Assembly (NCBI RefSeq): GCF_900110255.1
Contig: NZ_FODD01000003.1
Span: 234,643 to 298,642, forward strand
Source: Actinacidiphila rubida
Lineage (GTDB): Bacteria; Actinomycetota; Actinomycetes; Streptomycetales; Streptomycetaceae
Length of the DNA: 64,000 nt
Direction of reading: 5' to 3'
This document shows, piece after piece, positions 1 to 64,000 of this stretch. The notes under the pieces are model-generated. The model was not told where the DNA came from, did no database searches, and saw nothing but the letters and a program-made list of their open reading frames with translations. A program made the translations under genes and the position numbers. Numbering within the stretch: position 1 is the stretch's first letter; each line of letters opens with the position of its first letter.

Positions 1-35
1 CGCCCCCGACCCCACGGACAAAGGGCACGCATATC

Positions 36-219
36 AGGGGCGCGGGGAACTGCGCGAGCAACCCACCACCGGCCGGTGGACGGCAACGCACCGCACGGGG
101 CAGGACGAGCCCCGAAGGGGCGCGGGGAACGGCGCGAACAGCCACGACGGCGCGGCACACGGCCAGACAAGCCCCGGGGGCACCCCGTCGGCCGAGAACA
201 CCCACCGGCCGGTGGACGG
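36..219. repeat. Two copies of a streptomycete intergenic repeat module
   Basis: The first 247 bases hold no convincing gene. A GC-rich module, AGGGGCGCGGGGAAC, occurs at 36-50 and again at 116-130, followed in both cases by a related GCGCGA-CA-CCAC stretch. It resembles an AGGGGCGCGGGGAACTGCGCG-type element that I know from many Streptomyces intergenic regions. A 14-bp perfect palindrome, CCACCGGCCGGTGG, also occurs twice (66-79 and 202-215), each time followed by ACGGC. Bases 81-113 recur at 45469-45501. The short reading frames here look like chance translation of the repeat. Confidence 0.7.
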
Positions 220-247
220 CCGACGGACCCCCGGCACAACCCGTCAG

Positions 248-733
248 CTACGGCGTGGGCCTCACCGTGACGGAGGGCTCGTGGGTGACGGGGAAGTTGA
301 CGGACGCGGCGATGAAACAGAGGCGTTGCGCCTCATGATGGAGGGCGCGCGCCTCGTCCGTCATGGACGCCGACGCCACCTCGACCCGCGGCCGCAGCAC
401 CGCGCTGGTGAAGTGGCCCGCGCCGCCGCCCGTCTCGTCCATCGTGCCGATCGCGTGGTCGGTGTAGGCCGTCACCACGACGCCGGCCATCGCGCACACG
501 TGGAGGTAGGACAGCATGTGGCACTGGGAGAGCGCCGCGAGGAGCAGCTGCTCGGGGTTCCAGCGGTCCGCGTCGCCGCGGAAGTGCGGGTCCGCGGAGC
601 CGGCGATCGGCGGCGGGCCCGCGGCCGTCACGTCGTGGGTCCTGCGGTAGGAGCGGTAGGAGTCGGTGCCGGTACCGAGGTTGCCGGTCCAGACGACCTC
701 GGTCTCGTACGTGTGCTGCCTCGCCGACGGCAT
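248..733 (-). CDS. OsmC family protein
   Basis: This 161-residue protein belongs to the OsmC/Ohr superfamily, small dimeric proteins that reduce organic hydroperoxides with a pair of cysteines. The sequence shows the WNPEQLLLAALSQC motif with a candidate peroxidatic cysteine at residue 71 and a second at 139 in LCFIAASVNFP. A further cysteine at 80 is not typical. Overall it looks like the OsmC branch that sits beside regulators rather than true Ohr. The ATG lies one base after the stop of the upstream GntR gene, so the two are almost certainly co-transcribed and translationally coupled. That makes the GntR protein its likely regulator. Peroxidase activity is inferred from the family. Confidence 0.88.
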   Translation of the reverse strand: MPSARQHTYETEVVWTGNLGTGTDSYRSYRRTHDVTAAGPPPIAGSADPHFRGDADRWNPEQLLLAALSQCHMLSYLHVCAMAGVVVTAYTDHAIGTMDETGGGAGHFTSAVLRPRVEVASASMTDEARALHHEAQRLCFIAASVNFPVTHEPSVTVRPTP

Positions 734-734
734 G

Positions 735-1394
735 TCAGTCGCTTCCTTCCCCGAGGGTGTCCAGGACGTGTGCGCGGGCCACGGCCGCGGCGTCCGCCGC
801 CCGGCCCTCGCGGATCGCGGCCAGCAGCTCGCGGTGCTGGCCGTTGACGTGTGCCGGGCGGCCCGGCGGGTCCAGGGACGCGCGGGTGGAGACCACGATC
901 TGGTCCCACAGCCGGTCCAGGGCGGCCGACGCCACCGGGTTGGCGGCGAGTGCGGCCAACCGCGTGTGGAACCGCCGGCTGTGCCCGGCGGCCGCCGCGA
1001 ACTCCCCGGCCAGCGTGGCCGTCCCGGCCTGCTCCGCGTCGTCGACGAGCGCGGCCAGGTCGGCGGGCGCGATCCGGCCCTGGGCCTGGCGGCGGGCGGC
1101 CAGCTCCGCGGTGAGCGCCTCCAGCGCGGCCCGCACCTGGTAGGCGTGGCGCAGCGCCTCGACGTCGAGCGCGACGACCTGGACCCCGCGGCCCGCGGAC
1201 CGCACCAGCCCGTCGGAGACCAGCGCGCGGAACGCCTCCCGGACCGGGGTACGGCTCATCGCCAGCGACTGGGCGACCTCGGTCTCGGTCAGCCGCTCGC
1301 CGGGGGCGTAGGCGCCCGCGACGATCAGGTCCCGCAGCTGTGCGCGGGCGGACTCGGTCTGCTGCACCCGGCCAGCGTACGGCAGCGTATGCAT
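735..1394 (-). CDS. GntR family regulator, FadR/FCD type
   Basis: About 219 residues. An N-terminal winged helix-turn-helix (motif SLAMSRTPVREAFRALVSDG) is followed by an all-helical FCD effector domain, the architecture of FadR-subfamily regulators that bind small carboxylates or similar ligands. The start is uncertain: TTG at 1403, ATG at 1394 and GTG at 1367 are all in frame and none has a good ribosome binding site. I chose the ATG because a promoter-like CTGAGA-N17-TATGCA on this strand (1432-1404) would start transcription only 2-4 bases before it, giving a nearly leaderless message. The start sits inside a perfect 36-bp palindrome, so autoregulation is likely. It precedes osmC by one base. 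Confidence 0.85.
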   Translation of the reverse strand: MHTLPYAGRVQQTESARAQLRDLIVAGAYAPGERLTETEVAQSLAMSRTPVREAFRALVSDGLVRSAGRGVQVVALDVEALRHAYQVRAALEALTAELAARRQAQGRIAPADLAALVDDAEQAGTATLAGEFAAAAGHSRRFHTRLAALAANPVASAALDRLWDQIVVSTRASLDPPGRPAHVNGQHRELLAAIREGRAADAAAVARAHVLDTLGEGSD

Positions 1395-1416
1395 TGCATG
1401 CAATGCATACGCTGCC
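1381..1416. promoter_or_regulatory. 36-bp perfect palindrome, probable GntR operator
   Basis: Every one of the 18 base pairs is symmetrical about 1398/1399. The core holds overlapping ATGCAT/TGCATGCA blocks flanked by GGCAGCGT arms. It covers the proposed -10 box and start codon of the GntR gene, the classic place for an autorepressor site. It is AT-richer than its surroundings and has no T-run, so a terminator of the upstream reductase is less likely. Binding by the adjacent GntR protein is inference. Confidence 0.7.
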
Positions 1417-1428
1417 GTGGTCAGGCTC

Positions 1429-3600
1429 TCAGGGCGTGGCCGCCCGCTCCAGCCGCACCGCGCACACCTTGAACTCCGGCATCCGCGAGACCGGGTCCAG
1501 CGCCGGGTTGGTCAGCGTGTTCGCCCGGCCCTCGCCCGGCCAGTGGAACGGCATGAACACCGTGTCCTGCCGGATCGCGGCCGACAGCCGGGCCGGCGCC
1601 ACCACCCGCCCGCGCCGGCTGGTCACCGCCAGCGGCTCGCCCTCCGCCACGCCCAGCCGGGCCGCCAGCCGCGGGTGGAGCTGCACGAAGGGGCCGGGCT
1701 CGGCCGCGTTCAGCTCGCGCACCCGCCGGGTCTGGGCGCCCGACTGGTACTGGGCCAGCACCCGGCCCGTCGTCAGGTAGTAGGGGTACTCCGCCGACGG
1801 CTCCTCCGCGGACGGCCGGTGCTGGACGGGCGTGAACCTGGCCCGCCCGTCGGGTGTCGCGTACCGATCGAGGAACAGCCGGGGCGTGCCGGGCGAACCC
1901 GGCTCGGGGCACGGCCAGAACACCCCGTCCTCCGCGGCGATCCGCGCGTAGCTGATGCCCGCGTAGTCCGCGGGCCCGCCCGCCGACGCCCGCCGCAGCT
2001 CGGCGAAGACCTCCTCGGGGTCGGCGGGGAAGCCCTCGGGCCGCCCGAGCCGCCGGGCGAGACCGGCCAGCACCTCCAGGTCCGAGCGGACGCCGGGCGG
2101 CGGGTCGACGGCCCTGCGGCGCAGGATCACCCGGCCCTCCAGGTTGGTGGTCGTGCCCGTCTCCTCCGCCCACTGGGTGACCGGCAGCACGACGTCGGCC
2201 AGCGCCGCGGTCTCCGACAGCACCACGTCGCACACCGCCAGGAAGTCCAACGCCTCGATGCGCTCGGCCACATGGGCTGCCCGCGGCGCCGACACCACCG
2301 GGTTGGAGCCCATCAGCAGCAGGGCCCGCACGTCCCGGCCGAGGGCGTCCAGCAGCTCGTAGGCGCTGCGGCCGGGGCCCGGCAGGTCGTCGGGGTCGAC
2401 GCCCCACACCGCGGCGACGTGGGCCCGCGCCGCCGGATCGTCCAGCTTGCGGTAGCCGGGCAACTGGTCGGCCTTCTGGCCGTGTTCGCGGCCGCCCTGG
2501 CCGTTGCCCTGCCCGGTCAGGCAGCCGTACCCGGACAGCAGCCGCCCGGAACGCCCCGTCGCCAGGCACAGGTTGATCCACGCGCTGACCGTGTCGGTGC
2601 CCTTCGCCTGCTGCTCGGGGCCGCGGGCCGTCAGCACCATCGACTCCGGCGCGTCGCAGAACATCGCGACCGCCTCACGCAGTTGGGGCACGGGGACACC
2701 GGTGATCCGCTCCACCAGCTCCGGCCAGTGCGCCATCACGCCGGGCAGCGTCCGCTCCCAGCCGGTGGTGCGCGCGGCGACGAACCCCTCGTCCACCCGG
2801 CCCTCGGCCACCACCAGGTGCAGCAGGCCCAGCGCCAGTGCCAGATCCGTGCCGGGGCGCGGCTGGAGGTGCAGGTCCGCCTGCTCCGCGGTCCGTGTCC
2901 TGCGCGGGTCCACGACGATCAACCGGCCGCCGTTCTCCCGGAGTTCGGTCAGGTACCGCAAGGCCGGGGGCATGGTGTCCGCGAGGTTGGATCCGACCAG
3001 CACCACGCAGCCGGTGCGGGCCACGTCCGCGAGCGGGAACGGCAGACCGCGGTCCAGCCCGAACGCCCGCTGGTGCGCGGCCGCGGCGGACGACATGCAG
3101 AACCTGCCGTTGTAGTCGATCTGCGAGGTCCGCAGCACCACGCGGGCGAACTTGCCCAGCGCGTACGCCTTCTCGTTCGTCAGCCCGCCGCCGCCGAACA
3201 CGCCCACCGCGTCCGCGCCGTGGGCCGCGGCGGTCCGCCGCAGGCCGTCCGCGACGCGGTCCAGCGCCTCCGGCCAGTCCGCCGGACGCAGCGCGCCGTC
3301 CGCGCCCCGCACCAGGGGTGTGGTCAACCGGGCGGCGGGCGCGAGCAGTTCGGCCGCCGTGCGGCCCTTGCCGCACAGTGCGCCCTTGTTCACCGGGAAC
3401 GCCGGCCGCTCCAGCACCTCCGCCGGCACGCCGCCGCCACCGCTCGCCCGCACTCGCATCCCGCACTGCAGGGCGCAGTACGGGCAGTGCGTGTCGACGG
3501 GCTCGGCGGTGCGGCCGGTCCCGCCGTCGGCGGCGGGCCGGGAGGTCTCCTCGGCCGGGGCGGGCCCGGCGGGCGGGCCGGCGGCAGCGGGTGCGGTCAT
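1429..3600 (-). CDS. Molybdopterin oxidoreductase, assimilatory nitrate reductase-like
   Basis: This 723-residue protein resembles the NarB/NasC catalytic subunit, which reduces nitrate to nitrite in the cytoplasm for nitrogen assimilation. Cysteines 39, 42, 46 and 76 (CPYCALQCG then ALCGKG) form the N-terminal [4Fe-4S] site. Within GRFCMSS a cysteine is placed to ligate molybdenum. Later come MGSNPVVS and the C-terminal molydopterin-dinucleotide-binding region with TTGRVLAQYQSG. No [2Fe-2S] or flavin domain is fused, so an external electron donor is needed; the FAD reductase at 7793 is a candidate. The ATG at 3600 was preferred to a GTG further upstream because the extra 14 residues are unlike the family. 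No clear ribosome binding site is seen. Confidence 0.85.
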   Translation of the reverse strand: MTAPAAAGPPAGPAPAEETSRPAADGGTGRTAEPVDTHCPYCALQCGMRVRASGGGGVPAEVLERPAFPVNKGALCGKGRTAAELLAPAARLTTPLVRGADGALRPADWPEALDRVADGLRRTAAAHGADAVGVFGGGGLTNEKAYALGKFARVVLRTSQIDYNGRFCMSSAAAAHQRAFGLDRGLPFPLADVARTGCVVLVGSNLADTMPPALRYLTELRENGGRLIVVDPRRTRTAEQADLHLQPRPGTDLALALGLLHLVVAEGRVDEGFVAARTTGWERTLPGVMAHWPELVERITGVPVPQLREAVAMFCDAPESMVLTARGPEQQAKGTDTVSAWINLCLATGRSGRLLSGYGCLTGQGNGQGGREHGQKADQLPGYRKLDDPAARAHVAAVWGVDPDDLPGPGRSAYELLDALGRDVRALLLMGSNPVVSAPRAAHVAERIEALDFLAVCDVVLSETAALADVVLPVTQWAEETGTTTNLEGRVILRRRAVDPPPGVRSDLEVLAGLARRLGRPEGFPADPEEVFAELRRASAGGPADYAGISYARIAAEDGVFWPCPEPGSPGTPRLFLDRYATPDGRARFTPVQHRPSAEEPSAEYPYYLTTGRVLAQYQSGAQTRRVRELNAAEPGPFVQLHPRLAARLGVAEGEPLAVTSRRGRVVAPARLSAAIRQDTVFMPFHWPGEGRANTLTNPALDPVSRMPEFKVCAVRLERAATP

Positions 3601-3697
3601 GCGCCCAGCCTGCGGGCGGGGTGTTTCGCGCCGCCCACCCACCGGTTACGCGGCAGGCACGCGCCCCTCAGGGACCGCGGCCCGGCACTGTGAGGGC

Positions 3698-4438
3698 TCA
3701 GCGCGGTGCGGCGGGTGCCGCCGCCAGGGCCCGTGCCACTCCGGGCTCGTGGGGCCCGAGGAAGCGCGGGTCGGGCTTCACCGTGAGGTCCAGCGCCGCC
3801 TTGCCCGCGGCGAGCACCTCCCGCGCGCCGCCGGCCAGCCACGTCAGGTCGTGCTTCTCGTCCACGCCCACGCCGTACGCGTCGATGCCCGCGGCCCCGC
3901 ACAGCGCGAGCGCCCTGCGGATGTGGAACCCCTGGCTGACCAGCACCGCGCGGTCCACGCCGAAGATCCGGTGGGCCCGGCTGCACGAGTCCCAGGTGTC
4001 GAACCCGGCGTCGTCCACCACGATCCGCTCCCGGGGGACGCCGTGCGCCGTCAGGTAGGTGCGCATGGCGCCGGGCTCGTCGTACGACGTCCGGCTGTTG
4101 TCGCCGGTGACCAGCAGGACGCGGACCTTGCCCGCCGCGTACAGCCGGGCCGCCGCGTCCAGGCGGTGCGCCAGGTAGGGCGACGGCACGCCCTGCCACA
4201 GTCCCGCGCCGAACACCACGGCCACGGGTTCCGCCGGGACGTCCGCCTCCGTGCGCACCCGGGCGTCACCGGCCAGGCGCACCCAGGTGGCCGGCAGCAG
4301 CGCCAGCACCGCGACGGCCACGGCCAGTCGCAGGGCGCGGCGCCGCCCCCGCCGCGTCTTCGGCAGGCGAAGCCAGGCGCGCAGGCGTGCGCGCAACCGG
4401 GCCACCGCGGCACGTGGGGGCCACCCGGGACGTCGCAC
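3698..4438 (-). CDS. SanA/YdcF family membrane protein
   Basis: About 246 residues. A basic N-terminus and one membrane segment (LAVAVAVLALLPATWV) precede a DUF218 domain, seen in VVFGAGLWQGVPSPYLAHRL, LLVTGDNSR and VSQGFHIRRALALC. Members such as SanA affect envelope barrier function and vancomycin exclusion, but the biochemical activity of the domain is unsettled. The GTG at 4438 was chosen because AGGAGAGG lies nine bases upstream. A longer frame reaching 4729 would overlap the divergent cyclotransferase gene and adds low-complexity sequence. It is followed by the nitrate reductase on the same strand after about 100 bases; I see no functional link. Confidence 0.8.
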   Translation of the reverse strand: MRRPGWPPRAAVARLRARLRAWLRLPKTRRGRRRALRLAVAVAVLALLPATWVRLAGDARVRTEADVPAEPVAVVFGAGLWQGVPSPYLAHRLDAAARLYAAGKVRVLLVTGDNSRTSYDEPGAMRTYLTAHGVPRERIVVDDAGFDTWDSCSRAHRIFGVDRAVLVSQGFHIRRALALCGAAGIDAYGVGVDEKHDLTWLAGGAREVLAAGKAALDLTVKPDPRFLGPHEPGVARALAAAPAAPR

Positions 4439-4666
4439 GGCGGTCTGCCTCTCCTGTCGCGTTTCCTGCTGCGGTGGTGCTCCTGCTCCCGTTCCCGCTC
4501 CTGCTCCGCGGAACGCGGGGTCACGGTGACCGACGCACACGGACCGGCCGCGGTTGCGCGCGGCGGCACGGGTCCCGCGCCGCCCCCTCCGCGGCGCGGG
4601 ACCCGCGCGGTGGATCACAGTAGGGGGGACGTCCGACAGACCCGACTTCCTGACGCGGAGGCCCAA

Positions 4667-5092
4667 GTGACCGAGCGCCGCCTGCCGTTCTTCGTCTACG
4701 GCACGCTGCGTGCCGGGCAGCGCAACCACGGCCTGCTACGGGGCAGGACCGGGGCGTGGACGCCCGCCACGCTGCCGGGGGCGCTGCTGTTCCAGGGGCC
4801 CGGCTACCCGATCGCGGTCCTGGACCCCGCGGGGACCGGCGCCGTCCACGGCGACCTGGTGGACGTCGCCGCCGGGCCGTACGCCGAGGTCCTGGCGGAC
4901 CTGGACATGCTGGAGTCCTACCGGCCGGGCGACCCCGCCGGCCTGTACCTGCGGGTGGCCCGCGCGGTGCGCACCGCCCGCGGCACCCGCGAGGCCTGGG
5001 TGTACGTCGCGCCGCCGGAACGCGCCGCCGGCCTGCTGGCCCGCGCCCGGCCCCTCCCCACGGGCACGTGGCCCGCCGGCCCGGCCTCCTGA
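4667..5092 (+). CDS. Gamma-glutamylcyclotransferase family protein
   Basis: A 141-residue single-domain protein opening with FFVYGTLRAGQRNHGLL, the glycine-rich YGTLR loop that marks the gamma-glutamylcyclotransferase/AIG2-like fold. The later LADLDMLESYRPGDPAGLYLR contains the acidic region that carries the catalytic Glu in characterised members. Substrate cannot be told from sequence; enzymes of this fold release 5-oxoproline from gamma-glutamyl amines or amino acids. The GTG start has GGAGG six bases upstream. The gene is divergent from the SanA-like gene and converges with the dNTPase gene. Confidence 0.82.
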   Translation: MTERRLPFFVYGTLRAGQRNHGLLRGRTGAWTPATLPGALLFQGPGYPIAVLDPAGTGAVHGDLVDVAAGPYAEVLADLDMLESYRPGDPAGLYLRVARAVRTARGTREAWVYVAPPERAAGLLARARPLPTGTWPAGPAS

Positions 5093-5138
5093 CACCTCAC
5101 GGCCCGCGCGTCGCCGGACACCGGCCGCCGGGGAGCGG

Positions 5139-6473
5139 TCAGCGGGAGGCGGTGAGGCGGGCGTGCAGGGCCGTCGCCGCCGCGTCCGTCAGCGACGCGA
5201 TCTGGTCGACGACCGCCCTGCGCCGCTCCGCGTCGTTGCGCGCGGCCTCGAACACGGCCCGGAACTGCGGGTCCAGGCCGTCGGGGGCCCGCTCCACCAG
5301 CACCTCCGCCAGCTCGGCGATGACGATCCGCTGCTCGGCCCGCCGCCGCGCCTGCGCGGCCCGCTGCATCACGTACCGGTCGGCGACGGCCTTGAGGACC
5401 GCGCACTCCAGCCGCTGCTCGCGCGGCACGACCAGCTCCGCCGCGTACCGGGTGAGCCGCGCGCCGCCGTACCGCTCGCGGGTGGCGCCCTCCGCGGCCA
5501 GGCAGAACCGGCCGATGAGCTGCGAGGCGGCGTCCTTGAGCCGCGCCTGGTCCAGCGCCGAGCCGTCGTAGCGGCCCGGCCACCACGGCTGGGCGACCAG
5601 CCGGTCCAGCGCCTCGGCCAGCTCGGCGGGGTCGGCGCCGGGCGTGTAGCGCTCCGCGGCGCAGGCGAACACCTCGGCGCGCTCCGGCGCGGAGGTGAGC
5701 GCCCGCGGGTCGATGTGCCCGGCCTGCAGGCCGTCCTCGACGTCGTGCACGGAGTACGCGACGTCGTCGGACCAGTCCATGACCTGCGCCTCGAAGCAGC
5801 GGCGCCCGGGCGGGGCGCCGCTGCGCATCCAGCGGAAGACCGGCAGGTCGTCCTGGTACACCCCGAACTTCGGGCTCCCCGGGTCGTCCGGGTTCGCGCC
5901 GCGCGGCCAGGGGTACTTGGTGGCCGCGTCCAGCGCGGCCCGGGTCAGGTTGAGCCCCACGCTCACCTGCGGGGAGGCGAAGCGCTTGGGCTCGATCCGG
6001 GTGAGCAGCCGCAGGCTCTGCGCGTTGCCCTCGAAACCGCCGCAGTCGGCCGCGAACTCCGCGAGCACCATCTCGCCGTTGTGGCCGAACGGCGGGTGCC
6101 CGAGGTCGTGCGCGAGGCACGCGGTCTCCACCAGGTCGGCATCGCAGCCGAGGGCGGCGCCCAGCTCCCGCCCCACCTGCGCGCACTCCAGGGAGTGGGT
6201 CAGCCGGGTGCGGGGGCTGGTGTCGGTCACGGAGGTGCCCGCCACACCCGGGTCGACGACCTGCGTCTTGCCGGCGAGCCTGCGCAGCGCGGCGGAGTGC
6301 AGCACCCGGGCACGGTCCCGCTGGTAGGCGGTGCGGCCGGGGCGCTTGTCCGGCTCGGGGACGTACCGCTCCAGGTCGGCGCCGGTGTAGTCGCCGTATC
6401 CGCCGTACGGCGCCGGGTACGGTTCCACCGCCGGATGGGGGTCCACCGGTTCCACGGCCTGGTTCGGGTCCAT
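5139..6473 (-). CDS. Deoxynucleoside triphosphate triphosphohydrolase (dGTPase-like, HD domain)
   Basis: 444 residues. The HD metal site is visible in [16 protein letters not shown] and [17 protein letters not shown]. Members hydrolyse dNTPs to deoxynucleoside plus tripolyphosphate and so tune the precursor pool for replication. The protein fits the type-2 bacterial group of about 420-450 residues. Two starts are possible, ATG 6473 or GTG 6479, and neither has a Shine-Dalgarno sequence, suggesting a short or absent leader. The dnaG primase gene lies 5 kb away; in streptomycetes these genes are neighbours, which fits a replication-related role. Confidence 0.88.
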
Positions 6474-6527
6474 GACCACGACGGTAACCGGCGGTGCCGA
6501 CGGCCGGGTGACGCGAACGGGTACGTG

Positions 6528-7469
6528 TCAGTTCCGCGCGGCGGCCGCGGGCCGGCGCGGCGGGGTCGTGCCGAGGGCGGCGGCCGCCCGGTCGTAGCGG
6601 TGCAGCACCAGCCGGGCCACCGCGTCCTGCACGCCCAGCGGCGCCGCGGCGATCCAGGGCGCGGCGGCCGCGGTCTGCGTCGCGAAGCGGCCGGGAGCGG
6701 CGAAGCACGCGGCGACGGCGACGCGCCGCAGGCCCCGGGCGGCGAGCGCGGCCAGCGCCTCGGGCACGGTCGGCGCCGCGGCGGACGCGAAGGCCGGGAC
6801 GACGGGGACGCCGCCGAGGCGGCGGGAGAGCAGGGCGGCCGTGCGGGCGGTGTCGGCGGCGGAGTCGGGGTCGCGGGACCCGGCCGCCGCCAGCACCACG
6901 GCGTCGCCCGGCCGCCGCGCGTCCCACCCGGCCTCCTCCAGACGCCGGTGCAGGGCCTCGGCGAGCAGCGGGTGCGGGCCGAGCGGGTCGGCGACGAGGC
7001 CGCGCACGTGCGGGGCCGCGGCCAGCGCGGCGGGCAGGTCGTGCTTGACGTGGTGCCCGCGGCTGAGCAGCAGCGGCACGAGGACCGCGGGTCCCGTCAG
7101 GCCGGCGAGGGTGCCGGCGAGGAGCGGCTCGTTCAGTTCGACGTGCCCGAGCCGCACGTCCAGCCCGGGCCGGTGGGCCCTGACCCGCTCCAGCAGGGCC
7201 TGCGCGGTGCGGAGGGCACGGGGGTCGCGGCTGCCGTGCGCGACGGCGACGAGCGCCGGCGCCGGCCCGGGGGGTTCGCCGGGTGCCGCGGGGCCCGCGG
7301 GTGCCGCGAGTCCCCGGGGCGCCGCGGGGCCTCCGGGTCCCGCCGGGGGCGGGGCGGACGCGGCGAGCCGCGTGAGGCCCCGGGTCAGGTGCAGCGAGAC
7401 GTGGACCATCAGGTCGGTGGGGCTCGCGTATCCCCCCGCGAACGGGAGGGCCGCCGTGGGTTCGGCCAT
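6528..7469 (-). CDS. Sirohydrochlorin chelatase family protein (CbiX/SirB-like)
   Basis: 313 residues with two CbiX-type halves. The first shows ALVAVAHGSRDPRAL and LSRGHHVKHDLPAAL, with histidines placed to hold the inserted metal. The second shows VVLAAAGSRDPDSAADT and is degenerate, as in long two-repeat chelatases. The enzyme inserts Fe2+ (or Co2+) into sirohydrochlorin. Siroheme is the prosthetic group of assimilatory nitrite and sulfite reductases, so its position between a nitrate reductase and a flavin reductase makes functional sense. Residues about 40-70 form an Ala/Pro/Gly-rich insert unlike the rest. The nitrite reductase itself is not in this window. Confidence 0.83.
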   Translation of the reverse strand: MAEPTAALPFAGGYASPTDLMVHVSLHLTRGLTRLAASAPPPAGPGGPAAPRGLAAPAGPAAPGEPPGPAPALVAVAHGSRDPRALRTAQALLERVRAHRPGLDVRLGHVELNEPLLAGTLAGLTGPAVLVPLLLSRGHHVKHDLPAALAAAPHVRGLVADPLGPHPLLAEALHRRLEEAGWDARRPGDAVVLAAAGSRDPDSAADTARTAALLSRRLGGVPVVPAFASAAAPTVPEALAALAARGLRRVAVAACFAAPGRFATQTAAAAPWIAAAPLGVQDAVARLVLHRYDRAAAALGTTPPRRPAAAARN

Positions 7470-7792
7470 ACGGCCATCCTCCGGGGGCGGTGTTGCCGCT
7501 CCGTTGCCCTGCGGTAAGCGCGTATTTCCTGCCCTTCACCCCGTGCGGCGCCCCCGGGTGAACCCGCGCCTGCCCGGTGCGGGCCGCCCGGTGCGGCCGT
7601 GCGGTGCGGGCCGCCCGGAGCGGCGCGGCGGTGTGGCGGGGCGCGCGGTTGCCGGTGCCGCCGCGGGAGGTGGCGTAGCCTCGCGCCGCAGGGGAGGGCG
7701 GCGCGGACAGGCGAAAACGGCGCGGCGCTCTTCCGGTGGCGAGCCCCTTGCGGGACGCTCAAGTACCGAACGACCCGCTGGGGAGGCACACT
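7470..7792. other. Intergenic region with short repeats
   Basis: This 323-bp gap separates two divergent genes and contains no credible coding sequence. It holds a 17-bp direct repeat, CGGTGCGGGCCGCCCGG, at 7575-7591 and 7602-7618 (period 27). A 7-bp inverted repeat, TTCACCC/GGGTGAA, lies at 7535-7541 and 7556-7562. The GGGAGG ribosome binding site of the flavin reductase is at 7781-7786. I could not place a confident promoter. Confidence 0.5.
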
Positions 7793-9055
7793 GTGGTGGA
7801 CGCGCACCAGACCTTCGTGATCGTCGGAGCAGGGCTGGCCGGGGCGAAAGCCGCGGAAACGCTCCGCTCCGAGGGTTTCACCGGCCGGGTGATACTGATC
7901 GGCGACGAGCGCGACCACCCGTACGAACGGCCACCGCTGTCGAAGGGCTTCCTGATCGGGAGCGCCGAGCGCGACTCCGTGTTCGTGCAGCAGAACGGGT
8001 GGTACGCCGAGCACGACGTCGAGCTGCACCTGGGCCAGCCGGTCGTGCACCTCGACCGCGTCGCCCGTACGGTCCGCCTGGGCGACGGCACCACGTTGCA
8101 GTACGACAAGCTGCTGCTGGCCACCGGCTCCGAGCCGCGCCGGCTGGACATCCCCGGCACCGACCTGGTCGGCGTCCACCACCTGCGCCGGCTGGCGCAC
8201 TCCGAGCGGCTGAAGAACGTGCTGACCAGCCTCGGCCGGGAGAACGGCCACCTGGTGATCGCCGGGGCCGGCTGGATCGGCCTGGAGGTGGCGGCCGCGG
8301 CCCGCGGCTACGGCGCCGAGGTCACCGTGGTCGAGCACGGGCCGACGCCGCTGCACGGTGTCCTCGGCCCGGAGCTGGGCGCGGTCTTCACGGACCTGCA
8401 CACCGAGCACGGCGTGCGGTTCCGCTTCGGCACGCGGCTGACCGAGATCACCGGCCAGGACGGCATGGTGCTGTCGGTGCTGACCGACGACGGCGAGGAG
8501 CACCCCGCGCACGACGTGCTCGCCGCGATCGGCGCGGCCCCGCGCACCGCGCTCGCCGAGACCGCGGGCCTGACGATGGCGGGGCGGGAGCAGGGCGGCG
8601 GCATCGCCGTGGACGCCTCGCTGCGCACCTCGGATCCGGACATCTTCGCGGCCGGCGACGTCGCGAACGCCGAGCACCCGCTGCTGGGCACCCGGCTGCG
8701 GGTGGAGCACTGGGCGAACGCGCTGAACGGCGGTCCCGCCGCGGCGCGCGCGATGCTGGGCCGCCCGGTGTCGTACGACCGGCTCCCGTACTTCTTCTCC
8801 GACCAGTACGACCTGGGCATGGAGTACACCGGCTACGCGGCGCCCGGCATGTACGACCAGGTGGTGGCCCGCGGTGACGTCGGCAAGCGGCAGTTCATCG
8901 CGTTCTGGCTGAGCGAGGGCCGGGTGCTGGCCGGGATGAACGTCAACGTGTGGGACGTCACCGACCCGATCCAGCAGCTGATCCGCTCCGGCCGCCAGGT
9001 CGACCCCGAGGCGCTGTCCGACCCGAGCGTGCCGCTAGCCTCTTTCCTGGACTGA
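7793..9055 (+). CDS. FAD-dependent NAD(P)H:ferredoxin/rubredoxin reductase-type oxidoreductase
   Basis: 420 residues of the pyridine-nucleotide-disulfide oxidoreductase superfamily, closest in layout to BphA4/rhodocoxin reductase types. The N-terminal FAD motif FVIVGAGLAGAKAAETL is followed by the NAD-binding motif LVIAGAGWIGLEVAAAARG near residue 155. A second FAD contact is PDIFAAGDVAN, and the C-terminal reductase domain ends with Q-rich DPIQQLIRSG. No redox-active CxxC is seen, as expected for this class. It passes electrons from NAD(P)H to a small iron-sulfur carrier. It could supply the nitrate reductase, but this is inference. GTG at 7793 (or 7796) follows GGGAGG by six bases. Confidence 0.87.
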   Translation: MVDAHQTFVIVGAGLAGAKAAETLRSEGFTGRVILIGDERDHPYERPPLSKGFLIGSAERDSVFVQQNGWYAEHDVELHLGQPVVHLDRVARTVRLGDGTTLQYDKLLLATGSEPRRLDIPGTDLVGVHHLRRLAHSERLKNVLTSLGRENGHLVIAGAGWIGLEVAAAARGYGAEVTVVEHGPTPLHGVLGPELGAVFTDLHTEHGVRFRFGTRLTEITGQDGMVLSVLTDDGEEHPAHDVLAAIGAAPRTALAETAGLTMAGREQGGGIAVDASLRTSDPDIFAAGDVANAEHPLLGTRLRVEHWANALNGGPAAARAMLGRPVSYDRLPYFFSDQYDLGMEYTGYAAPGMYDQVVARGDVGKRQFIAFWLSEGRVLAGMNVNVWDVTDPIQQLIRSGRQVDPEALSDPSVPLASFLD

Positions 9056-9071
9056 CCAGGAAGGATCCGCC

Positions 9072-9569
9072 ATGCGTACCGCCGTCGTGCCGCTCGAGGA
9101 CATCTTCGCCCTGCGCTGGGCGGTGCTGCGGACGGGGATGCCGCGGGCGTCCGCCGAGTACCCGGAGGACGCGCGCGACGACGTCTTCCACGTCGCGGCG
9201 TACGACGAGGCGGGCGAGGTGCGCGGCTGCGTGACGTTCTTCCCGGACCCGGTGCCGGGCCGGGACGGGCTCGCGTACCGCTTCCGCGGCATGGGCAGCG
9301 CGCCGGAGGTCCGCGGCCGCGGCTTCGGGGCCGCGGCGCTGCTGGCCGGGCTGCGCGAGTGCGCGGCCCGCGGCGCGGACCTGGCCTGGTGCAACGGCCG
9401 CGTCTCGGCCGCGGGCTTCTACGAGCACTTCGGGTTCGCCCGGGTCGGCGAGGAGTTCCAGCTGTCGCCGAGCGGCCCGCACCACGTGTTCGTCACCGCG
9501 GACCTGGACCGCCGGGTCCCCGGTGAGGACCCGGCGGCCGGCCGCGAGGTGGTCGTCGACCGGCCCTAG
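9072..9569 (+). CDS. GNAT family N-acetyltransferase
   Basis: 165 residues with the GNAT fold. The acetyl-CoA pyrophosphate loop is VRGRGFGAAALLAGL, preceded by the beta-4 strand around YRFRGMGSAPE and followed by AAGFYEHFGFARVGEEF. The substrate is unknown; small stand-alone members acetylate amino groups of metabolites, antibiotics or protein termini. The start has GGAAGG nearby and the gene begins 17 bases after the flavin reductase stop, so the two probably share a transcript. The last 20 residues are a charged, poorly conserved tail. Confidence 0.82.
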   Translation: MRTAVVPLEDIFALRWAVLRTGMPRASAEYPEDARDDVFHVAAYDEAGEVRGCVTFFPDPVPGRDGLAYRFRGMGSAPEVRGRGFGAAALLAGLRECAARGADLAWCNGRVSAAGFYEHFGFARVGEEFQLSPSGPHHVFVTADLDRRVPGEDPAAGREVVVDRP

Positions 9570-9587
9570 TGCCGGCCGGCCCGCGCG

Positions 9588-11513
9588 TCAGCTGGAGAGG
9601 AAGAGGGCCAGCAGGCCGGACGCGTCCATGTCCAGCGCGGGTTCCGAGCTCTGCCAGGACCGCACGTCGTCGGCGTAGCGGCTGCCGTGGCCGGTGAACG
9701 CGCTGTACGGGTCGCCGCTCGGGGGGCAGGTGCGCATCCCGTCGAGGTAGTCGCCGAGGCCGCCGCTGAACTGGCCTGACCCGTTGGGCCCGTTGACGAT
9801 CGCGCCGACCTCCAGGGGGGCGGAGCCGTCGAGGCTGCCCGCGAGGTTGCCGAGCTGGCCGGCGGTGCAGCGGGGGAAGCTCGCGCCCTCGCCGACCATG
9901 AAGGACGTGCCCCAGGCGTTGGCGCCGAGCAGCCAGTCGAGCTGCTGCACGCCGAAGCGGTTGTCGCCGGTGTCGCCGGTGACGTTGCGGTACAGCCGGA
10001 CGGTGGCGGCCAGGCCCAGGGTGTGCGAGTCGGCGTCGAAGTCGTCGTAGACGGCGCCGGCGTGGAACGGGTCGGCCTTGGCGCGGGTCTGGCCGGTGGC
10101 GATCTGGCCCTTCACGTAGCCGATCAGGTCGTCGTAGGTCACGGCGAGCCCGGCCGGGTCGCCGGCCGCCTGGATCGCGCGGGCCAGGTCGAGGTCGGCG
10201 AGCGCGCTGGTGTCGTACATGTTCAGGGTGTCCGCGTCGGACTCGCTCTGGTGGCCCTTGGCCCAGGTGGCGGCCTGGGTGAGCCAGGCCGAGGCACGGG
10301 AGTCGCCCAGCTTCTGCGCGGCGAGGGCCAGTTCGGCGCCGCCGAAGGCCAGGTCGTCCTTCCAGGTGGTCTCCGGGTAGTACGCGTACGGCACGGTGGT
10401 CACCAGCGTGCCGGGGCTGGTGTTCGCGAGGCCGTAGACCTGGGCGGCGGTGTTCAGGTAGGCGGTCGCCCTGGCGGCGTCGGTGTCCGCGTACCGCTGG
10501 GCGGCCAGCGCGAAGTCGGCGGCGAGCCGGCCGGCCTGGTTGGGGCTGATCTTCGCGCCGGGGGCGCCGGCGCGGAACACCGGGCGGTTCTTCAGGAACG
10601 GGTCGGCGCTGTCGCCGTCGTCCTTCTCGGGCAGCCGCCACACGTCGTGGTCGCCGACGACGCTGCCGCTGGCGGTGCCCGAGCCGAGACCGACCTGGAT
10701 GTACAGCGTCCTGGTGTCGCCGTCCCACATCTTGTCCAGCCAGTCCAGGCCGTGCTGGGCCTCGGCGCTGAGGGTCGCGGGGGCGGCCGCGCCCTTCTCG
10801 CGGGCGGCGATCTCCAGCGCGGCGACGGCGTAGGACGTGGTCTCGGTGAACTTCAGGTAGTCGCCGGCGTCGAACCAGCCGCCGGAGACGTCGACGGTGC
10901 CGCCGATCCTGGTCGGCGCGGCCGTGATGGTGTCGCCGTCACCGGAGGTGAAGGTCGGCCAGTTGTAGACAGTGGCCTTGGCGTCGTTGAGGTGCGCGGG
11001 CTTGCGGTTGAGCTGACCGGGGACGGTCTCCGCGCCGTCGCGCTGGGCCTGGAAGAACGCGGTGGCGTCGGCGGCGGGCCCGGCGAACACCCCGGCCGCG
11101 GTGCCGATGGTGAAGGTAGCGGAGGTGCCGGTGGCGGCGCCGCTGACCTGGAGGTGGTAGCGGCCGTCGGTCTTCACCGAGGTGAAGTCGATCAGGTAGA
11201 CCGCGGGGTAGGCGGAGTTCCAGCTGCCCAGGCTGGCGCCGGTGGTGCCGGACGCGGCGGTGGCGCCGGAACTGTCCAGGAGCTTCCAGGAGGCGCCGGT
11301 GACGGCCGCCTTGCTGAGCAGGAAGGCCTCCTTGGCGCCGGAGTCGGTGTAGCCGATCTGGTTGACCCGGACGAGGCCGGTGGTGGCGGCCTGCGCGGTG
11401 CCCGCACCGCCGGCCAGGGCCACGGCCGCCAGGACCGCGGTCACGGTGATGCCGGTCGCGGCGGCCGCCGCTCGGCGGCGGAGTCCCGAGGGGTGCAGGG
11501 TGCTGGAGGGCAT
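9588..11513 (-). CDS. Secreted glycoside hydrolase family 9 (endoglucanase-like)
   Basis: 641 residues. A twin-basic signal peptide (LRRRAAAAATG, hydrophobic core, AQA cleavage near residue 42) is followed by a cellulase-type Ig-like N-terminal domain (about 46-135). Next comes the (alpha/alpha)6 GH9 catalytic domain. The GGWFDAGDYLKF motif supplies the two aspartates (215 and 218) that activate water, and the terminal SSEPALDMDASG provides the likely acid Glu624. The enzyme should cleave beta-1,4-glucans outside the cell. No carbohydrate-binding module is attached. ATG 11513 is preferred to GTG 11531 because GAGGAG lies upstream and the signal peptide starts there. A palindromic operator sits just upstream. 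The gene is divergent from dnaG. Confidence 0.9.
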   Translation of the reverse strand: MPSSTLHPSGLRRRAAAAATGITVTAVLAAVALAGGAGTAQAATTGLVRVNQIGYTDSGAKEAFLLSKAAVTGASWKLLDSSGATAASGTTGASLGSWNSAYPAVYLIDFTSVKTDGRYHLQVSGAATGTSATFTIGTAAGVFAGPAADATAFFQAQRDGAETVPGQLNRKPAHLNDAKATVYNWPTFTSGDGDTITAAPTRIGGTVDVSGGWFDAGDYLKFTETTSYAVAALEIAAREKGAAAPATLSAEAQHGLDWLDKMWDGDTRTLYIQVGLGSGTASGSVVGDHDVWRLPEKDDGDSADPFLKNRPVFRAGAPGAKISPNQAGRLAADFALAAQRYADTDAARATAYLNTAAQVYGLANTSPGTLVTTVPYAYYPETTWKDDLAFGGAELALAAQKLGDSRASAWLTQAATWAKGHQSESDADTLNMYDTSALADLDLARAIQAAGDPAGLAVTYDDLIGYVKGQIATGQTRAKADPFHAGAVYDDFDADSHTLGLAATVRLYRNVTGDTGDNRFGVQQLDWLLGANAWGTSFMVGEGASFPRCTAGQLGNLAGSLDGSAPLEVGAIVNGPNGSGQFSGGLGDYLDGMRTCPPSGDPYSAFTGHGSRYADDVRSWQSSEPALDMDASGLLALFLSS

Positions 11514-11536
11514 GCGGCTGCGTCTCCTCACATCGG

Positions 11537-11555
11537 GTTAGGAAACGTTCCTAAC
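11537..11555. promoter_or_regulatory. Palindromic operator upstream of GH9 cellulase
   Basis: GTTAGGAA-ACG-TTCCTAAC is an inverted repeat with perfect 8-bp arms and a 3-bp spacer, about 24 bases before the cellulase start. Very similar TTAGGAAA-type palindromes precede many Streptomyces polysaccharide hydrolase genes, and some (for example the chitosanase operator bound by CsnR) are recognised by ROK-family repressors. A sugar-responsive repressor outside the window is therefore the likely partner; this is inference. Confidence 0.68.
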
Positions 11556-11634
11556 GAATGGCCGCACGCTAGCCCTGTGATCATGCTCCGGTCAATGTCC
11601 CGGACGCGGCCGGACCGCGCCGTAGAATTCCTCC

Positions 11635-13557
11635 GTGGCCGGCAGGATCAGGGACGAGGACGTGAAGGCGGTACGGGACGCCGTGCCGATCGATGCCGTC
11701 GTCTCCGAGTACCTGCAGCTGCGCAACGCCGGCGGCGGCAACCTCAAGGGGCTGTGCCCCTTCCACGACGAGAAGTCGCCGTCCTTCCAGGTCAGCCCGT
11801 CCAAGGGCCTGTTCCACTGCTTCGGCTGCGGTGAGGGCGGCGACACGCTGGCGTTCGTGATGAAGCTCGACCACCTGTCCTTCACCGAGGCCGTGGAGCG
11901 GCTGGCCGGCCAGGCCGGGATCACCCTGCGGTACGAGGAGGGCAGCCACGTCCCCGGCCGCCAGCAGGGCGAGCGGATCCGGCTGGTCGAGGCGCACAAG
12001 GCGGCTGCCCAGTTCTACGTCGAGCAACTCGGCACCGCCGAGGCGGAGATCGGCCGGGTGTTCCTGGCGCAGCGCGGCTTCGACCGGGCCGCCGCCGAGC
12101 ACTTCGGCGTCGGCTACGCGCCGGCCGGCTGGGACCACCTCGTCCGCCACCTGCGCGGCAAGGGCTTCTCCGACAAGGAGCTGATCGTCTCGGGGCTGGC
12201 CTCGGAGAGCCGCCGGGGCGGCGCCATCGACCGCTTCCGCGGCCGGCTGATCTGGCCCATCCGGGACATCACCGGCGAGGTCATCGGGTTCGGCGCGCGC
12301 AAGCTGCGCGAGGACGACCAGGGCCCGAAGTACCTCAACACCGCCGAGACCCCGCTGTACCACAAGTCGCAGGTGCTGTACGGGATCGACCTGGCGAAGA
12401 AGGAGATCGCCAGGACCGGCCGGGCGGTGGTCGTCGAGGGCTACACCGACGTCATGGCCTGCCACCTGGCCGGCGTCACCACCGCCATCGCCACCTGCGG
12501 CACCTCGTTCGGCGGCGACCACATCAAGATCCTGCGCCGGCTGCTGATGGACGACTCCACCGCCGAGGTGGTGTTCACCTTCGACGGCGACGAGGCCGGG
12601 CAGAAGGCGGCGCTGCGGGCGTTCGAGGACGACCAGAAGTTCGCCGCCGAGACGTCGATCGCGATCACCCCCGGCGGCATGGACCCGTGCGAACTGCGGC
12701 TGGCCGAGGGCGACGCGGCGGTGCAGCGGCTGATCGACGGGCGCACGCCGCTGTTCGCGTTCGCGCTGCGCTCGATCGTCGGCCGCTACAACCTGGACAC
12801 CGACGAGGGCCGGGTCGCCGCGGTGGACGCCGCGGTGCCGGTGGTCGCGGCCATCAAGAACCAGGCGCTGCGCGACCGTTACGCGATCCGGCTGGTCGGC
12901 ATGGCCGGCATCGCCTCGCAGGCCGAGGAGCAGTCGATGATCCGCCGGGTGCGGGCGATGGCCCGGGCGCGGGCGGCCGGCTCGCCGGCGCCGTCGGCGT
13001 CCGCGGGGCGCGGCCGGGACCGCTCGGCGTACGCCCCGCAGCAGCCCGCGGCCCCGTCGCGGCAGGGCGGCCCGCGGCTGGACCTGCGCAGCCCCGCGCA
13101 CCGGGTGGAGCGCGAACTGCTCAAGCTGGCCCTGCAGTTCCCGCACCTGGTCGCCCCGGCGTTCGACGCCTACGGCGAGGACGAGTTCACCGGCCCGCCG
13201 TACGTCGCGGTACGCCGCGCGATCGCCGAGGCCGGCGGCGTCGAGGCGGCCGGCTCGGACTACCTGGCGCGGGTGCGGGACATCGCGCCCGACGACTCCG
13301 TGCGGATGATGGTCACCGAACTCGCCGTCGAGCCGGTCATGCACAAGGTCCCGGAGATCTACGCGGGCGAGGTGCTGGTGCGGGTCCGGATGAACGCGGT
13401 GGAGCGCCGGATCTCCCAGGTGCTCGCCGCGCAGTCCCGCCTGGCCGCCCAGGGCGTGCCCCCGGATGCGGCCGAGGCGGCCTCCGTGCAGGGCGAGTTG
13501 TGGGCGCTGCAGCAGTACGGCCAGCGGCTGCGGGTGCAGGGCGCGGCCGGGCTCTGA
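11635..13557 (+). CDS. dnaG: DNA primase DnaG
   Basis: 640 residues. The CHC2 zinc finger is complete: Cys41, His44, Cys62 and Cys65 in CPFHDEKSPSF and HCFGCGEGG. The RNA polymerase core with TOPRIM follows, with AVVVEGYTDVMACH (catalytic Glu) and FTFDGDEAGQKAA (Asp-x-Asp metal site). After a Pro/Ser/Arg-rich linker around residue 450 comes the C-terminal helicase-binding domain. It synthesises RNA primers at the replication fork with DnaB. Length and order match the bacterial family. The GTG start gives the usual MAGRI(R)DEDV N-terminus. The adjacent downstream sigma factor gene is the expected actinobacterial neighbour. Confidence 0.96.
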   Translation: MAGRIRDEDVKAVRDAVPIDAVVSEYLQLRNAGGGNLKGLCPFHDEKSPSFQVSPSKGLFHCFGCGEGGDTLAFVMKLDHLSFTEAVERLAGQAGITLRYEEGSHVPGRQQGERIRLVEAHKAAAQFYVEQLGTAEAEIGRVFLAQRGFDRAAAEHFGVGYAPAGWDHLVRHLRGKGFSDKELIVSGLASESRRGGAIDRFRGRLIWPIRDITGEVIGFGARKLREDDQGPKYLNTAETPLYHKSQVLYGIDLAKKEIARTGRAVVVEGYTDVMACHLAGVTTAIATCGTSFGGDHIKILRRLLMDDSTAEVVFTFDGDEAGQKAALRAFEDDQKFAAETSIAITPGGMDPCELRLAEGDAAVQRLIDGRTPLFAFALRSIVGRYNLDTDEGRVAAVDAAVPVVAAIKNQALRDRYAIRLVGMAGIASQAEEQSMIRRVRAMARARAAGSPAPSASAGRGRDRSAYAPQQPAAPSRQGGPRLDLRSPAHRVERELLKLALQFPHLVAPAFDAYGEDEFTGPPYVAVRRAIAEAGGVEAAGSDYLARVRDIAPDDSVRMMVTELAVEPVMHKVPEIYAGEVLVRVRMNAVERRISQVLAAQSRLAAQGVPPDAAEAASVQGELWALQQYGQRLRVQGAAGL

Positions 13558-13759
13558 GGTCCGCGGGATGCCGCCGGGTTTCCCGGGGTTGCCGGGATTT
13601 CCCGGGGCGCCGCGCGATGCCGTGGCGTGCGCCCCCGGTGCAGTTCAGCACCGGTGCCGCCGGGGTCCGGTGGTAGCGCCGCGAACGCGAAGCGTCACGG
13701 AAAGCGAAAAAGCCGCCGCATGACCCTCGTAGCGAAGCTGTGTCGTGGGCCACACTGGG

Positions 13760-13780
13760 TGACGGCCCCGGAGGCCGTCA
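13760..13780 (+). other. Hairpin in the leader of the HrdA-like gene
   Basis: TGACGGCC-CCGGA-GGCCGTCA is a perfect 8-bp stem with a 5-base loop, about 50 bases before the sigma factor start and downstream of dnaG. It lacks a T-run. It could slow or attenuate transcription between dnaG and hrdA or fold in the hrdA leader. The rest of the 271-bp gap holds only short G/C-runs such as CCGGGATTTCCCGG. Confidence 0.4.
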
Positions 13781-13828
13781 GGAGCCCTCTGAGAGCCCAA
13801 CGTCGCGCTCACCGCGGAGGTCGCTTCC

Positions 13829-15139
13829 GTGCAGACGCAAACGCAGACCGAGATCCTGCCCGAACGGCCGCTGTTCCCGGGGGTGTCCGCGGTGCCCGAC
13901 CTGGACGCCGGCGACGGCTCGCCGGACGGCGAGGTGCCGCCCAGAGTGCCGGAGCAGCGCAGGGACGCCCCCGGGGACCCGCCGCCCGGCGCCCCCGGCG
14001 AGGCGGGGTCCGCGCACCCGCCGGCCGAGCCCGTGGAGGGGACGGACTCGGCGGCACCCCTGGACCCGGCGGACCTCGCCGATCCCGCCGATCCCGCCGA
14101 TCCCGCCGACCCGGCGGATCCGTCCGGTCCGCCGGATCCCGCGGACTCCGTTGACGCGGTCCGCTCCATCGAGACCATCGAGACCGTCGTCGAGGAGGAG
14201 CCGCGGCCGCTGCGGGAGGAGGCGGCCGGACCGTCCGCCGACCTGTTCCGGCAGTACCTGCGGGAGATCGGCCGCATCCCGCTGCTGACCGCGGTCGAGG
14301 AGGTCGACCTGGCCCGCAAGGTCGAGGCCGGGCTGTTCGCCGAGGAGCGGCTGGCCGCGTTCCCGGCCCTGGACTCGCAGCTCGCCTCCGACCTGGACCG
14401 GCTGGTCGTCATCGGCCGGATGGCGAAACGGCGGCTGATCGAGGCCAACCTGCGGCTGGTGGTCTCCGTGGCGAAACGATACGTCGGCCGCGGGCTGACC
14501 ATGCTCGACCTGGTCCAGGAAGGCAACCTCGGCCTGATCCGCGCGGTGGAGAAGTTCGACTACGCGCGCGGCTACAAGTTCTCGACGTACGCGACCTGGT
14601 GGATCCGGCAGGCGATGTCGCGGGCGCTGGCCGACCAGGCCCGCACCATCCGCGTGCCGGTGCACGTGGTGGAGCTGATCAACCGGGTCGTGCGGGTGCA
14701 GCGGCGCCTGCTCCAGGAGCGCGGCTACGAGCCGAGCACCGAAGAGGTCGCCGTCCAGCTGGACCTGACGGAGGAGCGGGTCTGCGAGGTGCTGCGGCTC
14801 GCCCAGGAACCCGTGTCGCTGCACGCCCCGGTCGGCGAGGAGGAGGACGTCGCGCTCGGCGACCTGATCGAGGACGGCGACGCCGCCTCGCCGGTGGAGT
14901 CGGCCGCGTTCCTGCTGCTGCGCGAGCACCTCGAAGCGGTGCTGTCCACCCTCGGCGAGCGCGAACGCAAGGTCGTCCAGCTGCGCTACGGGCTGGTCGA
15001 CGGCCGCCCCCGCACCCTGGAGGAGATCGGCCGGATCTTCGGCGTCACCCGTGAGCGCATCCGCCAGATCGAGTCCAAGACCCTCGGCAAGCTCCGCGAC
15101 CACGCGTTCGCCGACCAGTTGCGCGGCTACCTCGACTGA
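13829..15139 (+). CDS. hrdA: Principal-type sigma factor (RpoD/HrdA-like)
   Basis: 436 residues of the sigma-70 group 1/2 family. After an acidic, low-complexity N-terminus come region 1.2 ([19 protein letters not shown]), region 2 with the -10 recognition helix ([20 protein letters not shown]), region 3 and region 4 ([20 protein letters not shown]) that reads the -35 box. It directs RNA polymerase to HrdB-like promoters. The dnaG neighbour and conserved core point to HrdA rather than the essential HrdB, which has a longer N-terminus; the symbol is therefore likely but not proven. GTG start with GGAGGT seven bases upstream. Residues about 79-107 contain DPA tripeptide repeats. Confidence 0.88.
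14063..14148 (+). repeat. Tandem DPA-coding repeat inside the sigma factor gene
   Basis: A 9-bp unit, GATCCCGCC or a close variant, is repeated in tandem and encodes D-P-A tripeptides (variants DLA, DPS, DPP) in the N-terminal linker of the HrdA-like protein. Three copies around 14081-14107 are identical. Such in-frame arrays expand and contract by slippage without breaking the frame. The encoded acidic, proline-rich segment is probably disordered. Confidence 0.75.
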
Positions 15140-15240
15140 CGTCCTGACCGCCCCGGTTCACCGCCCGCGCGCCCGGCTCACCGCCCCCGGCACCGTCCCC
15201 GGCGCCTGCTGTCGCCTGAACTCCCGCTCCCCGTCCCCGG

Positions 15241-15921
15241 CTACCGCGCGGTCGACCAGCGGTAGCACAGCTCGGGGCGGCCCACCTGCCCGTACTGGGG
15301 GGTGCGTACCGCGCACCCCGTGTCGACCAGGTGCTCCAGGTAGCGGCGGGCGGTGATCCGGGAGACGCCCGCGTCCCGCGCCGCGGCCGTCGCGGTCAGG
15401 CCCCGCCCGGCGGCCCCGCGCAGGGCCGCGGTCACCGCCGCGAGCGTCGGCGCGCTCAGGCCTTTGGGCAGCGCCGTGCCCTCCGGGCTGCGCAGCGCCG
15501 ACAGCGCCCGGTCCACCTCGTCCTGCCCCGAGGCCTGGCCGCCGGACAGCTCGTCGCGGTACCGGGACCAGCGCTCCAGCCGGTCGCGCAGCGAGGGGAA
15601 GGTGAAGGGCTTGAGCAGGTACTGCACCACGCCCGTCGACACCGCCTGCCGGACCACCTCCAGGTCGCGCGCCGAGGTCACCGCGATGACGTCCGCGGTC
15701 AGCCCCGCCGCCCGCATCCGCCCCACCAGGCGCAGACCGTGGCCGTCCGGCAGGTTCAGGTCCAGCAGCACCAGGTCCACCGGCTGCCGCTCCATCAGCC
15801 GCAGCGCCGCCCCGCCGGTGGCGACCACCCCGGCCACCTCGAAGCCCGGCACCCGCTCCACGTACATCCGGTGGGCGTCGGCCGCCACCGGATCGTCCTC
15901 CACGACCAGCACCCGGTTCAC
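15241..15921 (-). CDS. Response regulator, DcuR/CitB family
   Basis: 226 residues. The receiver domain has acidic residues 9-10, phospho-acceptor Asp54 in VLLDLNLPDG, Thr82 and Lys104 in YLLKPF. The C-terminal region holds a helix-turn-helix (ATAAARDAGVSRITARRYLEHL), as in regulators of C4-dicarboxylate and citrate uptake. Its ATG overlaps the stop of the histidine kinase gene by four bases (ATGA), so the pair is translationally coupled. The probable target is the dicarboxylate symporter gene transcribed divergently from the kinase. Ligand and target are inferred from the family and the neighbourhood. Confidence 0.88.
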   Translation of the reverse strand: MNRVLVVEDDPVAADAHRMYVERVPGFEVAGVVATGGAALRLMERQPVDLVLLDLNLPDGHGLRLVGRMRAAGLTADVIAVTSARDLEVVRQAVSTGVVQYLLKPFTFPSLRDRLERWSRYRDELSGGQASGQDEVDRALSALRSPEGTALPKGLSAPTLAAVTAALRGAAGRGLTATAAARDAGVSRITARRYLEHLVDTGCAVRTPQYGQVGRPELCYRWSTAR

Positions 15922-17609
15922 GCGTGCGCCTCCTGCCCGGCCGGCCGCAGCGGCAGCCGTACCGTGAACTCCGCGCCGCCGCCGTCGTCGGCCCGGCGCA
16001 GCTCGACCGTGCCGCCGCCGCGCCGGGCGGCCTGCTCGACCAGGGCCAGGCCCAGACCGCGCCCCTCGGACTTGGTCGTCCAGCCGCGCCGGAACACCTC
16101 GCTGATCGTCCCCGGATCGACACCCGGGCCCGAGTCCGCGACGCGCAGCAGCAGTTCACCGTTCTCGGTGCGGGCCGTCACGCGCACCGCGGGGCGCGGC
16201 CGGCCCGGGCCGGTGCCCTCGATCGCCGCGTCGACGGCGTTGTCCAGCAGGTTGCCGAGGACGGTGACCAGGTCGCGGGCCGCGAGCCCCGGCGGCAGCA
16301 CCCCGTCGTCGATCCGGCTGTCCGCGGTGACGGTCAGCTCCACGCCGCGCTCGTGCGCCTCCGCGGCCTTGCCGAGCAGCAGTGCGGCCAGTACGGGTTC
16401 GCCCACCGCCGTCACCACCTGGTCGGTCAGTGCCTGGGCCAGCCGCAGTTCGGAGGTGGCGAAGTCCACCGCGTCCTCGGTGCGGCCCAGTTCGATGAGC
16501 GAGACCACGGTGTGCAGGCGGTTGGACGCCTCGTGCGCCTGCGAGCGCAGCGCCTCCGCGAAGCCGCGCACCGAGTCCAACTCCCCGGTGAGTGCCTGCA
16601 GATCGGTGCGGTCCCGGAGCGTGACCACGGTGCCGCGGTGCTCGCCGCCGCGCACCGGTGAGGTGTTGACGACGAGCACCCGCTCGGCGGTCAGGTGCAC
16701 CTCGTCGACCCGCGGCTCGGCGGACAGCAGCGCCCCGGTCAGCGACGGTGGCAGCCCCAACTCCGCGCAGGAGCTGCCCACGACGTCCCCGTACAGGCCG
16801 AGCAGGTCGCGGGCCGCGTCGTTGCACAGCACCACGCGGCGGGCGGAGTCCAGCAGCACCAGGCCCTCGCGGAGCGCGTGCAGGGTGGCCTGGTGGTAGT
16901 CGTACATGCCGCTCAGCCCGGCCGCGGTCATGCCGTGGGTGTGCCGGCGCAGCCGCCGGTTGACCACGTACGTGCACAGGCCGCCCAGCGCCAGCGCCCC
17001 CGACGCGACGGCGAGCAGCACGCCGACCTGCCCGCGGACCTGGCGGCTGATCCGGTCGACCTCGATGCCGACGCTGACCAGGCCGACGATCCGCGTGCCG
17101 TCCCGGATCGGGGTCACCACCCGCACCGAGGCGCCCAGGGTGCCGGTGTAGGTCTCGGTGAACGTCTCGCCGCGCAGCGCCGGCGCGATGTGGCCGAGGA
17201 AGGGCTTGCCGATCAGGGACGGGTCGGGGTGGCTCCAGCGGATGCCGTGCGGGTCCATGATCGTCACGAAGTCCACGCCGGCGTCCGCGACCACGCGCCG
17301 GGCGTACGGCTGGAGCGTCGCCGGCGGGTCGGCGGACTGCGCCGCCCGGATCACGGTGGGGGAGTCGGCGACGGCGACCGCCGTCGAGACCACCCGGTGG
17401 GCGGCGTCCTCCCGGGCCCGGTCGCGGGCGTCGACGTAGGCGAGCACCGCGCATCCGGTGACCACCGCCGCCACGATCACGACCTGCATCGCGAACAGCT
17501 GCCCGGCGAGGCTGCGCGGGCGGCGCGCGGGGCCGGGGGAGGGGTGGTGCGCGGGGCCGGGGGACGGGCGCCGGAAGGGTCCGCGGCGGGCTCGTATCGG
17601 GCGGAGCAT
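15918..17609 (-). CDS. Sensor histidine kinase, DcuS/CitA family
   Basis: 563 residues. Two membrane helices (about 38-60 and 193-215) enclose a periplasmic PAS-like sensor domain with FVTIMDPHGIRWSHPDP, typical of citrate/C4-dicarboxylate sensors. A cytoplasmic PAS domain follows (about 240-340). The SQAHEASNRLH box holds phospho-acceptor His359, then the ATPase domain with LGNLLDNAVDA (N box), ADSGPGV (G1) and GRGLGLALV (G2). GTG 17615 is an alternative start; a long Pro/Arg-rich cytoplasmic N-terminus is unusual. It is divergent from the symporter gene across a gap of 250 bases. It probably reports external dicarboxylate to the coupled response regulator. Confidence 0.88.
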   Translation of the reverse strand: MLRPIRARRGPFRRPSPGPAHHPSPGPARRPRSLAGQLFAMQVVIVAAVVTGCAVLAYVDARDRAREDAAHRVVSTAVAVADSPTVIRAAQSADPPATLQPYARRVVADAGVDFVTIMDPHGIRWSHPDPSLIGKPFLGHIAPALRGETFTETYTGTLGASVRVVTPIRDGTRIVGLVSVGIEVDRISRQVRGQVGVLLAVASGALALGGLCTYVVNRRLRRHTHGMTAAGLSGMYDYHQATLHALREGLVLLDSARRVVLCNDAARDLLGLYGDVVGSSCAELGLPPSLTGALLSAEPRVDEVHLTAERVLVVNTSPVRGGEHRGTVVTLRDRTDLQALTGELDSVRGFAEALRSQAHEASNRLHTVVSLIELGRTEDAVDFATSELRLAQALTDQVVTAVGEPVLAALLLGKAAEAHERGVELTVTADSRIDDGVLPPGLAARDLVTVLGNLLDNAVDAAIEGTGPGRPRPAVRVTARTENGELLLRVADSGPGVDPGTISEVFRRGWTTKSEGRGLGLALVEQAARRGGGTVELRRADDGGGAEFTVRLPLRPAGQEAHA

Positions 17610-17651
17610 GCCCACAGTGTGCCCGTCCCCCGCGAACTCAATGAACACAAG

Positions 17652-17667
17652 CGTGACCTGGGTCACG
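17652..17667. promoter_or_regulatory. Crp-like palindrome between sensor kinase and symporter
   Basis: CGTGACC-TG-GGTCACG has perfect 7-bp arms. Within it, 17653-17666 fits the GTG(N6)GNCAC consensus reported for Streptomyces coelicolor Crp. It lies 43 bases before the kinase start and about 190 before the symporter start, so it could control either direction. Carbon-source control of a dicarboxylate uptake system is biologically sensible. Binding is inferred from motif match only. Confidence 0.55.
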
Positions 17668-17859
17668 TCGGGCGCGCATGGTGTCCCTCGGTCGGCCTTC
17701 CCGCCCGAACCGCCGCCGTGGACGGCCTCGTTCCCCGGCCCGGCGCGGACGGCCCCGGTCCCGGCCGGCCACCGCGGCGGTTCGGGCGTCAGCCCTCCGC
17801 CGGACCCGACCCACCACGTCCGGGCGCCCGGGATGGCGCCCGCGGACCCAGGGAGCCGC

Positions 17860-19341
17860 ATGTCCGCCCAGCCCGCCCAGCCCGCCCAGCCCGCCCCGTC
17901 CGTCCCGCCGCCACCCGGCATCGGCGCCGGAGCCGGCCGCCGCCGCGAAGCCACCCACCACCTGTACCTGGCCGTGATCGTCGCCGCCGTCGCCGGCGCC
18001 GTCCTGGGGCTCGTCGCGCCCGGCACCGCCACCAGCCTCAAGCCGCTCGGCACCGGGTTCGTCAACCTGATCAAGATGATGATCTCGCCGGTCATCTTCT
18101 GCACCCTGGTGCTGGGCATCGGCTCGGTCCGCAAGGCCGCCCGGGTCGGCAAGGTCGGCGGCCTCGCCCTCGGCTACTTCGTGGTGATGTCCTTCGTCGC
18201 GCTGGCCATCGGCCTGCTCGTCGGCAACATCCTGCACCCCGGCAGCGGGCTGCACCTGACCAAGGCGCTCGCCGGCGCCGGTCACGCGCAGGCGGCCAAC
18301 GCCCCCGCGGAGGGGGTGGACTTCGTGCTCAGCATCATCCCGACCAGCTTCGTCTCGGCGTTCACCGAGGGCCAGGTGCTGCAGACGCTACTGGTCGCAC
18401 TGCTCACCGGTTTCGCGCTCCAGGCCCTGGGACCGGTCGGCGAACCGGTGCTGCGCGGCATCGGGCACCTGCAGAAGCTGGTGTTCAAGGTGCTGTCCAT
18501 GATCATGTGGGCGGCGCCCGTCGGGGCCTTCGGCGCGCTCGCCGCGGTCGTCGGTTCGGCCGGCGTGGACGCCCTGAAGGCGCTGGCCACGATCATGCTG
18601 GGCTTCTACGCGTCCTGCCTGATCTTCGTGGTGGTCGTGCTGGGCCTGGTGCTGCGCCTGGGCGCGGGCGTCAACCTCTTCCTTCTGCTGCGGTACCTGG
18701 CGCGGGAGTTCCTGCTGATCGTGTCGACCTCGTCGTCGGAGTCCGCGCTGCCGCTGCTGATGGCCAAGATGGAGCATGCCGGGGTGAGCCGGCCGGTCGT
18801 CGGCATCACGGTGCCGACCGGCTACTCGTTCAACCTCGACGGGACCATGATCTACCTGACGATGGCCTCGCTCTTCATCGCCGACGCGATGAACGTCCCG
18901 ATGAGCTTCGGCCAGCAGGTCTCACTGCTGCTGTTCATGATGGTCGCCTCCAAGGGAGCGGCCGGGGTGTCCGGTTCGGGCCTGGCGTCGCTGGCCAGCG
19001 GCCTGGCCTCGCACAAGCCGGTGCTGGTCGACGGCATCGGCCTGATCGTCGGCATCGACCGCTTCATGAGCGAGGCCCGCGCGGTCACCAACTTCGCCGG
19101 CAACGCGGTCGCCACCGTCCTGATCGCCCACTGGACCGGGGAGTTCGACCGGGCGCGTGCCACGGAGGTGCTCGCCGGGCGGCTCCCGTTCGACGCGGCC
19201 GCCTTCGCCGAGGAACAGGCGGCCGGAACGTCCGAGGGGACGGAAGAGACGGAGGGGCCGGAGGGGACAGCGGGAACGGAGCCGGTGGCCGCCGGCGAGC
19301 CGCGGCCGGCCGCCGTCCCCGCCCAGCCCGCGGCCGGCTGA
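17860..19341 (+). CDS. Dicarboxylate/amino acid:cation symporter (DAACS family, DctA/GltP-like)
   Basis: 493 residues. The body has the DAACS membrane fold, with the serine-rich re-entrant loop VSTSSSESALPLLMAKME, the NLDGTMIYLTMA segment in TM7 and FAGNAVATVLIAHW near the end. The family imports C4-dicarboxylates or glutamate/aspartate with Na+ or H+. The start at ATG 17860 has GGGAG seven bases upstream. An N-terminal Pro/Ala/Gln tail and a C-terminal Thr/Glu/Gly/Pro tail of about 45 residues are low-complexity and species-specific. Divergent from the DcuS/DcuR-type system, its likely regulator. Confidence 0.9.
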   Translation: MSAQPAQPAQPAPSVPPPPGIGAGAGRRREATHHLYLAVIVAAVAGAVLGLVAPGTATSLKPLGTGFVNLIKMMISPVIFCTLVLGIGSVRKAARVGKVGGLALGYFVVMSFVALAIGLLVGNILHPGSGLHLTKALAGAGHAQAANAPAEGVDFVLSIIPTSFVSAFTEGQVLQTLLVALLTGFALQALGPVGEPVLRGIGHLQKLVFKVLSMIMWAAPVGAFGALAAVVGSAGVDALKALATIMLGFYASCLIFVVVVLGLVLRLGAGVNLFLLLRYLAREFLLIVSTSSSESALPLLMAKMEHAGVSRPVVGITVPTGYSFNLDGTMIYLTMASLFIADAMNVPMSFGQQVSLLLFMMVASKGAAGVSGSGLASLASGLASHKPVLVDGIGLIVGIDRFMSEARAVTNFAGNAVATVLIAHWTGEFDRARATEVLAGRLPFDAAAFAEEQAAGTSEGTEETEGPEGTAGTEPVAAGEPRPAAVPAQPAAG

Positions 19342-19364
19342 CCCCGCCGCCCGCGGCCGGCTGA
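19326..19364 (+). repeat. Small duplication across the symporter stop codon
   Basis: The 16-mer GCCCGCGGCCGGCTGA occurs at 19326-19341, ending in the stop codon, and again at 19349-19364, a period of 23 bases. The second copy lies outside the gene. It looks like a recent tandem duplication at the very end of the low-complexity tail. Confidence 0.6.
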
Positions 19365-19422
19365 ACCCGGCCGGCCTACGCGCGCCGCGTCACCGCCGGT
19401 ACCGAACGCCGCACGTCCCTCG

Positions 19423-21234
19423 TCACGCCCCGCGCCGCAGCCTCGCCAGCGGCCGGGGCGCGACGATGAAGCCCTCGGCCCGCGCGCTGGCCAGGCCGAT
19501 CCGCGGCAGGTGCGCGCTCTTGGCGAAGAGCAGGAACCGCGGCTCCCAGATCGGCCGGTACTTGGCGTTGGCCCGGTACAGCGACTCCAGCTGCCACCAC
19601 CGGGAGAAGAACATGAGCGCCGACCGCCACATCCGCAGCACCGGGCCCGCGCCGAGCCGGGCGCCGTCCTCGAACACCGAGCGGAACATCGCGAAGTTCA
19701 GCGACAGGCGCTCGACGCCGACCTCGCGGGACCGCTCGATCAGGTCCAGGACCATGAACTCCATCAGGCCGTTGTCGCCGTCGCGGTCCCGGCGCATCAG
19801 GTCGAGCGACAGCCCGTCGGCGCCCCACGGCACGAAGCTCAGCAGGGCCCGCAGCGCGCCGTCCGCGTCGTGGCACTCGATCATCACGCACGCGCCGTCG
19901 GCCGGGTCGCCGAGGCGCCCCAGCGCCATGGAGAAGCCCCGCTCGGTCTGTCCGTCGCGCCAGCGGTCCGCCGCCTCGACCAGCGCGGCCATCTCGCCCG
20001 CGGGGATGTCCCGGTGCCGGCGGATCCGCGTGGTGTAGCCGGCCCGGCGCACCCGGTTGTACGCCTGGCGCACCCCGCGCATCGCGCGGCCCTCCAGGCT
20101 GAACTCGTCGGTCTCCACGATCGCCTCGTCGCCGAGCTCCAGCGCGTCCAGGCCGTGCCGGGCGTAGACCGTGCCGCCCTCCTCGCTGGCGCCCATCACC
20201 GCGGGGATCCACGCGTGGTCCCGGGCGGTCACCAGCCACGCGTCGATCGCGCCCGGCCACGCCTCGACGTCGCCGATGGGGTCGCCCGCGGCCAGTGCCA
20301 CGCCGCCCACCACCCGGTAGGCGACCGCGGCCTTGCCGCTGGGCGAGAACACCACGGACTTGTCTCGGCGCAGCGCGAAGTAGCCCAGCGAGTCGCGGCG
20401 GCCGTGCCGGTCCAGCAGCGTCCGCAGCCGGTCCTCGTCGTCCCTGCTCTGCGCCTCCTGGCCGCGCGGCGAGCGGAACAGCGCGTACAGCACGGCGAGC
20501 AGCAGGATCAGGCCGGCCAGGTTGATGCCCGCGTTGACCAACGGATTGACGTGCAGGTTGGGCGCGATGTCGTCGTCGCGGCTGAGCGTCGCCAGCCGCA
20601 GCGCCACGTACCAGACGCGGTCGCCGACACTCGCGCCGTCCGGGCCGACCGCGGTCACCAGCGTGGTGCCGACCACCACCGACAGCAGCGCGCCGACGCC
20701 GAGCACGGCCAGCGCCAGCTGCGGGTTGGTGCGGTCGCCCTTGCCGAAGAACTCGCGCCGGCCCAGGGCCGCGAACGCCAGCACGGCCAGGGTGACCGCG
20801 GTGGAGATCCAGTTGAACGGGTGCTGCCGCAGGTCGCGGTAGCACAGCGCCCACACCGACAGCGCCGCGTACCCGCCGCACAGCACCATGAACGCCACCC
20901 ACGCCATGCGCTTGTGGCGGGCCAGCACCATGGCCATGAACGCCGCCGCCGCGGCCGAGCCGAAACCCGCGAACAGCATGAACGGCGTGAAGAGTTCACC
21001 GGTGTTGTGGTGCGAGACCTCCTGGCGGAAGGTCAGCGACACCGCCGTCGCCAGGTTCAGCAGGGCGATCACCCGCAGGTACCAGATGGGCACCCTCGCG
21101 CTGCGGCGGGACAGGGCGCCCCCGCCGCGTACGCAGCGCCCGCCTGGCGACTGCGGGTGCGGAGCGGGGGTTCCGGTCGGCTGCGCCGCAGCCTGTCCGG
21201 CGGCGCGCGGGGGCGCGCTGACGGTACTGCTCAT
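19423..21234 (-). CDS. Lysyl-phosphatidylglycerol synthase-like membrane protein (DUF2156)
   Basis: 603 residues. About six membrane helices fill the N-terminal half. The C-terminal half is a DUF2156/LPG-synthase domain, which has a double GNAT fold and in MprF transfers lysine or alanine from aminoacyl-tRNA to phosphatidylglycerol. Seen here are DSLGYFALRRDKSVVFSPSG, YRVVGGVALAAGDPIGD and ERLSLNFAMFRSVFEDG. The flippase part of full MprF appears shortened. It probably alters membrane charge and peptide-antibiotic tolerance. No lysyl-tRNA synthetase domain is fused. ATG 21234 has GGGAGG eight bases upstream. No operon partner is evident. Confidence 0.85.
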   Translation of the reverse strand: MSSTVSAPPRAAGQAAAQPTGTPAPHPQSPGGRCVRGGGALSRRSARVPIWYLRVIALLNLATAVSLTFRQEVSHHNTGELFTPFMLFAGFGSAAAAAFMAMVLARHKRMAWVAFMVLCGGYAALSVWALCYRDLRQHPFNWISTAVTLAVLAFAALGRREFFGKGDRTNPQLALAVLGVGALLSVVVGTTLVTAVGPDGASVGDRVWYVALRLATLSRDDDIAPNLHVNPLVNAGINLAGLILLLAVLYALFRSPRGQEAQSRDDEDRLRTLLDRHGRRDSLGYFALRRDKSVVFSPSGKAAVAYRVVGGVALAAGDPIGDVEAWPGAIDAWLVTARDHAWIPAVMGASEEGGTVYARHGLDALELGDEAIVETDEFSLEGRAMRGVRQAYNRVRRAGYTTRIRRHRDIPAGEMAALVEAADRWRDGQTERGFSMALGRLGDPADGACVMIECHDADGALRALLSFVPWGADGLSLDLMRRDRDGDNGLMEFMVLDLIERSREVGVERLSLNFAMFRSVFEDGARLGAGPVLRMWRSALMFFSRWWQLESLYRANAKYRPIWEPRFLLFAKSAHLPRIGLASARAEGFIVAPRPLARLRRGA

Positions 21235-21370
21235 GATCTTCGCCTCCCGGGCGACAGCCCTGAACGCCCCCGGGGCCCTGAACGCCCGAACGGGAACGGA
21301 GGGCACAGGCTACCAACGCCCCGCGCCCCCGCAACCCCTCGCGGAAGGCTGTTCACCTGCCGTCCGCGAT

Positions 21371-23356
21371 TCAGTCGACCTCGGCCACCGCCTGCGCGAA
21401 CTGGGCCGCGTACAGCCGGGCGTACGCGCCCCCGGAGGCCAGCAGTTGCCCGTGCGTGCCCTGTTCGACGATCGACCCGGACTCCATCACCAGGATCACG
21501 TCGGCGTCCCTGATCGTGGAGAGCCGGTGCGCGATGACGAAACTGGTGCGGCCGTGGCTGAGCTTGGCCATCGCCCGCTGGATCAGCACCTCGGTGCGGG
21601 TGTCGACCGAGCTGGTCGCCTCGTCCAGCACCAGGATCACCGGGTCGGACAGGAACGCCCGCGCGATGGTGATCAGCTGCTTCTCACCGGCGCTGACGCC
21701 GGTGCCCTCGTCGTCGATCACCGTGTCGTAGCCGTCGGGCAGCGTGCGGATGAAGCGGTCGGCGTGCGCCGCCCGGGCCGCGGCCTCGATCTGCTCGCGG
21801 GTGGCCGTCGTGCTGCCGTAGCCGATGTTGTCGGCGATGGTGCCGCCGAACAGCCAGGTGTCCTGCAGCACCATGCCGATCGCCGAGCGCAGTTCCTCGC
21901 GGGTCATCGTCGACACGTCGGTGCCGTCCAGGGTGATCCGGCCGCCGTCCACCTCGTAGAACCGCATCAGCAGGTTCACCAGGGTCGTCTTGCCGGCGCC
22001 GGTCGGGCCGACGATCGCCACCGTGTTGCCGGGCTCGACGTCCAGCGACAGGCCGTCGATCAGCGGCTTGTCCGGGACGTAGCGGAAACTGACGTCCTCC
22101 AGCGCCACGTGGCCGCGCAGCTTCGACAGCCGGGCCGACGGCACCGCGGCGGCCGGGCGCTCCGGATCGGCCGACTGCTCCTCGGCGTCGAGCAGTTCGA
22201 AGACCCGCTCGGCCGAGGCGACGCCCGACTGGATGAGGTTGGCCATGCTCGCGACCTGCGTCAGCGGCTGGCTGAACTGGCGCGAGTACTGGATGAACGC
22301 CTGCACGTCGCCGATCGACAGCGCGCCGGACGCCACCCGCAGACCGCCGACCACCGCGACCAGCACGTAGTTGAGGTTGCCGATGAACATCATCAGCGGC
22401 TGGATCGTGCCGGAGATGAACTGGGCCCGGAAACCGGACCGGAACAGCTCCTCGTTCTCCTGCGCGAACGTGTCCGCGGACTCCTTCGCACGGCCGAAGA
22501 CCTTCACCAGGGAGTGGCCGGTGTACATCTCCTCGATGTGCGCGTTGAGCGTGCCGGTGGTCTTCCACTGCTGCACGAACTGCGGCTGCGCCCGCTTGCC
22601 GACGCGGGTGGCCACCGTCAGCGTCAGCGGCACCGTCACCAGCGCGACCAGGGCCAGCAGCCAGGAGATCCAGAACATCATCGCCAGCACGCCCACGATG
22701 GTCAGCACCGAGTTGATCAGCTGGCCCATCGTCTGCTGCATCGTCTGGCCGACGTTGTCGATGTCGTTGGTGGCGCGGCTGAGCACCTCGCCGCGCGGCT
22801 GCTGGTCGAAGTACGACAGCGGCAGCCGGGACAGCTTGTCCTCGACGTCGCTGCGCAGCCGGTACACGGCCCGGTTGATGACCTTCGTCGCGGTGCGCAT
22901 CTGCAGCACGCTCAGCAGCGCGGCCACCAGGTACACGGCCAGCGCCAGCAGCAGCACCCGGCCGATCGCGCCGAAGTCCATGCCCTGGCCCGGGGTGAAG
23001 TCGATGCCCGACAGCATGTCGGCGACGCCGCCCTTGCCGTGCGCCCGCAGGGAGTCCAGCGCCTGCTCCTTGGAGACGCCGCGCAGCTGGCGCCCGATCA
23101 CACCGGCGAAGATCAGGTCGGTGGCGTGGCCCAGGATCCGCGGGCCGGTCACCGTCAGCGCCACGCTCAGCGTGCCGAGCGCCAGCACCGCGTACAGGAA
23201 CGCGCGGTCGGGCCGCATCAGGCCGACGAGCCGCTTCAGCGAGCCCTTGAAGTCCATCGAGCGCTCGATCGGCCCGCCGCCCATGAAGCGCGCGGGACCG
23301 GCCATCGGCCCGGGACCGCGCCGCGTCGGCGCCTTCTTCGGGTCCCCGTTGCTCAT
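21371..23356 (-). CDS. ABC exporter half-transporter, catalytically complete subunit
   Basis: 661 residues: a six-helix exporter membrane domain, then an ATPase domain. Walker A is GPTGAGKT (450-457), Walker B ends LVLDEA with catalytic Glu579, and the switch His610 is present in VIAHRLST. The signature is degenerate (VSAGE in place of LSGGQ). Together with the upstream subunit it forms a heterodimeric exporter with one consensus and one degenerate ATP site, as in BmrCD or TM287/288. Such pumps export drugs, lipids or peptides; the substrate is unknown. Its ATG overlaps the upstream stop (ATGA). Confidence 0.92.
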   Translation of the reverse strand: MSNGDPKKAPTRRGPGPMAGPARFMGGGPIERSMDFKGSLKRLVGLMRPDRAFLYAVLALGTLSVALTVTGPRILGHATDLIFAGVIGRQLRGVSKEQALDSLRAHGKGGVADMLSGIDFTPGQGMDFGAIGRVLLLALAVYLVAALLSVLQMRTATKVINRAVYRLRSDVEDKLSRLPLSYFDQQPRGEVLSRATNDIDNVGQTMQQTMGQLINSVLTIVGVLAMMFWISWLLALVALVTVPLTLTVATRVGKRAQPQFVQQWKTTGTLNAHIEEMYTGHSLVKVFGRAKESADTFAQENEELFRSGFRAQFISGTIQPLMMFIGNLNYVLVAVVGGLRVASGALSIGDVQAFIQYSRQFSQPLTQVASMANLIQSGVASAERVFELLDAEEQSADPERPAAAVPSARLSKLRGHVALEDVSFRYVPDKPLIDGLSLDVEPGNTVAIVGPTGAGKTTLVNLLMRFYEVDGGRITLDGTDVSTMTREELRSAIGMVLQDTWLFGGTIADNIGYGSTTATREQIEAAARAAHADRFIRTLPDGYDTVIDDEGTGVSAGEKQLITIARAFLSDPVILVLDEATSSVDTRTEVLIQRAMAKLSHGRTSFVIAHRLSTIRDADVILVMESGSIVEQGTHGQLLASGGAYARLYAAQFAQAVAEVD

Positions 23357-25089
23357 GCGGCGGCCTCCTGCTCGGTCAGCTGCGACAGGACGATCTCCCG
23401 GTACGTCTCGTTGCCGGCCATCAGCTCGGCGTGGGTGCCGGTGCCGACGACGCGGCCCTCGTCGAGGACGACGATCCGGTCGGCCTCGCGGATGGTCGAC
23501 ACGCGCTGGGCGACGATCACCACGGTGGAGTCCGCGGTCTCCAGCGCCAGCGCGCGGCGCAGTGCCGCGTCGGTGGCGTAGTCCAGCGCGGAGAAGGAGT
23601 CGTCGAACAGATAGATCTCCGGGCGGCGCACCAGCACCCGGGCGATCGCCAGCCGCTGCCGCTGGCCGCCGGAGACGTTGCTGCCGCCCTGCGCGATCGG
23701 GGCGTCCAGACCGCCCTCCAGCTGCTCCACGAACTCCTTGGCCTGCGCCACCTCCAGCGCGTGCCACAGGTCCTCGTCGGTGGCGTCCGGCCGGCCGTAG
23801 CGGAGGTTCGAGGCGACCGTGCCGGAGAACAGGTACGGCTTCTGCGGGACCAGGCCCACCGTCTCGGCGAGCAGCGCGGGGTCGAGGTGCGCGACGTCCT
23901 CGCCGTCCACCAGCACCTGGCCGCCCGTCGCGTCGTAGAGCCGGGGGATCAGCCCGAGCAGCGTGGACTTGCCGCTGCCGGTCGAGCCGATCACCGCGGT
24001 CGTCTCGCCGGGCCGGGCCATCAGGTCGATGCCGCGCAGCACCGCCGCCTCGGCGCCCGGGTAGGCGAAGTCCACGTCGAACAGCTCCAGTTCACCGTGC
24101 CGCGCCAGCGAGGTGACGGGCGCGGACGGGGGTACGACGCTGGAGTGCGTGGACAGCACCTCGTGGATGCGCTCGGCGCACACCTCGGCGCGCGGCACCA
24201 TCATGAACATGAAGGTGGCCATCATCACCGACATCAGGATCTGCATCAGGTAGCTGAGGAACGCGGTGAGCGCGCCGACCTGCATGCCACCGCTGTCGAT
24301 GCGGTGCGCGCCGAACCACAGCACGGCCACGCTGGAGATGTTCACGATCGCCATGACGGTCGGGAACATCAGCGCCATCAGCCGGCCGGTGGCCAGGGAG
24401 ACGGCGGTCACCTCGTCGTTGGCGACCCCGAAACGCCGCTGCTCGTAGTCGTCCTTGACGAAGGCGCGGATCACCCGGATCCCGGTGATCTGCTCGCGCA
24501 GCACCCGGTTGACGGTGTCGACGCGCTTCTGCATCGTCCGGAACAGCGGCCGCATCCTCCGCACGATCAGGCTGACCGCGATGCCGAGCAGCGGCACGAC
24601 GGCCAGCAGCAGCGACGACAGCGGCACGTCCTGGCCCAGCGCCATGATGATGCCGCCGACGCACATGATCGGCGCGGCCACCATCAGCGTGAACGTCATC
24701 AGCACCAGCATCTGGACCTGCTGGACGTCGTTGGTGGTGCGGGTGATCAGCGAGGGCGCGCCGAAGTGACCCACCTCACGCGAGGAGAAGCTCTGCACCC
24801 GGTCGAAGACCGAGGCCCGCATGTCGCGGCCGACCGACATGGCGGTCCTGGCGCCGAAGTACACCGCGCCGATCGCGCACACCATCTGTGCGACCGTCAC
24901 CCCGATCATGGTGGCGCCCATCCCGAGGATGTAGCCGGTGTCGCCCTTGACGACGCCGTTGTCGATGATGTCCGCGTTGAGGGTCGGCAGGAAGAGCGCT
25001 GCGATCGTCGACACGAGCTGCAGCAGCACGAGCAGCCCGATGGGTCGCTTGTACGGTCCGAGATGGGACCGCAGGAGTCGGATCAGCAC
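23353..25089 (-). CDS. ABC exporter half-transporter, degenerate-site subunit
   Basis: 578 residues: six membrane helices, then an ATPase domain with Walker A GSTGSGKS (368-375) and consensus signature NVSGGQ (471-476). The Walker B aspartate is followed by Asp497 (LFDDSFSALD) where catalysis needs Glu, and the switch histidine is Gln528 (VAQRVST). These changes put the non-hydrolysing ATP site on this subunit's Walker motifs and the partner's altered signature. It precedes its partner with a four-base overlap. The start ATG is at 25089. Confidence 0.92.
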   Translation of the reverse strand: MLIRLLRSHLGPYKRPIGLLVLLQLVSTIAALFLPTLNADIIDNGVVKGDTGYILGMGATMIGVTVAQMVCAIGAVYFGARTAMSVGRDMRASVFDRVQSFSSREVGHFGAPSLITRTTNDVQQVQMLVLMTFTLMVAAPIMCVGGIIMALGQDVPLSSLLLAVVPLLGIAVSLIVRRMRPLFRTMQKRVDTVNRVLREQITGIRVIRAFVKDDYEQRRFGVANDEVTAVSLATGRLMALMFPTVMAIVNISSVAVLWFGAHRIDSGGMQVGALTAFLSYLMQILMSVMMATFMFMMVPRAEVCAERIHEVLSTHSSVVPPSAPVTSLARHGELELFDVDFAYPGAEAAVLRGIDLMARPGETTAVIGSTGSGKSTLLGLIPRLYDATGGQVLVDGEDVAHLDPALLAETVGLVPQKPYLFSGTVASNLRYGRPDATDEDLWHALEVAQAKEFVEQLEGGLDAPIAQGGSNVSGGQRQRLAIARVLVRRPEIYLFDDSFSALDYATDAALRRALALETADSTVVIVAQRVSTIREADRIVVLDEGRVVGTGTHAELMAGNETYREIVLSQLTEQEAAA

Positions 25090-25398
25090 ACTGGTTACCT
25101 CGGTGTCGGATGGGTCGTCACGGCGTCGCGGCGTCCACGCGCGGTCGCGGGGCGGAACTCGGGCTTGGACGCCTGCATCCCTGAGGGACGCACCGGCCCG
25201 ATGCGGGGTTGAGCGGAGACGCCGAAGGGTCGGTCCTCCCTCGGGCGGCGGGCAACCTTATCTTCCGGCATCCGGCGCGCGCACGGGATTTTCCGACGGG
25301 TGACTTGACGCAAAGGTGACCGAACCCGCGCCCCCCGCGCGGCGGCCGCGCGGCGCCCGCGCCGTCCCCGGGGAGCGCGCGCCTCGGGCGCCCGGGAC
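25090..25398. other. Intergenic region upstream of ABC exporter operon
   Basis: No gene is supported in these 309 bases. On the minus strand a GATAAGGTT stretch near 25255-25263 contains TAAGGT, similar to streptomycete -10 boxes, but I cannot pair it with a good -35. Short frames across the region lack codon bias. Nothing else stands out apart from a GC-only palindrome, CGGGCGCCCG, just before the kinase stop. Confidence 0.4.
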
Positions 25399-26850
25399 TC
25401 AGGAGTGCAGGTGGTCGAACGCTCCGGGGTGGGTGTTCTCCCGCACCGCGCGGTACTGCTGCCGCACCGCGGAGCCGACGGCCGTCTCCTCGCCCGGGTC
25501 GAGCAGCCGGGACGCGGCGGGCTGCCACTGCGGTGGTTCGTTCTGCCCCTGCGAGCCGAGCACCGCGCCCAGCGACCACGCCGCCTGCCGGGCCGCGCCC
25601 AGCGCCGCGTACTCGGCGGCGGGCGGTACGACCACCAGTGCGTCGAACAGCGCCGGCGCGATCGCCTGCACCGCGGGCAGTTCGGCCGCGGCGCCGAGCA
25701 GGAACACCCGGTGCACCTTGACGCCCTTGCCGCGCAGCACGTCCAGCGCGTCGGCCAGCCCGCACAGCATCCCCTCGAACGCGGCCCTGGCCAGGTGCTC
25801 GGGCTTCATCGAGTCGCGCCGCAGCCCGGCCAGCGTGCCCGCGGTGTGCGGCAGGTCGGGGGTCCGCTCGCCCTCCAGGTAGGGCAGCAGCACCAGCCCG
25901 TACGCGCCGGGCGTCGACGTCAGGGCGAGTTCCGAGAGTCCGGCCAGGTCGGTGCCCAGCAGGTCGGCGGTGCCGCGCAGCGCCCGTACCGCGTTGCGGA
26001 CCTGGAGCAGCGGCAGGTGACGGCCGGTCGCGTCGGCGAACCCGGCGACCGTGCCGGTCGGGTCCTTCAGCGCCTCGTGGTGCACGGCGAAGACGGTGCC
26101 CGCCGCGCCCAGGGAGACCACCGCGTCGCCGGGACCCAGACCCAGGCCCAGCGCGGCGGCCATGGTGTCACCGGTGCCGGCCGAGATCAGCAGGCCCTCG
26201 GGCGTCTGCCCGGCGGGCTCGGCCGGGGCCAGCACGTCCGGCAGCTGCACCTCGTGGCCCAGCGCCAGCTCCACCAGGTCGGTGCGGTAGCCGCCGGAGG
26301 CCGCCGACCAGTAGCCGGTGCCGGAGGCGTCGCCGCGGTCGGTGGTGCGGCGCGCGGGCTGGCCGAGCAGCTGCCAGACCAGCCAGTCGTGGGGGAGCAG
26401 CACCTGGGCGACGCGCTTGGCCGCGCCCGGCTCGTGCTGGGCCATCCAGCGCAGCTTGGCCACCGGGTGCGCGGCCTGCGGCACCGTGCCGACGGCCTCG
26501 GCCCAGCCGGCCGGCCCCCCCAGCTCCTCGGTGAGGTCGGCGGCCTGCACCTGGGCCCGCAGGTCGCCGCGCAGCAGCGCGGGGCGGACCGTGACGCCGC
26601 CGGCGTCCAGCGCCAGCAGGCCGTGCTGCTGGCCGGAGACGCCGATGGCCTGCACGCCCTCCAGCACGCCGCCGGCGGCCGCCTCGCCCAACGACAGCAG
26701 CCATGCCTGCGGGTCGATCTCGGTCGGCTTCTCGCCGTCCTCCAGCGGGTGCGGTGCGTGGCCCTGTCGGAGCACCGCCCCCGTGTCGCTGTCGCACACC
26801 ACGATGGTGGTGCCAGTGGTCGAGCTGTCTATCCCGGCGACTTTGCCCAT
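25399..26850 (-). CDS. FGGY family carbohydrate kinase (xylulokinase-like)
   Basis: 483 residues of the FGGY sugar kinase family. The N-terminal phosphate loop region reads AGIDSSTTGTTIVVCD, the substrate region contains GVSGQQHGLLALD, and a catalytic-base region SAGTGDTMAAALG precedes the ATP domain with VSLGAAGTVFAV. It resembles XylB-type kinases that phosphorylate D-xylulose, but no isomerase, transporter or ROK regulator is adjacent, so the true sugar is open. ATG 26850 starts the conserved domain directly. The YtxH gene ends 20 bases upstream on the same strand, so they may share a transcript. Confidence 0.85.
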   Translation of the reverse strand: MGKVAGIDSSTTGTTIVVCDSDTGAVLRQGHAPHPLEDGEKPTEIDPQAWLLSLGEAAAGGVLEGVQAIGVSGQQHGLLALDAGGVTVRPALLRGDLRAQVQAADLTEELGGPAGWAEAVGTVPQAAHPVAKLRWMAQHEPGAAKRVAQVLLPHDWLVWQLLGQPARRTTDRGDASGTGYWSAASGGYRTDLVELALGHEVQLPDVLAPAEPAGQTPEGLLISAGTGDTMAAALGLGLGPGDAVVSLGAAGTVFAVHHEALKDPTGTVAGFADATGRHLPLLQVRNAVRALRGTADLLGTDLAGLSELALTSTPGAYGLVLLPYLEGERTPDLPHTAGTLAGLRRDSMKPEHLARAAFEGMLCGLADALDVLRGKGVKVHRVFLLGAAAELPAVQAIAPALFDALVVVPPAAEYAALGAARQAAWSLGAVLGSQGQNEPPQWQPAASRLLDPGEETAVGSAVRQQYRAVRENTHPGAFDHLHS

Positions 26851-26870
26851 GCCGCCGATGATGCCGTATC

Positions 26871-27167
26871 TCAGGTGTTGGAAGTGCCCCAGTCGTCCTC
26901 GGGGGCGCTTCCGTTGCGCAGGGAGCGCACCTTCTGCGCGAACGCGTCCGGCAGATGGTCGCCGACCCGCGAGGTCACCTTGTCCGCGGTCTTCGACGCG
27001 GCCTGCCGGCCCTGGAGCACCGCGGCCTCCGCGGTGTTCCGCACGGCGGGGTTCTGGGCGAGCTTCTGCGCCTGCGCGCGCAGCTGCTCGTACCGCTCGC
27101 GACCGGCGCGCGCGCCGAGTACGTAGCCGATCGCGGCTCCGGTGATGAACGTCAGCCGGTACAGCAT
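26871..27167 (-). CDS. YtxH domain protein
   Basis: 98 residues. An N-terminal glycine-rich membrane segment (LTFITGAAIGYVLGARAGRERYEQL) is the hallmark of YtxH-like small membrane proteins. It is followed by a helical, charged region with repeated Ala/Gln/Lys heptads (QAQKLAQNPAVRNTAE) that could form a coiled coil. Function is unknown; homologues are often general stress proteins. ATG 27167 is preceded by a GGTGGAG purine run. It lies upstream of the sugar kinase. Confidence 0.78.
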   Translation of the reverse strand: MLYRLTFITGAAIGYVLGARAGRERYEQLRAQAQKLAQNPAVRNTAEAAVLQGRQAASKTADKVTSRVGDHLPDAFAQKVRSLRNGSAPEDDWGTSNT

Positions 27168-27343
27168 GGCTCCACCCTTCTTCGTCCCTCGGGGCTGTTC
27201 GGCGCCTACCCTGCGCACCCGGGCGACAACCCGGGCGCAAGTGGTTGGCGGAGCACCCCCCCACTTGCGCTAATGTATGTGTCGCACCGAGAGCGCGCCC
27301 TCCGGGACCATCCTGGCGGGTGCATTCGGTGCACGCAGAGCGA

Positions 27344-27416
27344 TCCTCCGTAGCTCAATTGGCAGAGCAGCCGGCTGTTAACCGGCAGGTTACTGGTTCG
27401 AGTCCAGTCGGGGGAG
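27344..27416 (+). tRNA. tRNA-Asn (anticodon GTT)
   Basis: A 73-base cloverleaf. Acceptor arms TCCTCCG and CGGGGGA pair with one T-G wobble, the D arm is GCTC/GAGC, the anticodon stem GCCGG/CCGGC holds CTGTTAA with anticodon GTT at 27377-27379, and the T arm is ACTGG-TTCGAGT-CCAGT. The discriminator is G and CCA is not encoded. An AT-rich TAATGT about 70 bases upstream may be the -10 box. A terminator follows within 11 bases. Confidence 0.97.
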
Positions 27417-27426
27417 CGCTGGGAAC

Positions 27427-27449
27427 AAGGACCCTTCGGGGTCCTTTTT
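27427..27449 (+). terminator. Rho-independent terminator after tRNA-Asn
   Basis: AAGGACCC-TTCG-GGGTCCTT forms an 8-bp stem closed by a TTCG tetraloop, followed at once by TTT. It begins 11 bases after the tRNA, so the tRNA is a single-gene transcript. Confidence 0.92.
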
Positions 27450-27649
27450 CATGCGCCCGCGCGGGCGCGCCCCGGGTGTTCCGGTCTCTCCGGCGGTTCC
27501 GGTTTCACCGGATTCCGTGGTTTCGCCGTCCCCCGGGAACCGGCCGCCCGCTCAGGCGAGTCCACCTGGTGACGTGTCTGTGACCCGTGCGGGCGACACA
27601 TCGTATGAGCAGCTATGCTGCGGCAGACGATGCGCGCGGCGCGCCGTAC

Positions 27650-27723
27650 GGGGCGGTAGCTCAGCCGGTTAGAGCAGCGGACTCATAATCCGCCGGTCGT
27701 GGGTTCGAGTCCCACCCGCCCCA
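27650..27723 (+). tRNA. tRNA with CAT anticodon (elongator Met or Ile2)
   Basis: A 74-base cloverleaf: GGGGCGG/CCGCCCC acceptor stem, GCTC/GAGC D arm, GCGGA/TCCGC anticodon stem with CTCATAA (CAT at 27684-27686), and GTGGG-TTCGAGT-CCCAC T arm. The paired G1-C72 and lack of three consecutive G-C pairs next to the anticodon loop rule out initiator tRNA. Elongator tRNA-Met and the lysidine-modified tRNA-Ile2 share this anticodon; I cannot separate them by eye. A TATGCT box at 27614-27619 may be its -10. Confidence 0.93.
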
Positions 27724-27854
27724 CTCTGCACTCCTGTCCCGCCGTGACACCGTCACCGGGCCGCGACGACACCGGCCCGTCGACCGGGTGGCGCAGCCGC
27801 CGGTCGGGAATCCCGGACGATCCGCTTTCCGCCTCGGCGCGGTCGGTCAGCCGT

Positions 27855-28256
27855 TCAGCCGTGCACGGTGCTCGCGCCCCGTGCGCACACGACGTACAGC
27901 GTCAGGTCGGCCGCGGCGGTCCGGCCCGCCTGCTGCGTCGTGAGGTCCTTGCGGACGGCGATGGTCCATCCCGTGGCGTCCGCGGTGGGACGGTTCTCCA
28001 GCACGTCGGCGGGGGTCGTGGACAACCGGCTGCCCGGCGCGGCGGACAGCGTGAAGCCGCCGCCCGTCGCGTTCTCCTGCGGCGGGCACGTCAGGGTCCT
28101 CGGCGTGCCGTCGGCGCCGCCGGCGATCACGCTGCCGGGCACGGCCTCCGGCCGGACGGTGTCCTGCGGAGCGGCCGTCGCGCTGCCGGCGGTGACGGCG
28201 GTGACGGTGAAGAGCGCGAACGCGCCGACCGCGGCGGTGCGCATGCTGAGACCCAC
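27855..28256 (-). CDS. Small secreted protein of unknown function
   Basis: 133 residues that I do not recognise. A signal peptide (MRTAAVGAFALFTVTAVTAGSATAA) is followed by about 100 residues with two cysteines, in TLTCPPQ and YVVCARG, which probably form a disulfide. Otherwise the mature part is rich in Thr, Ala and Gly with alternating hydrophobic residues, suggesting a small beta-domain. GTG 28256 has AAGGAG seven bases upstream and is preferred to the ATG four codons later. It is a single gene between a tRNA and the lipase. Confidence 0.7.
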   Translation of the reverse strand: MGLSMRTAAVGAFALFTVTAVTAGSATAAPQDTVRPEAVPGSVIAGGADGTPRTLTCPPQENATGGGFTLSAAPGSRLSTTPADVLENRPTADATGWTIAVRKDLTTQQAGRTAAADLTLYVVCARGASTVHG

Positions 28257-28480
28257 GGGCGGGCTCCTTCCTGATCCGGTGACGGGAAGCGCGGTCATTG
28301 GAGCACGACGACCGCGCGTCACCGCGGACAGACACGCTGGGTGACCTCCCTTGGCGGCCTCCGGGGCCCACCTCCGGCGCGTGCCCGGGCCTCCGCGTGC
28401 CCGGTCCTGCGCGTGCTTGGTCCTCCCGGCCCCCGCCCGCGATCCGCCCGCTCCCCGCCGGCCGCCCCGGCCGCCGTCGC

Positions 28481-28533
28481 CGGTGCGCCGTGCCGCCCCC
28501 GGACCCGCCGGGGCGCGGGGCGGCACGGCACCG
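28481..28533 (-). terminator. Terminator hairpin after the lipase gene
   Basis: The arms 28481-28499 and 28517-28533 pair over 17 base pairs with a 2-base bulge, around a 17-base loop. It begins four bases beyond the lipase stop. It has no T-run, as is common for streptomycete terminators. Confidence 0.75.
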
Positions 28534-28536
28534 CCG

Positions 28537-29487
28537 TCAGCCCACCAGGGGCCCGGTGACCGGCAGCACCACCTGGCACGGGATCGGCCGCTGGTGCGCC
28601 GGGTCCAGCGCGTTGAGCACGTCGGTCAGCGCGATGGGGTCGTACGCGATCTCCAGATGGTCGCTGGCGTCCAGCGGGCACTGGTCCTGCACCGTGATGT
28701 TCGTGACGTTCGGCGCCGCGGGCAGGAACGCGTTGCCGTACGGGGTGACGACCTCGTCGCCGGTGGTCGTGATGACGGTGTAGCCGACCCCGGGCTGCGT
28801 CTCGCCGCCGGAGTTGAGGTCGGTGAGGAAACCCGAGCCGATCTCCTGCTCGACGCAGGCCGCGCAGGCCGGGCCGACCAGGAACTGGTTCGCCGGTTCC
28901 AGCAGGCCCAGTTGGCGGGCGAACTCGGTGATGCCGTCGAGCGTGGTGCCGTTGTTGCTCGGCGACAGTGCCACCAGGCGGTCCGTCTTCGCCGCGCCAC
29001 CCAGGTACTTGAGGTAGTAGCGCGGCATCATGCCGCCCTGCGAGTGGCCGACCAGGTCCACCTTCGCGGTCCCGGTGGCGGCGAGTACCTGGTCCACGAA
29101 CGACGACAGCCGTGCGGCGCCCGACTCGATCGATCCGGTGCCCTGGATCGGCGAACCGGCGGACGGGCCGCCGTAGTCGAAGGCGAAGACGCAGTAGCCG
29201 TTGTCGGCCAGCAGCGGCGAGGCGCCGCCCCAGTCGTCGTTCATGTTCTCGAAGGTGCCGTGCACCAGCACGACCGGGTACGGGTGGGCCGCGCTCGGCC
29301 GGCACGACCAGTCGTTCGCGCCGGGCGGGGCGACCGTCGGAAACAGGAAGCCGCCGACGAAACCGCTGCTGAAGTGGTAGTTCACCGGCAGCGGCCAGGA
29401 CGCCGCGGACGCGCCCGCGGTGACCCCGAGGGCGAGCCCGAGCGCGGCAGCGGCCGCCGCGGCCATGCGGAGAAAGGTCCGTTTCAT
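28537..29487 (-). CDS. Secreted triacylglycerol lipase/esterase (alpha/beta hydrolase)
   Basis: 316 residues. A signal peptide ending near GASAA is followed by an alpha/beta-hydrolase domain. The oxyanion region is PVVLVHGTFEN, the nucleophile elbow is LVGHSQGGMMPRYY, and a late SDHLEIAYDP offers the catalytic histidine. Five cysteines probably form disulfides in the secreted enzyme. It resembles streptomycete extracellular lipases that hydrolyse triglycerides and p-nitrophenyl esters. It is transcribed away from the PucR-type gene, a probable but unproven regulator, and ends at a strong hairpin. Confidence 0.88.
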   Translation of the reverse strand: MKRTFLRMAAAAAAALGLALGVTAGASAASWPLPVNYHFSSGFVGGFLFPTVAPPGANDWSCRPSAAHPYPVVLVHGTFENMNDDWGGASPLLADNGYCVFAFDYGGPSAGSPIQGTGSIESGAARLSSFVDQVLAATGTAKVDLVGHSQGGMMPRYYLKYLGGAAKTDRLVALSPSNNGTTLDGITEFARQLGLLEPANQFLVGPACAACVEQEIGSGFLTDLNSGGETQPGVGYTVITTTGDEVVTPYGNAFLPAAPNVTNITVQDQCPLDASDHLEIAYDPIALTDVLNALDPAHQRPIPCQVVLPVTGPLVG

Positions 29488-29852
29488 GCTCCGGTACCGT
29501 CCCTTGCTCTGGAAAGTGGGGAAGAATTCCGGTCAGTGAGCGGCGCGATGCTAGGAAGCGTGCCGAGGGCGGTCAACGGAGGTTTCCGCCGCGCGGAAAA
29601 GCCCGTCGGAAGATGCCTGGAACCGCGGCGCGGGCAATCGGGGAACTGTCACCCGCGGCACAGGAATCCGGCCGCCAGGCCCGCGGCGCACGACCGCCGG
29701 GCCGCCCGTCCGGCCCGCGCCCCGGCCCGCGTCCCGCGCCCGCGTACCGTCCGGGACCGGCGGGCAGTGCGGCCGTCACGCTGCCGGAACGGCCGGCAGC
29801 CGTCCCTGTCACGTCTATTGACTCACCAGTAACATCGCCGCATACTCGCGGC
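29488..29852. other. Divergent intergenic region, lipase/PucR gene
   Basis: These 365 bases carry no gene on either strand. Most is GC-rich and featureless, but 29811-29850 is AT-richer and holds the promoter of the PucR-type gene. A second AT-rich patch at 29490-29540 probably contains the lipase promoter, though I could not assign its boxes. Confidence 0.5.
29818..29846 (+). promoter_or_regulatory. HrdB-type promoter giving a leaderless PucR message
   Basis: TTGACT (29818-29823) and CATACT (29841-29846) are separated by exactly 17 bases. The transcript would start about seven bases later, at or next to the GTG at 29853, and there is no ribosome binding site before that GTG. This fits a leaderless mRNA. 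Confidence 0.6.
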
Positions 29853-31070
29853 GTGGAAGGTCCCTGGTCGCGAATGCCGGCGCGTTTCGCCGCGGAAGTG
29901 AGAAAGGAGCGCTCCTCTCTCGCGGCCGAGATCATCACCGAGATACGGCGCCACGTCCCGGATTTCTCGCGGCCGCTCGCGGGGCAATTCGGCGCGGGAA
30001 TCCAGCAGGGCGTGGAGACCGCGCTGGAGCAATTCGCCGACCTGCTGGACGGCAGCGGTGAGGGCGCGCTCGGCGAGGAGCGGCTGCGGGTCCACCGGGC
30101 CCTGGGGCGGGGCGAGTTCGCGGAGGGACGCAGCCTCGACGCGCTCCAGGCCGCGTACCGGGTCGGCGCCCGCGTCGCCTGGCGCCGCTACGCCCGGGTC
30201 GCCGGCCGCACCGGACTCGGCTCCGACCGCATGGTGCTGCTCGCCGAGGCGATCTTCGCGCACATCGACGAGCTGGCCGCCGCGGCCGTCGCCGGCTACG
30301 CCGCCGCGCGGGCCGACGAGGCCGGCACGTTCGGCCGCCGCCGGCACCACCTGCTGGACCTGCTGGCGTCCGGCGCCCCACCGGGCGCGGTCCGCGACGC
30401 CGCCCGGCTGGCCGACTGGCCGCTGCCGGTGGGCGTCGCCGGCGTGGCACTGGGCCCCGCGGCCGCGCCGCCGGGCGCGGCCGCAGCCGTGCCGGGCCTG
30501 CGCCTGCCCGACCTGGTGCTGGCCGACCTCGACGGGGCGGAGCCGTGCCTGGTGGTGCCCGAGCCGGCGCTGTACCTGCGGGACGGGCAGGTCCAGCGGG
30601 CGATGCAGGGCAGGGGAGCGGTGATCGGCCCGACGGTGCCGCCGGACGCCGCCGCCGACTCGCTGCGCTGGGCCCGGGCGATCCGCGCCTGCCTGCCCGG
30701 GCCGCACGCCGCCCGCGGTCCGGTGGACGGCGAGCGGTGCCTGCCCGAACTGCTGCTGCTCGGCGACCCGTCGCTGGTGAAGCTGATCGCCGACCGGCGG
30801 CTGAGCCCGCTGGCCGCTCTCACCCCGAAGCGCGGCGAGCGGCTGGCCGCGACGCTGCTGGCGTGGCTGCAGACCAACCGCGGCAGCGCGCCCGACGTCG
30901 CCGCCCGGCTCGGCATCCACCCGCAGACCGCGCGGCAGCGGCTGCACCAGGTGCAGCGGCTGTTCGGCCCCGCGCTGGCCGACCCCGACGCCCGCTTCGA
31001 GCTGGAAGTGGCCCTGCGCAGCCGCCTGATGGCCAGCGCGTTCGGCGCCGCGCCCCGTCTCGGCCTGTGA
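29853..31070 (+). CDS. PucR/CdaR family transcriptional regulator
   Basis: 405 residues. A long N-terminal helical region (with GRSLDALQAAYRVGARVAWRR, typical of this group) leads to a degenerate GGDEF-like middle. The C-terminal PucR helix-turn-helix reads LLAWLQTNRGSAPDVAARLGIHPQTARQRL. It is the same family as FasR in this window. GTG 29853 is chosen because it coincides with the predicted transcription start; ATG 29874 is the alternative. It may control the divergent lipase gene. Effector unknown. Confidence 0.85.
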   Translation: MEGPWSRMPARFAAEVRKERSSLAAEIITEIRRHVPDFSRPLAGQFGAGIQQGVETALEQFADLLDGSGEGALGEERLRVHRALGRGEFAEGRSLDALQAAYRVGARVAWRRYARVAGRTGLGSDRMVLLAEAIFAHIDELAAAAVAGYAAARADEAGTFGRRRHHLLDLLASGAPPGAVRDAARLADWPLPVGVAGVALGPAAAPPGAAAAVPGLRLPDLVLADLDGAEPCLVVPEPALYLRDGQVQRAMQGRGAVIGPTVPPDAAADSLRWARAIRACLPGPHAARGPVDGERCLPELLLLGDPSLVKLIADRRLSPLAALTPKRGERLAATLLAWLQTNRGSAPDVAARLGIHPQTARQRLHQVQRLFGPALADPDARFELEVALRSRLMASAFGAAPRLGL

Positions 31071-31265
31071 CGCGCGCCGGCCGCCTGCGCCCGTGACCTG
31101 CGGTGGTCCGAGACGTGGCCCTCCCTTCACCCGGCGTTCCGGTCACGCAGGGTGGCCGGGCGGCCGCAGGGACGTGACCCGGGAGGGAGTTTCCCGGCAA
31201 AGCCGTGAGAAGCGGAAGGCCAGGGTTACGCCTGGGGCGAGCGTTCCTTTAATGTCCATCCCGCC

Positions 31266-31898
31266 ATGGATTACTGCTACGCGTGCCGGCGTCACCTCAA
31301 CGGCGCGTACTCATGCCCGGGGTGCGGGACGCCCGCGGACAAGCTCGCGCTGCCCGCGGTCACCGACACCGCCACGCTGCCACCCGTTCCGGACGACGAC
31401 CCCGGCGGGCGGGACGGACGCGCGTCACGACGCGCCGACGGGCGCCGCTCGGCCGCCCGCAGGGCGCGGCGCGGACGGCAGCGGGCCGCGGTCTACGGTG
31501 TCGGCGCGATCGCGGTGGTGGGCGCGCTGACGATGTTCTCCATGGCCGCGCTGTCCGGTGGTGGTGGCGGCGGCTCCGACCCCGGCGTCGGCGTCAACCC
31601 CGTGGTGACCGGCACCCCTTCGGGCGCCGCGTCCCCCGACGACGCGGGCCTCTTCCCGTCCGGCCGCCCCTCCTCGGGCCACCACGGCGCGTCGCCGTCG
31701 GGCTCGGCCTCGCCGTCCGCTTCGGCGACCACCCCCACCGCGACCGCCACCCACACCACGGCCGCGGCCACCACGCCGCCGGCGAGCCCGACCAGGACCC
31801 ACCACACCCCCAAGCCGACGGCCACCACCACCCAGCCGCCGTCGTCCCCGACGCCGACCAGGACGCCGTGCAAGAAGGTGCTCTGGTGGTGCCAGTGA
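31266..31898 (+). CDS. Zinc-ribbon membrane protein with Ser/Thr/Pro-rich tail
   Basis: 210 residues, not matched to a named family. An N-terminal double CxxC knuckle (Cys4/Cys7, Cys17/Cys20 in CYACRR and CPGCGTPAD) should bind zinc. A basic stretch then precedes one membrane helix (AAVYGVGAIAVVGALTMFSM, about 75-97). The remaining 110 residues are Gly, Ser, Thr and Pro-rich, probably outside the cell and possibly glycosylated, ending in CKKVLWWCQ with a likely disulfide. Topology resembles cytoplasmic-sensor/wall-spanning proteins of streptomycetes. Start ATG at 31266. It is probably transcribed alone. Confidence 0.68.
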   Translation: MDYCYACRRHLNGAYSCPGCGTPADKLALPAVTDTATLPPVPDDDPGGRDGRASRRADGRRSAARRARRGRQRAAVYGVGAIAVVGALTMFSMAALSGGGGGGSDPGVGVNPVVTGTPSGAASPDDAGLFPSGRPSSGHHGASPSGSASPSASATTPTATATHTTAAATTPPASPTRTHHTPKPTATTTQPPSSPTPTRTPCKKVLWWCQ

Positions 31899-31924
31899 CT
31901 CCCCGCGCCTAGGGTCCGCGGACC

Positions 31925-32377
31925 CTAGGCGGAGGCGGGCGATCCGCCCGCGGGGGCGTCGCCGAGCATGCGCTGGAGCAGGTCGCGCAGGGTGCGGCGG
32001 TCCTGCTCCGAGAGGGCGCCGAGCGGTTCGCGGGCGAAGTCGAGGGAGGCGCGGAGGTGGGCGGCGGTGTCGCGGCCCTGCTCGGTGGCGGCGGCGAGCT
32101 TGACGCGGCGGTCCGCCGGGTCCGCGCGGCGCTCGGCGAGCCCCTGGGCCTCCAGCCGGTCCACGATGCCCGTGACGTTGGACGGCTCGCACTTCAGGCG
32201 CTGGGCGATCTGCCGCATGGGCATCGGGCCGGGGGCGAGCAGGGCCAGGACGCGGGCCTGCGCACCCGTCAGGCGGTGCACGGCGGCCGCCGCGTCGTAC
32301 TCCTGGTAGTAGCGCGCCACGATCGTGCCGATCAGGTCGACGACCTCGGCGGTCAGCGGGTCCATGCGGCGTGTCAT
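31925..32377 (-). CDS. MarR family regulator
   Basis: About 150 residues. The winged helix-turn-helix is clear: ALLAPGPMPMRQIAQRLKCEPSNVTGIVDRLEAQGLAERR with the ADPADRRVKLA wing. It lacks the N-terminal reactive cysteine of OhrR; its only cysteine is in the recognition region (KCEPS). So although ohr is nearby, thiol-peroxide sensing of the classic type is not supported. ATG 32377 is chosen; an upstream TTG/ATG extension to 32416 would cover the AT-rich operator region. It is divergent from the NADP-dependent oxidoreductase, its most likely target. Confidence 0.85.
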   Translation of the reverse strand: MTRRMDPLTAEVVDLIGTIVARYYQEYDAAAAVHRLTGAQARVLALLAPGPMPMRQIAQRLKCEPSNVTGIVDRLEAQGLAERRADPADRRVKLAAATEQGRDTAAHLRASLDFAREPLGALSEQDRRTLRDLLQRMLGDAPAGGSPASA

Positions 32378-32399
32378 GGGAACCAGGGTAGTGGTTTGC

Positions 32400-32429
32400 T
32401 TGACAAAGTGAAACATCCAGGACCATGGT
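32400..32429 (+). promoter_or_regulatory. Promoter of the MDR oxidoreductase gene
   Basis: A perfect -35 box TTGACA (32400-32405) stands 18 bases before CATGGT (32424-32429). The whole segment 32390-32460 is strikingly AT-rich for this genome and includes TTAATTAA at 32429-32436, a good place for the MarR protein to bind. Confidence 0.45.
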
Positions 32430-32487
32430 TAATTAAGAACATGAATCTTTGCCATGATGAAGTTCCATGGCGGAAGGAGCCGGTCCC

Positions 32488-33495
32488 ATGCCCACAAGCC
32501 GCGAATGGCACCTGACGGCCCGCCCCCAGGGCTGGCCCGTCCCCGGCGACTTCGCCCTCGCCGAGGCGGAGACCCCGGAGCCCGGCCCGGGCCAGGTCCT
32601 CGTCCGCAACCTCTACCTCTCGGTGGACCCGTACATGCGGGGGCGGATGAACGACGCCAAGTCCTACGCGGCCCCGTACGCGCTGGGGGAGCCGATGCTC
32701 GGTGCCGCGGTGGGCCGCGTGGTGGCCTCCGCCGCCGACGGGATCGCCGTCGGGGACCACCTGCTGCACGGCCTCGGCTGGCGCGAGTACGCGCTGGTGG
32801 ACGCCGCGCACACGGTCCCGGTGGACCCGGAGGCCGCGCCGCTGCCCGCCTACCTCGGCGTGCTCGGCATGACCGGCCTGACCGCGTACGCCGGCGTGCT
32901 GCGCGTCGCCCGCCTCGCCGAGGGCGAGACGGTGTTCGTCTCCGGCGCCGCGGGCGCGGTCGGCAGCCAGGCCGGCCAGATCGCCCGGCTCAAGGGCGCC
33001 TCGCGCGTCATCGGCAGCGCCGGCTCCGACGAGAAGGTCGCCCTGCTGCTGGACGAGTACGGCTTCGACGCCGCCTTCAACTACAAGAAGGCGCCGGTGG
33101 CCGAGCAGCTGCGGGCGGCCGCGCCCGACGGCATCGACGTCTACTTCGACAACGTCGGCGGCGACCACCTGGAGGCGGCGATCGGCGCGCTGCGCGTGCA
33201 CGGCCGCGCCGCGCTGTGCGGGGCCATCGCCCAGTACAACGCGACCGAGCCGCAGCCGGGGCCGCGCAACCTCGCGCTGCTCATCGGCAAGCGGGCCTCG
33301 CTCAACGGCTTCCTGGTCGGCGACCACCAGGACCTGCGCCCGGAGTTCGTCCGCGAGGTGGGCGGCTGGCTGCGGGACGGCAGCCTGCGGTACCAGGACA
33401 CCGTGGTCACGGGAATCGAGCACACGCTGGACGCGTTCCTTGGACTGCTGCGCGGTGACAACACCGGAAAGATGATCGTCGCCCTCCCCGAGTGA
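32488..33495 (+). CDS. NADP-dependent oxidoreductase, zinc-free MDR family (CurA-like)
   Basis: 335 residues of the medium-chain dehydrogenase/reductase superfamily without the zinc-binding cysteines. The N-terminal part has PGPGQVLVRNLYLSVDPYMRGRM, and the Rossmann nucleotide site is VFVSGAAGAVGSQAGQIA near residue 155. Relatives (leukotriene B4 dehydrogenase, curcumin reductase) reduce double bonds conjugated to carbonyls using NADPH, often as detoxification. ATG 32488 has AAGGAG eight bases upstream, better than ATG 32467. Divergent from the MarR gene. Confidence 0.88.
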   Translation: MPTSREWHLTARPQGWPVPGDFALAEAETPEPGPGQVLVRNLYLSVDPYMRGRMNDAKSYAAPYALGEPMLGAAVGRVVASAADGIAVGDHLLHGLGWREYALVDAAHTVPVDPEAAPLPAYLGVLGMTGLTAYAGVLRVARLAEGETVFVSGAAGAVGSQAGQIARLKGASRVIGSAGSDEKVALLLDEYGFDAAFNYKKAPVAEQLRAAAPDGIDVYFDNVGGDHLEAAIGALRVHGRAALCGAIAQYNATEPQPGPRNLALLIGKRASLNGFLVGDHQDLRPEFVREVGGWLRDGSLRYQDTVVTGIEHTLDAFLGLLRGDNTGKMIVALPE

Positions 33496-33528
33496 GGTGC
33501 GGGCGACGGCCGGCGGGGTCGACACCGG

Positions 33529-33553
33529 CACCGCGATTCACCACCGCGATTCA
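33529..33553 (+). repeat. 12-bp direct repeat upstream of ohr
   Basis: CACCGCGATTCA occurs at 33529-33540 and 33542-33553, a period of 13 bases. The second copy runs into CAACAACCGTTG, a short inverted repeat (CAAC-N4-GTTG). The array is about 50 bases before the ohr start, where a regulator or sigma factor would bind. Confidence 0.65.
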
Positions 33554-33600
33554 ACAACCGTTGCAGGCGCGACCGCACGCCCTACCAGGAGGACCTGCTC

Positions 33601-34029
<429 letters not shown>

Positions 34030-34043
34030 CGGATCCGCTCGTC

Positions 34044-34073
34044 AGGGCCGCGCTCCGGACGGGGCGCGGCCCT
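34044..34073. terminator. Bidirectional terminator between ohr and tetR
   Basis: AGGGCCGCGCTCC and GGGGCGCGGCCCT pair over 13 positions (one T-G) around a GGAC loop. It touches the stop codon of the convergent TetR gene and begins 15 bases after ohr. Confidence 0.85.
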
Positions 34074-34717
34074 CACGCGTTCCCGGCCGCGCCCGGCGCG
34101 CACCGCTCCTCGCCGGCCGGGGGAGCGGGCGGCGGCGCCAGCAGGGACAGGAAGTCGCGGAAGGCGGCCGGCATGTCCACCGCCCCGGGGTCGAGCAGCC
34201 ACTGCACCTGCAGGCCGTCGACGACCGCGGCCAGCAGCGTCGCCGCCTGCTCGGGGGTCAGCCCGCCGGGCAGCCGGTCGCCGTACTCCGCGCGCAGCGC
34301 CTCCGCGCCGCCCTCGCGCACCGCCGCGTAACGGTCCCGGAAGTAGTCCTGCGCGGGGTGGCCCTCGGTCACGCTGTCGCCGGCCAGCACCGTGAACGCC
34401 TGGACGATGCCGGGCCGGGTCGCGTTGTACTCGACGAGGTTCGCCACCACCTCCAGCGGCCAGGCGCGGCCGTGCAGCGCCGCCGACGCCATGTCCCACT
34501 GGTCGCGCGCCTCCAGGACGGCGACCAGCAGCGCCTCCTTGGTGGCGAAGTAGTGCATCAGCCCCTGCTGCGTCAGCCCCACCCGCTCGGCCACCGCGGC
34601 CAGCGTCGCCCCGCGGTAGCCGCGTTCGGCGATCACCTCCGTCGCGGCCTGGATTATCTCCGCGCGCCGCCCGCCCCGCTCGGCCCGCCCGCCCCGCTCG
34701 GCCCTGGCTCCTGTCAT
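34073..34717 (-). CDS. TetR family regulator
   Basis: 214 residues. The DNA-binding domain reads IIQAATEVIAERGYRGATLAAVAERVGLTQQGLMHYFATKEALLVAV, followed by a helical ligand domain with the BetI-like DYFRDRYAAVREGG region. An N-terminal six-residue motif RAERGG is duplicated. ATG 34717 starts just before the conserved domain and follows a GAAGGGG run. The gene is divergent from the GH3 beta-glucosidase with only about 100 bases between them, so it is the probable repressor of that gene and itself. The inducer is presumably a sugar or aglycone. Confidence 0.87.
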   Translation of the reverse strand: MTGARAERGGRAERGGRRAEIIQAATEVIAERGYRGATLAAVAERVGLTQQGLMHYFATKEALLVAVLEARDQWDMASAALHGRAWPLEVVANLVEYNATRPGIVQAFTVLAGDSVTEGHPAQDYFRDRYAAVREGGAEALRAEYGDRLPGGLTPEQAATLLAAVVDGLQVQWLLDPGAVDMPAAFRDFLSLLAPPPAPPAGEERCAPGAAGNA

Positions 34718-34752
34718 GCCCGTCAGCCCCTTCCGCAGGGGGCCGAGCGTAC

Positions 34753-34771
34753 AAGATAACGAGAAGGTAAC
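34753..34771. promoter_or_regulatory. Direct repeat in the tetR/beta-glucosidase gap
   Basis: AAGATAAC (34753-34760) and AAGGTAAC (34764-34771) repeat with an 11-bp period, one helical turn. They form the only AT-rich patch in the gap. On the minus strand TACGCT at 34750-34745 could be a -10 box for tetR, so a protein bound here would block it. Confidence 0.42.
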
Positions 34772-34824
34772 CATCCCTACCGGCCGACAGGCGATCCGGG
34801 TGCCCGCGGTCCAGGATGGCCGCC

Positions 34825-37509
34825 ATGACACCTGAGACGGCGCGGGGCACGGCGGCGGTGGACCCGGCGGGGGGACCTTCGGCGGCCACCGTGGGAGAAG
34901 TCGGCGTGGCGGACGCGGACGCCGACGCGCGCCGCGAGGAGGCGGTCGAGGCGGCGCTCGCGGCGCTCGACCTCGACGCGAAGACCCGGCTGCTCGCCGG
35001 GCAGGACATGTGGACGCTGCCCGCGCTCGACGCGATCGGCCTCGGCTCCCTGGTGATGTCCGACGGGCCGATCGGCGTCCGCGGCCGCCGGTGGACCAGC
35101 GTGGACCCGTCCGTCGCGCTGCCGAGCCCCACCGCGCTCGCCGCCACCTGGGACCCGGCGCTGGCCCGGCGCGCCGGCCGCCTCCTGGCCCAGGAGGCCC
35201 ACCGCAAGGGCGTCCACGTGCTGCTGGCCCCCACCGTCAACCTGCACCGCAGCCCGCTGGGCGGGCGGCACTTCGAGGCGTACAGCGAGGACCCGTACCT
35301 GACCGGCGCGATCGGCACCGGCTACGTGCGCGGCGTCCAGGACGGCGGGGTCGGCGTCACCGTCAAGCACTTCGTCGGCAACGACGCGGAGACCGAGCGC
35401 TTCGGCGTCGACAACCGCATCCCGGAACGCGCCCTGCGCGAGCTGTACCTGGCGCCGTTCGAGGCGATCGTGGCGGACGCCCGGCCGTGGGGTGTGATGG
35501 CCGCGTACAACGCGGTCAACGGCACCACGATGACCGAGCACGACGCCCTGGTGAACGGCGTGCTGCGCGGCGAGTGGGGCTTCGACGGCGTCGTGGTCTC
35601 CGACTGGTTCGCCGCCCGCGGCACCGCGGGGGCGCTGCGCGGCGGCCTGGACCTGGCCATGCCGGGGCCGCTGACCGTCTACGGGCCGGCGCTCGCCGCG
35701 GCCGTGCGGGCCGGGGAGGCCGGGGAGTCAGGGGAGGAACTGGTGGACGCGGCCGTGCGGCGGGTGCTGCGACTGGCCGCGCGCTGCGGGCTGCTGGCCG
35801 GCGCCCCGGCCGCCGTCGCGGCCGCGGACCGGCCGGCCGCCGTCGACGGGGACGCGCTGGCCCGCGAGATCGCCGTCACCTCGTGCGTCCTGCTGCGCAA
35901 CGAGGACCGCGACGGCGCTCCCGTCCTCCCGCTGGACCCCGCGGCTCTCCGGACCGGAGCCGGGGGCACCGGGGAGCCCGGGGGCGTCCTGGGCGGGGAC
36001 GGGCGGCGCGGCATCGCGCTGATCGGCGCCGCGGCCCGCGAGGCGCGCATCCTGGGCGGCGGCTCGGCCCAGGTCTTCCCCGCCCACGTCGTCTCGCCGC
36101 TCGACGGGCTGCGCGCCGCGCTCCCGCGGGACGTCCCGCTGACCTGGGCGGCGGGCGCCGACCCCAGCGAGGAACTGGCCGCTGCGGGGGCCGGGTTCAC
36201 GCTGCGGGGCGTCGCCCGGGACGCCGAAGGGCGGGAGCTGGGCGCGGAGCCGCTGCCCGGCGGCCAGCTGCTGTGGCTCGGCGACCTGCCCGAGGGCGCC
36301 GCCCACGACGACGTGGAGACCGTCGAGGTGTGCGGCCGGTTCGTGCCGCGGGTCTCCGGCGCGCACCGTTTCGGCACCCGCGGCCTCGGCGGCTTCCGGC
36401 TGACGGTCGACGGCACCGTGCTCTTCGACGGCACGCAGGCGGACGAGAACCCCGACCCCTTCGAGGCGTTCTTCGGCACCCCCACCGAACGCGGCGCCGT
36501 CGAGCTGGAGGCGGGCCGGGCGGTCGACGTGAGCCTCGTGCACACCCCGGTGAAGGATCTGCCGCTGCCCGTCCAGGCCATCGGCTTCTCGCTGGCGCAC
36601 GGCGAGCCCGAGCGCGACCCCGGCGAGCTGCTGGACGAGGCGGTGGCCGCGGCGCGGGCCGCGCACACCGCGGTGGTGGTGGTCGCCACCACCGAACGGG
36701 TGGAGTCCGAGGGCTTCGACCGCACGAGCCTGCGGCTGCCCGGCCGGCAGGACGAGCTGGTCGCCCGCGTCGCCGCCGCCAACCCCCGCACGGTCGTGGT
36801 CGTCAACTCCGGCGCGCCGGTGGAGATGCCGTGGCGCGACGACGTGGCCGCGGTCCTGCTCGCCTGGTTCCCCGGCCAGGAGGCGGGCGCGGCCCTCGCC
36901 GACGTGCTGCTGGGCGCGCGGGAGCCCGGCGGCCGGCTGCCCACCACCTGGCCCGCCCGGCTGGCCGACGCGCCGGTCTCCCGCGTCACCCCGCGGGACG
37001 GCCGGCTCGACTACGAGGAGGGGCTGTTCATCGGCTACCGGGCCTGGGACCGGGCGCCGGCCGCCCCGGCGTACCCGTTCGGCCACGGCCTCGGCTACAC
37101 CACCTGGGCCTACGAGTCGCTGACCGTCGAGCCGCGCCCGGCCGAGGACGGCACCCTCGCCGTCGCCACGGTCCGGTTGCGCAACACCGGCGCGCGGCAC
37201 GGCCGCGAGGTGGTGCAGCTGTACCTGCGGCCGGCGGAGGGCGATGCGGGGGACGGCGGCGCGGCGGGCGGCGGCAGTGCCGTGGAGCGGCCGCGGCGCT
37301 GGCTGGCGGCGTTCGCGGTGGCCGAGGCGGCACCCGGCGGGTCGGTCGAGGTCCGGCTGCCGCTGCCGGAACGGGCGATCCGCACCTGGGACGGGACGGC
37401 CGCCGGCTGGCGTCTGCTGCCCGGCGGCTACGCGCTGGACGCCGGGCACAGCCTGACCGACGTCCGGCTCACCGCGGCGTTCACCGCACCGCCGAGCGCC
37501 GGTGCCTGA
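34825..37509 (+). CDS. Glycoside hydrolase family 3 (beta-glucosidase-like)
   Basis: 894 residues. The order is GH3 N-terminal barrel, GH3 C-terminal domain interrupted by a PA14 domain (about 445-590) and a fibronectin-III-like end, the layout of PA14-containing beta-glucosidases. The nucleophile is Asp260 in VVVSDWFA; KHFVGNDAETERF and FEAYSEDPYL line the sugar site. No signal peptide is seen, so it is probably cytoplasmic and hydrolyses imported beta-glucosides or plant glycosides. ATG 34825 is preferred to 34816 for spacing from AGG. Divergent from tetR. Confidence 0.92.
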   Translation: MTPETARGTAAVDPAGGPSAATVGEVGVADADADARREEAVEAALAALDLDAKTRLLAGQDMWTLPALDAIGLGSLVMSDGPIGVRGRRWTSVDPSVALPSPTALAATWDPALARRAGRLLAQEAHRKGVHVLLAPTVNLHRSPLGGRHFEAYSEDPYLTGAIGTGYVRGVQDGGVGVTVKHFVGNDAETERFGVDNRIPERALRELYLAPFEAIVADARPWGVMAAYNAVNGTTMTEHDALVNGVLRGEWGFDGVVVSDWFAARGTAGALRGGLDLAMPGPLTVYGPALAAAVRAGEAGESGEELVDAAVRRVLRLAARCGLLAGAPAAVAAADRPAAVDGDALAREIAVTSCVLLRNEDRDGAPVLPLDPAALRTGAGGTGEPGGVLGGDGRRGIALIGAAAREARILGGGSAQVFPAHVVSPLDGLRAALPRDVPLTWAAGADPSEELAAAGAGFTLRGVARDAEGRELGAEPLPGGQLLWLGDLPEGAAHDDVETVEVCGRFVPRVSGAHRFGTRGLGGFRLTVDGTVLFDGTQADENPDPFEAFFGTPTERGAVELEAGRAVDVSLVHTPVKDLPLPVQAIGFSLAHGEPERDPGELLDEAVAAARAAHTAVVVVATTERVESEGFDRTSLRLPGRQDELVARVAAANPRTVVVVNSGAPVEMPWRDDVAAVLLAWFPGQEAGAALADVLLGAREPGGRLPTTWPARLADAPVSRVTPRDGRLDYEEGLFIGYRAWDRAPAAPAYPFGHGLGYTTWAYESLTVEPRPAEDGTLAVATVRLRNTGARHGREVVQLYLRPAEGDAGDGGAAGGGSAVERPRRWLAAFAVAEAAPGGSVEVRLPLPERAIRTWDGTAAGWRLLPGGYALDAGHSLTDVRLTAAFTAPPSAGA

Positions 37510-37533
37510 GCCCGCACCCGGGGCGCGCGACCG

Positions 37534-38490
37534 TCAGAGGACGGCGCCGGAGGCCACGCCCGCCAGGATCTTCGCCAGTTCGGCCTGGCCGTCCTGGTTG
37601 GGGTGGAAGAAGTCCCACTTGCTCAGCTGGCTGCTGCTGAACGGGAAGCGGAAGACCGCGCCGCCGTCGAACCGGCAGCGGTCGTAGTGCTGGCACACCT
37701 GCGCCAGCGCCGTGTTGTAGGCGATCACCCGGTTGCGCACCTCGGCGCGCCGGGCGTTGGCCGCCGCGGTCACCACGTCGGGGTCCTTGAGCATGGTCGG
37801 GCACAGTCCCAGCCGCCACAACTGCCGTCCCAGCACGCTGGTGCGGCCCACCGACCACAGGTGCTGCAGGTCGGGGATGCTCGCCACCAGGACCTGGGTG
37901 CCCGGCAGCACCCGGTGCAGGTAGGCCAGGGTGCCGTTGAACGCGGTACGGAAGTCGGCGACCGGCGTCATCGCGCCGGTGGTGGCCGCGCACGCGTCGT
38001 TGGCCCCGATCAGCACGGTGACCATCGCGGGGTGGTGCGCGGCGGCGGCGCGGGCCTGCGCCGGCAGGTCGGCGACCCGGGCCCCGGAACGGGCCAGGTT
38101 CCAGCTGCCCGTGCCGGGGGCCAGCCGCGAGGTGAGGCTGTGCACCGCGGTCTTGGTCCCGGTCGCCCAGGACACCGCGGGGCAGTCGGTGAAGGGGTCG
38201 CAGGCGTCGAAGCCGCGGGTGATGGAGTCACCGAGCGACGCCACGGACGCGGGGCGGACGTTCCACGGCCGCTCCTGCTGCTCCTGCTGCTCGGGCGCGT
38301 CGGGCTTGTCGGGCCGCGCCGCCTGCCCGGGCGCGGCCTCGCCGCCGGTGCCCGCGGAATGCGAGATCTGTGCGGTGGGCGTCCCCCCACCGGGCCTGGT
38401 GCGGTCGGCCCGCGCGCCGCCCGCCCCGCATCCGGCCAGCAGAAGCGCGGTGACGGCGAGGGCCAGGCCGCTGCGCGAGAGCGATCGCAT
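37534..38490 (-). CDS. SGNH/GDSL family lipoprotein hydrolase
   Basis: 318 residues. A lipoprotein signal peptide ends at LLLAGC with Cys21 as the lipidated residue. A Pro/Gly/Gln linker with QEQQEQ follows. The SGNH domain shows block I SLGDSITRG (nucleophile Ser), block III VLIGANDAC and block V DFFHPNQDGQ (catalytic Asp and His). Six cysteines suggest disulfides. Such enzymes are lipases or acetyl/acyl esterases acting outside the membrane; the substrate cannot be told. Convergent with the beta-glucosidase gene. Confidence 0.87.
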   Translation of the reverse strand: MRSLSRSGLALAVTALLLAGCGAGGARADRTRPGGGTPTAQISHSAGTGGEAAPGQAARPDKPDAPEQQEQQERPWNVRPASVASLGDSITRGFDACDPFTDCPAVSWATGTKTAVHSLTSRLAPGTGSWNLARSGARVADLPAQARAAAAHHPAMVTVLIGANDACAATTGAMTPVADFRTAFNGTLAYLHRVLPGTQVLVASIPDLQHLWSVGRTSVLGRQLWRLGLCPTMLKDPDVVTAAANARRAEVRNRVIAYNTALAQVCQHYDRCRFDGGAVFRFPFSSSQLSKWDFFHPNQDGQAELAKILAGVASGAVL

Positions 38491-38579
38491 CCGGTACTTC
38501 CCCTCCGACGAGTGGGTGACATCTGGTACGAGCCCGACCGTACGTCACCCCCTTCAGGACGCCGCACGGTAGCTTTTCC

Positions 38580-38628
38580 CTGACACCCGAAGGGAACTGA
38601 CGGGAGATCGGAGTTTATCGGGTGTCAG
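38580..38628. repeat. Long inverted repeat upstream of the DUF3145 gene
   Basis: CTGACACCCGA at 38580-38590 and TCGGGTGTCAG at 38618-38628 are perfect 11-bp inverted copies separated by 27 bases. The element lies between divergent genes, so it is not a terminator of either. It is just upstream of a predicted promoter for the DUF3145 gene. Confidence 0.6.
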
Positions 38629-38637
38629 ACGCGATTC

Positions 38638-38667
38638 TTGTCCTGATTGTGATGAATAGTGCACAAT
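38638..38667 (+). promoter_or_regulatory. Probable promoter of the DUF3145 gene
   Basis: TTGTCC (38638-38643) and CACAAT (38662-38667) are separated by 18 bases in an AT-rich island. A transcript would start near 38674, leaving a leader of about 85 bases with GGAGGT just before the GTG start. Confidence 0.45.
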
Positions 38668-38758
38668 GTCGCAGAACGTCTCATGATGCCCCGGTTCCAT
38701 CTGGTTCGTGTGTGAGGCCGCTGGGGAAGGCGAACCTCGTCCCACACTGGAGGTACCG

Positions 38759-39253
38759 GTGACGACACGTGGTGTTCTGTACGTGCACGCCGCACCGCGC
38801 GCGCTGTGCCCGCACGTCGAGTGGGCCGTCGCGGGCGTTCTCGGCGTGCGCGTGAGCCTGGACTGGATCCGGCAGCCCGCCGCTCCAGGGACCTGGCGTG
38901 CCGAGTTCTCCTGGCAGGGCGAACCCGGCACCGCGTCCAAGCTGGCCTCGGCCCTGCGCGGCTGGCACCTGCTGCGCTTCGAGGTGACGGCGGAGCCGTG
39001 CGCCACGGCCGAGGGCGAGCGCTACAGCGCCACGCCCGAGCTGGGCATCTTCCATGCCGTCATCGGCATGCACGGCGACATCCTGATCCCCGAGGACCGG
39101 CTGCGCGCCGCCATGCTGCGGGCCGGCCGCGGCGAGGCCGACCTGGAGAGCGAGCTCTCCCGGCTGCTCGGCAAGCCGTGGGACGACGAACTGGAGCCGT
39201 TCCGCTATGCGGGTGAGGGTGCGCCGGTGCGCTGGCTCCACCAGGTGGTCTGA
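38759..39253 (+). CDS. DUF3145 domain protein
   Basis: 164 residues, matching an actinobacterial family of unknown function that is often found beside the fatty-acid synthesis genes. Recognisable features are TRGVLYVHAAPRALCPHVEW at the N-terminus, a WRAEFSWQG strand and the acidic ESELSRLLGKPWDDELEPFR near the end. No catalytic motif, signal peptide or membrane segment is visible, so it is a cytoplasmic protein. GTG 38759 has GGAGGT four to five bases upstream; an in-frame upstream extension lacks a binding site. A role in lipid metabolism is only a guess from location. Confidence 0.82.
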   Translation: MTTRGVLYVHAAPRALCPHVEWAVAGVLGVRVSLDWIRQPAAPGTWRAEFSWQGEPGTASKLASALRGWHLLRFEVTAEPCATAEGERYSATPELGIFHAVIGMHGDILIPEDRLRAAMLRAGRGEADLESELSRLLGKPWDDELEPFRYAGEGAPVRWLHQVV

Positions 39254-39362
39254 CCGGGCACCAGGTCCGACACGGCCCGCTGACGCGCGTTCACACGGAT
39301 GGCCGTGTCCGGGGGTTGTGCCCCGGGCGGCCGCCCGCGGCGGCCGGGCATAGCCTGCCGGT

Positions 39363-40271
39363 ATGTCGACTGACTTCTCCGGCTCCTCCGGTCCCCTCTC
39401 CGTCGCGGTCCTCGGCACCGGCCTGATGGGCGCGGGCATGGCCCGCAACCTCGCCGCCGCCGGTCACGAGGTCCGCGCCTGGAACCGCACCGTCGACCGC
39501 GCCAGGCCGCTGGCCGAGCACGGCGTGCGCGTCCTCGCCGACCCCGAGGCGGCGGTCCGCGGCGCCGACGCGGTGATCACCATGCTGCTGGACGGCGCCG
39601 CCGTCCTGGACGTCATGCACCGTGCCGCGCCGGGCCTGCGCGAGGGCGCGGTGTGGATGCAGAGCAGCACCGTCGGCCCCACCGCGCAGAGCGAGCTGGC
39701 CGGGCTGGCCCGCGAGCACGGCCTGCTCTTCCTGGACGCGCCCGTGCTGGGCACGCGGTCGGTCGCCGAGTCCGGCCAGCTGACGGTGCTGGCCGCCGGG
39801 CCCGACGCGGCACGCCCGGTCGCCGAGCCGCTGTTCGACGCCGTCGGCCGCAGCACCATCTGGCTCGGCCAGGACGGCACCGAGGGGCCCGCGAGCACCC
39901 TGAAGCTGGTGCTCAACAACTGGGTGCTGGCGGTCACCCACGCCACCGCCGAGACGATGGCGCTCGCCCGCGGCCTGGGCGTCGACCCGGACCGCTTCTT
40001 CGAGGCCATCGACGGCGGGGCGCTCGACCTGCCCTACCTGCGCACGAAGGCCGCGGCCATCCGCGGGGGCGACTTCACGCCCGCCTTCACCGTCGAGGCC
40101 GCCTGGAAGGACGCGCGGCTGATCGTGGCCGCAGGCGAGCGCAACGGGGTGCGGATGGACCTCACGGCGGCCGGTGCGGAGCGGTTCCGGCGGGCCAGCG
40201 AGCAGGGGCACGGCGGCGACGACATGGCCGCCTCGTACTTCGCCTCGTTCGACGGCGCGCCGGCGGAGTAG
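39363..40271 (+). CDS. 3-hydroxyisobutyrate dehydrogenase-family NAD(P)-dependent oxidoreductase
   Basis: 302 residues of the beta-hydroxyacid dehydrogenase family. The Rossmann motif is VAVLGTGLMGAGMARNLA, the substrate loop is WMQSSTVGP, and the catalytic lysine lies in STLKLVLNNWV. The C-terminal all-helical domain follows. Family members oxidise 3-hydroxyisobutyrate, tartronate semialdehyde-type compounds or reduce imines; the substrate here is not determined. It is followed by a strong bidirectional terminator. Confidence 0.87.
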   Translation: MSTDFSGSSGPLSVAVLGTGLMGAGMARNLAAAGHEVRAWNRTVDRARPLAEHGVRVLADPEAAVRGADAVITMLLDGAAVLDVMHRAAPGLREGAVWMQSSTVGPTAQSELAGLAREHGLLFLDAPVLGTRSVAESGQLTVLAAGPDAARPVAEPLFDAVGRSTIWLGQDGTEGPASTLKLVLNNWVLAVTHATAETMALARGLGVDPDRFFEAIDGGALDLPYLRTKAAAIRGGDFTPAFTVEAAWKDARLIVAAGERNGVRMDLTAAGAERFRRASEQGHGGDDMAASYFASFDGAPAE

Positions 40272-40296
40272 CAGCGGGCACCGGCGGGCCGCACCG

Positions 40297-40351
40297 CCCG
40301 TGAGAAAACGCCTTCGGCCCGCGGAAGCGGGCCGAAGGCGTATCTCACGGG
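40297..40351. terminator. Large bidirectional terminator between dehydrogenase and fabF
   Basis: A nested hairpin: outer arms CCCGTGAGA/TCTCACGGG (9 bp), an internal AAA/TA loop, then a perfect 14-bp inner stem (40309-40322 with 40327-40340) closed by GGAA. It separates the two convergent genes and should end the fab operon transcript. Confidence 0.93.
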
Positions 40352-40379
40352 CCGGCGGCAGTGAGGCGCCGGCGGGATG

Positions 40380-41648
40380 TCAGACGGACGGCGTCCGCAG
40401 GGCCAGGACGACGTTGTGGCCGCCGAAGCCGAACGAGTTGTTCAGCGCGGCGATCGTCCCGGCCGGCAGCGGCCTGGGCTCGCCGCGCACGATGTCGGCG
40501 TCGACCTCGGGGTCCGGGTTGTCCAGGTTGATCGTCGGCGGGGCCAGCCGGTGGTGGAGCGCCAGCACCGTGGCCACCGTCTCGATACCGCCGGCGCCGC
40601 CGAGCAGGTGCCCCGTCATGGACTTGGTGGCGGACACCGCCATGTGGTCCACGTCGTGGCCGAAGACCTTCCGCAGCGCCTTGACCTCGGCCACGTCACC
40701 CTGCGGGGTGGACGTCGCATGCGCGTTGACGTGCACGATCTCGGCCGGCTTGAGGTCGGTGGCGTCCAGCAGGTTCTGCAGCGCCGCGGCGATGCCGCGC
40801 CCGGTGGGCTCGGGCTGCGTGATGTGGTGCGCGTCCGCCGAGATGCCCTGGCCGACGGCCTCCACGTAGACCCGCGCACCGCGGGCCGCCGCGTGCTCGG
40901 CGGACTCCAGCACGATCACGCCGGCGCCCTCGCCCAGCACGAAGCCGTTGCGGTCGCTGTCGTAGGGGCGGGACGCGCCCTGCGGGTCGTCGTTGTTCTT
41001 GGACATCGCCATCATGTTGCCGAACGCGACGATGGGCAGCGGGTGGATCGCCGCCTCGGTGCCGCCGGCCACCACCACGTCGGCGCGGCCGGTGCGGATC
41101 ATCTCGATCGCGTACCCGATGGCCTCGGCGCCCGACGCGCAGGCGCTGACCGGGGTGTGCACACCGGCCCGGGCGTTGACCTCGATGCCGACGTTCGCCG
41201 CGGGGCTGTTCGGCATGAGCATCGGCACGGTGTGCGGGGACACCTTGCGGACGCCCTGGTTCTTCAGGATGTCGTACTGGTCGAGCAGCGTCGTCACGCC
41301 GCCGATGCCGGACGCGATGACGGCGCCCAGGCGGTCGGGGTCGACGGCCGCGTCCTCGCCGGCCTTGGCGGTGAAGCCGGCGTCGGCCCACGCCTCACGG
41401 GCGGCGATCAGCGCGAACTGCGCGCTGCGGTCCAGCTTGCGGGCGAGCGGCCGCGGCAGGATCTCGCCGGGCTCGACGGCGATCTGCGCGGCGATGCGAA
41501 CCGGCAGGTCGGCCGCCCACTCCTGTGGAAGGGTCGACACGCCGGAACGACCGGCGAGCAGCGCCTCCCAGGTCGACGCGCTGTCGCCACCCAGCGGTGT
41601 GGTTGCTCCGATACCGGTGACGACCACGGTGCGATTGGTCGGGCTCAC
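40380..41648 (-). CDS. fabF: 3-oxoacyl-ACP synthase II (FabF)
   Basis: 422 residues. The condensing-enzyme triad is intact: Cys170 in PVSACASGAEA, His in NAHATSTPQGD and His in KSMTGHLLGGAGG, with the NNSFGFGGHN loop near the end. It elongates acyl-ACP with malonyl-ACP in the dissociated fatty acid synthase. It is the last gene of the operon and ends at the large hairpin. The gap of about 100 bases to acpP may hold processing or translation signals but no clear hairpin is seen. Confidence 0.96.
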   Translation of the reverse strand: MSPTNRTVVVTGIGATTPLGGDSASTWEALLAGRSGVSTLPQEWAADLPVRIAAQIAVEPGEILPRPLARKLDRSAQFALIAAREAWADAGFTAKAGEDAAVDPDRLGAVIASGIGGVTTLLDQYDILKNQGVRKVSPHTVPMLMPNSPAANVGIEVNARAGVHTPVSACASGAEAIGYAIEMIRTGRADVVVAGGTEAAIHPLPIVAFGNMMAMSKNNDDPQGASRPYDSDRNGFVLGEGAGVIVLESAEHAAARGARVYVEAVGQGISADAHHITQPEPTGRGIAAALQNLLDATDLKPAEIVHVNAHATSTPQGDVAEVKALRKVFGHDVDHMAVSATKSMTGHLLGGAGGIETVATVLALHHRLAPPTINLDNPDPEVDADIVRGEPRPLPAGTIAALNNSFGFGGHNVVLALRTPSV

Positions 41649-41747
41649 AGGAATTGTCTCTCCACGTCTAGAAGGGCGGGCGACAGGCGCGTCGTCCGGG
41701 GGTCGGTCCCCTGTCCCGGGACCGGTGGGTTCGGCTCGGGGCCGTGG

Positions 41748-41993
41748 TCAGCCCTGGGCCTTCAGGATGTAGTCGACCGCGTCGCCGACCGTCTTGAGGT
41801 TCTTGACGTCGTCGTCCGGGATCTTCACGCCGAACTGCTCCTCGGCGGCCACGACCACCTCGACCATGGACAGCGAGTCGACGTCCAGGTCGTCGGTGAA
41901 GGACTTGTCCAGCTGGACGTCCTCGGTCGGGATACCGGCGATCTCGTTCACGATGTCGGCGAGACCGGCGACGATCTCTTCCTTGGTGGCCAT
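41748..41993 (-). CDS. acpP: Acyl carrier protein
   Basis: 81 residues, acidic. Ser40 in DLDVDSLSMVEVV is the site of the 4'-phosphopantetheine arm, followed by the helix II/III sequence EEQFGVKIPDDDVKNLKTVGDAV. Length and position between fabH and fabF show it is the ACP of primary fatty acid synthesis rather than of a polyketide pathway. ATG start with AAGGAG seven to eight bases upstream. Confidence 0.97.
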   Translation of the reverse strand: MATKEEIVAGLADIVNEIAGIPTEDVQLDKSFTDDLDVDSLSMVEVVVAAEEQFGVKIPDDDVKNLKTVGDAVDYILKAQG

Positions 41994-42059
41994 TGCGGCG
42001 CTCCTTGATGTGTAACCGATGGTGCGGCGTGCGGGACTGCGGCGCCGCGGTGGGTGTGC

Positions 42060-43094
42060 CTAGGGGAGAGTAACGACAGTGGCCGCGTAGACCAGACCCG
42101 CCCCGAACCCGATGACCAGGGCGGTGTCCCCGCTCTTGGCCTCGCCGGTGGCGAGCAGCCGCTCCATGGCCAGTGGGATGGAGGCGGCCGAGGTGTTGCC
42201 GGTGGTCTCGATGTCGCGGGCCACGGCCACGTGGTCGGGCAGCTTGAGCGCCTTGATCATCGAGTCGATGATCCGCATGTTCGCCTGGTGCGGGATGAAC
42301 GCGTCGAGCTGGTCGGCGGTGATCCCGGCGGCGTCCAGCGCCTGCTGGGCCACCTTGGCCATCTCGAACACGGCCCAGCGGAAGACGGCCTGGCCCTCCT
42401 GGGTGATCGCCGGGAACTTCACGTTGCCGGACGAGTCGAGCGGAAGCCGGGACACGTCGCCGGTGCGGAACTCGTCCCACGCGACGGTCTGCTTGATCGT
42501 TTCCGCCTTGTCACCCTCGGAGCCCCACACCGTCGGGCCTATGGCGGGCACCTGCGAGGGGCCGACGATGACCGCGCCGGCGCCGTCACCGAACAGGAAG
42601 GCCGTGGCGCGGTCCTCCTTGTCGGTCAGGTCGCTCAGCCGCTCCACGCCGATCACCAGCACGTTCTGCGCGGTGCCGTCGGTGATCATGCTCTTGGCGA
42701 GCGTCAGGCCGTAGGTGAAGCCCGCGCAGCCCGCCGAGATGTCGAACGCGGCCGGCTTGCCCGCACCGATCCGGTGGGCGATGTCGGTGGCGACCGCGGG
42801 GGTCTGCTTGAAGTGCGAGACGGTCGCGACGATCACGGCGTCGATGTCCGAGGCGGCGATCCCCGCGTCGGCGATCGCCTTGCCACCCGCCGCGAGCGAC
42901 ATCTCCGCGACGGTCTCCTCCGGGCCCGCCCAGTGCCGGGTGGCGATGCCGGAGCGGGACCGGATCCACTCGTCGCTGGACTCGATGTGCTCCAGGATCA
43001 CCTCGTTGGGCACCACCCGGCTCGGGCGGTAGCCGCCCACGCCGAGGATCCGCGCGTAGGGCGCGCCCTTGCTGGGGCTGATCTTCGCTGTCAT
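42060..43094 (-). CDS. fabH: 3-oxoacyl-ACP synthase III (FabH)
   Basis: 344 residues. The active site is Cys123 in DISAGCAGFTYG, with His in FIPHQANMRI and Asn in GNTSAASIP. It condenses a short acyl-CoA starter with malonyl-ACP; in streptomycetes it accepts branched starters from valine, leucine and isoleucine and so sets the iso/anteiso membrane lipids. The gene lies 15 bases downstream of fabD. Confidence 0.96.
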   Translation of the reverse strand: MTAKISPSKGAPYARILGVGGYRPSRVVPNEVILEHIESSDEWIRSRSGIATRHWAGPEETVAEMSLAAGGKAIADAGIAASDIDAVIVATVSHFKQTPAVATDIAHRIGAGKPAAFDISAGCAGFTYGLTLAKSMITDGTAQNVLVIGVERLSDLTDKEDRATAFLFGDGAGAVIVGPSQVPAIGPTVWGSEGDKAETIKQTVAWDEFRTGDVSRLPLDSSGNVKFPAITQEGQAVFRWAVFEMAKVAQQALDAAGITADQLDAFIPHQANMRIIDSMIKALKLPDHVAVARDIETTGNTSAASIPLAMERLLATGEAKSGDTALVIGFGAGLVYAATVVTLP

Positions 43095-43109
43095 CTCTGC
43101 GAGGACTCC

Positions 43110-44042
43110 TTATTCCGCCGCCGGGGCCGCAGCCGAGCCGCCGAGTTCGGCGATCAGCGCGCGAGCCGCGTCCAGGTCGTCAGGCTTCTTCAGCGCGAGG
43201 GTGCGTACCCCCGGCAGCGCGCGCTTGGCCAGGCCGACCAGCGTGCCACCCGGCGACACCTCGATGATGCCGGTGACCCCGCGCTCCTTGAACGTCTCCA
43301 TGCACAGGTCCCAGCGGACCGGGTTGGACACCTGCGCCACCAGGCGGCGCACGATGTCGCGACCGCCGGCCACCTGCTGCCCGTCGGCGTTGGACACGTA
43401 CGGGACCTTCGGGTCGGCGACCGCCAGCGTCGGGGCCAGTGCTTCCAGTGTGGACACCGCGGGCGCCATGTGGGAGGTGTGGAACGCGCCGGCGACCTTC
43501 AGCGGCATCACGCGGGTGCCCTCGGGACGGTTCTCGGAGAGCGCCGCGAGCTGCGGGGCCGTACCGGCGGCCACGATCTGGCCGGCGCCGTTGATGTTCG
43601 CTGGGGTCAGGCCCAGGGACGCCAGGTGCGCGACGACCGCGTCCGGGTCGCCGCCGAGCACCGCGGACATGCCGGTCTCGGTCACCGCCGCGGCCTCCGC
43701 CATGGCGCGGCCGCGGGCGGCCACGAACGTCATCGCGTCGGTGTCGGACAGCGTGCCGGCCAGGACGGCGGCGGTGATCTCACCGACGCTGTGGCCCGCG
43801 ACGAGGTCGGGCGTCAGGCCCAGGGCGCCGGCGGACAGCAGGCCCGCGGCCACCAGCAGCGGCTGCGCCACCTTGGTGTCGCGGATCTCGTCCGCGTCCG
43901 CCGCGGTGCCGAAATGCGCCAGATCGAGGCCTGCGGCATCGGACCACGCGGCCAACCGGTCGGTGGCGCCGGGCAGTTCGAGCCAGGGGGCGAGGAAGCC
44001 GGGCGTCTGGGCGCCCTGGCCGGGAGCTACGAGTACGAGCAC
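43110..44042 (-). CDS. fabD: Malonyl-CoA:ACP transacylase (FabD)
   Basis: 310 residues. The nucleophile is Ser85 in VAGHSVGEIT, the N-terminal motif is VLVAPGQGAQTPGFL, and the catalytic His lies in GAFHTSHM. It loads malonate on ACP for both fatty acid and many polyketide synthases. I chose GTG 44042, which gives the known family N-terminus; a GTG two codons upstream is also possible. Longer versions read through the promoter. First gene of fabD-fabH-acpP-fabF, about 90 bases after fasR. Confidence 0.95.
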   Translation of the reverse strand: MLVLVAPGQGAQTPGFLAPWLELPGATDRLAAWSDAAGLDLAHFGTAADADEIRDTKVAQPLLVAAGLLSAGALGLTPDLVAGHSVGEITAAVLAGTLSDTDAMTFVAARGRAMAEAAAVTETGMSAVLGGDPDAVVAHLASLGLTPANINGAGQIVAAGTAPQLAALSENRPEGTRVMPLKVAGAFHTSHMAPAVSTLEALAPTLAVADPKVPYVSNADGQQVAGGRDIVRRLVAQVSNPVRWDLCMETFKERGVTGIIEVSPGGTLVGLAKRALPGVRTLALKKPDDLDAARALIAELGGSAAAPAAE

Positions 44043-44109
44043 ACTCACACTCTCTCTCGCGAGCAGGCCCGACCGCCCGTGAGGACAGGGACGAAGAACT
44101 GTCGGGTGA

Positions 44110-44128
44110 TTTGTGGGTGTCAAACAAA
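44110..44128. promoter_or_regulatory. Probable FasR box over the fabD -35
   Basis: TTTGT-N9-ACAAA is an inverted repeat whose spacer contains a perfect minus-strand TTGACA (44123-44118), the likely -35 of fabD. AGTTCT (44100-44095), 17 bases on, would be a weak -10. An activator bound over a good -35 and poor -10 fits FasR-dependent transcription, known for S. coelicolor fabDHPF. The exact FasR consensus was not checked. Confidence 0.5.
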
Positions 44129-44131
44129 AAC

Positions 44132-45346
44132 TCAGAGTGAGCGGTCGGAATCGGACAGCCGTCCGAGGATGAGCGCGATGCGGAGGGTGAACGCGGAGCG
44201 TACATCGGAAGGTGACCAGCCGGTGACATCAGTCACACGTCGGAGCCGGTAGCGCACGGTGTTGGGGTGCACGAAGAGCATCCTCGCCGCACCTTCGAGG
44301 GACGACGCCTGCTCCAGGTAGACACTCAGCGTCTCCAGCAGCGCGGAGCCCGCTTCCTCCAGCGGCCTGTAGATCTCCTCCACCAGCTGGTCGCGGGCGA
44401 AGCGGTCCCCGGCCATCGCGCGCTCGGGCAGCAGATCGTCGGACAGGACCGGGCGCGGCGCGTCCGGCCAGGCCGCGCACGCCTTCAGACCGGCCGCGGC
44501 GGCCTGCGCGGAGCGCGTCGCCGACAGCAGGTCGCCGACCACCGGGCCGGCCACCACAGGGCCCGGGGCGAACGGGCCGATCAGCGCCTTCGCCACCCGG
44601 ATCGGGTCGTCGTCGCCGCCGGCGATCACCACCAGGCGCTCGCCGAGCACCCCGGTCAGCACCTGCAGCTTGGCGTGCCGCGAGGCCCGGCGGATCGCCT
44701 CGACGGTCAGCTCGCTGTCGCCGTTGGGCGCGGTGCCCAGCACCACGACGATCTTGTCCGGGGAGCTCCAGCCCAGCGCGGCGGCGCGCGACAGCACGCC
44801 CTCGTCGGCCTCGCCGGAGAGCACCGCGTTGACGACCAGGGACTCCAGGCGGGCGTCCCACGCGCCGCGGGCCTCCGCGGCCTGCGCGTACACCTGCGCG
44901 GTGGCGAACGCGATCTCCCGCGCGTACACCAGCAGGGCCTCGCGCAGCACCGCCTCGTCGCCGGGCGCGGCGACCTCGTCGATGGCCGCCTCCATCACCT
45001 CGATGGTGGTGCGGACCATCTCGACGGTCTGGCGCAGCGAGATCGCCCGCGTCAGCTCGCGGGGGGCGGTGCCGAACACGTCCGTGCTGATCGCCTGCGG
45101 CGCTTCGGGGTGCCGGAACCACTCGGTGAACGCGGCGATGCCCGCCTGGGCGACGAGGCCGATCCACGAGCGGTTCTCGGGCGGCATCGCCCGGTACCAC
45201 GGCAGCTGCTCGTCCATCCGGGCGATGGCGTGCGCGGCCAGCCGCCCCGCCGACTTCTCCAGCCGCCGCAACGTGGCGGTGTGGTCCCCGCGGACGGCGG
45301 CGTCGAGGGGGGCTGGGCCTGGCGGAGTCTGCGAAGCATCTGGCAC
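44132..45346 (-). CDS. fasR: FasR, PucR-type activator of fatty acid synthesis genes
   Basis: 404 residues. The N-terminal helical region contains LPWYRAMPPENRSWIGLVAQAGIAAF, the middle domain SSPDKIVVVLGTAPNG, and the C-terminal PucR helix-turn-helix LEGAARMLFVHPNTVRYRLRRVTDVTGW. Its position directly upstream of fabD and sequence type match FasR of S. coelicolor, which activates the fab operon. A GTG(N6)GNCAC sequence at 44223-44236 lies inside its C-terminal codons, probably by chance. Start ATG at 45346. Confidence 0.92.
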   Translation of the reverse strand: MPDASQTPPGPAPLDAAVRGDHTATLRRLEKSAGRLAAHAIARMDEQLPWYRAMPPENRSWIGLVAQAGIAAFTEWFRHPEAPQAISTDVFGTAPRELTRAISLRQTVEMVRTTIEVMEAAIDEVAAPGDEAVLREALLVYAREIAFATAQVYAQAAEARGAWDARLESLVVNAVLSGEADEGVLSRAAALGWSSPDKIVVVLGTAPNGDSELTVEAIRRASRHAKLQVLTGVLGERLVVIAGGDDDPIRVAKALIGPFAPGPVVAGPVVGDLLSATRSAQAAAAGLKACAAWPDAPRPVLSDDLLPERAMAGDRFARDQLVEEIYRPLEEAGSALLETLSVYLEQASSLEGAARMLFVHPNTVRYRLRRVTDVTGWSPSDVRSAFTLRIALILGRLSDSDRSL

Positions 45347-45468
45347 GTACCCAAGCCTGCCTCATCGCCTGCGGCGCGCGCCCCCGGGTACCACTTTCGG
45401 GCTCACTCCGCATGCTGACGGGGCTCGTCCAGCCCCTTCGGCGCCGTCGCCGTCCCACGGCCGGGACA

Positions 45469-45501
45469 CGGCAACGCACCGCAAGGGGCAGGACGCGCCC
45501 C
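45469..45501 (+). repeat. Dispersed repeat copy matching 81-113
   Basis: These 33 bases match 81-113 at 31 positions, in the same orientation, 45 kb away. They begin CGGCAACGCACCGCA and end in a GCCCC motif. The element lies in the gap between fasR and the pirin gene. Nothing codes here. Confidence 0.75.
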
Positions 45502-45542
45502 GCAGGCGGTCCCGTCGCGCCGCGGGTGGGTAGGTTGGGGGC

Positions 45543-46259
45543 GTGATGGAGGTGTGGAGGGGGGACCGGAGGTTCCGTGGGGGGGACGGTGCGGGGGTGG
45601 AGACGTCGCACGCGTTCTCGTTCGGGGGGCACTACGACCCGGAGAACGTGGCCTTCGGCCACCTCGTCGCGTGCAACGAGGAGTCGCTGGCGCCCGGCGC
45701 CGGCTTCGCGGAGCACCCGCACCGGGACACCGAGATCGTCACGTGGGTGCTCGACGGCACCCTCGAACACCGTGACGACCACGGCCGGACCGCCCTGCTC
45801 GCCGCAGGCGACCTGCAGCGGCTCTCCGCCGGCACCGGCGTGCGCCACACCGAGCGCAACGCCGGCCCCCAGCCGCTGCGCTTCCTGCAGATGTGGCTGC
45901 GACCGGACCCCTTCGGCGGGCCGCCGGAGTACACCGCGGTGACCGCCCCGGTCCCACCGGGCCCCGGTCTGCGCCTGCTGGCCTCGGGCGACCCGGACGC
46001 GTGCCCGCCGGTGCGGCTGCGCCAGCCCCGCGCGGCGCTGTACGCAGGCCGGCCGGACGGGCCCGACGCGTGCGCGCTGCCGGACGCCGTCCACCGCTAC
46101 GTGCACGTGGCCCGCGGCTCCGTCCGCCTGGCCGACGCGGAGGGCGAGGCACTGCTCGGCCCCGGGGACGCCGCCCGGATCACCGGCACCGCGCCGGTCA
46201 CCGCGAGCACCGCGGGCCCGGCCGAGTACCTCGTGTGGGCCATGGACCCGCGGCCGTAA
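45543..46259 (+). CDS. Pirin family protein
   Basis: 238 residues, bicupin. The N-terminal metal site is visible as FAEHPHRDTEIVTWVLDG (two His) with Glu and His in GVRHTERN. The second cupin half is degenerate. Bacterial pirins bind Fe and some act as quercetin 2,3-dioxygenases or as redox-dependent partners of enzymes such as pyruvate dehydrogenase E1. Since aceE is 5 kb away that link is worth noting but unproven. It converges with the serine hydrolase gene; CCCCGCGCGGGG lies in the 14-base gap. Confidence 0.87.
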   Translation: MMEVWRGDRRFRGGDGAGVETSHAFSFGGHYDPENVAFGHLVACNEESLAPGAGFAEHPHRDTEIVTWVLDGTLEHRDDHGRTALLAAGDLQRLSAGTGVRHTERNAGPQPLRFLQMWLRPDPFGGPPEYTAVTAPVPPGPGLRLLASGDPDACPPVRLRQPRAALYAGRPDGPDACALPDAVHRYVHVARGSVRLADAEGEALLGPGDAARITGTAPVTASTAGPAEYLVWAMDPRP

Positions 46260-46273
46260 CGCCCCGCGCGGGG

Positions 46274-47089
46274 TCAGCCGGCCAGCTCGGCCAGCACCGC
46301 GTCCGTCAGCGCCGGCCACAGCGGCAGCGCCCACTCGCCGAAGTCCCGGTCGGTGAGCACCGCGCACGCCGCGCCGGCCGCGGGGTCCACCCACAGGAAC
46401 GTGCCGGACTGGCCGAAGTGCCCGAAGGCGCGCGGCGAGGAGCGCTCGCCGGTCCAGTGCGGGGACTTGCCGTCGCGGATCTCGAAGCCGAGACCCCAGT
46501 CGTTGGGGTTCTGGTGGCCGTAGCCGGGGAGGACGCCCTTCAGGCCGGGGAAGACCACCGACGTGGCCTCGGCCACCGTCGAGGGGTGCAGCAGGCGCGG
46601 CGCCTGCAGTTCCGCGGCGAACCGCGCGAGGTCGCCCGCGGTCGAGACGCCGTCCGCGGCCGGCGAGCCCGGCAGCGATGTGCCGGTCATGCCGAGCGGC
46701 TCCAGCACCGCCTGCCGCAGGTACTCCGCGAACGGCATGCCCGCCGCCTTGGCCAGGGTGTCGCCGAGCACCTCGAAGCCGGTGTTGGAGTACAGCCGGC
46801 GGGTGCCGGGCGCGGCCATCACCCGGTGCTCGTCGAACGCGAGGCCGGACGCGTGCGCCAGCAGGTGCCGGACGGTGGAGCCCTCGGGCCCCGCCGGGTC
46901 GTCCAGTTCGAAGACGCCCTCCTCGTACGCGACCAGCACCGCGTACGCGGCCAGCGGCTTCGTCACCGAGGCCAGCCGGAACGGGCGGTCCGCCGGTCCG
47001 TAGCCGCCGGCCACCGTGCCGTCCTGCCGCACGACGGCGGCCGCCGCGTGACCGACCGGCCAGCGCGCGATCATCTCCAGGCTCTCCAT
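46274..47089 (-). CDS. Serine hydrolase, beta-lactamase class C family
   Basis: 271 residues. SxxK is SVTK in RLASVTKPLAAY, the tyrosine motif is YSNTG, and the third motif region is HFGQSGTFLWVDP. There is no signal peptide, so it is probably a cytoplasmic esterase or amidase (EstB-like) rather than a true beta-lactamase or penicillin-binding protein. At 271 residues it is shorter than AmpC. ATG 47089; a longer frame would run through the MerR promoter. It is divergent from merR. Confidence 0.85.
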   Translation of the reverse strand: MESLEMIARWPVGHAAAAVVRQDGTVAGGYGPADRPFRLASVTKPLAAYAVLVAYEEGVFELDDPAGPEGSTVRHLLAHASGLAFDEHRVMAAPGTRRLYSNTGFEVLGDTLAKAAGMPFAEYLRQAVLEPLGMTGTSLPGSPAADGVSTAGDLARFAAELQAPRLLHPSTVAEATSVVFPGLKGVLPGYGHQNPNDWGLGFEIRDGKSPHWTGERSSPRAFGHFGQSGTFLWVDPAAGAACAVLTDRDFGEWALPLWPALTDAVLAELAG

Positions 47090-47157
47090 GCCCGGGAGCC
47101 TACGGCGCCGCCCGGGTGGTGCCGTGCGACGGGCCCCCGGAAAGCCCCGGGCGGCGC

Positions 47158-47188
47158 TTGCCTGGAGTGCACTCCAGCGTCTTAGCGT
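47158..47188 (+). promoter_or_regulatory. MerR-type promoter with palindromic operator
   Basis: TTGCCT (47158-47163) and TAGCGT (47183-47188) are separated by 19 bases, the over-long spacer typical of MerR-activated promoters. The spacer contains the perfect 16-bp palindrome CTGGAGTGCACTCCAG (47162-47177). Transcription would start about 47195, at the ATG of the merR gene, so the mRNA is probably leaderless. Confidence 0.78.
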
Positions 47189-47195
47189 GGAGGGC

Positions 47196-47675
47196 ATGAC
47201 GGTCGTGCAGGTGGCGAAGGACACCCGGCAGCGCGGGTCCGCGGATCCGATGAGCTGCGAAGGGGACGAGCAGGGGCATCCGCGGCCCCTCGGGCAGGAC
47301 AGGTACACGATCAGCGAGGTCGCGGAGTTCACCGGGCTCAGCGCGCACACCCTGCGCTGGTACGAGCGGATCGGCCTGATGCCGCACGTGGACCGCTCCC
47401 ACACCGGGCAGCGCCGCTTCACCAACCGGGACCTGGACTGGCTGGCCCTGGTGGGCAAGCTGCGGCTGACCGGGATGCCGGTCGCCGACATGGTCCGGTA
47501 CGCCGAGCTCGTCCGGGCGGGCGACCACACCTACCCGCAGCGGCAGGCGCTGCTGGAGGCGACCCGGACCGACGTCCTGCAGCGCATCGCCGAACTCCAG
47601 GACACGCTGTCCGTCCTGGACCACAAGATCAGCACTTACGCGGGTGCGCGCTGCGCCCCGGAGAGGACGGCGTGA
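47196..47675 (+). CDS. MerR family regulator
   Basis: 159 residues. The winged helix DNA-binding domain reads YTISEVAEFTGLSAHTLRWYERIGLM with the RRFTNRDLDWL wing, followed by a dimerisation helix (ALLEATRTDVLQRIAELQDTLSVLDHKI). It lacks the metal-binding cysteines of MerR/CueR and ends soon after the coiled coil, so an organic or redox signal is more likely. A 30-residue N-terminal extension precedes the domain. It should activate its own operon at the palindromic promoter just upstream. The downstream aldo/keto reductase starts on its stop codon (TGATG). Confidence 0.87.
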   Translation: MTVVQVAKDTRQRGSADPMSCEGDEQGHPRPLGQDRYTISEVAEFTGLSAHTLRWYERIGLMPHVDRSHTGQRRFTNRDLDWLALVGKLRLTGMPVADMVRYAELVRAGDHTYPQRQALLEATRTDVLQRIAELQDTLSVLDHKISTYAGARCAPERTA

Positions 47676-48688
47676 TGACCTCCCAGAACCGCATCGGAAC
47701 CGCCCGGCTCGGCGAGAACGGCCCGCTGGTCGGCGTCCAGGGCCTGGGGTGCATGGGCATGAGCGACTTCTACGGCGCCACCGACGAGAGCGCGGCGCGG
47801 GAGACGCTGGAGGCCGCCCTGGGCGCCGGGGTGACCCTGTTCGACACCGCCGACATGTACGGCATGGGAGCCAACGAGGAGTTCCTCGCGCCGTTCCTGA
47901 AGGCGCACCGCGACGAGGTCGTGCTGGCGACGAAGTTCGCCATCCACCGGACGCCCGACGGCGGCCGGGAGATCCGCAACGACCCCGCCCACATCAAGAG
48001 CGCGGTCGAGGCGAGCCTGCGCCGTCTGGGCATCGACGTCATCGACCTGTACTACATGCACCGCCGCGACCCGCGGGTGCCGCTGAGCGAGTCCGTCGGC
48101 GCCATGGCCGAGCTGGTCGCCGAGGGCAAGGTGCGGCAGCTGGGCCTGTCCGAGGTGACCGGCGCGGAGCTGCGCGAGGCGTACGCGGTGCACCCGATCG
48201 CCGCCGTGCAGTCGGAGTGGTCGCTGTTCAGCCGGGACGTGGAGACGTCCGTGGTGGGCGCGGCGGCGCAGCTCGGCGTGACGTTCGTGCCGTACTCACC
48301 GCTCGGCCGCGGGTTCCTGACCGGCGCGTTCCAGGACGCCTCGGCCGAGCTCGCCGAGGGCGACTTCCGGCGCAGCCAGCCGCGGTTCTCCGGGGAGAAC
48401 GCGAAGCACAACGCCAACCTGCTCGACCCGGTCCGCAAGGCCGCCAAGGCGCACGACGCGACGCTCGGCCAGATCGCCCTGGCGTGGGTGCAGCAGCGCG
48501 CCGAGGTGCACGGCCTGCCGGTGGTGCCGATCCCGGGCACCCGCAAGCCGTCCCGGGTGCTGGAGAACACCGCGGCCACCCACATCACGCTCGACGCGAT
48601 CGAGCTGGAGTGGCTGGAGCCGATCGCGGGCGCGGTCGCCGGCGACCGCTACGCCGACATGACCGGCACGTCGGCGGCGCGCGAGTAG
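47675..48688 (+). CDS. Aldo/keto reductase
   Basis: 337 residues, a TIM-barrel NADPH-dependent reductase. The catalytic tetrad is seen as Asp and Tyr in FDTADMYG, Lys in LATKFAIH and His in YYMHRRDP. The C-terminal cofactor region VVPIPGTRKPSRVLENTAA is typical of the YakC/AKR13 group. It reduces aldehydes or ketones, often toxic ones. ATG 47675 shares a base with the merR stop, so translation is coupled and the MerR protein likely controls it in response to its substrate. A strong hairpin follows. Confidence 0.91.
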   Translation: MTSQNRIGTARLGENGPLVGVQGLGCMGMSDFYGATDESAARETLEAALGAGVTLFDTADMYGMGANEEFLAPFLKAHRDEVVLATKFAIHRTPDGGREIRNDPAHIKSAVEASLRRLGIDVIDLYYMHRRDPRVPLSESVGAMAELVAEGKVRQLGLSEVTGAELREAYAVHPIAAVQSEWSLFSRDVETSVVGAAAQLGVTFVPYSPLGRGFLTGAFQDASAELAEGDFRRSQPRFSGENAKHNANLLDPVRKAAKAHDATLGQIALAWVQQRAEVHGLPVVPIPGTRKPSRVLENTAATHITLDAIELEWLEPIAGAVAGDRYADMTGTSAARE

Positions 48689-48728
48689 GCCGCGCCGCCG
48701 CCCCGGCGCACCCGTCGCCCCAGCACCT

Positions 48729-48770
48729 GCCTGAGCGCGGGCCCCCACCTGCGGGGGCCCGCGCTCAGGC
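48729..48770. terminator. Bidirectional terminator, 18-bp perfect stem
   Basis: 48729-48746 and 48753-48770 are perfectly complementary over 18 bp around a six-base loop. The right arm overlaps the last codons of the convergent DUF4429 gene, so its stop lies inside the hairpin. Confidence 0.9.
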
Positions 48771-49526
48771 GCGAGTGGTGCGGTGGGCGCGGATCGCGGC
48801 CAGTACGGCCGCGGCGAACGGCAGCGACTCGTGCACCGGGCCGTAGCCCAGGCCGAGCACCACCGCGGCCGGGTCCTGGTCGGCCTCGCCCTGCGGCCGC
48901 GCGGTGCCGGGCGCCGCGCCGGGCGCGCCGCCGGTGCCGTCGTCCCGGCGCAGCAGCCGCAGGTGGCCGTGGAGCATCTCGGGGGAGCGCCAGTCCACGC
49001 CGCTCAGCTCCTCGATCGGGAAGACCTGGTCGCCGGCCTTCCACTTGGCGGAGGACGCGCCGGTCCAGAACCAGCGGAAGGCCACCGACCGGCCGTCGAA
49101 GAAGGCCTTCGCGTCGTACGCCTTGAAGGAGCGCGGCGCGGTCGGCGGATCCACCAGGAAGCGGGCCGGCGGCTCCCCGTCGTCGTCGTGGCCGGCGACG
49201 GCGGCCCGCAGCTCGTCGCGGTAGTACTCGGCGAGCGTGCGGTGCTGGTCGGGGACCACCAGCCGGTAGGGGTCCGCGGAGTCCTTCAGCTGGCCGCCCG
49301 CGGCCTCGATGAGCGGGTCGGCGCCGTGCCGGGGCACCGCTCGCAGTACCGCCGTGCCGCGCCGTCCGTCGAGCACCTCGACGTCCTTGATCGCGGCGTG
49401 CGGGATGCGCCGTTCGACGAGCGACTGGAGCAGTCGCGAGCCGCGCACGCCACGGGTGTACCGGATGACGACAGCGTCGGGCTCGAATTCCCACGCGGCG
49501 TTGATCCCGGCCAGCACATCACCCAT
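48765..49526 (-). CDS. DUF4429 domain protein
   Basis: 253 residues, of an actinobacterial family of unknown function. Two similar halves are visible: GINAAWEFEPDAVVIRYTRG with IPHAAIKDVEVLDG, and KAFFDGRSVAFRWFWTGASS with IPI-like FPIEELSGVDWRSP. Each looks like a pleckstrin-like beta-sandwich strand pattern. No signal peptide or catalytic motif is seen. The start overlaps no other gene. The last residues HRTTRA are encoded inside a terminator hairpin. Confidence 0.82.
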   Translation of the reverse strand: MGDVLAGINAAWEFEPDAVVIRYTRGVRGSRLLQSLVERRIPHAAIKDVEVLDGRRGTAVLRAVPRHGADPLIEAAGGQLKDSADPYRLVVPDQHRTLAEYYRDELRAAVAGHDDDGEPPARFLVDPPTAPRSFKAYDAKAFFDGRSVAFRWFWTGASSAKWKAGDQVFPIEELSGVDWRSPEMLHGHLRLLRRDDGTGGAPGAAPGTARPQGEADQDPAAVVLGLGYGPVHESLPFAAAVLAAIRAHRTTRA

Positions 49527-49571
49527 AAGGCTCAGCCTATGGCCGGGTGCGCCCGTCAGTCCCGGCCCGCG

Positions 49572-49970
49572 CTACGCGCGTCGCTGCCTTTTCTGCACGT
49601 CCCCCACTTGCGCCCCACCCGTCTCTCCCGGTGCCGTGTCATATGCCTTCACCAGGCGTTTGGGTGCCGTTCGCCGCCATGCCTCGGTGAGCAGCTCGCC
49701 GAGTTCCCCCGCGTCCGCCGTCGCCAGCGCGACCCGCACCCAGCCGAACCGGCCCACGTACGGCGCGACCGAGAACGTCTCCGGATCGGCGGCCAGCAGC
49801 TCGCTCTGGTCCTCCAGGGACGCCTTCAGCGAGACGGACGCGGACTCGGGCGCGCCCATCGCGAAGATCTTCTCGCCGACGCGGAAGGTGTGCTCGCTGC
49901 CCCAGGTGATCCGCTCGTGCGCCTGCGGCAGCGCCAGCGCGAGCCCCGCGAACTCCTCGAAGGTCACCAT
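49572..49970 (-). CDS. MmcQ/YjbR family protein
   Basis: 132 residues. The YjbR fold (double-wing, CyaY-like) is suggested by FAGLALALPQAHERITWGSEHTFRVGEKIFAMG and FSVAPYVGRFGWVRVAL. The family is described as DNA-binding on structural grounds, but function is not established. ATG 49970 starts directly at the conserved domain. It follows the alpha/beta hydrolase on the same strand. Confidence 0.83.
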   Translation of the reverse strand: MVTFEEFAGLALALPQAHERITWGSEHTFRVGEKIFAMGAPESASVSLKASLEDQSELLAADPETFSVAPYVGRFGWVRVALATADAGELGELLTEAWRRTAPKRLVKAYDTAPGETGGAQVGDVQKRQRRA

Positions 49971-50059
49971 GTCCGCCAGCCTAGGCGCGGGGTCCGACAG
50001 CCGTCCTCTGCCGCGCGGCGGTGCGGTGCCGGTGCCCGCCGGTGTCGGGTCCTGTGGCG

Positions 50060-51259
50060 TCAAAGCCCGTCGGTGCAGGCCGTGCCGGACTTGCAGGCCA
50101 CGCCCTGGTAGTCGCCGAGCGCGATCTCCGCGAAGTTGGCGAGGCTCGCCGTGCCGGGCGCGAAGTAGCCGGGGTGCCCGCTGGCGCCGGCCGCGCTGAC
50201 CACGCGGGCGCCGAAGGAGCCGGAGACCGGGTCGGCACCGTGGCCGAGACCCGCGAACTCCACGTGCGGGACGTCGCTGATCCAGTCGCTGGAGTCCCTG
50301 GCCGCCCACACGTTGGCCGTGGTGTGCAGGTCGGCGGCGCGCCGCACCCGCATCCCGGGACTGCCGAAGACGGCGATGTCGCCGATCCTGCCGTGCGGCA
50401 GGTCGGGCGCGGCCACCCCGCACAGCACCGAGCCGTACGAGTGGCAGAACAGCGACACCTCGGCCTTCCGCGGCAGCGCCTGGACCAGTCCCTCCAGGCG
50501 TACCGCGCCCCGCTCGGCGAGCGTGCCGGTGGAGGCGTCCAGACCCACGCCGGACGGGGTGGTGTAGTCGGCCCACGCGATCACCGCGGTGCGCGCGCCG
50601 GGCTGGTCGTTCTGCTCCTCGTCGTACAGGGCGCGGGCCATGCCGGTGGGGGAGGAGTACGGCTTGCTGGACTTCTCGAAGGTGAGCATGTCCGTGTCGA
50701 CGCCGGGCACCACGACCGCGATCCGGCGGGCGGTCGACAGGTCGCCGAAGACCTCGGCGGCCCGGCCCGGCCCGGTCGGGTCGAAGGAGAGGATCTGGCG
50801 GTGGCCGGCGAGCAGCGAGGCGTAGCGGCCGGAGAGGCGCTCGGCGACCTTGCGGCCGGCGGGCGTGAGCTTGTCACTGACCGCGCGCGCCGCCTCGCTC
50901 GCCCGGAACTGGGACAGCGACAGCCGGTTGGCGCGGTAGCGCAGGGCCAGTGGGGCGCCGTTGAGGTTGCCGACCACCAGCGGGTAGCGGCGGGCCAGGG
51001 CGAGGCGCTGGGTGGCGGTCAGCGAGGCGAAGAACCTCGCGATGGTGGCCGGTGCCGCGTTGGGGCTGGGCAGCCGGTGGTGGCCGATCGTTCCGTGCAT
51101 CCACGACGTCAGGGCCGCGGCCCTGGCGCCGGAGACCGTGTGCGGCCGGACCGCCGTCCACCCCGTCGTGCCCAGCATCACGAAGACGACCGCCAGGGCC
51201 AGCAGGGCGCGGACGGAGGTGGGGCTCAGTCGTACGTAGAGCGCGTAGAAAAGGGTCAC
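50060..51259 (-). CDS. Membrane-anchored alpha/beta hydrolase (DUF1023 type)
   Basis: 399 residues. One N-terminal membrane helix (VRALLALAVVFVMLGTTGWTAV) places the rest outside the cell. The hydrolase domain has IAVVVPGVDTDMLTF and the nucleophile elbow SLFCHSYGSVLCG, with a late HVEFAGLGHGADP supplying acid and histidine. Members of this actinobacterial family are uncharacterised esterase-like proteins. GTG 51259 has GAGG nine bases upstream; an upstream extension to 51499 is Pro-rich and lacks support. GTGA-N6-TCAC at 51408-51421 lies in its upstream region. Confidence 0.8.
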   Translation of the reverse strand: MTLFYALYVRLSPTSVRALLALAVVFVMLGTTGWTAVRPHTVSGARAAALTSWMHGTIGHHRLPSPNAAPATIARFFASLTATQRLALARRYPLVVGNLNGAPLALRYRANRLSLSQFRASEAARAVSDKLTPAGRKVAERLSGRYASLLAGHRQILSFDPTGPGRAAEVFGDLSTARRIAVVVPGVDTDMLTFEKSSKPYSSPTGMARALYDEEQNDQPGARTAVIAWADYTTPSGVGLDASTGTLAERGAVRLEGLVQALPRKAEVSLFCHSYGSVLCGVAAPDLPHGRIGDIAVFGSPGMRVRRAADLHTTANVWAARDSSDWISDVPHVEFAGLGHGADPVSGSFGARVVSAAGASGHPGYFAPGTASLANFAEIALGDYQGVACKSGTACTDGL

Positions 51260-51514
51260 TCGCTGATGCCTCGCGGATTCGTCCCGCACGGGGCGGGGCG
51301 GCGGCTGGGGGGAGATCCCGTGAGGATCCGGGGTCGCGAGCGCCGTCGGCGACAGATGCTCGTCTGCCCACACTAGACACAGCGAGGGGGGCTCTGGTTG
51401 CTCATGGTGACCCAGATCACGTTTTACAACGGAATATTCAGGTAAAGCCCCAAGTCCGCGGTGGTACGCCGCGGGGCCCCGGACACGCCGGGGCCCCACG
51501 GGAAACGCCGTGCG

Positions 51515-54262
51515 TCAGGCGTCGCCGCCCGCCGCGCCGGGGTCGGCCGCCGCCACGTCCAGCAGCTGGTACCGGTCCACGGCCTGCTTGAGCGCGGACC
51601 GGTCGATCCTGCCCTCGCCGGCCAGCTCCGTCAGCACCGCCAGCACGATCGACTGCGCGTCGATGTGGAAGAAGCGGCGGGCCGCGCCACGCGTGTCGGC
51701 GAAGCCGAAGCCGTCCGCGCCGAGCGAGGTGTAGCGGCCGGGCACCCAGCGGGCGATCTGGTCCGGCACCGAGCGCATCCAGTCGGAGACCGCCACGAAC
51801 GGGCCCTGCGCGCCGGAGAGCTTGCGGGTCACGTACGGGACGGCCTGCTCCTCCTCCGGGTGCAGCAGGTTGTGCTGCTCGACGGACACGGCCTCGCGGC
51901 GCAGCTCGTTCCAGGACGTCGCGGACCACACGTCGGCCCGCACGCCCCAGTCCTCGGCGAGGATCCGCTGGGCCTCGACGGCCCACGGCACCGCCACGCC
52001 GGACGCCATGATCTGCGCCGGGATGCTGCCCGCCTGGCCCGCGCTGATCCGGTGGATGCCCTTGAGGATGCCCTCGACGTCCACGTCGGCCGGCTCGGCC
52101 GGGTGCTGGATCGGCTCGTTGTAGACGGTGAGGTAGTAGAAGACGTCCTCGCCCGCCTGGCCGTCCGCGGTCTCGCCGTACATCCGGCGCAGGCCGTCCT
52201 GCACGATGTGGGCGATCTCGTAGCCGTACGCCGGGTCGTAGGCGACGCAGGCCGGGTTGGTGGACGCCAGCAGCTGCGAGTGGCCGTCGGCGTGCTGCAG
52301 GCCCTCGCCGGTCAGCGTGGTCCGGCCGGCGGTCGCGCCGAGCACGAAGCCGCGCGCGAGCTGGTCGGCCATCTGCCAGAACTGGTCGCCGGTCCGCTGG
52401 AAGCCGAACATCGAGTAGAAGACGTACACCGGGATCAGCGGCTCGCCGTGCGTGGCGTAGGCCGAGCCGGCGGCGATCAGCGAGGCGGTGCAGCCGGCCT
52501 CGGAGATGCCGTCGTGCAGCATCTGGCCGGTCGGCGACTCCTTGTACGCCAGCAGCAGCTCGCGGTCCACGGACTCGTACTGCTGACCGAGCGGGTTGTA
52601 GATCTTCGCGCTCGGGAAGAACGCGTCCATGCCGAAGGTGCGGTACTCGTCGGGGGCGATCAGCACGAAGCGCTTGCCGATCTCCTTGTCCCGCATGAGG
52701 TCCTTCAGGACGCGCACGAACGCCATGGTGGTGGCGATCGACTGGGCGCCCGAGCCCTTCTTGGCCGCCGCGTAGGTCTTGTCCTCCGGCAGCGGCAGGG
52801 GCTTGGCGCGGACCACGCGGGTGGGCACGTAACCGCCGCAGGCCTTGCGGTGGTCGTGCATGTACTGGATCTCTTCGGAGTTCCGGCCCGGGTGGTAGTA
52901 GGGCGGGTAGCCGGCGTCGAGCTGCGCGTCGGTGATCGGCAGGTGCAGCCGGTCGCGGAAGCGCTTGAGGTCGTCGACGGTCAGCTTCTTCATCTGGTGG
53001 GTCGCGTTGCGGCCCTCGAAGTTCGGCCCCAGCGTCCAGCCCTTGATGGTCTGGGCGAGGATGACCGTCGGCTGGCCCTTGTGCTCCATCGCGGCGGTGT
53101 ACGCGGCGAAGATCTTGCGGTGGTCGTGCCCGCCCCGGCCCAGGTGCAGCACCTGCTCGTCGGTGAGGTTCTCGACCATCTTGCGCAGCCGCTGGTCGTC
53201 GCCGAAGAAGTGGTCGCGGATGTACGAACCGGTCTCGGTGGCGTACGTCTGGAACTGGCCGTCGGGCGTGGTGTTCAGCTTGTTCACCAGCACGCCGTCG
53301 CGGTCCTGGGCGAGCAGCGGGTCCCAGGAGCGGTCCCAGATGAGCTTGATGACGTTCCAGCCGGCGCCGCGGAACTGCGACTCCAGCTCCTGGATGATCT
53401 TGCCGTTGCCGCGCACCGGGCCGTCGAGCCGCTGCAGGTTGCAGTTGACCACGAAGGTCAGGTTGTCCAGGCCCTCGCGGGCGGCGATGGACAGCTGGCC
53501 GAGCGACTCGGGCTCGTCCATCTCGCCGTCGCCGAGGAACGCCCACACGTGTGACTTGGAGGTGTCGGCGATGCCGCGGGCCTCCATGTAGCGGTTCATC
53601 CGGGCCTGGTAGATCGCGCCCAGGGGGCCGAGGCCCATGGAGACGGTCGGGAACTCCCAGAAGTCCGGCATCGACCGCGGGTGCGGGTAGCTGGAGAGCC
53701 CGTTCGGCGCCTTGGAGTGCTCCTGGCGGAAGCCGTCGAGCTGGGCCTCGGAGAGCCGGTCGAGCAGGAAGGCGCGGGCGTAGATGCCGGGGGACGCGTG
53801 GCCCTGGAAGAAGACCTGGTCACCGCCCAGGCCGTCGTCCTTGCCGCGGAAGAAGTGGTTGAAGCCCACGTCGTACAGCGAGGCGGAGGAGGCGAACGTC
53901 GCGATGTGGCCGCCGACGCCGATCCCGGGGCGCTGCGCGCGCGACACCATGATCGCCGCGTTCCACCGGGTGGCGTTGAGGATCCGGCGCTCGATCTCCT
54001 CGTTGCCGGGGAAGAACGGCTCGTCCTTGGTGGCGATCGTGTTGACGTAGTCGCTGCTGCGCATCTCGGGGACGGCGACGCGCTTCTCGCGGGCCCGCTC
54101 GATGAGGCGGAGCATCAGGTAACGGGCCCGCTCCCGGCCGCGCTCGTCGATGGCCGCGTCGAGCGAGTCGAGCCATTCCGCCGTCTCCTCGGGATCAAAG
54201 TCCGGGACCTGGCTGGGAAGGCCGCCAATGATGATCGGGTTGCGATCGGATCCGGAAGCCAC
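51515..54262 (-). CDS. aceE: Pyruvate dehydrogenase E1, homodimeric type (AceE)
   Basis: 915 residues. The thiamine diphosphate motif is GDGEMDE (244-250) ending at Asn275 in [11 protein letters not shown], with [17 protein letters not shown] and [12 protein letters not shown] in the active-site region. It decarboxylates pyruvate and transfers acetyl to the lipoyl-E2 core, feeding acetyl-CoA to the TCA cycle and to the fab operon nearby. Length matches the family. The GTG start has GAAGGA five bases upstream. E2 and E3 are not in this window. Divergent from DUF3052. Confidence 0.96.
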
Positions 54263-54440
54263 GCTGTTCCTTCACTGCTCGTTGAATATTGGTGCTCTGC
54301 AGGGTCGCGCCGCCTCCATCGTGTACCGCGTGGTTGGATACGTCATCTCTACCGAGCGGTAACAGCCGAGCCGGTGGTGGCGTGCTGCTGGAGGGCGTGC
54401 GGCACCGACCGGTCCAGCGCCAAACCCGAACTCTACGCCC

Positions 54441-54460
54441 AGTCGGACGTACGACCGACT
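54441..54460. promoter_or_regulatory. 20-bp near-perfect palindrome upstream of aceE
   Basis: AGTCGGACGTACGACCGACT is symmetrical except for one base pair (positions 7/14). It is about 180 bases before aceE and 220 before the DUF3052 gene. It lies in the only promoter-bearing gap for both, so it is a plausible operator; the binding protein is unknown. Confidence 0.55.
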
Positions 54461-54496
54461 CGTGCCGCCATTCCTCCACAACACCGGCAAAGCGGA

Positions 54497-54510
54497 GTGA
54501 TGTGCGTCAC
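54497..54510. promoter_or_regulatory. Crp-like site between aceE and DUF3052
   Basis: GTGATGTGCGTCAC fits GTG(N6)GNCAC. It is 37 bases beyond the 20-bp palindrome. Control of central carbon flow by Crp would make sense, but only seven bases are fixed in the motif, so chance is a real possibility. Confidence 0.35.
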
Positions 54511-54679
54511 CATGGAGTGTGCGGGTTGCGGGGAAGACGGTCGAATCATCACCGTTTCGGCGGTCTCGTACGCCGGGTACTTGCGCGATCCGCCGCGCCC
54601 GTGTGGACTACCGCCAATAAGCCCGCACCGGAGCGGGCACACACAGCACAGGGAAAGTCCCCATGACAGGAGGCAAAGC

Positions 54680-55120
54680 GTGAGCGCGACCGCGGACCAC
54701 GCGGAGGAGCGGACCAACCCGGCGAGCCGGCTTGGTTTCGAGCCCGGACAGGTGGTCCAGGAGCTCGGGTACGACGAGGATTGCGACCAGGAGCTCCGGG
54801 AGGCCATCGAGGAGCTCACGGGCGAGGAGCTCGCCGACGAGGACTACGACGACGTGCCCGATGCCGTCCTGCTGTGGTTCCGCGAGGAGGACGGCGACCT
54901 CACCGACGCGCTCGTCGACGCCACCTCGACGGTCGACCCCGGCGCCCCGATCTGGCTCATGACCCCGAAGACGGGGCGCGACGGCCATGTCGAGCCCAGC
55001 GAGATCGGCGAGGCGGCGCAGACCGCGGGTCTGGCCCAGACCAGCAGCGTGAACGCCGCGAAGGACTGGACCGGCAGCCGTCTGGTCACGCCCAAGGCCG
55101 CCAAGGCCGGCAAGCGGTAG
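54680..55120 (+). CDS. DUF3052 domain protein
   Basis: 146 residues, strongly acidic in the middle (EELTGEELADEDYDDVPD). The core reads RLGFEPGQVVQELGYDEDCDQELREAI followed by VLLWFREEDGDLTDALVDA and IWLMTPKTGRDGHVEPSEIGEAA. The family is confined to actinobacteria and has no assigned function. In mycobacteria the equivalent gene also sits between aceE and ahpE. GTG start with AGGAGG six to seven bases upstream. Upstream of ahpE on the same strand, 140 bases apart. Confidence 0.88.
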   Translation: MSATADHAEERTNPASRLGFEPGQVVQELGYDEDCDQELREAIEELTGEELADEDYDDVPDAVLLWFREEDGDLTDALVDATSTVDPGAPIWLMTPKTGRDGHVEPSEIGEAAQTAGLAQTSSVNAAKDWTGSRLVTPKAAKAGKR

Positions 55121-55260
55121 CGCTTCGCTCAGGATGTCACCGGGGTGCACGCCGCCCCGGGCCACGGTGTGCGGCCGGCCGCCGCGACGTTTCGCGGTGT
55201 GCTGCCGGCTGCCGCCTCCGTGCGCGCCGACGCACGGAGAACAGGGAGAGCCGGATCACC

Positions 55261-55719
55261 ATGCCCCTCACCGAAGGCGACGCCGCACCTGACCTCGAGC
55301 TGAAGGACCAGCACGGCCGCACCGTGCGCCTCGGCGACTTCGCGGGCGCCAAGCACGTCGTGCTGATGTTCTTCCCGTTCGCCTTCACCGGTGTCTGCAC
55401 CGGTGAACTGCGGGCTGTCCAGGCCGAGTTGGCGGCCTTCCAGAACGACGACGTACAGCTGCTCGCGGTCTCCTGCGACTCCATGCACGCGCTGCGCGCG
55501 TTCTCCGACGCCGAGGGGCTGGAGTTCCCGCTGCTGTCGGACTTCTGGCCGCACGGAACCGCCTCCCGGGCCTACGGAGTCTTCGCCGAGGACAAGGGAT
55601 GCGCGGTGCGCGGCACCTTCGTCATCGACAAGCACGGCACGGTCCGCTGGACCGTGGTCAACGGCCTCCCCGACGCCCGTGACCTTCACGACTACGCAAA
55701 GGCCCTCCAAGCCCTGTAG
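55261..55719 (+). CDS. ahpE: Peroxiredoxin, AhpE-like
   Basis: 152 residues. The peroxidatic cysteine is Cys46 in FFPFAFTGVCTGEL, with supporting Thr43 and an Arg in AVRGTFVIDKHG. Cysteine in SCDSMHAL is conserved in position but not clearly resolving, so a one-Cys mechanism as in mycobacterial AhpE is likely. It reduces peroxides and peroxynitrite. A purine run (GGGAGAG) precedes the ATG. The Ter genes follow on the same strand about 110 bases later, tying them to oxidative stress by position. Confidence 0.92.
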   Translation: MPLTEGDAAPDLELKDQHGRTVRLGDFAGAKHVVLMFFPFAFTGVCTGELRAVQAELAAFQNDDVQLLAVSCDSMHALRAFSDAEGLEFPLLSDFWPHGTASRAYGVFAEDKGCAVRGTFVIDKHGTVRWTVVNGLPDARDLHDYAKALQAL

Positions 55720-55830
55720 CCGGAGGGAACCGGTCACTAGGCTCAGCACGTTGATCCCTGTGGACGGCGTGCCCGCACCCGTCCGCAAGGCCGTACACCG
55801 CTGTACTCAGCTCGATCGGACGGAGGACTC

Positions 55831-56406
55831 GTGGGAGTCAGCCTCAGCAAGGGTGGCAACGTCTCGCTGACCAAGGAGGCGCCGAACCTCACGGCGGTCG
55901 TCGTGGGCCTGGGCTGGGACGCCCGGACCACCACGGGATCGGACTTCGACCTGGACGCGAGCGCGCTGCTCACCAACGACCAGGGCAAGGTCCTGTCCGA
56001 CCAGCACTTCGTGTTCTTCAACAACCTCCGCAGCCCCGACGGCTCGGTGGAGCACACCGGCGACAACCTCACCGGTGAGGGCGAGGGCGACGACGAGGTG
56101 ATCAACGTCAACCTGGCGGGCGTGCCGGCCAACGTCTCCAAGATCGTCTTCCCGGTCTCCATCTACGACGCCGAGACCCGCCAGCAGAGCTTCGGCCAGG
56201 TCCGCAACGCCTACATCCGCGTGGTCAACGCCGCCGACAGCCGCGAACTGGCCCGCTACGACCTGACCGAGGACGCCTCGACGGAGACCGCGATGGTCTT
56301 CGGCGAGCTCTACCGCCACGGCGGCGAGTGGAAGTTCCGCGCCATCGGGCAGGGCTACGCGTCGGGTCTGCGCGGCATCGCGCAGGACTTCGGCGTGAAT
56401 GTCTGA
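55831..56406 (+). CDS. terD: TerD family protein, first tandem copy
   Basis: 191 residues, full-length TerD domain. Calcium-binding acidic motifs are [10 protein letters not shown] and [12 protein letters not shown] with [12 protein letters not shown]; the C-terminal [20 protein letters not shown] is diagnostic. TerD proteins act in tellurite, oxidative and phage/colicin resistance and in Streptomyces influence development, but their molecular role is unsettled. GTG start with GGAGG eight bases upstream. It is 52 bases before the second copy, probably in one operon. Confidence 0.94.
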
Positions 56407-56458
56407 CCCGGATCCCGGGCAGCACAGAGAACAGCGATACGGGGAGGAACGAACCACG

Positions 56459-57034
56459 ATGGGCGTCACGCTCGCCAAGGGAGGCAATGTCTCCCTCTCC
56501 AAGGCCGCGCCGAACCTCACCCAGGTCCAGATCGGCCTGGGCTGGAGGGCCCGCTCGACCACCGGTGCCGACTTCGACCTGGACGCCAGCGCGCTGCTGT
56601 GCTCCGGCGGCCGGGTGCTGGGCGACGAGTACTTCGTCTTCTACAACAACCTCAAGAGCCCGGACGGCTCCGTCGAGCACACCGGTGACGAGCTGGTCGG
56701 CGGCTCCGGCGGCGACGACGAGACGATCCTGGTCGACCTGACCAAGGTTCCGGCCAACGTCGACAAGGTCGTCTTCCCGGTCTCGATCTACGACGCCGAT
56801 GCCCGCGTGCAGACGTTCGGGCAGGTCAGCGACGCGTACATCCGGGTGCTCAACCAGTCCGACGGTGCCGAGCTGGCACGATACGACCTGACCGAGGACG
56901 CCTCGACGGAGACCGCGATGATCTTCGGCGAGCTGTACCGCTACGGCGGCGAGTGGAAGTTCCGGGCCGTTGGCCAGGGGTACGCGTCCGGGCTGCGCGG
57001 GATCGCCCTAGACTTCGGGGTCAACGTTTCGTAA
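56459..57034 (+). CDS. terD: TerD family protein, second tandem copy
   Basis: 191 residues, very close to the upstream TerD; differences cluster in the N-terminal third (LLCSGGRVLGDEYFVFYNNLK instead of LLTNDQG). The acidic [10 protein letters not shown] and GDDETILVDL motifs are intact. DNA of the two genes is identical for 39 bases at 56257-56295 and 56882-56920, suggesting recent gene conversion. GGGGAGG precedes the ATG. The paralogs may form mixed assemblies. Confidence 0.94.
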   Translation: MGVTLAKGGNVSLSKAAPNLTQVQIGLGWRARSTTGADFDLDASALLCSGGRVLGDEYFVFYNNLKSPDGSVEHTGDELVGGSGGDDETILVDLTKVPANVDKVVFPVSIYDADARVQTFGQVSDAYIRVLNQSDGAELARYDLTEDASTETAMIFGELYRYGGEWKFRAVGQGYASGLRGIALDFGVNVS

Positions 57035-57095
57035 AGCCGCGTACCGCGCGGGGGACCTCGTGGTCACAGGTCACAAGGAATTGGGTGGGAAGCAC

Positions 57096-58313
57096 GTGCT
57101 CCTCAGAACTTTCGGCTGGTCGCTGGGCGTCACCGTCCTCGGCCTGGCCCTGGCCTTCTACGTCTGGGGGGCGAAGGGACTCGCGATCGTCGCGATCCTT
57201 TCCGTCCTTGAGATCTCGCTGTCCTTCGACAACGCCGTCATCAACGCGGGCATCCTGCGCAAGCTGAACGCCTTCTGGCAGAAGATGTTCCTGACCGTCG
57301 GCGTGCTGATCGCGGTCTTCGGCATGCGGCTGGTCTTCCCGGTGATCATCGTCGCGATCACCGCGAAACTCAGCCCGTGGGAAGCGGTCAAGGTCGCCAT
57401 CAACGACCACGACCGCTACGAGACCCTGGTCACCAACGCCCACCCGGCGATCGCCGCGTTCGGCGGGATGTTCCTCCTGATGATCTTCCTCGACTTCATC
57501 TTCGAGGAGCGGGAGATCACCTGGCTGAGCTGGCTGGAGAAGCCGCTGGCCAAGCTCGGCAAGCTGGACATGCTCTCCGTGGTGATCGCCATGGTCACCC
57601 TGGTCGTCTTCGCCACCACGGTGGCCACCGGCGTCCCGCTGCACGGCGGCCACGGCACCGTGGACAAGGGCGAGACGGTGCTGCTCGCCGGCGTCGGCGG
57701 CCTGATCACCTACCTGGTGGTCGGCGGCATCTCGGGCTACTTCGAGGAGCGCCTCGAAGAGGACGAGGACGGCGACGAAGACGGGGAAAACGGGGACGGG
57801 GACGACGACCGGGACGACGTGAACGGGAACGGGGCCCGCGAGGGCGCCGGGACGTCGAAGGCGGCCGCGGGCAGTGGCGCCAGCGTCATGCGGGTCGCGG
57901 GGCTGGCCGGCAAGGCCGCGTTCTTCATGTTCCTCTACCTCGAGGTCATCGACGCGTCGTTCTCCTTCGACGGTGTCGTCGGCGCCTTCGCGATCAGCAA
58001 CGACATCTTCCAGATCGCGCTCGGCCTCGGCATCGGCGCCATGTACATCCGGTCGCTGACCGTCTTCCTGGTCCGCAAGGGCACGCTGGACGACTACGTG
58101 TACCTGGAGCACGGCGCCCACTACGCGATCGGCGCGCTGGCGTTCATCCTGCTGTTCACGATCAAGTACGACGTGAGCGAGATCGTCACCGGCCTGGTCG
58201 GCGTTGTCCTGATCGCGGCCTCCTACTGGTCGTCGGTGGTACGCAACCGCCGGCTCGGGGAAGAATCCCAGCAGTCGGACGACGACAAGGCAGAGGTGAC
58301 GTCCGGGGTCTGA
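57096..58313 (+). CDS. DUF475/TerC-like integral membrane protein
   Basis: 405 residues, with about nine membrane helices in two related halves. Each half carries the TerC-type acidic signature: LEISLSFDNAVINAG (38-52) and LEVIDASFSFDGVVGAF (282-298). Intramembrane Asp/Asn of this kind suggest metal-ion transport; TerC relatives export Mn2+. A cytoplasmic loop at about 218-242 is almost all Asp/Glu/Gly. GTG 57096 gives the family N-terminus LLRTFGWS; GTG 57060 is possible. It follows the terD pair and ends at a hairpin. Confidence 0.88.
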   Translation: MLLRTFGWSLGVTVLGLALAFYVWGAKGLAIVAILSVLEISLSFDNAVINAGILRKLNAFWQKMFLTVGVLIAVFGMRLVFPVIIVAITAKLSPWEAVKVAINDHDRYETLVTNAHPAIAAFGGMFLLMIFLDFIFEEREITWLSWLEKPLAKLGKLDMLSVVIAMVTLVVFATTVATGVPLHGGHGTVDKGETVLLAGVGGLITYLVVGGISGYFEERLEEDEDGDEDGENGDGDDDRDDVNGNGAREGAGTSKAAAGSGASVMRVAGLAGKAAFFMFLYLEVIDASFSFDGVVGAFAISNDIFQIALGLGIGAMYIRSLTVFLVRKGTLDDYVYLEHGAHYAIGALAFILLFTIKYDVSEIVTGLVGVVLIAASYWSSVVRNRRLGEESQQSDDDKAEVTSGV

Positions 58314-58330
58314 CCCCGCCCGCGCACCGG

Positions 58331-58358
58331 ACTGCCCCCGCCACCCGGCGGGGGCAGT
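58331..58358 (+). terminator. Terminator after DUF475 gene
   Basis: ACTGCCCCCGCC-ACCC-GGCGGGGGCAGT, a perfect 12-bp stem with a four-base loop, 18 bases after the stop. It closes the terD-terD-DUF475 unit. Confidence 0.87.
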
Positions 58359-58428
58359 GCCATGTCGAGCGAACGTCCGGAGAACCCGAGAGCACGTCGA
58401 GCACGTCGAGGGAAGGCGGAGACGGCAG

Positions 58429-59160
58429 ATGCCCTGGTGGAGCTTTCTGCGGCCCAGTGGAGCCCAGCAGTTCGACATCGGCAACGCGCACACCGTGGAA
58501 CTCACCAGGCGGCGCCCCGAGCTGTCGCTGACCAAGCAGGGCGCCGCCGTCGGCAACCTGCGGGTCAACCTGTCCTGGCAGATGCGCACGTCGGACACCG
58601 GCGGCTGGACCACCGAACGCGGCAGCTTCCTGCGCCGCCAGCTGGAGATCTTCAAGCCGCGGGTGGTGCAGGCGGCCGGTCCCGCCATGGTCAACGTCGA
58701 CCTGGACCTGGCCTGCATGTACGAACTCACCGACGGCAGCAAGGGTGTGGTGCAGCCGCTCGGCAACTTCCTCGGCGACCTGGACAGCCCGCCGTGGATC
58801 CAGATGAGCGGCGACGACCGGTTCGGCGGCACCTCGGGTGAGACGCTGTACATCAACTTCGACAAGCGCGACGAGTTCAAGCGGCTGCTGGTGTTCGTCT
58901 ACATCTACGACGGCACGCCCGCCTTCGACCGTACCCACGCCAAGGTGGAGATCTTCCCCGGCTCCGGGCCGCGGATCGAGATCCCCCTCAACGAGCGGGA
59001 GCCGCAGGCGCGTTCGTGCGCGGTGGTGCTGATCGAGAACCGCAAGGGCGAGATGTTCGTGCGCCGCGAGGTGAAGTACGTCTACGGCTTCCAGGCGGAG
59101 ATCGACCGGCTGTACGGCTGGGGTCTGCAGTGGGGCCGCGGCTACAAGTCGAAGGTCTAG
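58429..59160 (+). CDS. TerA/TerD-like tellurium resistance family protein
   Basis: 243 residues of the TerA branch. A short N-terminus (MPWWSFLRPSG) leads into VNVDLDLACMYELTDGS, the counterpart of the TerD acidic motif, then GETLYINFDKRDEFKRLLVFVYIYDG and a C-terminal RREVKYVYGFQAEIDRLYGWG. The second TerD calcium loop is altered, so metal binding may differ. Likely a cytoplasmic partner of the TerD proteins. ATG preceded by GGCGGAGA. It lies between two terminators, so it is transcribed alone or partly by read-through. Confidence 0.85.
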   Translation: MPWWSFLRPSGAQQFDIGNAHTVELTRRRPELSLTKQGAAVGNLRVNLSWQMRTSDTGGWTTERGSFLRRQLEIFKPRVVQAAGPAMVNVDLDLACMYELTDGSKGVVQPLGNFLGDLDSPPWIQMSGDDRFGGTSGETLYINFDKRDEFKRLLVFVYIYDGTPAFDRTHAKVEIFPGSGPRIEIPLNEREPQARSCAVVLIENRKGEMFVRREVKYVYGFQAEIDRLYGWGLQWGRGYKSKV

Positions 59161-59193
59161 GGCCGGTCGTCCGGATCTCCGGACGACCGGCCC
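59160..59193 (+). terminator. Terminator after the TerA-like gene
   Basis: 59160-59175 and 59178-59193 are perfectly complementary over 16 bp, with only TC between, so 14 pairs with a six-base loop form in practice. The stem starts on the last base of the TAG stop. Confidence 0.9.
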
Positions 59194-59241
59194 CCGTTCC
59201 CCCCGGCGGCCCTCTCGCCGGGCGCCCTCAATTGGTCGAAA

Positions 59242-59260
59242 TCCCTTGCGAGGCAAGGGA
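59242..59260. promoter_or_regulatory. Inverted repeat upstream of the NTPase gene
   Basis: TCCCTTGC-GAG-GCAAGGGA has perfect 8-bp arms and a 3-bp spacer. It sits 54 bases before the NTPase start, in the only AT-rich part of the gap, which also contains TTGCGA. It is the right place and shape for a dimeric repressor or activator. Confidence 0.55.
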
Positions 59261-59313
59261 ATTGCGGCACGCTTGGTACCCACGGGAGTCACTGAGGCGG
59301 GCGGGGGAACAGG

Positions 59314-61326
59314 GTGCCGGACTGGCCTGGGCGGTCCTTGCGGGACCGGGCGATACGCGCCTACGCGGAGCCGTTGCTGGTCCGCACGCCAGGGCCGGTG
59401 GGCCGGCTGCCCGCGGTGCTGCTGCTGGGCCCGCGCGGCAGCGGCAAGACCACGCTGCTGCGGCGTCTGGAGGCCTGGGGGCGGGCCGCGCCGCTGGCCC
59501 ACCTGGACCTGGCGGCGATGGAGCGGGACGGCAAGACCCTTTTCGACGCGCTCGCCGACCTCGCCTTCCAGCTGCAGGCCCGCAAGGACGACGTGCCGCC
59601 GCTGGGCTTCCCGTCGTTCACGGTGCTGCTGCTGGCCGCCGCCGCGGCCGTCAGCAGCCGAGACCGGCCCGCGGCGATCGCCGAGATGCAGACCCTGCTG
59701 CAGGGCCCCGACCGCCAGGAACTCTCCCTGGAGACCGTCCAGCCGCTGCTGGACGGCGCCGCCGCGGTCAGCGGCGGGCTGCTGCCCGGCTGGGTCACGC
59801 AGATCGTGCCGGTCATCCGCAGCACCCAGCGGCTGCAGGCCAAGGTGCGGCTCAGGCGCCGGATCGCCCAGGCCAGCCACGACGTCGGCGGCCCGCGCGC
59901 GGGTGCCGACTTCCTCGTCAGCGTCAACCAGCTGTTCCACGGCTACCCCGAGCAGCAGCGCGAGGCCCAGCGGCTGCTGCTCGAAGGGTTCCTGGCCGAT
60001 CTGCGCGCCGCCTACGAGACCCGCGCGGGGCACGGCAGGCGTACCACGCACTGCCTGGTGCTGCTGGACAACGCCGACGGTGAACTCGGCGAGGAACTGA
60101 TGCAGTTGCTGCTCGACGCGCGCGGCGGCGTGCCGGGGCGGCCGGGCCGGACCGACCCGCTGCTGGTCCTGGCGACCGCTCGCCGCACGCCGGAGACACT
60201 GGTCCGCGAGGAGCGGCGGCTGGCGGCCCCGCCGCGGTACAGCGACGGCTGGTCGGCGGAGGGCGAGCGCTTCGCCCCGGTGCCGGCGGGCCGGCTGCAC
60301 GTGGGCCGGCTGCGCGACCTGAACCGGGCAGAGGTCGAGGACCACGCCAAGGAGGTCCTGTCCGCGCTCCCCGACGGCGCCGTGCGCCCGGACGCCGAAC
60401 GCTCCGCCAACGCCTCGTATTGGCTGGGCTGGGTCGTGTACACCGCGACCCGCGGCCAGCCGGCGGCCACCGGCGCCGTGCTGGACGCGCTGTCCCGCTT
60501 CCCGGCCGGCACGCCCTGGGACCAGCGCGTGCAGGGCTGGCCCGCGCTGCCGTCCGCGGCCGCGGGAGGCGGTGCCGAGGCCCGCGAGCGGCGCCACCCG
60601 ACCGTCGCGGACACCGTCCTGGACTGGCTGCTCGCGGACTGCCCGGCGGGCCTGCGCGCGGTGCTGCCGCGGGCCGCGGCCGCGGTCACCCAGGGCCAGG
60701 CGGAGGCCGCCACGCAGCTGTGGCGGGGCGTACCGCCCGCCCTGGTGCGGCAGTTCGAGGACGACGGCCGCCTCGTCTACCACCCGGTGGTGCGGTTCCT
60801 GCTGCTGCGCCAGTTGGAGGCGGTCACCGGCGACGGGCCGGGCACCTGGAACGGCGCGCACACCGCGCTGGCCGACGCCGCCGGCGACGACGAGCGCACG
60901 GTGGCCTACCACGACCTGGCCGCGGACCGGCTGGACGCGGCCGTCGACCACCTGCACGCCCGCTTCCACCTGATGCCCGCCGAGCGGTGGTGCGACGACC
61001 TGGCGCTGATCCAGCGGGCCCCGGCCCGCAGGCTCGGCGGACGGCCGGAGACGGCCCGCATCCGGTACATGCGGCTGGTGGGCACGCCGTGGGGCGACGA
61101 GGAGCGGCAGGCGATCACCCGGCTGCTGGTGGCCGGATGGATCACCGCGCACCCGCGCTCCGCCCCGTACGCCGATGGCTACGAGGACCCGCTCGGCGAC
61201 CCGTACGCGGAGCTGTACGCGTACATCGCCGACGAGTTCCGCACCCTGCGCCGCCTGACCCGGGCCGAGACGGACCGGGACGTCTTCAAGGCCAGGGCCG
61301 AGCAGTACGAGAGGAAGCCGTGGTGA
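59314..61326 (+). CDS. P-loop NTPase of unknown function (STAND/AAA-like), Ter-associated
   Basis: 670 residues. Walker A is GPRGSGKTT (39-47), Walker B is HCLVLLDNADG with Asp252, and LLVLATARRTPE forms a sensor-like strand after it. This resembles STAND or AAA-type switches. The C-terminal 350 residues are helical with many Trp/Leu/Ala repeats and no recognised effector domain. A hydrophobic stretch LLLAAAAAVSS near 110 is not long enough for a membrane helix. The GTG start has weak GGGGGAA before it. Its TGA overlaps the next start (GTGA), so NTPase and receptor are made in step. Function unknown; I suggest a cytoplasmic signalling switch. Confidence 0.8.
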   Translation: MPDWPGRSLRDRAIRAYAEPLLVRTPGPVGRLPAVLLLGPRGSGKTTLLRRLEAWGRAAPLAHLDLAAMERDGKTLFDALADLAFQLQARKDDVPPLGFPSFTVLLLAAAAAVSSRDRPAAIAEMQTLLQGPDRQELSLETVQPLLDGAAAVSGGLLPGWVTQIVPVIRSTQRLQAKVRLRRRIAQASHDVGGPRAGADFLVSVNQLFHGYPEQQREAQRLLLEGFLADLRAAYETRAGHGRRTTHCLVLLDNADGELGEELMQLLLDARGGVPGRPGRTDPLLVLATARRTPETLVREERRLAAPPRYSDGWSAEGERFAPVPAGRLHVGRLRDLNRAEVEDHAKEVLSALPDGAVRPDAERSANASYWLGWVVYTATRGQPAATGAVLDALSRFPAGTPWDQRVQGWPALPSAAAGGGAEARERRHPTVADTVLDWLLADCPAGLRAVLPRAAAAVTQGQAEAATQLWRGVPPALVRQFEDDGRLVYHPVVRFLLLRQLEAVTGDGPGTWNGAHTALADAAGDDERTVAYHDLAADRLDAAVDHLHARFHLMPAERWCDDLALIQRAPARRLGGRPETARIRYMRLVGTPWGDEERQAITRLLVAGWITAHPRSAPYADGYEDPLGDPYAELYAYIADEFRTLRRLTRAETDRDVFKARAEQYERKPW

Positions 61327-62831
61327 CACAGGAAACCGACGGCCTGGAACCGGCGTTCCGGGTGCCGCGGGCGCGCCGCCGCAGGTGGCCGTGGATCGGG
61401 CTGGCGCTGGTGGTCGTGGCCGCCGCGGTGACCACGGGGATCCGGCTGGCGGGCGGCGGCGACGGCTGCGGCCACGGCGTGCCGAAGGCCGGGCCCGCGC
61501 ACGAGTGCATCGGCGTCACCGACGGCAGCACCGTCTTCGAGCCGTCGCTCGCGCCGGTCATGGCGAAGATCCGCGCCGAGAACGCCCGGGTCGCCGCCGC
61601 CGGCCGCCCGTGGGTGAGCGTCGCCTACGTCGAGCCGATCACCACCGACCCGCAGGACGAGGCGACCAAGTACGGCATCCGCGAGGAGCTGGAGGGCGCG
61701 TACCTGGCCCAGCGGCAGCTGAACGACGCGCAGCTCGGCGGGCGCGGCGACACCCCGCAGGTCAAGCTGCTGGTCGCCAACATCGGGACGCGCTCGGAGC
61801 AGTGGAAACCGCTGACCGACCGGCTGATCGCGATGACGACGGACGGCAGCCGGCTGGTCGCGGTCGCCGGGTTCGGGCAGAGCCGCGGCGGCACGTTGGA
61901 CGCGGTACGGGCGCTGCGGGCCGCGAAGGTTCCGATGATGGGCGCCACCGTCACCGCCGACAACCTGGCGTCCGCGACCCAGGTCGGGTTCTTCCGGACG
62001 TCCGCGCCCAACTCCGCCCAGGCGAGCGCCGCGGTGAACTACCTCCGGCAGAAGCAGCGCGCCACGCCCGGCTACCAGGTCCTGGTGATCAGGGACCGCA
62101 ACCAGGACGACATCTACAACACCTCGCTCTACGACGACTTCGTCCAGGCGGCCGGGAAGGCGTCGCTGAAGCTGGTGGACGGGGACCTGGAGTACGTCTC
62201 CGGTGTCGACGGGATCAGCAACGCCTTCTCGTCGGTCGCCGACCGGGTGTGCGACAAGAAGCCGGCCGCGGTGTACTTCGCGGGGCGCGGCGTCAACCTG
62301 CGGGCCTTCATCACCGCGATGTCCGCGCCCGACCGCCGCTGCCCCGTGACCGTGCTGACCGGGGACGACGCGATCGGCGTGTACCCGGACAGCGCGACGA
62401 GCCAGAGCGTGCGGGACCGGTTCACCGCGAGCTGGAAGGCCAGCGGCGTCACCGCCCTGTACACCGCGCTGGGCCACCCCGAACTGCCGGCCCGGCTCTA
62501 CCCGGCGGCCCGCGACCCGTTCCCGGGCTTCGTGCAGCTCTACCACGACGAGTTCGGCGCGGGCCCCGACAACTTCCAGGACGGCCAGGCGATGCTGGCG
62601 CACGACGCGCTGTGGACGCTGGGCGTCGCGATCCGGGACGCCGCCGGGGACGGCACGGCCACCGTCAACGCGGGCAGCACCCTGAACGCGCTGGTCAGCG
62701 CGGGTTCCGTCGCGGGTCTCAGCGGACCGATCGAGCTGGGCTCGGACGGCAACCCGCGGAACAAGCCGATGGCGCTGGTGCGGCTGGAGCCGAGCGGCAC
62801 CTACACGTTCATCGGGGTCGTCCGGCCCTGA
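61323..62831 (+). CDS. Membrane-anchored substrate-binding-protein-like receptor
   Basis: 502 residues. A 23-residue basic cytoplasmic tail (RVPRARRRRWPW) and one membrane helix (25-43) anchor a periplasmic-binding-protein fold of the branched-chain amino acid/ANF-receptor type: LEGAYLAQRQLNDAQLGG, VAVAGFGQSRGGTLDAVRALRAAKVPMMGATVT and YQVLVIRDRNQDD. There is no lipobox, and no permease or transport ATPase is nearby, so a sensing role is more likely than uptake. GTG 61323 overlaps the NTPase stop by four bases. Ligand unknown. Confidence 0.82.
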   Translation: MTQETDGLEPAFRVPRARRRRWPWIGLALVVVAAAVTTGIRLAGGGDGCGHGVPKAGPAHECIGVTDGSTVFEPSLAPVMAKIRAENARVAAAGRPWVSVAYVEPITTDPQDEATKYGIREELEGAYLAQRQLNDAQLGGRGDTPQVKLLVANIGTRSEQWKPLTDRLIAMTTDGSRLVAVAGFGQSRGGTLDAVRALRAAKVPMMGATVTADNLASATQVGFFRTSAPNSAQASAAVNYLRQKQRATPGYQVLVIRDRNQDDIYNTSLYDDFVQAAGKASLKLVDGDLEYVSGVDGISNAFSSVADRVCDKKPAAVYFAGRGVNLRAFITAMSAPDRRCPVTVLTGDDAIGVYPDSATSQSVRDRFTASWKASGVTALYTALGHPELPARLYPAARDPFPGFVQLYHDEFGAGPDNFQDGQAMLAHDALWTLGVAIRDAAGDGTATVNAGSTLNALVSAGSVAGLSGPIELGSDGNPRNKPMALVRLEPSGTYTFIGVVRP

Positions 62832-62860
62832 GAGGGCCGTGCGGCGGGCCGGGCCCGCAC

Positions 62861-62897
62861 CGCTGACCCCGGCGCCGGACCGGCCCCGGGGTCAGCG
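62861..62897. terminator. Bidirectional terminator between receptor and TerD-tail genes
   Basis: CGCTGACCCCGG (62861-62872) and CCGGGGTCAGCG (62886-62897) are perfect 12-bp arms around a 13-base loop. The right arm overlaps the stop codon of the convergent TerD-like gene. Confidence 0.85.
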
Positions 62898-63869
62898 CCG
62901 CGGCTGGAACTGGGGGCCCTGCGGCGGCAGCGAGAACCCGCCGTCGCCGTTCGCCGGCGCGGCGGGGGGCGCCGCGGGCGGCGCGGGGTGCGGCGGGACG
63001 ACCGGCGCGGCCATGGGCGGGGCCGCGACGGGCTGCGGGTAGCCGTAGGCCGGGTAGCCCTGCTGCGGCTGCTGGTGGACCTGGGGCGGCGCGGCCGGGG
63101 GCGCGGCGGGCGGTGCCGCGCTCATCGGCTGCGGGTAGCCGTACGCGGGCTGGGCGGGCACGTGCGCGGGCGAGGGGGCCTGCAGGGGGTAGCCGTAGGC
63201 ACTGGTGGCCGCGGGCTCGGCGGCGGGCCCGCCGCCACCGGAGGCCGTCTGCTGGGCGCCCAGCGGGGCCGTGGGCACCGAGGCCGGGCGGACCGGGCCC
63301 TGTGCCTGCGCGGGCGCCTCCTGCCCGTCGTCCACTGCGACTCCGTGGTCGGTGGCGAGTCCGACCAGGCCCGAGGCGTAGCCCTGGGCGAGCGCGCGGA
63401 ACTTCCAGCCGGCGCCCTTGCGGTACAGCTCGCCGCAGATCAGCGCGGTCTCCTGGCCGGTGTCGGGCACGACCTCGAAGCTCACCACGGGCGCGGCGTG
63501 CTGCGGTCCCGCGGTGTCGTACAGGGTCAGGCTCAGGTCGCGCACGGTGCGGAACGGCCCGCCGTCGCAGGACGCGGCGATCACCACGCGGTCCACACCG
63601 GCGTCCAGCGCCGCCAGGTCGACCTCGAGGGTGTCGGTCAGGCCCTCGGGCACGCGCTTCTTCGGGAGGTGGCGGGCCAGGCCCGACGGGTGCCGCGGCT
63701 CGTTGTAGAAGACGAAGTCGTCGTCGGTGCGGACCCGGCCGTCGGGGCCCAGCAGCAGCACGGAGGCGTCCACGTCGGGCGCGCCGGGGCCGGGGGTCCA
63801 GCGCAGCACCGCCCGCACCCCCGTGACGTCCAGCGGGGTGTTCGAGCCCTTCACCATCACGTGCGTCAT
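62892..63869 (-). CDS. TerD family protein with Pro/Tyr/Gln-rich C-terminal tail
   Basis: 325 residues. The TerD domain (about 1-170) has PDVDASVLLLGPDGRVRTDDDF, SLTLYDTAG and the diagnostic ELYRKGAGWKFRALAQGYASGL. It is divergent from the tandem TerD copies: the first Asp motif is reduced. The following 150 residues are disordered, with repeats of AYGYP and PQP such as QQPQQGYPAYGYPQP, a composition linked to condensate or multivalent interactions. ATG 63869 gives the usual MTHVM-KGSN start; ATG 63878 is the alternative. It converges with the receptor gene. Confidence 0.88.
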   Translation of the reverse strand: MTHVMVKGSNTPLDVTGVRAVLRWTPGPGAPDVDASVLLLGPDGRVRTDDDFVFYNEPRHPSGLARHLPKKRVPEGLTDTLEVDLAALDAGVDRVVIAASCDGGPFRTVRDLSLTLYDTAGPQHAAPVVSFEVVPDTGQETALICGELYRKGAGWKFRALAQGYASGLVGLATDHGVAVDDGQEAPAQAQGPVRPASVPTAPLGAQQTASGGGGPAAEPAATSAYGYPLQAPSPAHVPAQPAYGYPQPMSAAPPAAPPAAPPQVHQQPQQGYPAYGYPQPVAAPPMAAPVVPPHPAPPAAPPAAPANGDGGFSLPPQGPQFQPRR

Positions 63870-64000
63870 ACCGGTCATCCTGCCCTTCCGGCGGGGCGCC
63901 CCACAACGCCGGGTGCGGCCGGGGGTGGGCGGCGGTCGCGGAGGGCAGGCGTCCGGAGGGACGGTCACCGGGTGGACCTGCCGCGGTTACCTGCTTTTCA

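Follow-up and report, generated by a model that had tools for sequence, protein, structure and literature searches.

A near-invariant C-terminal peptide on a tailed TerD protein of Streptomycetaceae, a candidate docking motif

Described TerD systems and fusions

TerD, the ter locus and TerD fusions are already known, and the closest described relatives of the protein studied here are the classical TerD/TerE/TerZ proteins of the ter locus (PF02342; PDB 3ibz from S. coelicolor, 2kxt/2kxv from Klebsiella). These classical proteins carry an acidic loop, DNxTGxGxGDDE, which we take to be their calcium site. Adjacency of TerD and TerC genes to a biosynthetic operon, as in the locus studied here, is also a feature of the Ter-dependent stress response systems (Anantharaman, Iyer and Aravind 2012, as cited in PMC8115787 and PMC4633105), and the passages of those two papers on such systems do not mention a C-terminal peptide. 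A passage of PMC4633105 also cites TerC as residing in the membrane, where it contacts TerB and TerE, and TerD as cytoplasmic. For S. coelicolor, a passage of PMC7244524 names SCO2367-68 as tellurium resistance proteins, which are probably the adjacent classical TerD pair of that species, and an antisense RNA listed as conserved in a passage of PMC3765725 lies opposite sco2364, a gene that by gene counting might be the S. coelicolor counterpart of the tailed TerD described below. The text strings LPPQGPQF, PPQGPQF, YGYPQP and GYGYPQ were not found in the literature searched, where sequences are rarely printed as text, and no description of the C-terminal peptide appeared in its titles and abstracts, a scope that leaves out most subscription papers.

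TerD domains are also joined to other modules through linkers. One kind is the TerD-vWA fusion (TerF-like, PF10138), and in 4 of the 20 StiP loci examined from outside Streptomycetaceae, all of family f28, a protein with a TerD domain (52-55% identity), a linker and a vWA domain lies divergent to the C-C lyase, as the tailed TerD does in the locus studied here. The MIDAS motif was present in all four, and PF10138 in the one scanned. These proteins place a folded vWA domain after the linker and have neither PPQGPQF nor YGYP, whereas the tailed TerD carries a short peptide only. The other 16 non-family StiP loci contain no TerD with the tailed TerD as its best match, and at least two of these 16 (L311, L324) have a classical-type TerD divergent to the lyase. 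The TerD-linker-TerA fusions (L010 in the source genome; L263 and L266 elsewhere) share with the tailed TerD a TerD-type domain and a Pro-rich linker, but they hold the TerA domain in the same chain, where the tailed TerD has a TerA-like protein encoded as a separate neighbouring gene; identity to that TerA-like protein is 40% for L010 and 43% for L263. Two further architectures were noted on the side, namely an Mrr-type restriction endonuclease domain fused to a C-terminal TerD domain in the source genome (L011 1-1950, plus strand; G000:C18:26388-26816) and a single protein combining a TerD domain, a long Pro-rich linker and an AIM24 domain (L008 358-2058, minus strand).

The tailed TerD and its conserved peptide

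Here, we describe a TerD protein with a long C-terminal tail, encoded in a 64,000-nucleotide stretch of the Actinacidiphila rubida genome that we call the window and to which all positions refer (Table 1). Its Pfam scan, for which a longer frame starting at 63968 served as query, returned PF02342 as the sole domain detected (E 1.5e-40; 139.2 bits against a cut-off of 25.3; profile positions 1-187 of 187), so that a C-terminal vWA domain of the TerF-like kind was not found. Sequence matches in the PDB were 3ibz (E 2.2e-25) and 2kxt (E 4.3e-22). AlphaFold gave a confident TerD fold for residues 1-180 (block pLDDT 85-97) from a single chain and a shallow 12-row alignment, a kind of model that docking in cis or onto a partner could escape. 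The top Foldseek match of the model was 3ibz (TerD; E 8.9e-15, TM 0.80 by target length), aligned over residues 16-178. The second (model of 62895-63869) was chain B of 9a6r (E 1.3e-14), whose title refers to an integrative model of GLPD-SCP2, and in which a fold like that of TerD is modelled together with a partner enzyme. PADLOC made no assignment for the tailed TerD. It differs from classical TerD, including the two 191-aa tailless copies in the window, in having no DNxTGxGxGDDE acidic loop; in alignment A2 this loop is replaced by RHLPKKRVPEGLTD. The calcium role envisaged in the preliminary description found no support, and calcium binding by the tailed TerD is doubtful because of this replacement.

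Table 1. Positions in the window of the tailed TerD gene, its parts and its neighbours
Feature	Position	Strand	Basis or remark
Tailed TerD gene	63869..62892	minus	ATG 63869; 325 aa; stop codon 62892-62894
TerD domain, residues 1-182	63324..63869	minus	PF02342, PDB 3ibz/2kxt, AlphaFold, Foldseek
Disordered Pro/Ala/Gln/Tyr tail, 143 residues (183-325)	62895..63323	minus	translation; AlphaFold
YGYP unit 1 (SAYGYPL)	63186..63197	minus	translation, DNA pattern; sequence context conserved within genus
YGYP unit 2 (HVPAQPAYGYPQP)	63132..63143	minus	translation, DNA pattern, genus comparison
YGYP unit 3 (PAYGYPQPV)	63036..63047	minus	translation, DNA pattern, genus comparison
C-terminal peptide F-S-L-P-P-Q-G-P-Q-F, proposed docking motif	62907..62936	minus	ortholog conservation, alignment A1
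Classical TerD (neighbour)	55831..56406	plus	PF02342 E 1.6e-87; 191 aa, no tail
Classical TerD (neighbour)	56459..57034	plus	PF02342 E 1.5e-79; 191 aa, no tail
TerC-family membrane protein (neighbour)	57060..58313	plus	PF03741 E 1.1e-17, PF04332 E 6.2e-127
TerA-like protein (neighbour, convergent with tailed TerD)	58357..59160	plus	similarity to TerD-TerA fusions
STAND/AAA-like ATPase gene	59314-61326	plus	between TerA-like and tailed TerD
Periplasmic-binding-protein-like gene (Peripla_BP_6)	61323-62831	plus	between TerA-like and tailed TerD

The preliminary description had pointed to a low-complexity tail of Pro, Ala, Gln and Tyr with AYGYP units, and the translation bears this out, with 143 residues that include three AYGYP units, 7 Tyr, 3 Arg, no Lys, 3 Asp/Glu and a terminal FSLPPQGPQFQPRR. 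The range originally assigned to it (62892-63370) includes, besides the tail, ~15 residues from the end of the domain. The disorder proposed for it agrees with the AlphaFold model, which has zero predicted secondary structure beyond residue 180 and pLDDT values of 40-64 in 14 of 15 tail blocks (70 in the remaining one). We further checked whether the tail might be absent or unconserved among orthologs, and it is kept across those of Streptomycetaceae. YGYP lies far above shuffled expectation, with 354 copies in a pool of 130 unique tails (a pool that includes tails fetched via the C-terminal motif, 25 of 132 unique, and excludes two tails without an in-frame motif) compared with a mean of 0.95 and a maximum of 5 in 200 composition-preserving shuffles; PPQGPQF occurred in none of these shuffles. 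At the DNA level, TRF found no tandem array over the YGYP units.

For the ortholog comparison, 181 loci were collected, 176 of them with a complete ORF (5 without), which gave 134 unique proteins and, after removal of 2 TerD-TerA fusions, 132 unique tails. Subtracting the 25 that had been fetched through the motif itself (loci L176-L219) left 107 homology-retrieved orthologs, one per genome and 34 of them from the window's genus. TerD paralogs L068-L074 (vWA motif in the six complete ones; L073 cut) were excluded by choice.

Across these 107 orthologs the tail ranges from 44 to 304 residues and YGYP from zero copies (18 orthologs) through one (8), two (10), three (43) and four (16) to five (12). 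The median spacing between YGYP units is 17 residues (range 5-42), and three units are present in 27 of the 29 genus orthologs counted. The 18 orthologs without any copy rule out YGYP as the main conserved element, and the zero nonsynonymous changes at YGYP are uninformative, since the units were picked by that very string. The source genome contains 37 YGYP DNA sites, three of them in the tailed TerD gene; of 30 such loci read, three were this gene and many others lay in unrelated Pro/Gln/Gly-rich disordered proteins. Five complete tails were read from genera g2 and g5; their linkers are very different, they have no YGYP, and all five have PPQGPQF. YGYP as the functional core of the tail was therefore not supported, the repeat being missing from 18 orthologs in which the C-terminal peptide stays and being common in unrelated proteins of the genome. 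Two side observations concern the linker: the g2/g5 tails (L259-L262, L264) carry a near-copy of the motif at an internal position, MP[PQ]GGPQ[YL], which possibly makes the tail bivalent, and a further short conserved stretch, [FYW]T[LI]AP, occurs in 13 of the 107 tails (L079, L092, L097, L098, L101-L105, L110-L113).

The most conserved tail segment is FSLPPQGPQF, near the C-terminal end, which the preliminary description had not mentioned. The pattern P.[QM]GP[QR]F was found within the last 30 residues of 105 of the 107 homology-retrieved orthologs, 91 of them with exact PPQGPQF, and in the two exceptions (L037, L274) the motif is present in another frame, pointing to an apparent frameshift or sequencing error. 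At the flanking F-x-L positions of the 105 motif carriers, F is found in 94 and L in 97; the motif variants seen were SPPQGPQF, NPPQGPQF, PPMGPQF and PLQGPQF. In the pooled set (n=130) the motif ends 1-11 residues before the C-terminal end, and the sequence in these 1-11 residues is variable. Alignment A1 (50 sequences) consists of the window's own sequence and 49 drawn from 89 further listed orthologs; beyond the TerD domain, P315, G318, P319, Q320 and F321 are the sole columns without variation.

Codon comparisons point the same way. Pairwise differences over the 105 sequences amounted to 9940 synonymous and 1389 nonsynonymous in the motif codons, and to 3011 synonymous and 31271 nonsynonymous in a comparison window starting 10 residues upstream, a contrast that is partly built in because the motif sequences were chosen for the motif, so that its weight rests on the synonymous variety together with the contrast. 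The 91 exact PPQGPQF copies are encoded by 30 distinct 21-mers. Judged from these comparisons and the searches below, the peptide is, in the genomes sampled, near-invariant, terminal, restricted to one family and one gene, and under selection at the amino-acid level; within the tails compared, the C-terminal peptide is the conserved part and the YGYP repeats are the variable part.

Distribution and gene neighbourhood

A protein search with the tailed TerD gave a match in all 35 genus genomes and, at E 1e-60, in 89 of 121 Streptomycetaceae genomes. A profile of 50 orthologs matched all 121 family genomes at E 1e-40, the best match not always being a tailed TerD: in G048 the best matches are TerDs that lack the motif, and no tailed TerD is present in its ter locus. 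Zero matches were obtained at E 1e-30 in 15 genomes from other families of the order, and in the class at E 1e-50 the 24 matching genomes among 246 consisted of 21 Streptomycetaceae and 3 of family f28, the latter through TerD-vWA proteins. Among plasmids, 2613 records matched the tailed TerD, none of them over 80% of its length, and the top five of these were annotated as vWA-domain proteins.

The motif itself was followed by DNA pattern searches for LPPQGPQF, which miss the variants SPPQGPQF, NPPQGPQF, PPMGPQF and PLQGPQF. In the order, 65 of 99 genomes had one site each, and in the class 29 of 394, all in Streptomycetaceae, with 0 sites for the reversed-pattern control; 84 of the 99 order genomes are Streptomycetaceae, 19 of them without the exact LPPQGPQF pattern. 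We read 45 of the 65 distinct sites, all of which lie 3-5 residues ahead of a stop, and 44 of which belong to ORFs that bear a loose TerD signature, the remaining one being truncated by the contig start. The source genome has 13 stretches matching the TerD domain, and the terminal motif was not found in its other TerD proteins whose sequences were read. The sole other exact LPPQGPQ site of that genome (L115) falls ~100 residues short of the end of a stop-to-stop frame 608 residues long, which was taken as non-coding. With up to 2 mismatches the motif had 103 sites in the source genome against 363 for the reversed control, i.e., no enrichment.

The tailed TerD sits between the TerD-TerD-TerC-TerA-like genes of the window and a divergent lyase/PRTase-StiP operon, which lies just past the window end and encodes a C-C lyase (PF15617) together with a PRTase_2-TRSP-StiP-PELOTA protein. 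The gene is thus linked to TerC, to other TerDs and to the lyase/PRTase-StiP-PELOTA operon, as expected of a Ter stress locus. "TerA" is a label assigned in the present analysis from fusion similarity, as the TerA-like protein matched no Pfam family. Beside it, the ATPase and Peripla_BP_6 gene pair was seen in two of the 27 family neighbourhoods examined, the window's and L234, and not in the remaining 25; it looks like a two-gene insertion.

Among 27 family neighbourhoods (15 spread across the family, one of them the window's own, and 12 picked mainly as odd cases), the TerA-like gene was present in all 27 and convergent in all 26 that have a tailed TerD, and TerC was present in 26, the exception being a 4.4-kb contig. 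StiP was found in 113 of the 121 family genomes, and the 8 with no StiP match all retain the tailed TerD and its C-terminal motif beside TerA, which rules out the StiP/lyase operon as sole or obligate partner. In these StiP-less loci (L341-L347 and L350, the last being the 4.4-kb contig), neither lyase nor PRTase-StiP was found beside the tailed TerD, and the TerA side is kept. A link between YGYP number and StiP loss was likewise rejected, as the StiP-less genomes have 1, 2, 0, 0, 0, 0, 3 and 0 copies and the StiP-positive g3 members read also have 0-1. G048 (L348) offers the reverse case, in which TerA is followed directly by the lyase and StiP genes. It is the one neighbourhood of the 27 without a tailed TerD, and its TerA keeps 19 of 22 family-specific positions; the 3 that differ are a weak hint at best, and co-change of TerA with the absence of the tailed TerD was set aside.

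A proposed docking peptide and its alternatives

In SSB and FtsZ, a folded domain is followed by a disordered linker that varies in length and sequence and then by a conserved C-terminal docking peptide. The tailed TerD has the same shape, i.e., a folded domain, a variable disordered linker and a fixed terminal peptide, and we read it for this reason as a TerD-domain adaptor protein that offers a C-terminal docking peptide to a partner on a flexible tether, a reading to which we give a probability of about 0.6; the likeness to the SSB and FtsZ tips concerns the working mode alone, and no sequence kinship is claimed. In such an arrangement, the folded TerD domain would act within the Ter stress machinery encoded next door, and the long tail of variable length would hold out the near-fixed F-x-L-P-P-Q-G-P-Q-F so that it could dock in a pocket of a partner protein. 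A second module, such as the TerA or vWA domain that relatives carry behind a comparable Pro-rich linker, may here be recruited through the peptide instead. The YGYP/PQP stretch would then serve above all as a soluble tether, its weakly sticky tyrosines being optional.

We infer partner binding by the peptide from its sequence conservation. The putative partner would be the neighbouring TerA-like protein first, or else another TerD or TerC; the TerA-like protein heads these candidates because its gene is adjacent and relatives have TerD fused to a TerA domain, and naming it is a guess, since the TerA of G048 is so little changed where the tailed TerD is missing. More tentatively, at odds well short of even, F-x-L-PPQGPQF may be the recognition code of a dedicated pocket in the Ter machinery of Streptomycetaceae, with a linear motif rather than a fused domain wiring TerD to its partner (TerA-like first, then other TerD or TerC).

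The strongest rival to docking on a partner is docking in cis, in which the TerD domain of the same chain, or of another copy, receives the peptide, which would then be an intramolecular lid or a self-assembly latch and need no separate partner. The TerD domain is the only partner guaranteed wherever the peptide occurs, and the retention of the peptide in 8/8 StiP-less family genomes fits; a latch does not obviously need tethers of 44 to 304 residues, however, and the AlphaFold tail has no secondary structure and low confidence (shallow alignment), so that we regard docking in cis as unlikely. Somewhat less credible still is the mechanism of the preliminary description, in which Ter complexes assemble or phase-separate at the membrane with calcium, driven by the Tyr-rich YGYP/PQP tail as a multivalent sticker-spacer region. 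The low complexity of the tail, its repeated and spaced Tyr units, their number in the genus and their excess over shuffles speak for such a mechanism, but 18 of 107 orthologs do without YGYP and tail length ranges from 44 to 304 residues; Arg and Lys, the usual partners of Tyr stickers, are almost missing from the tail (3 Arg, 0 Lys), YGYP recurs in many unrelated disordered proteins of the source genome, and the classical acidic loop is gone. No feature pointing to the membrane was found, and the multivalent-assembly mechanism, which draws on the variable repeats of the tail, gained no positive support here. Ter complexes in general may still associate with the membrane, given the TerC contacts cited in the passage of PMC4633105.

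Docking aside, the motif may have another role, e.g., in marking the protein for degradation or in directing its localisation. Control of protein amount by a processing or degradation signal would suit a location near the extreme C-terminus, but the variable 1-11 residues past the motif are unlike signals read from a free carboxyl end and 8-10 nearly fixed residues are long for such a motif, which makes it improbable. Least credible of all is a functionless, ordinary Streptomyces low-complexity tail produced by compositional drift of GC-rich DNA. Drift may account for much of the linker, as high GC is expected to yield Pro/Ala/Gly-rich sequence and YGYP is found in many disordered proteins of the source genome; for the C-terminal peptide it is contradicted by near-invariance despite synonymous change, and the peptide was found only in the tailed TerD gene and in Streptomycetaceae in the samples searched.

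The tailed TerD carries a wider lesson, in that eye-catching low-complexity repeats can be the variable part of a protein and a short terminal peptide the conserved part. TerD domains are numerous in the source genome, and the peptide provides a concrete and cheap bait for finding a partner. If the pocket-code reading is true, it would give a handle on how the TerD/TerC side connects with the neighbouring biosynthetic operon.
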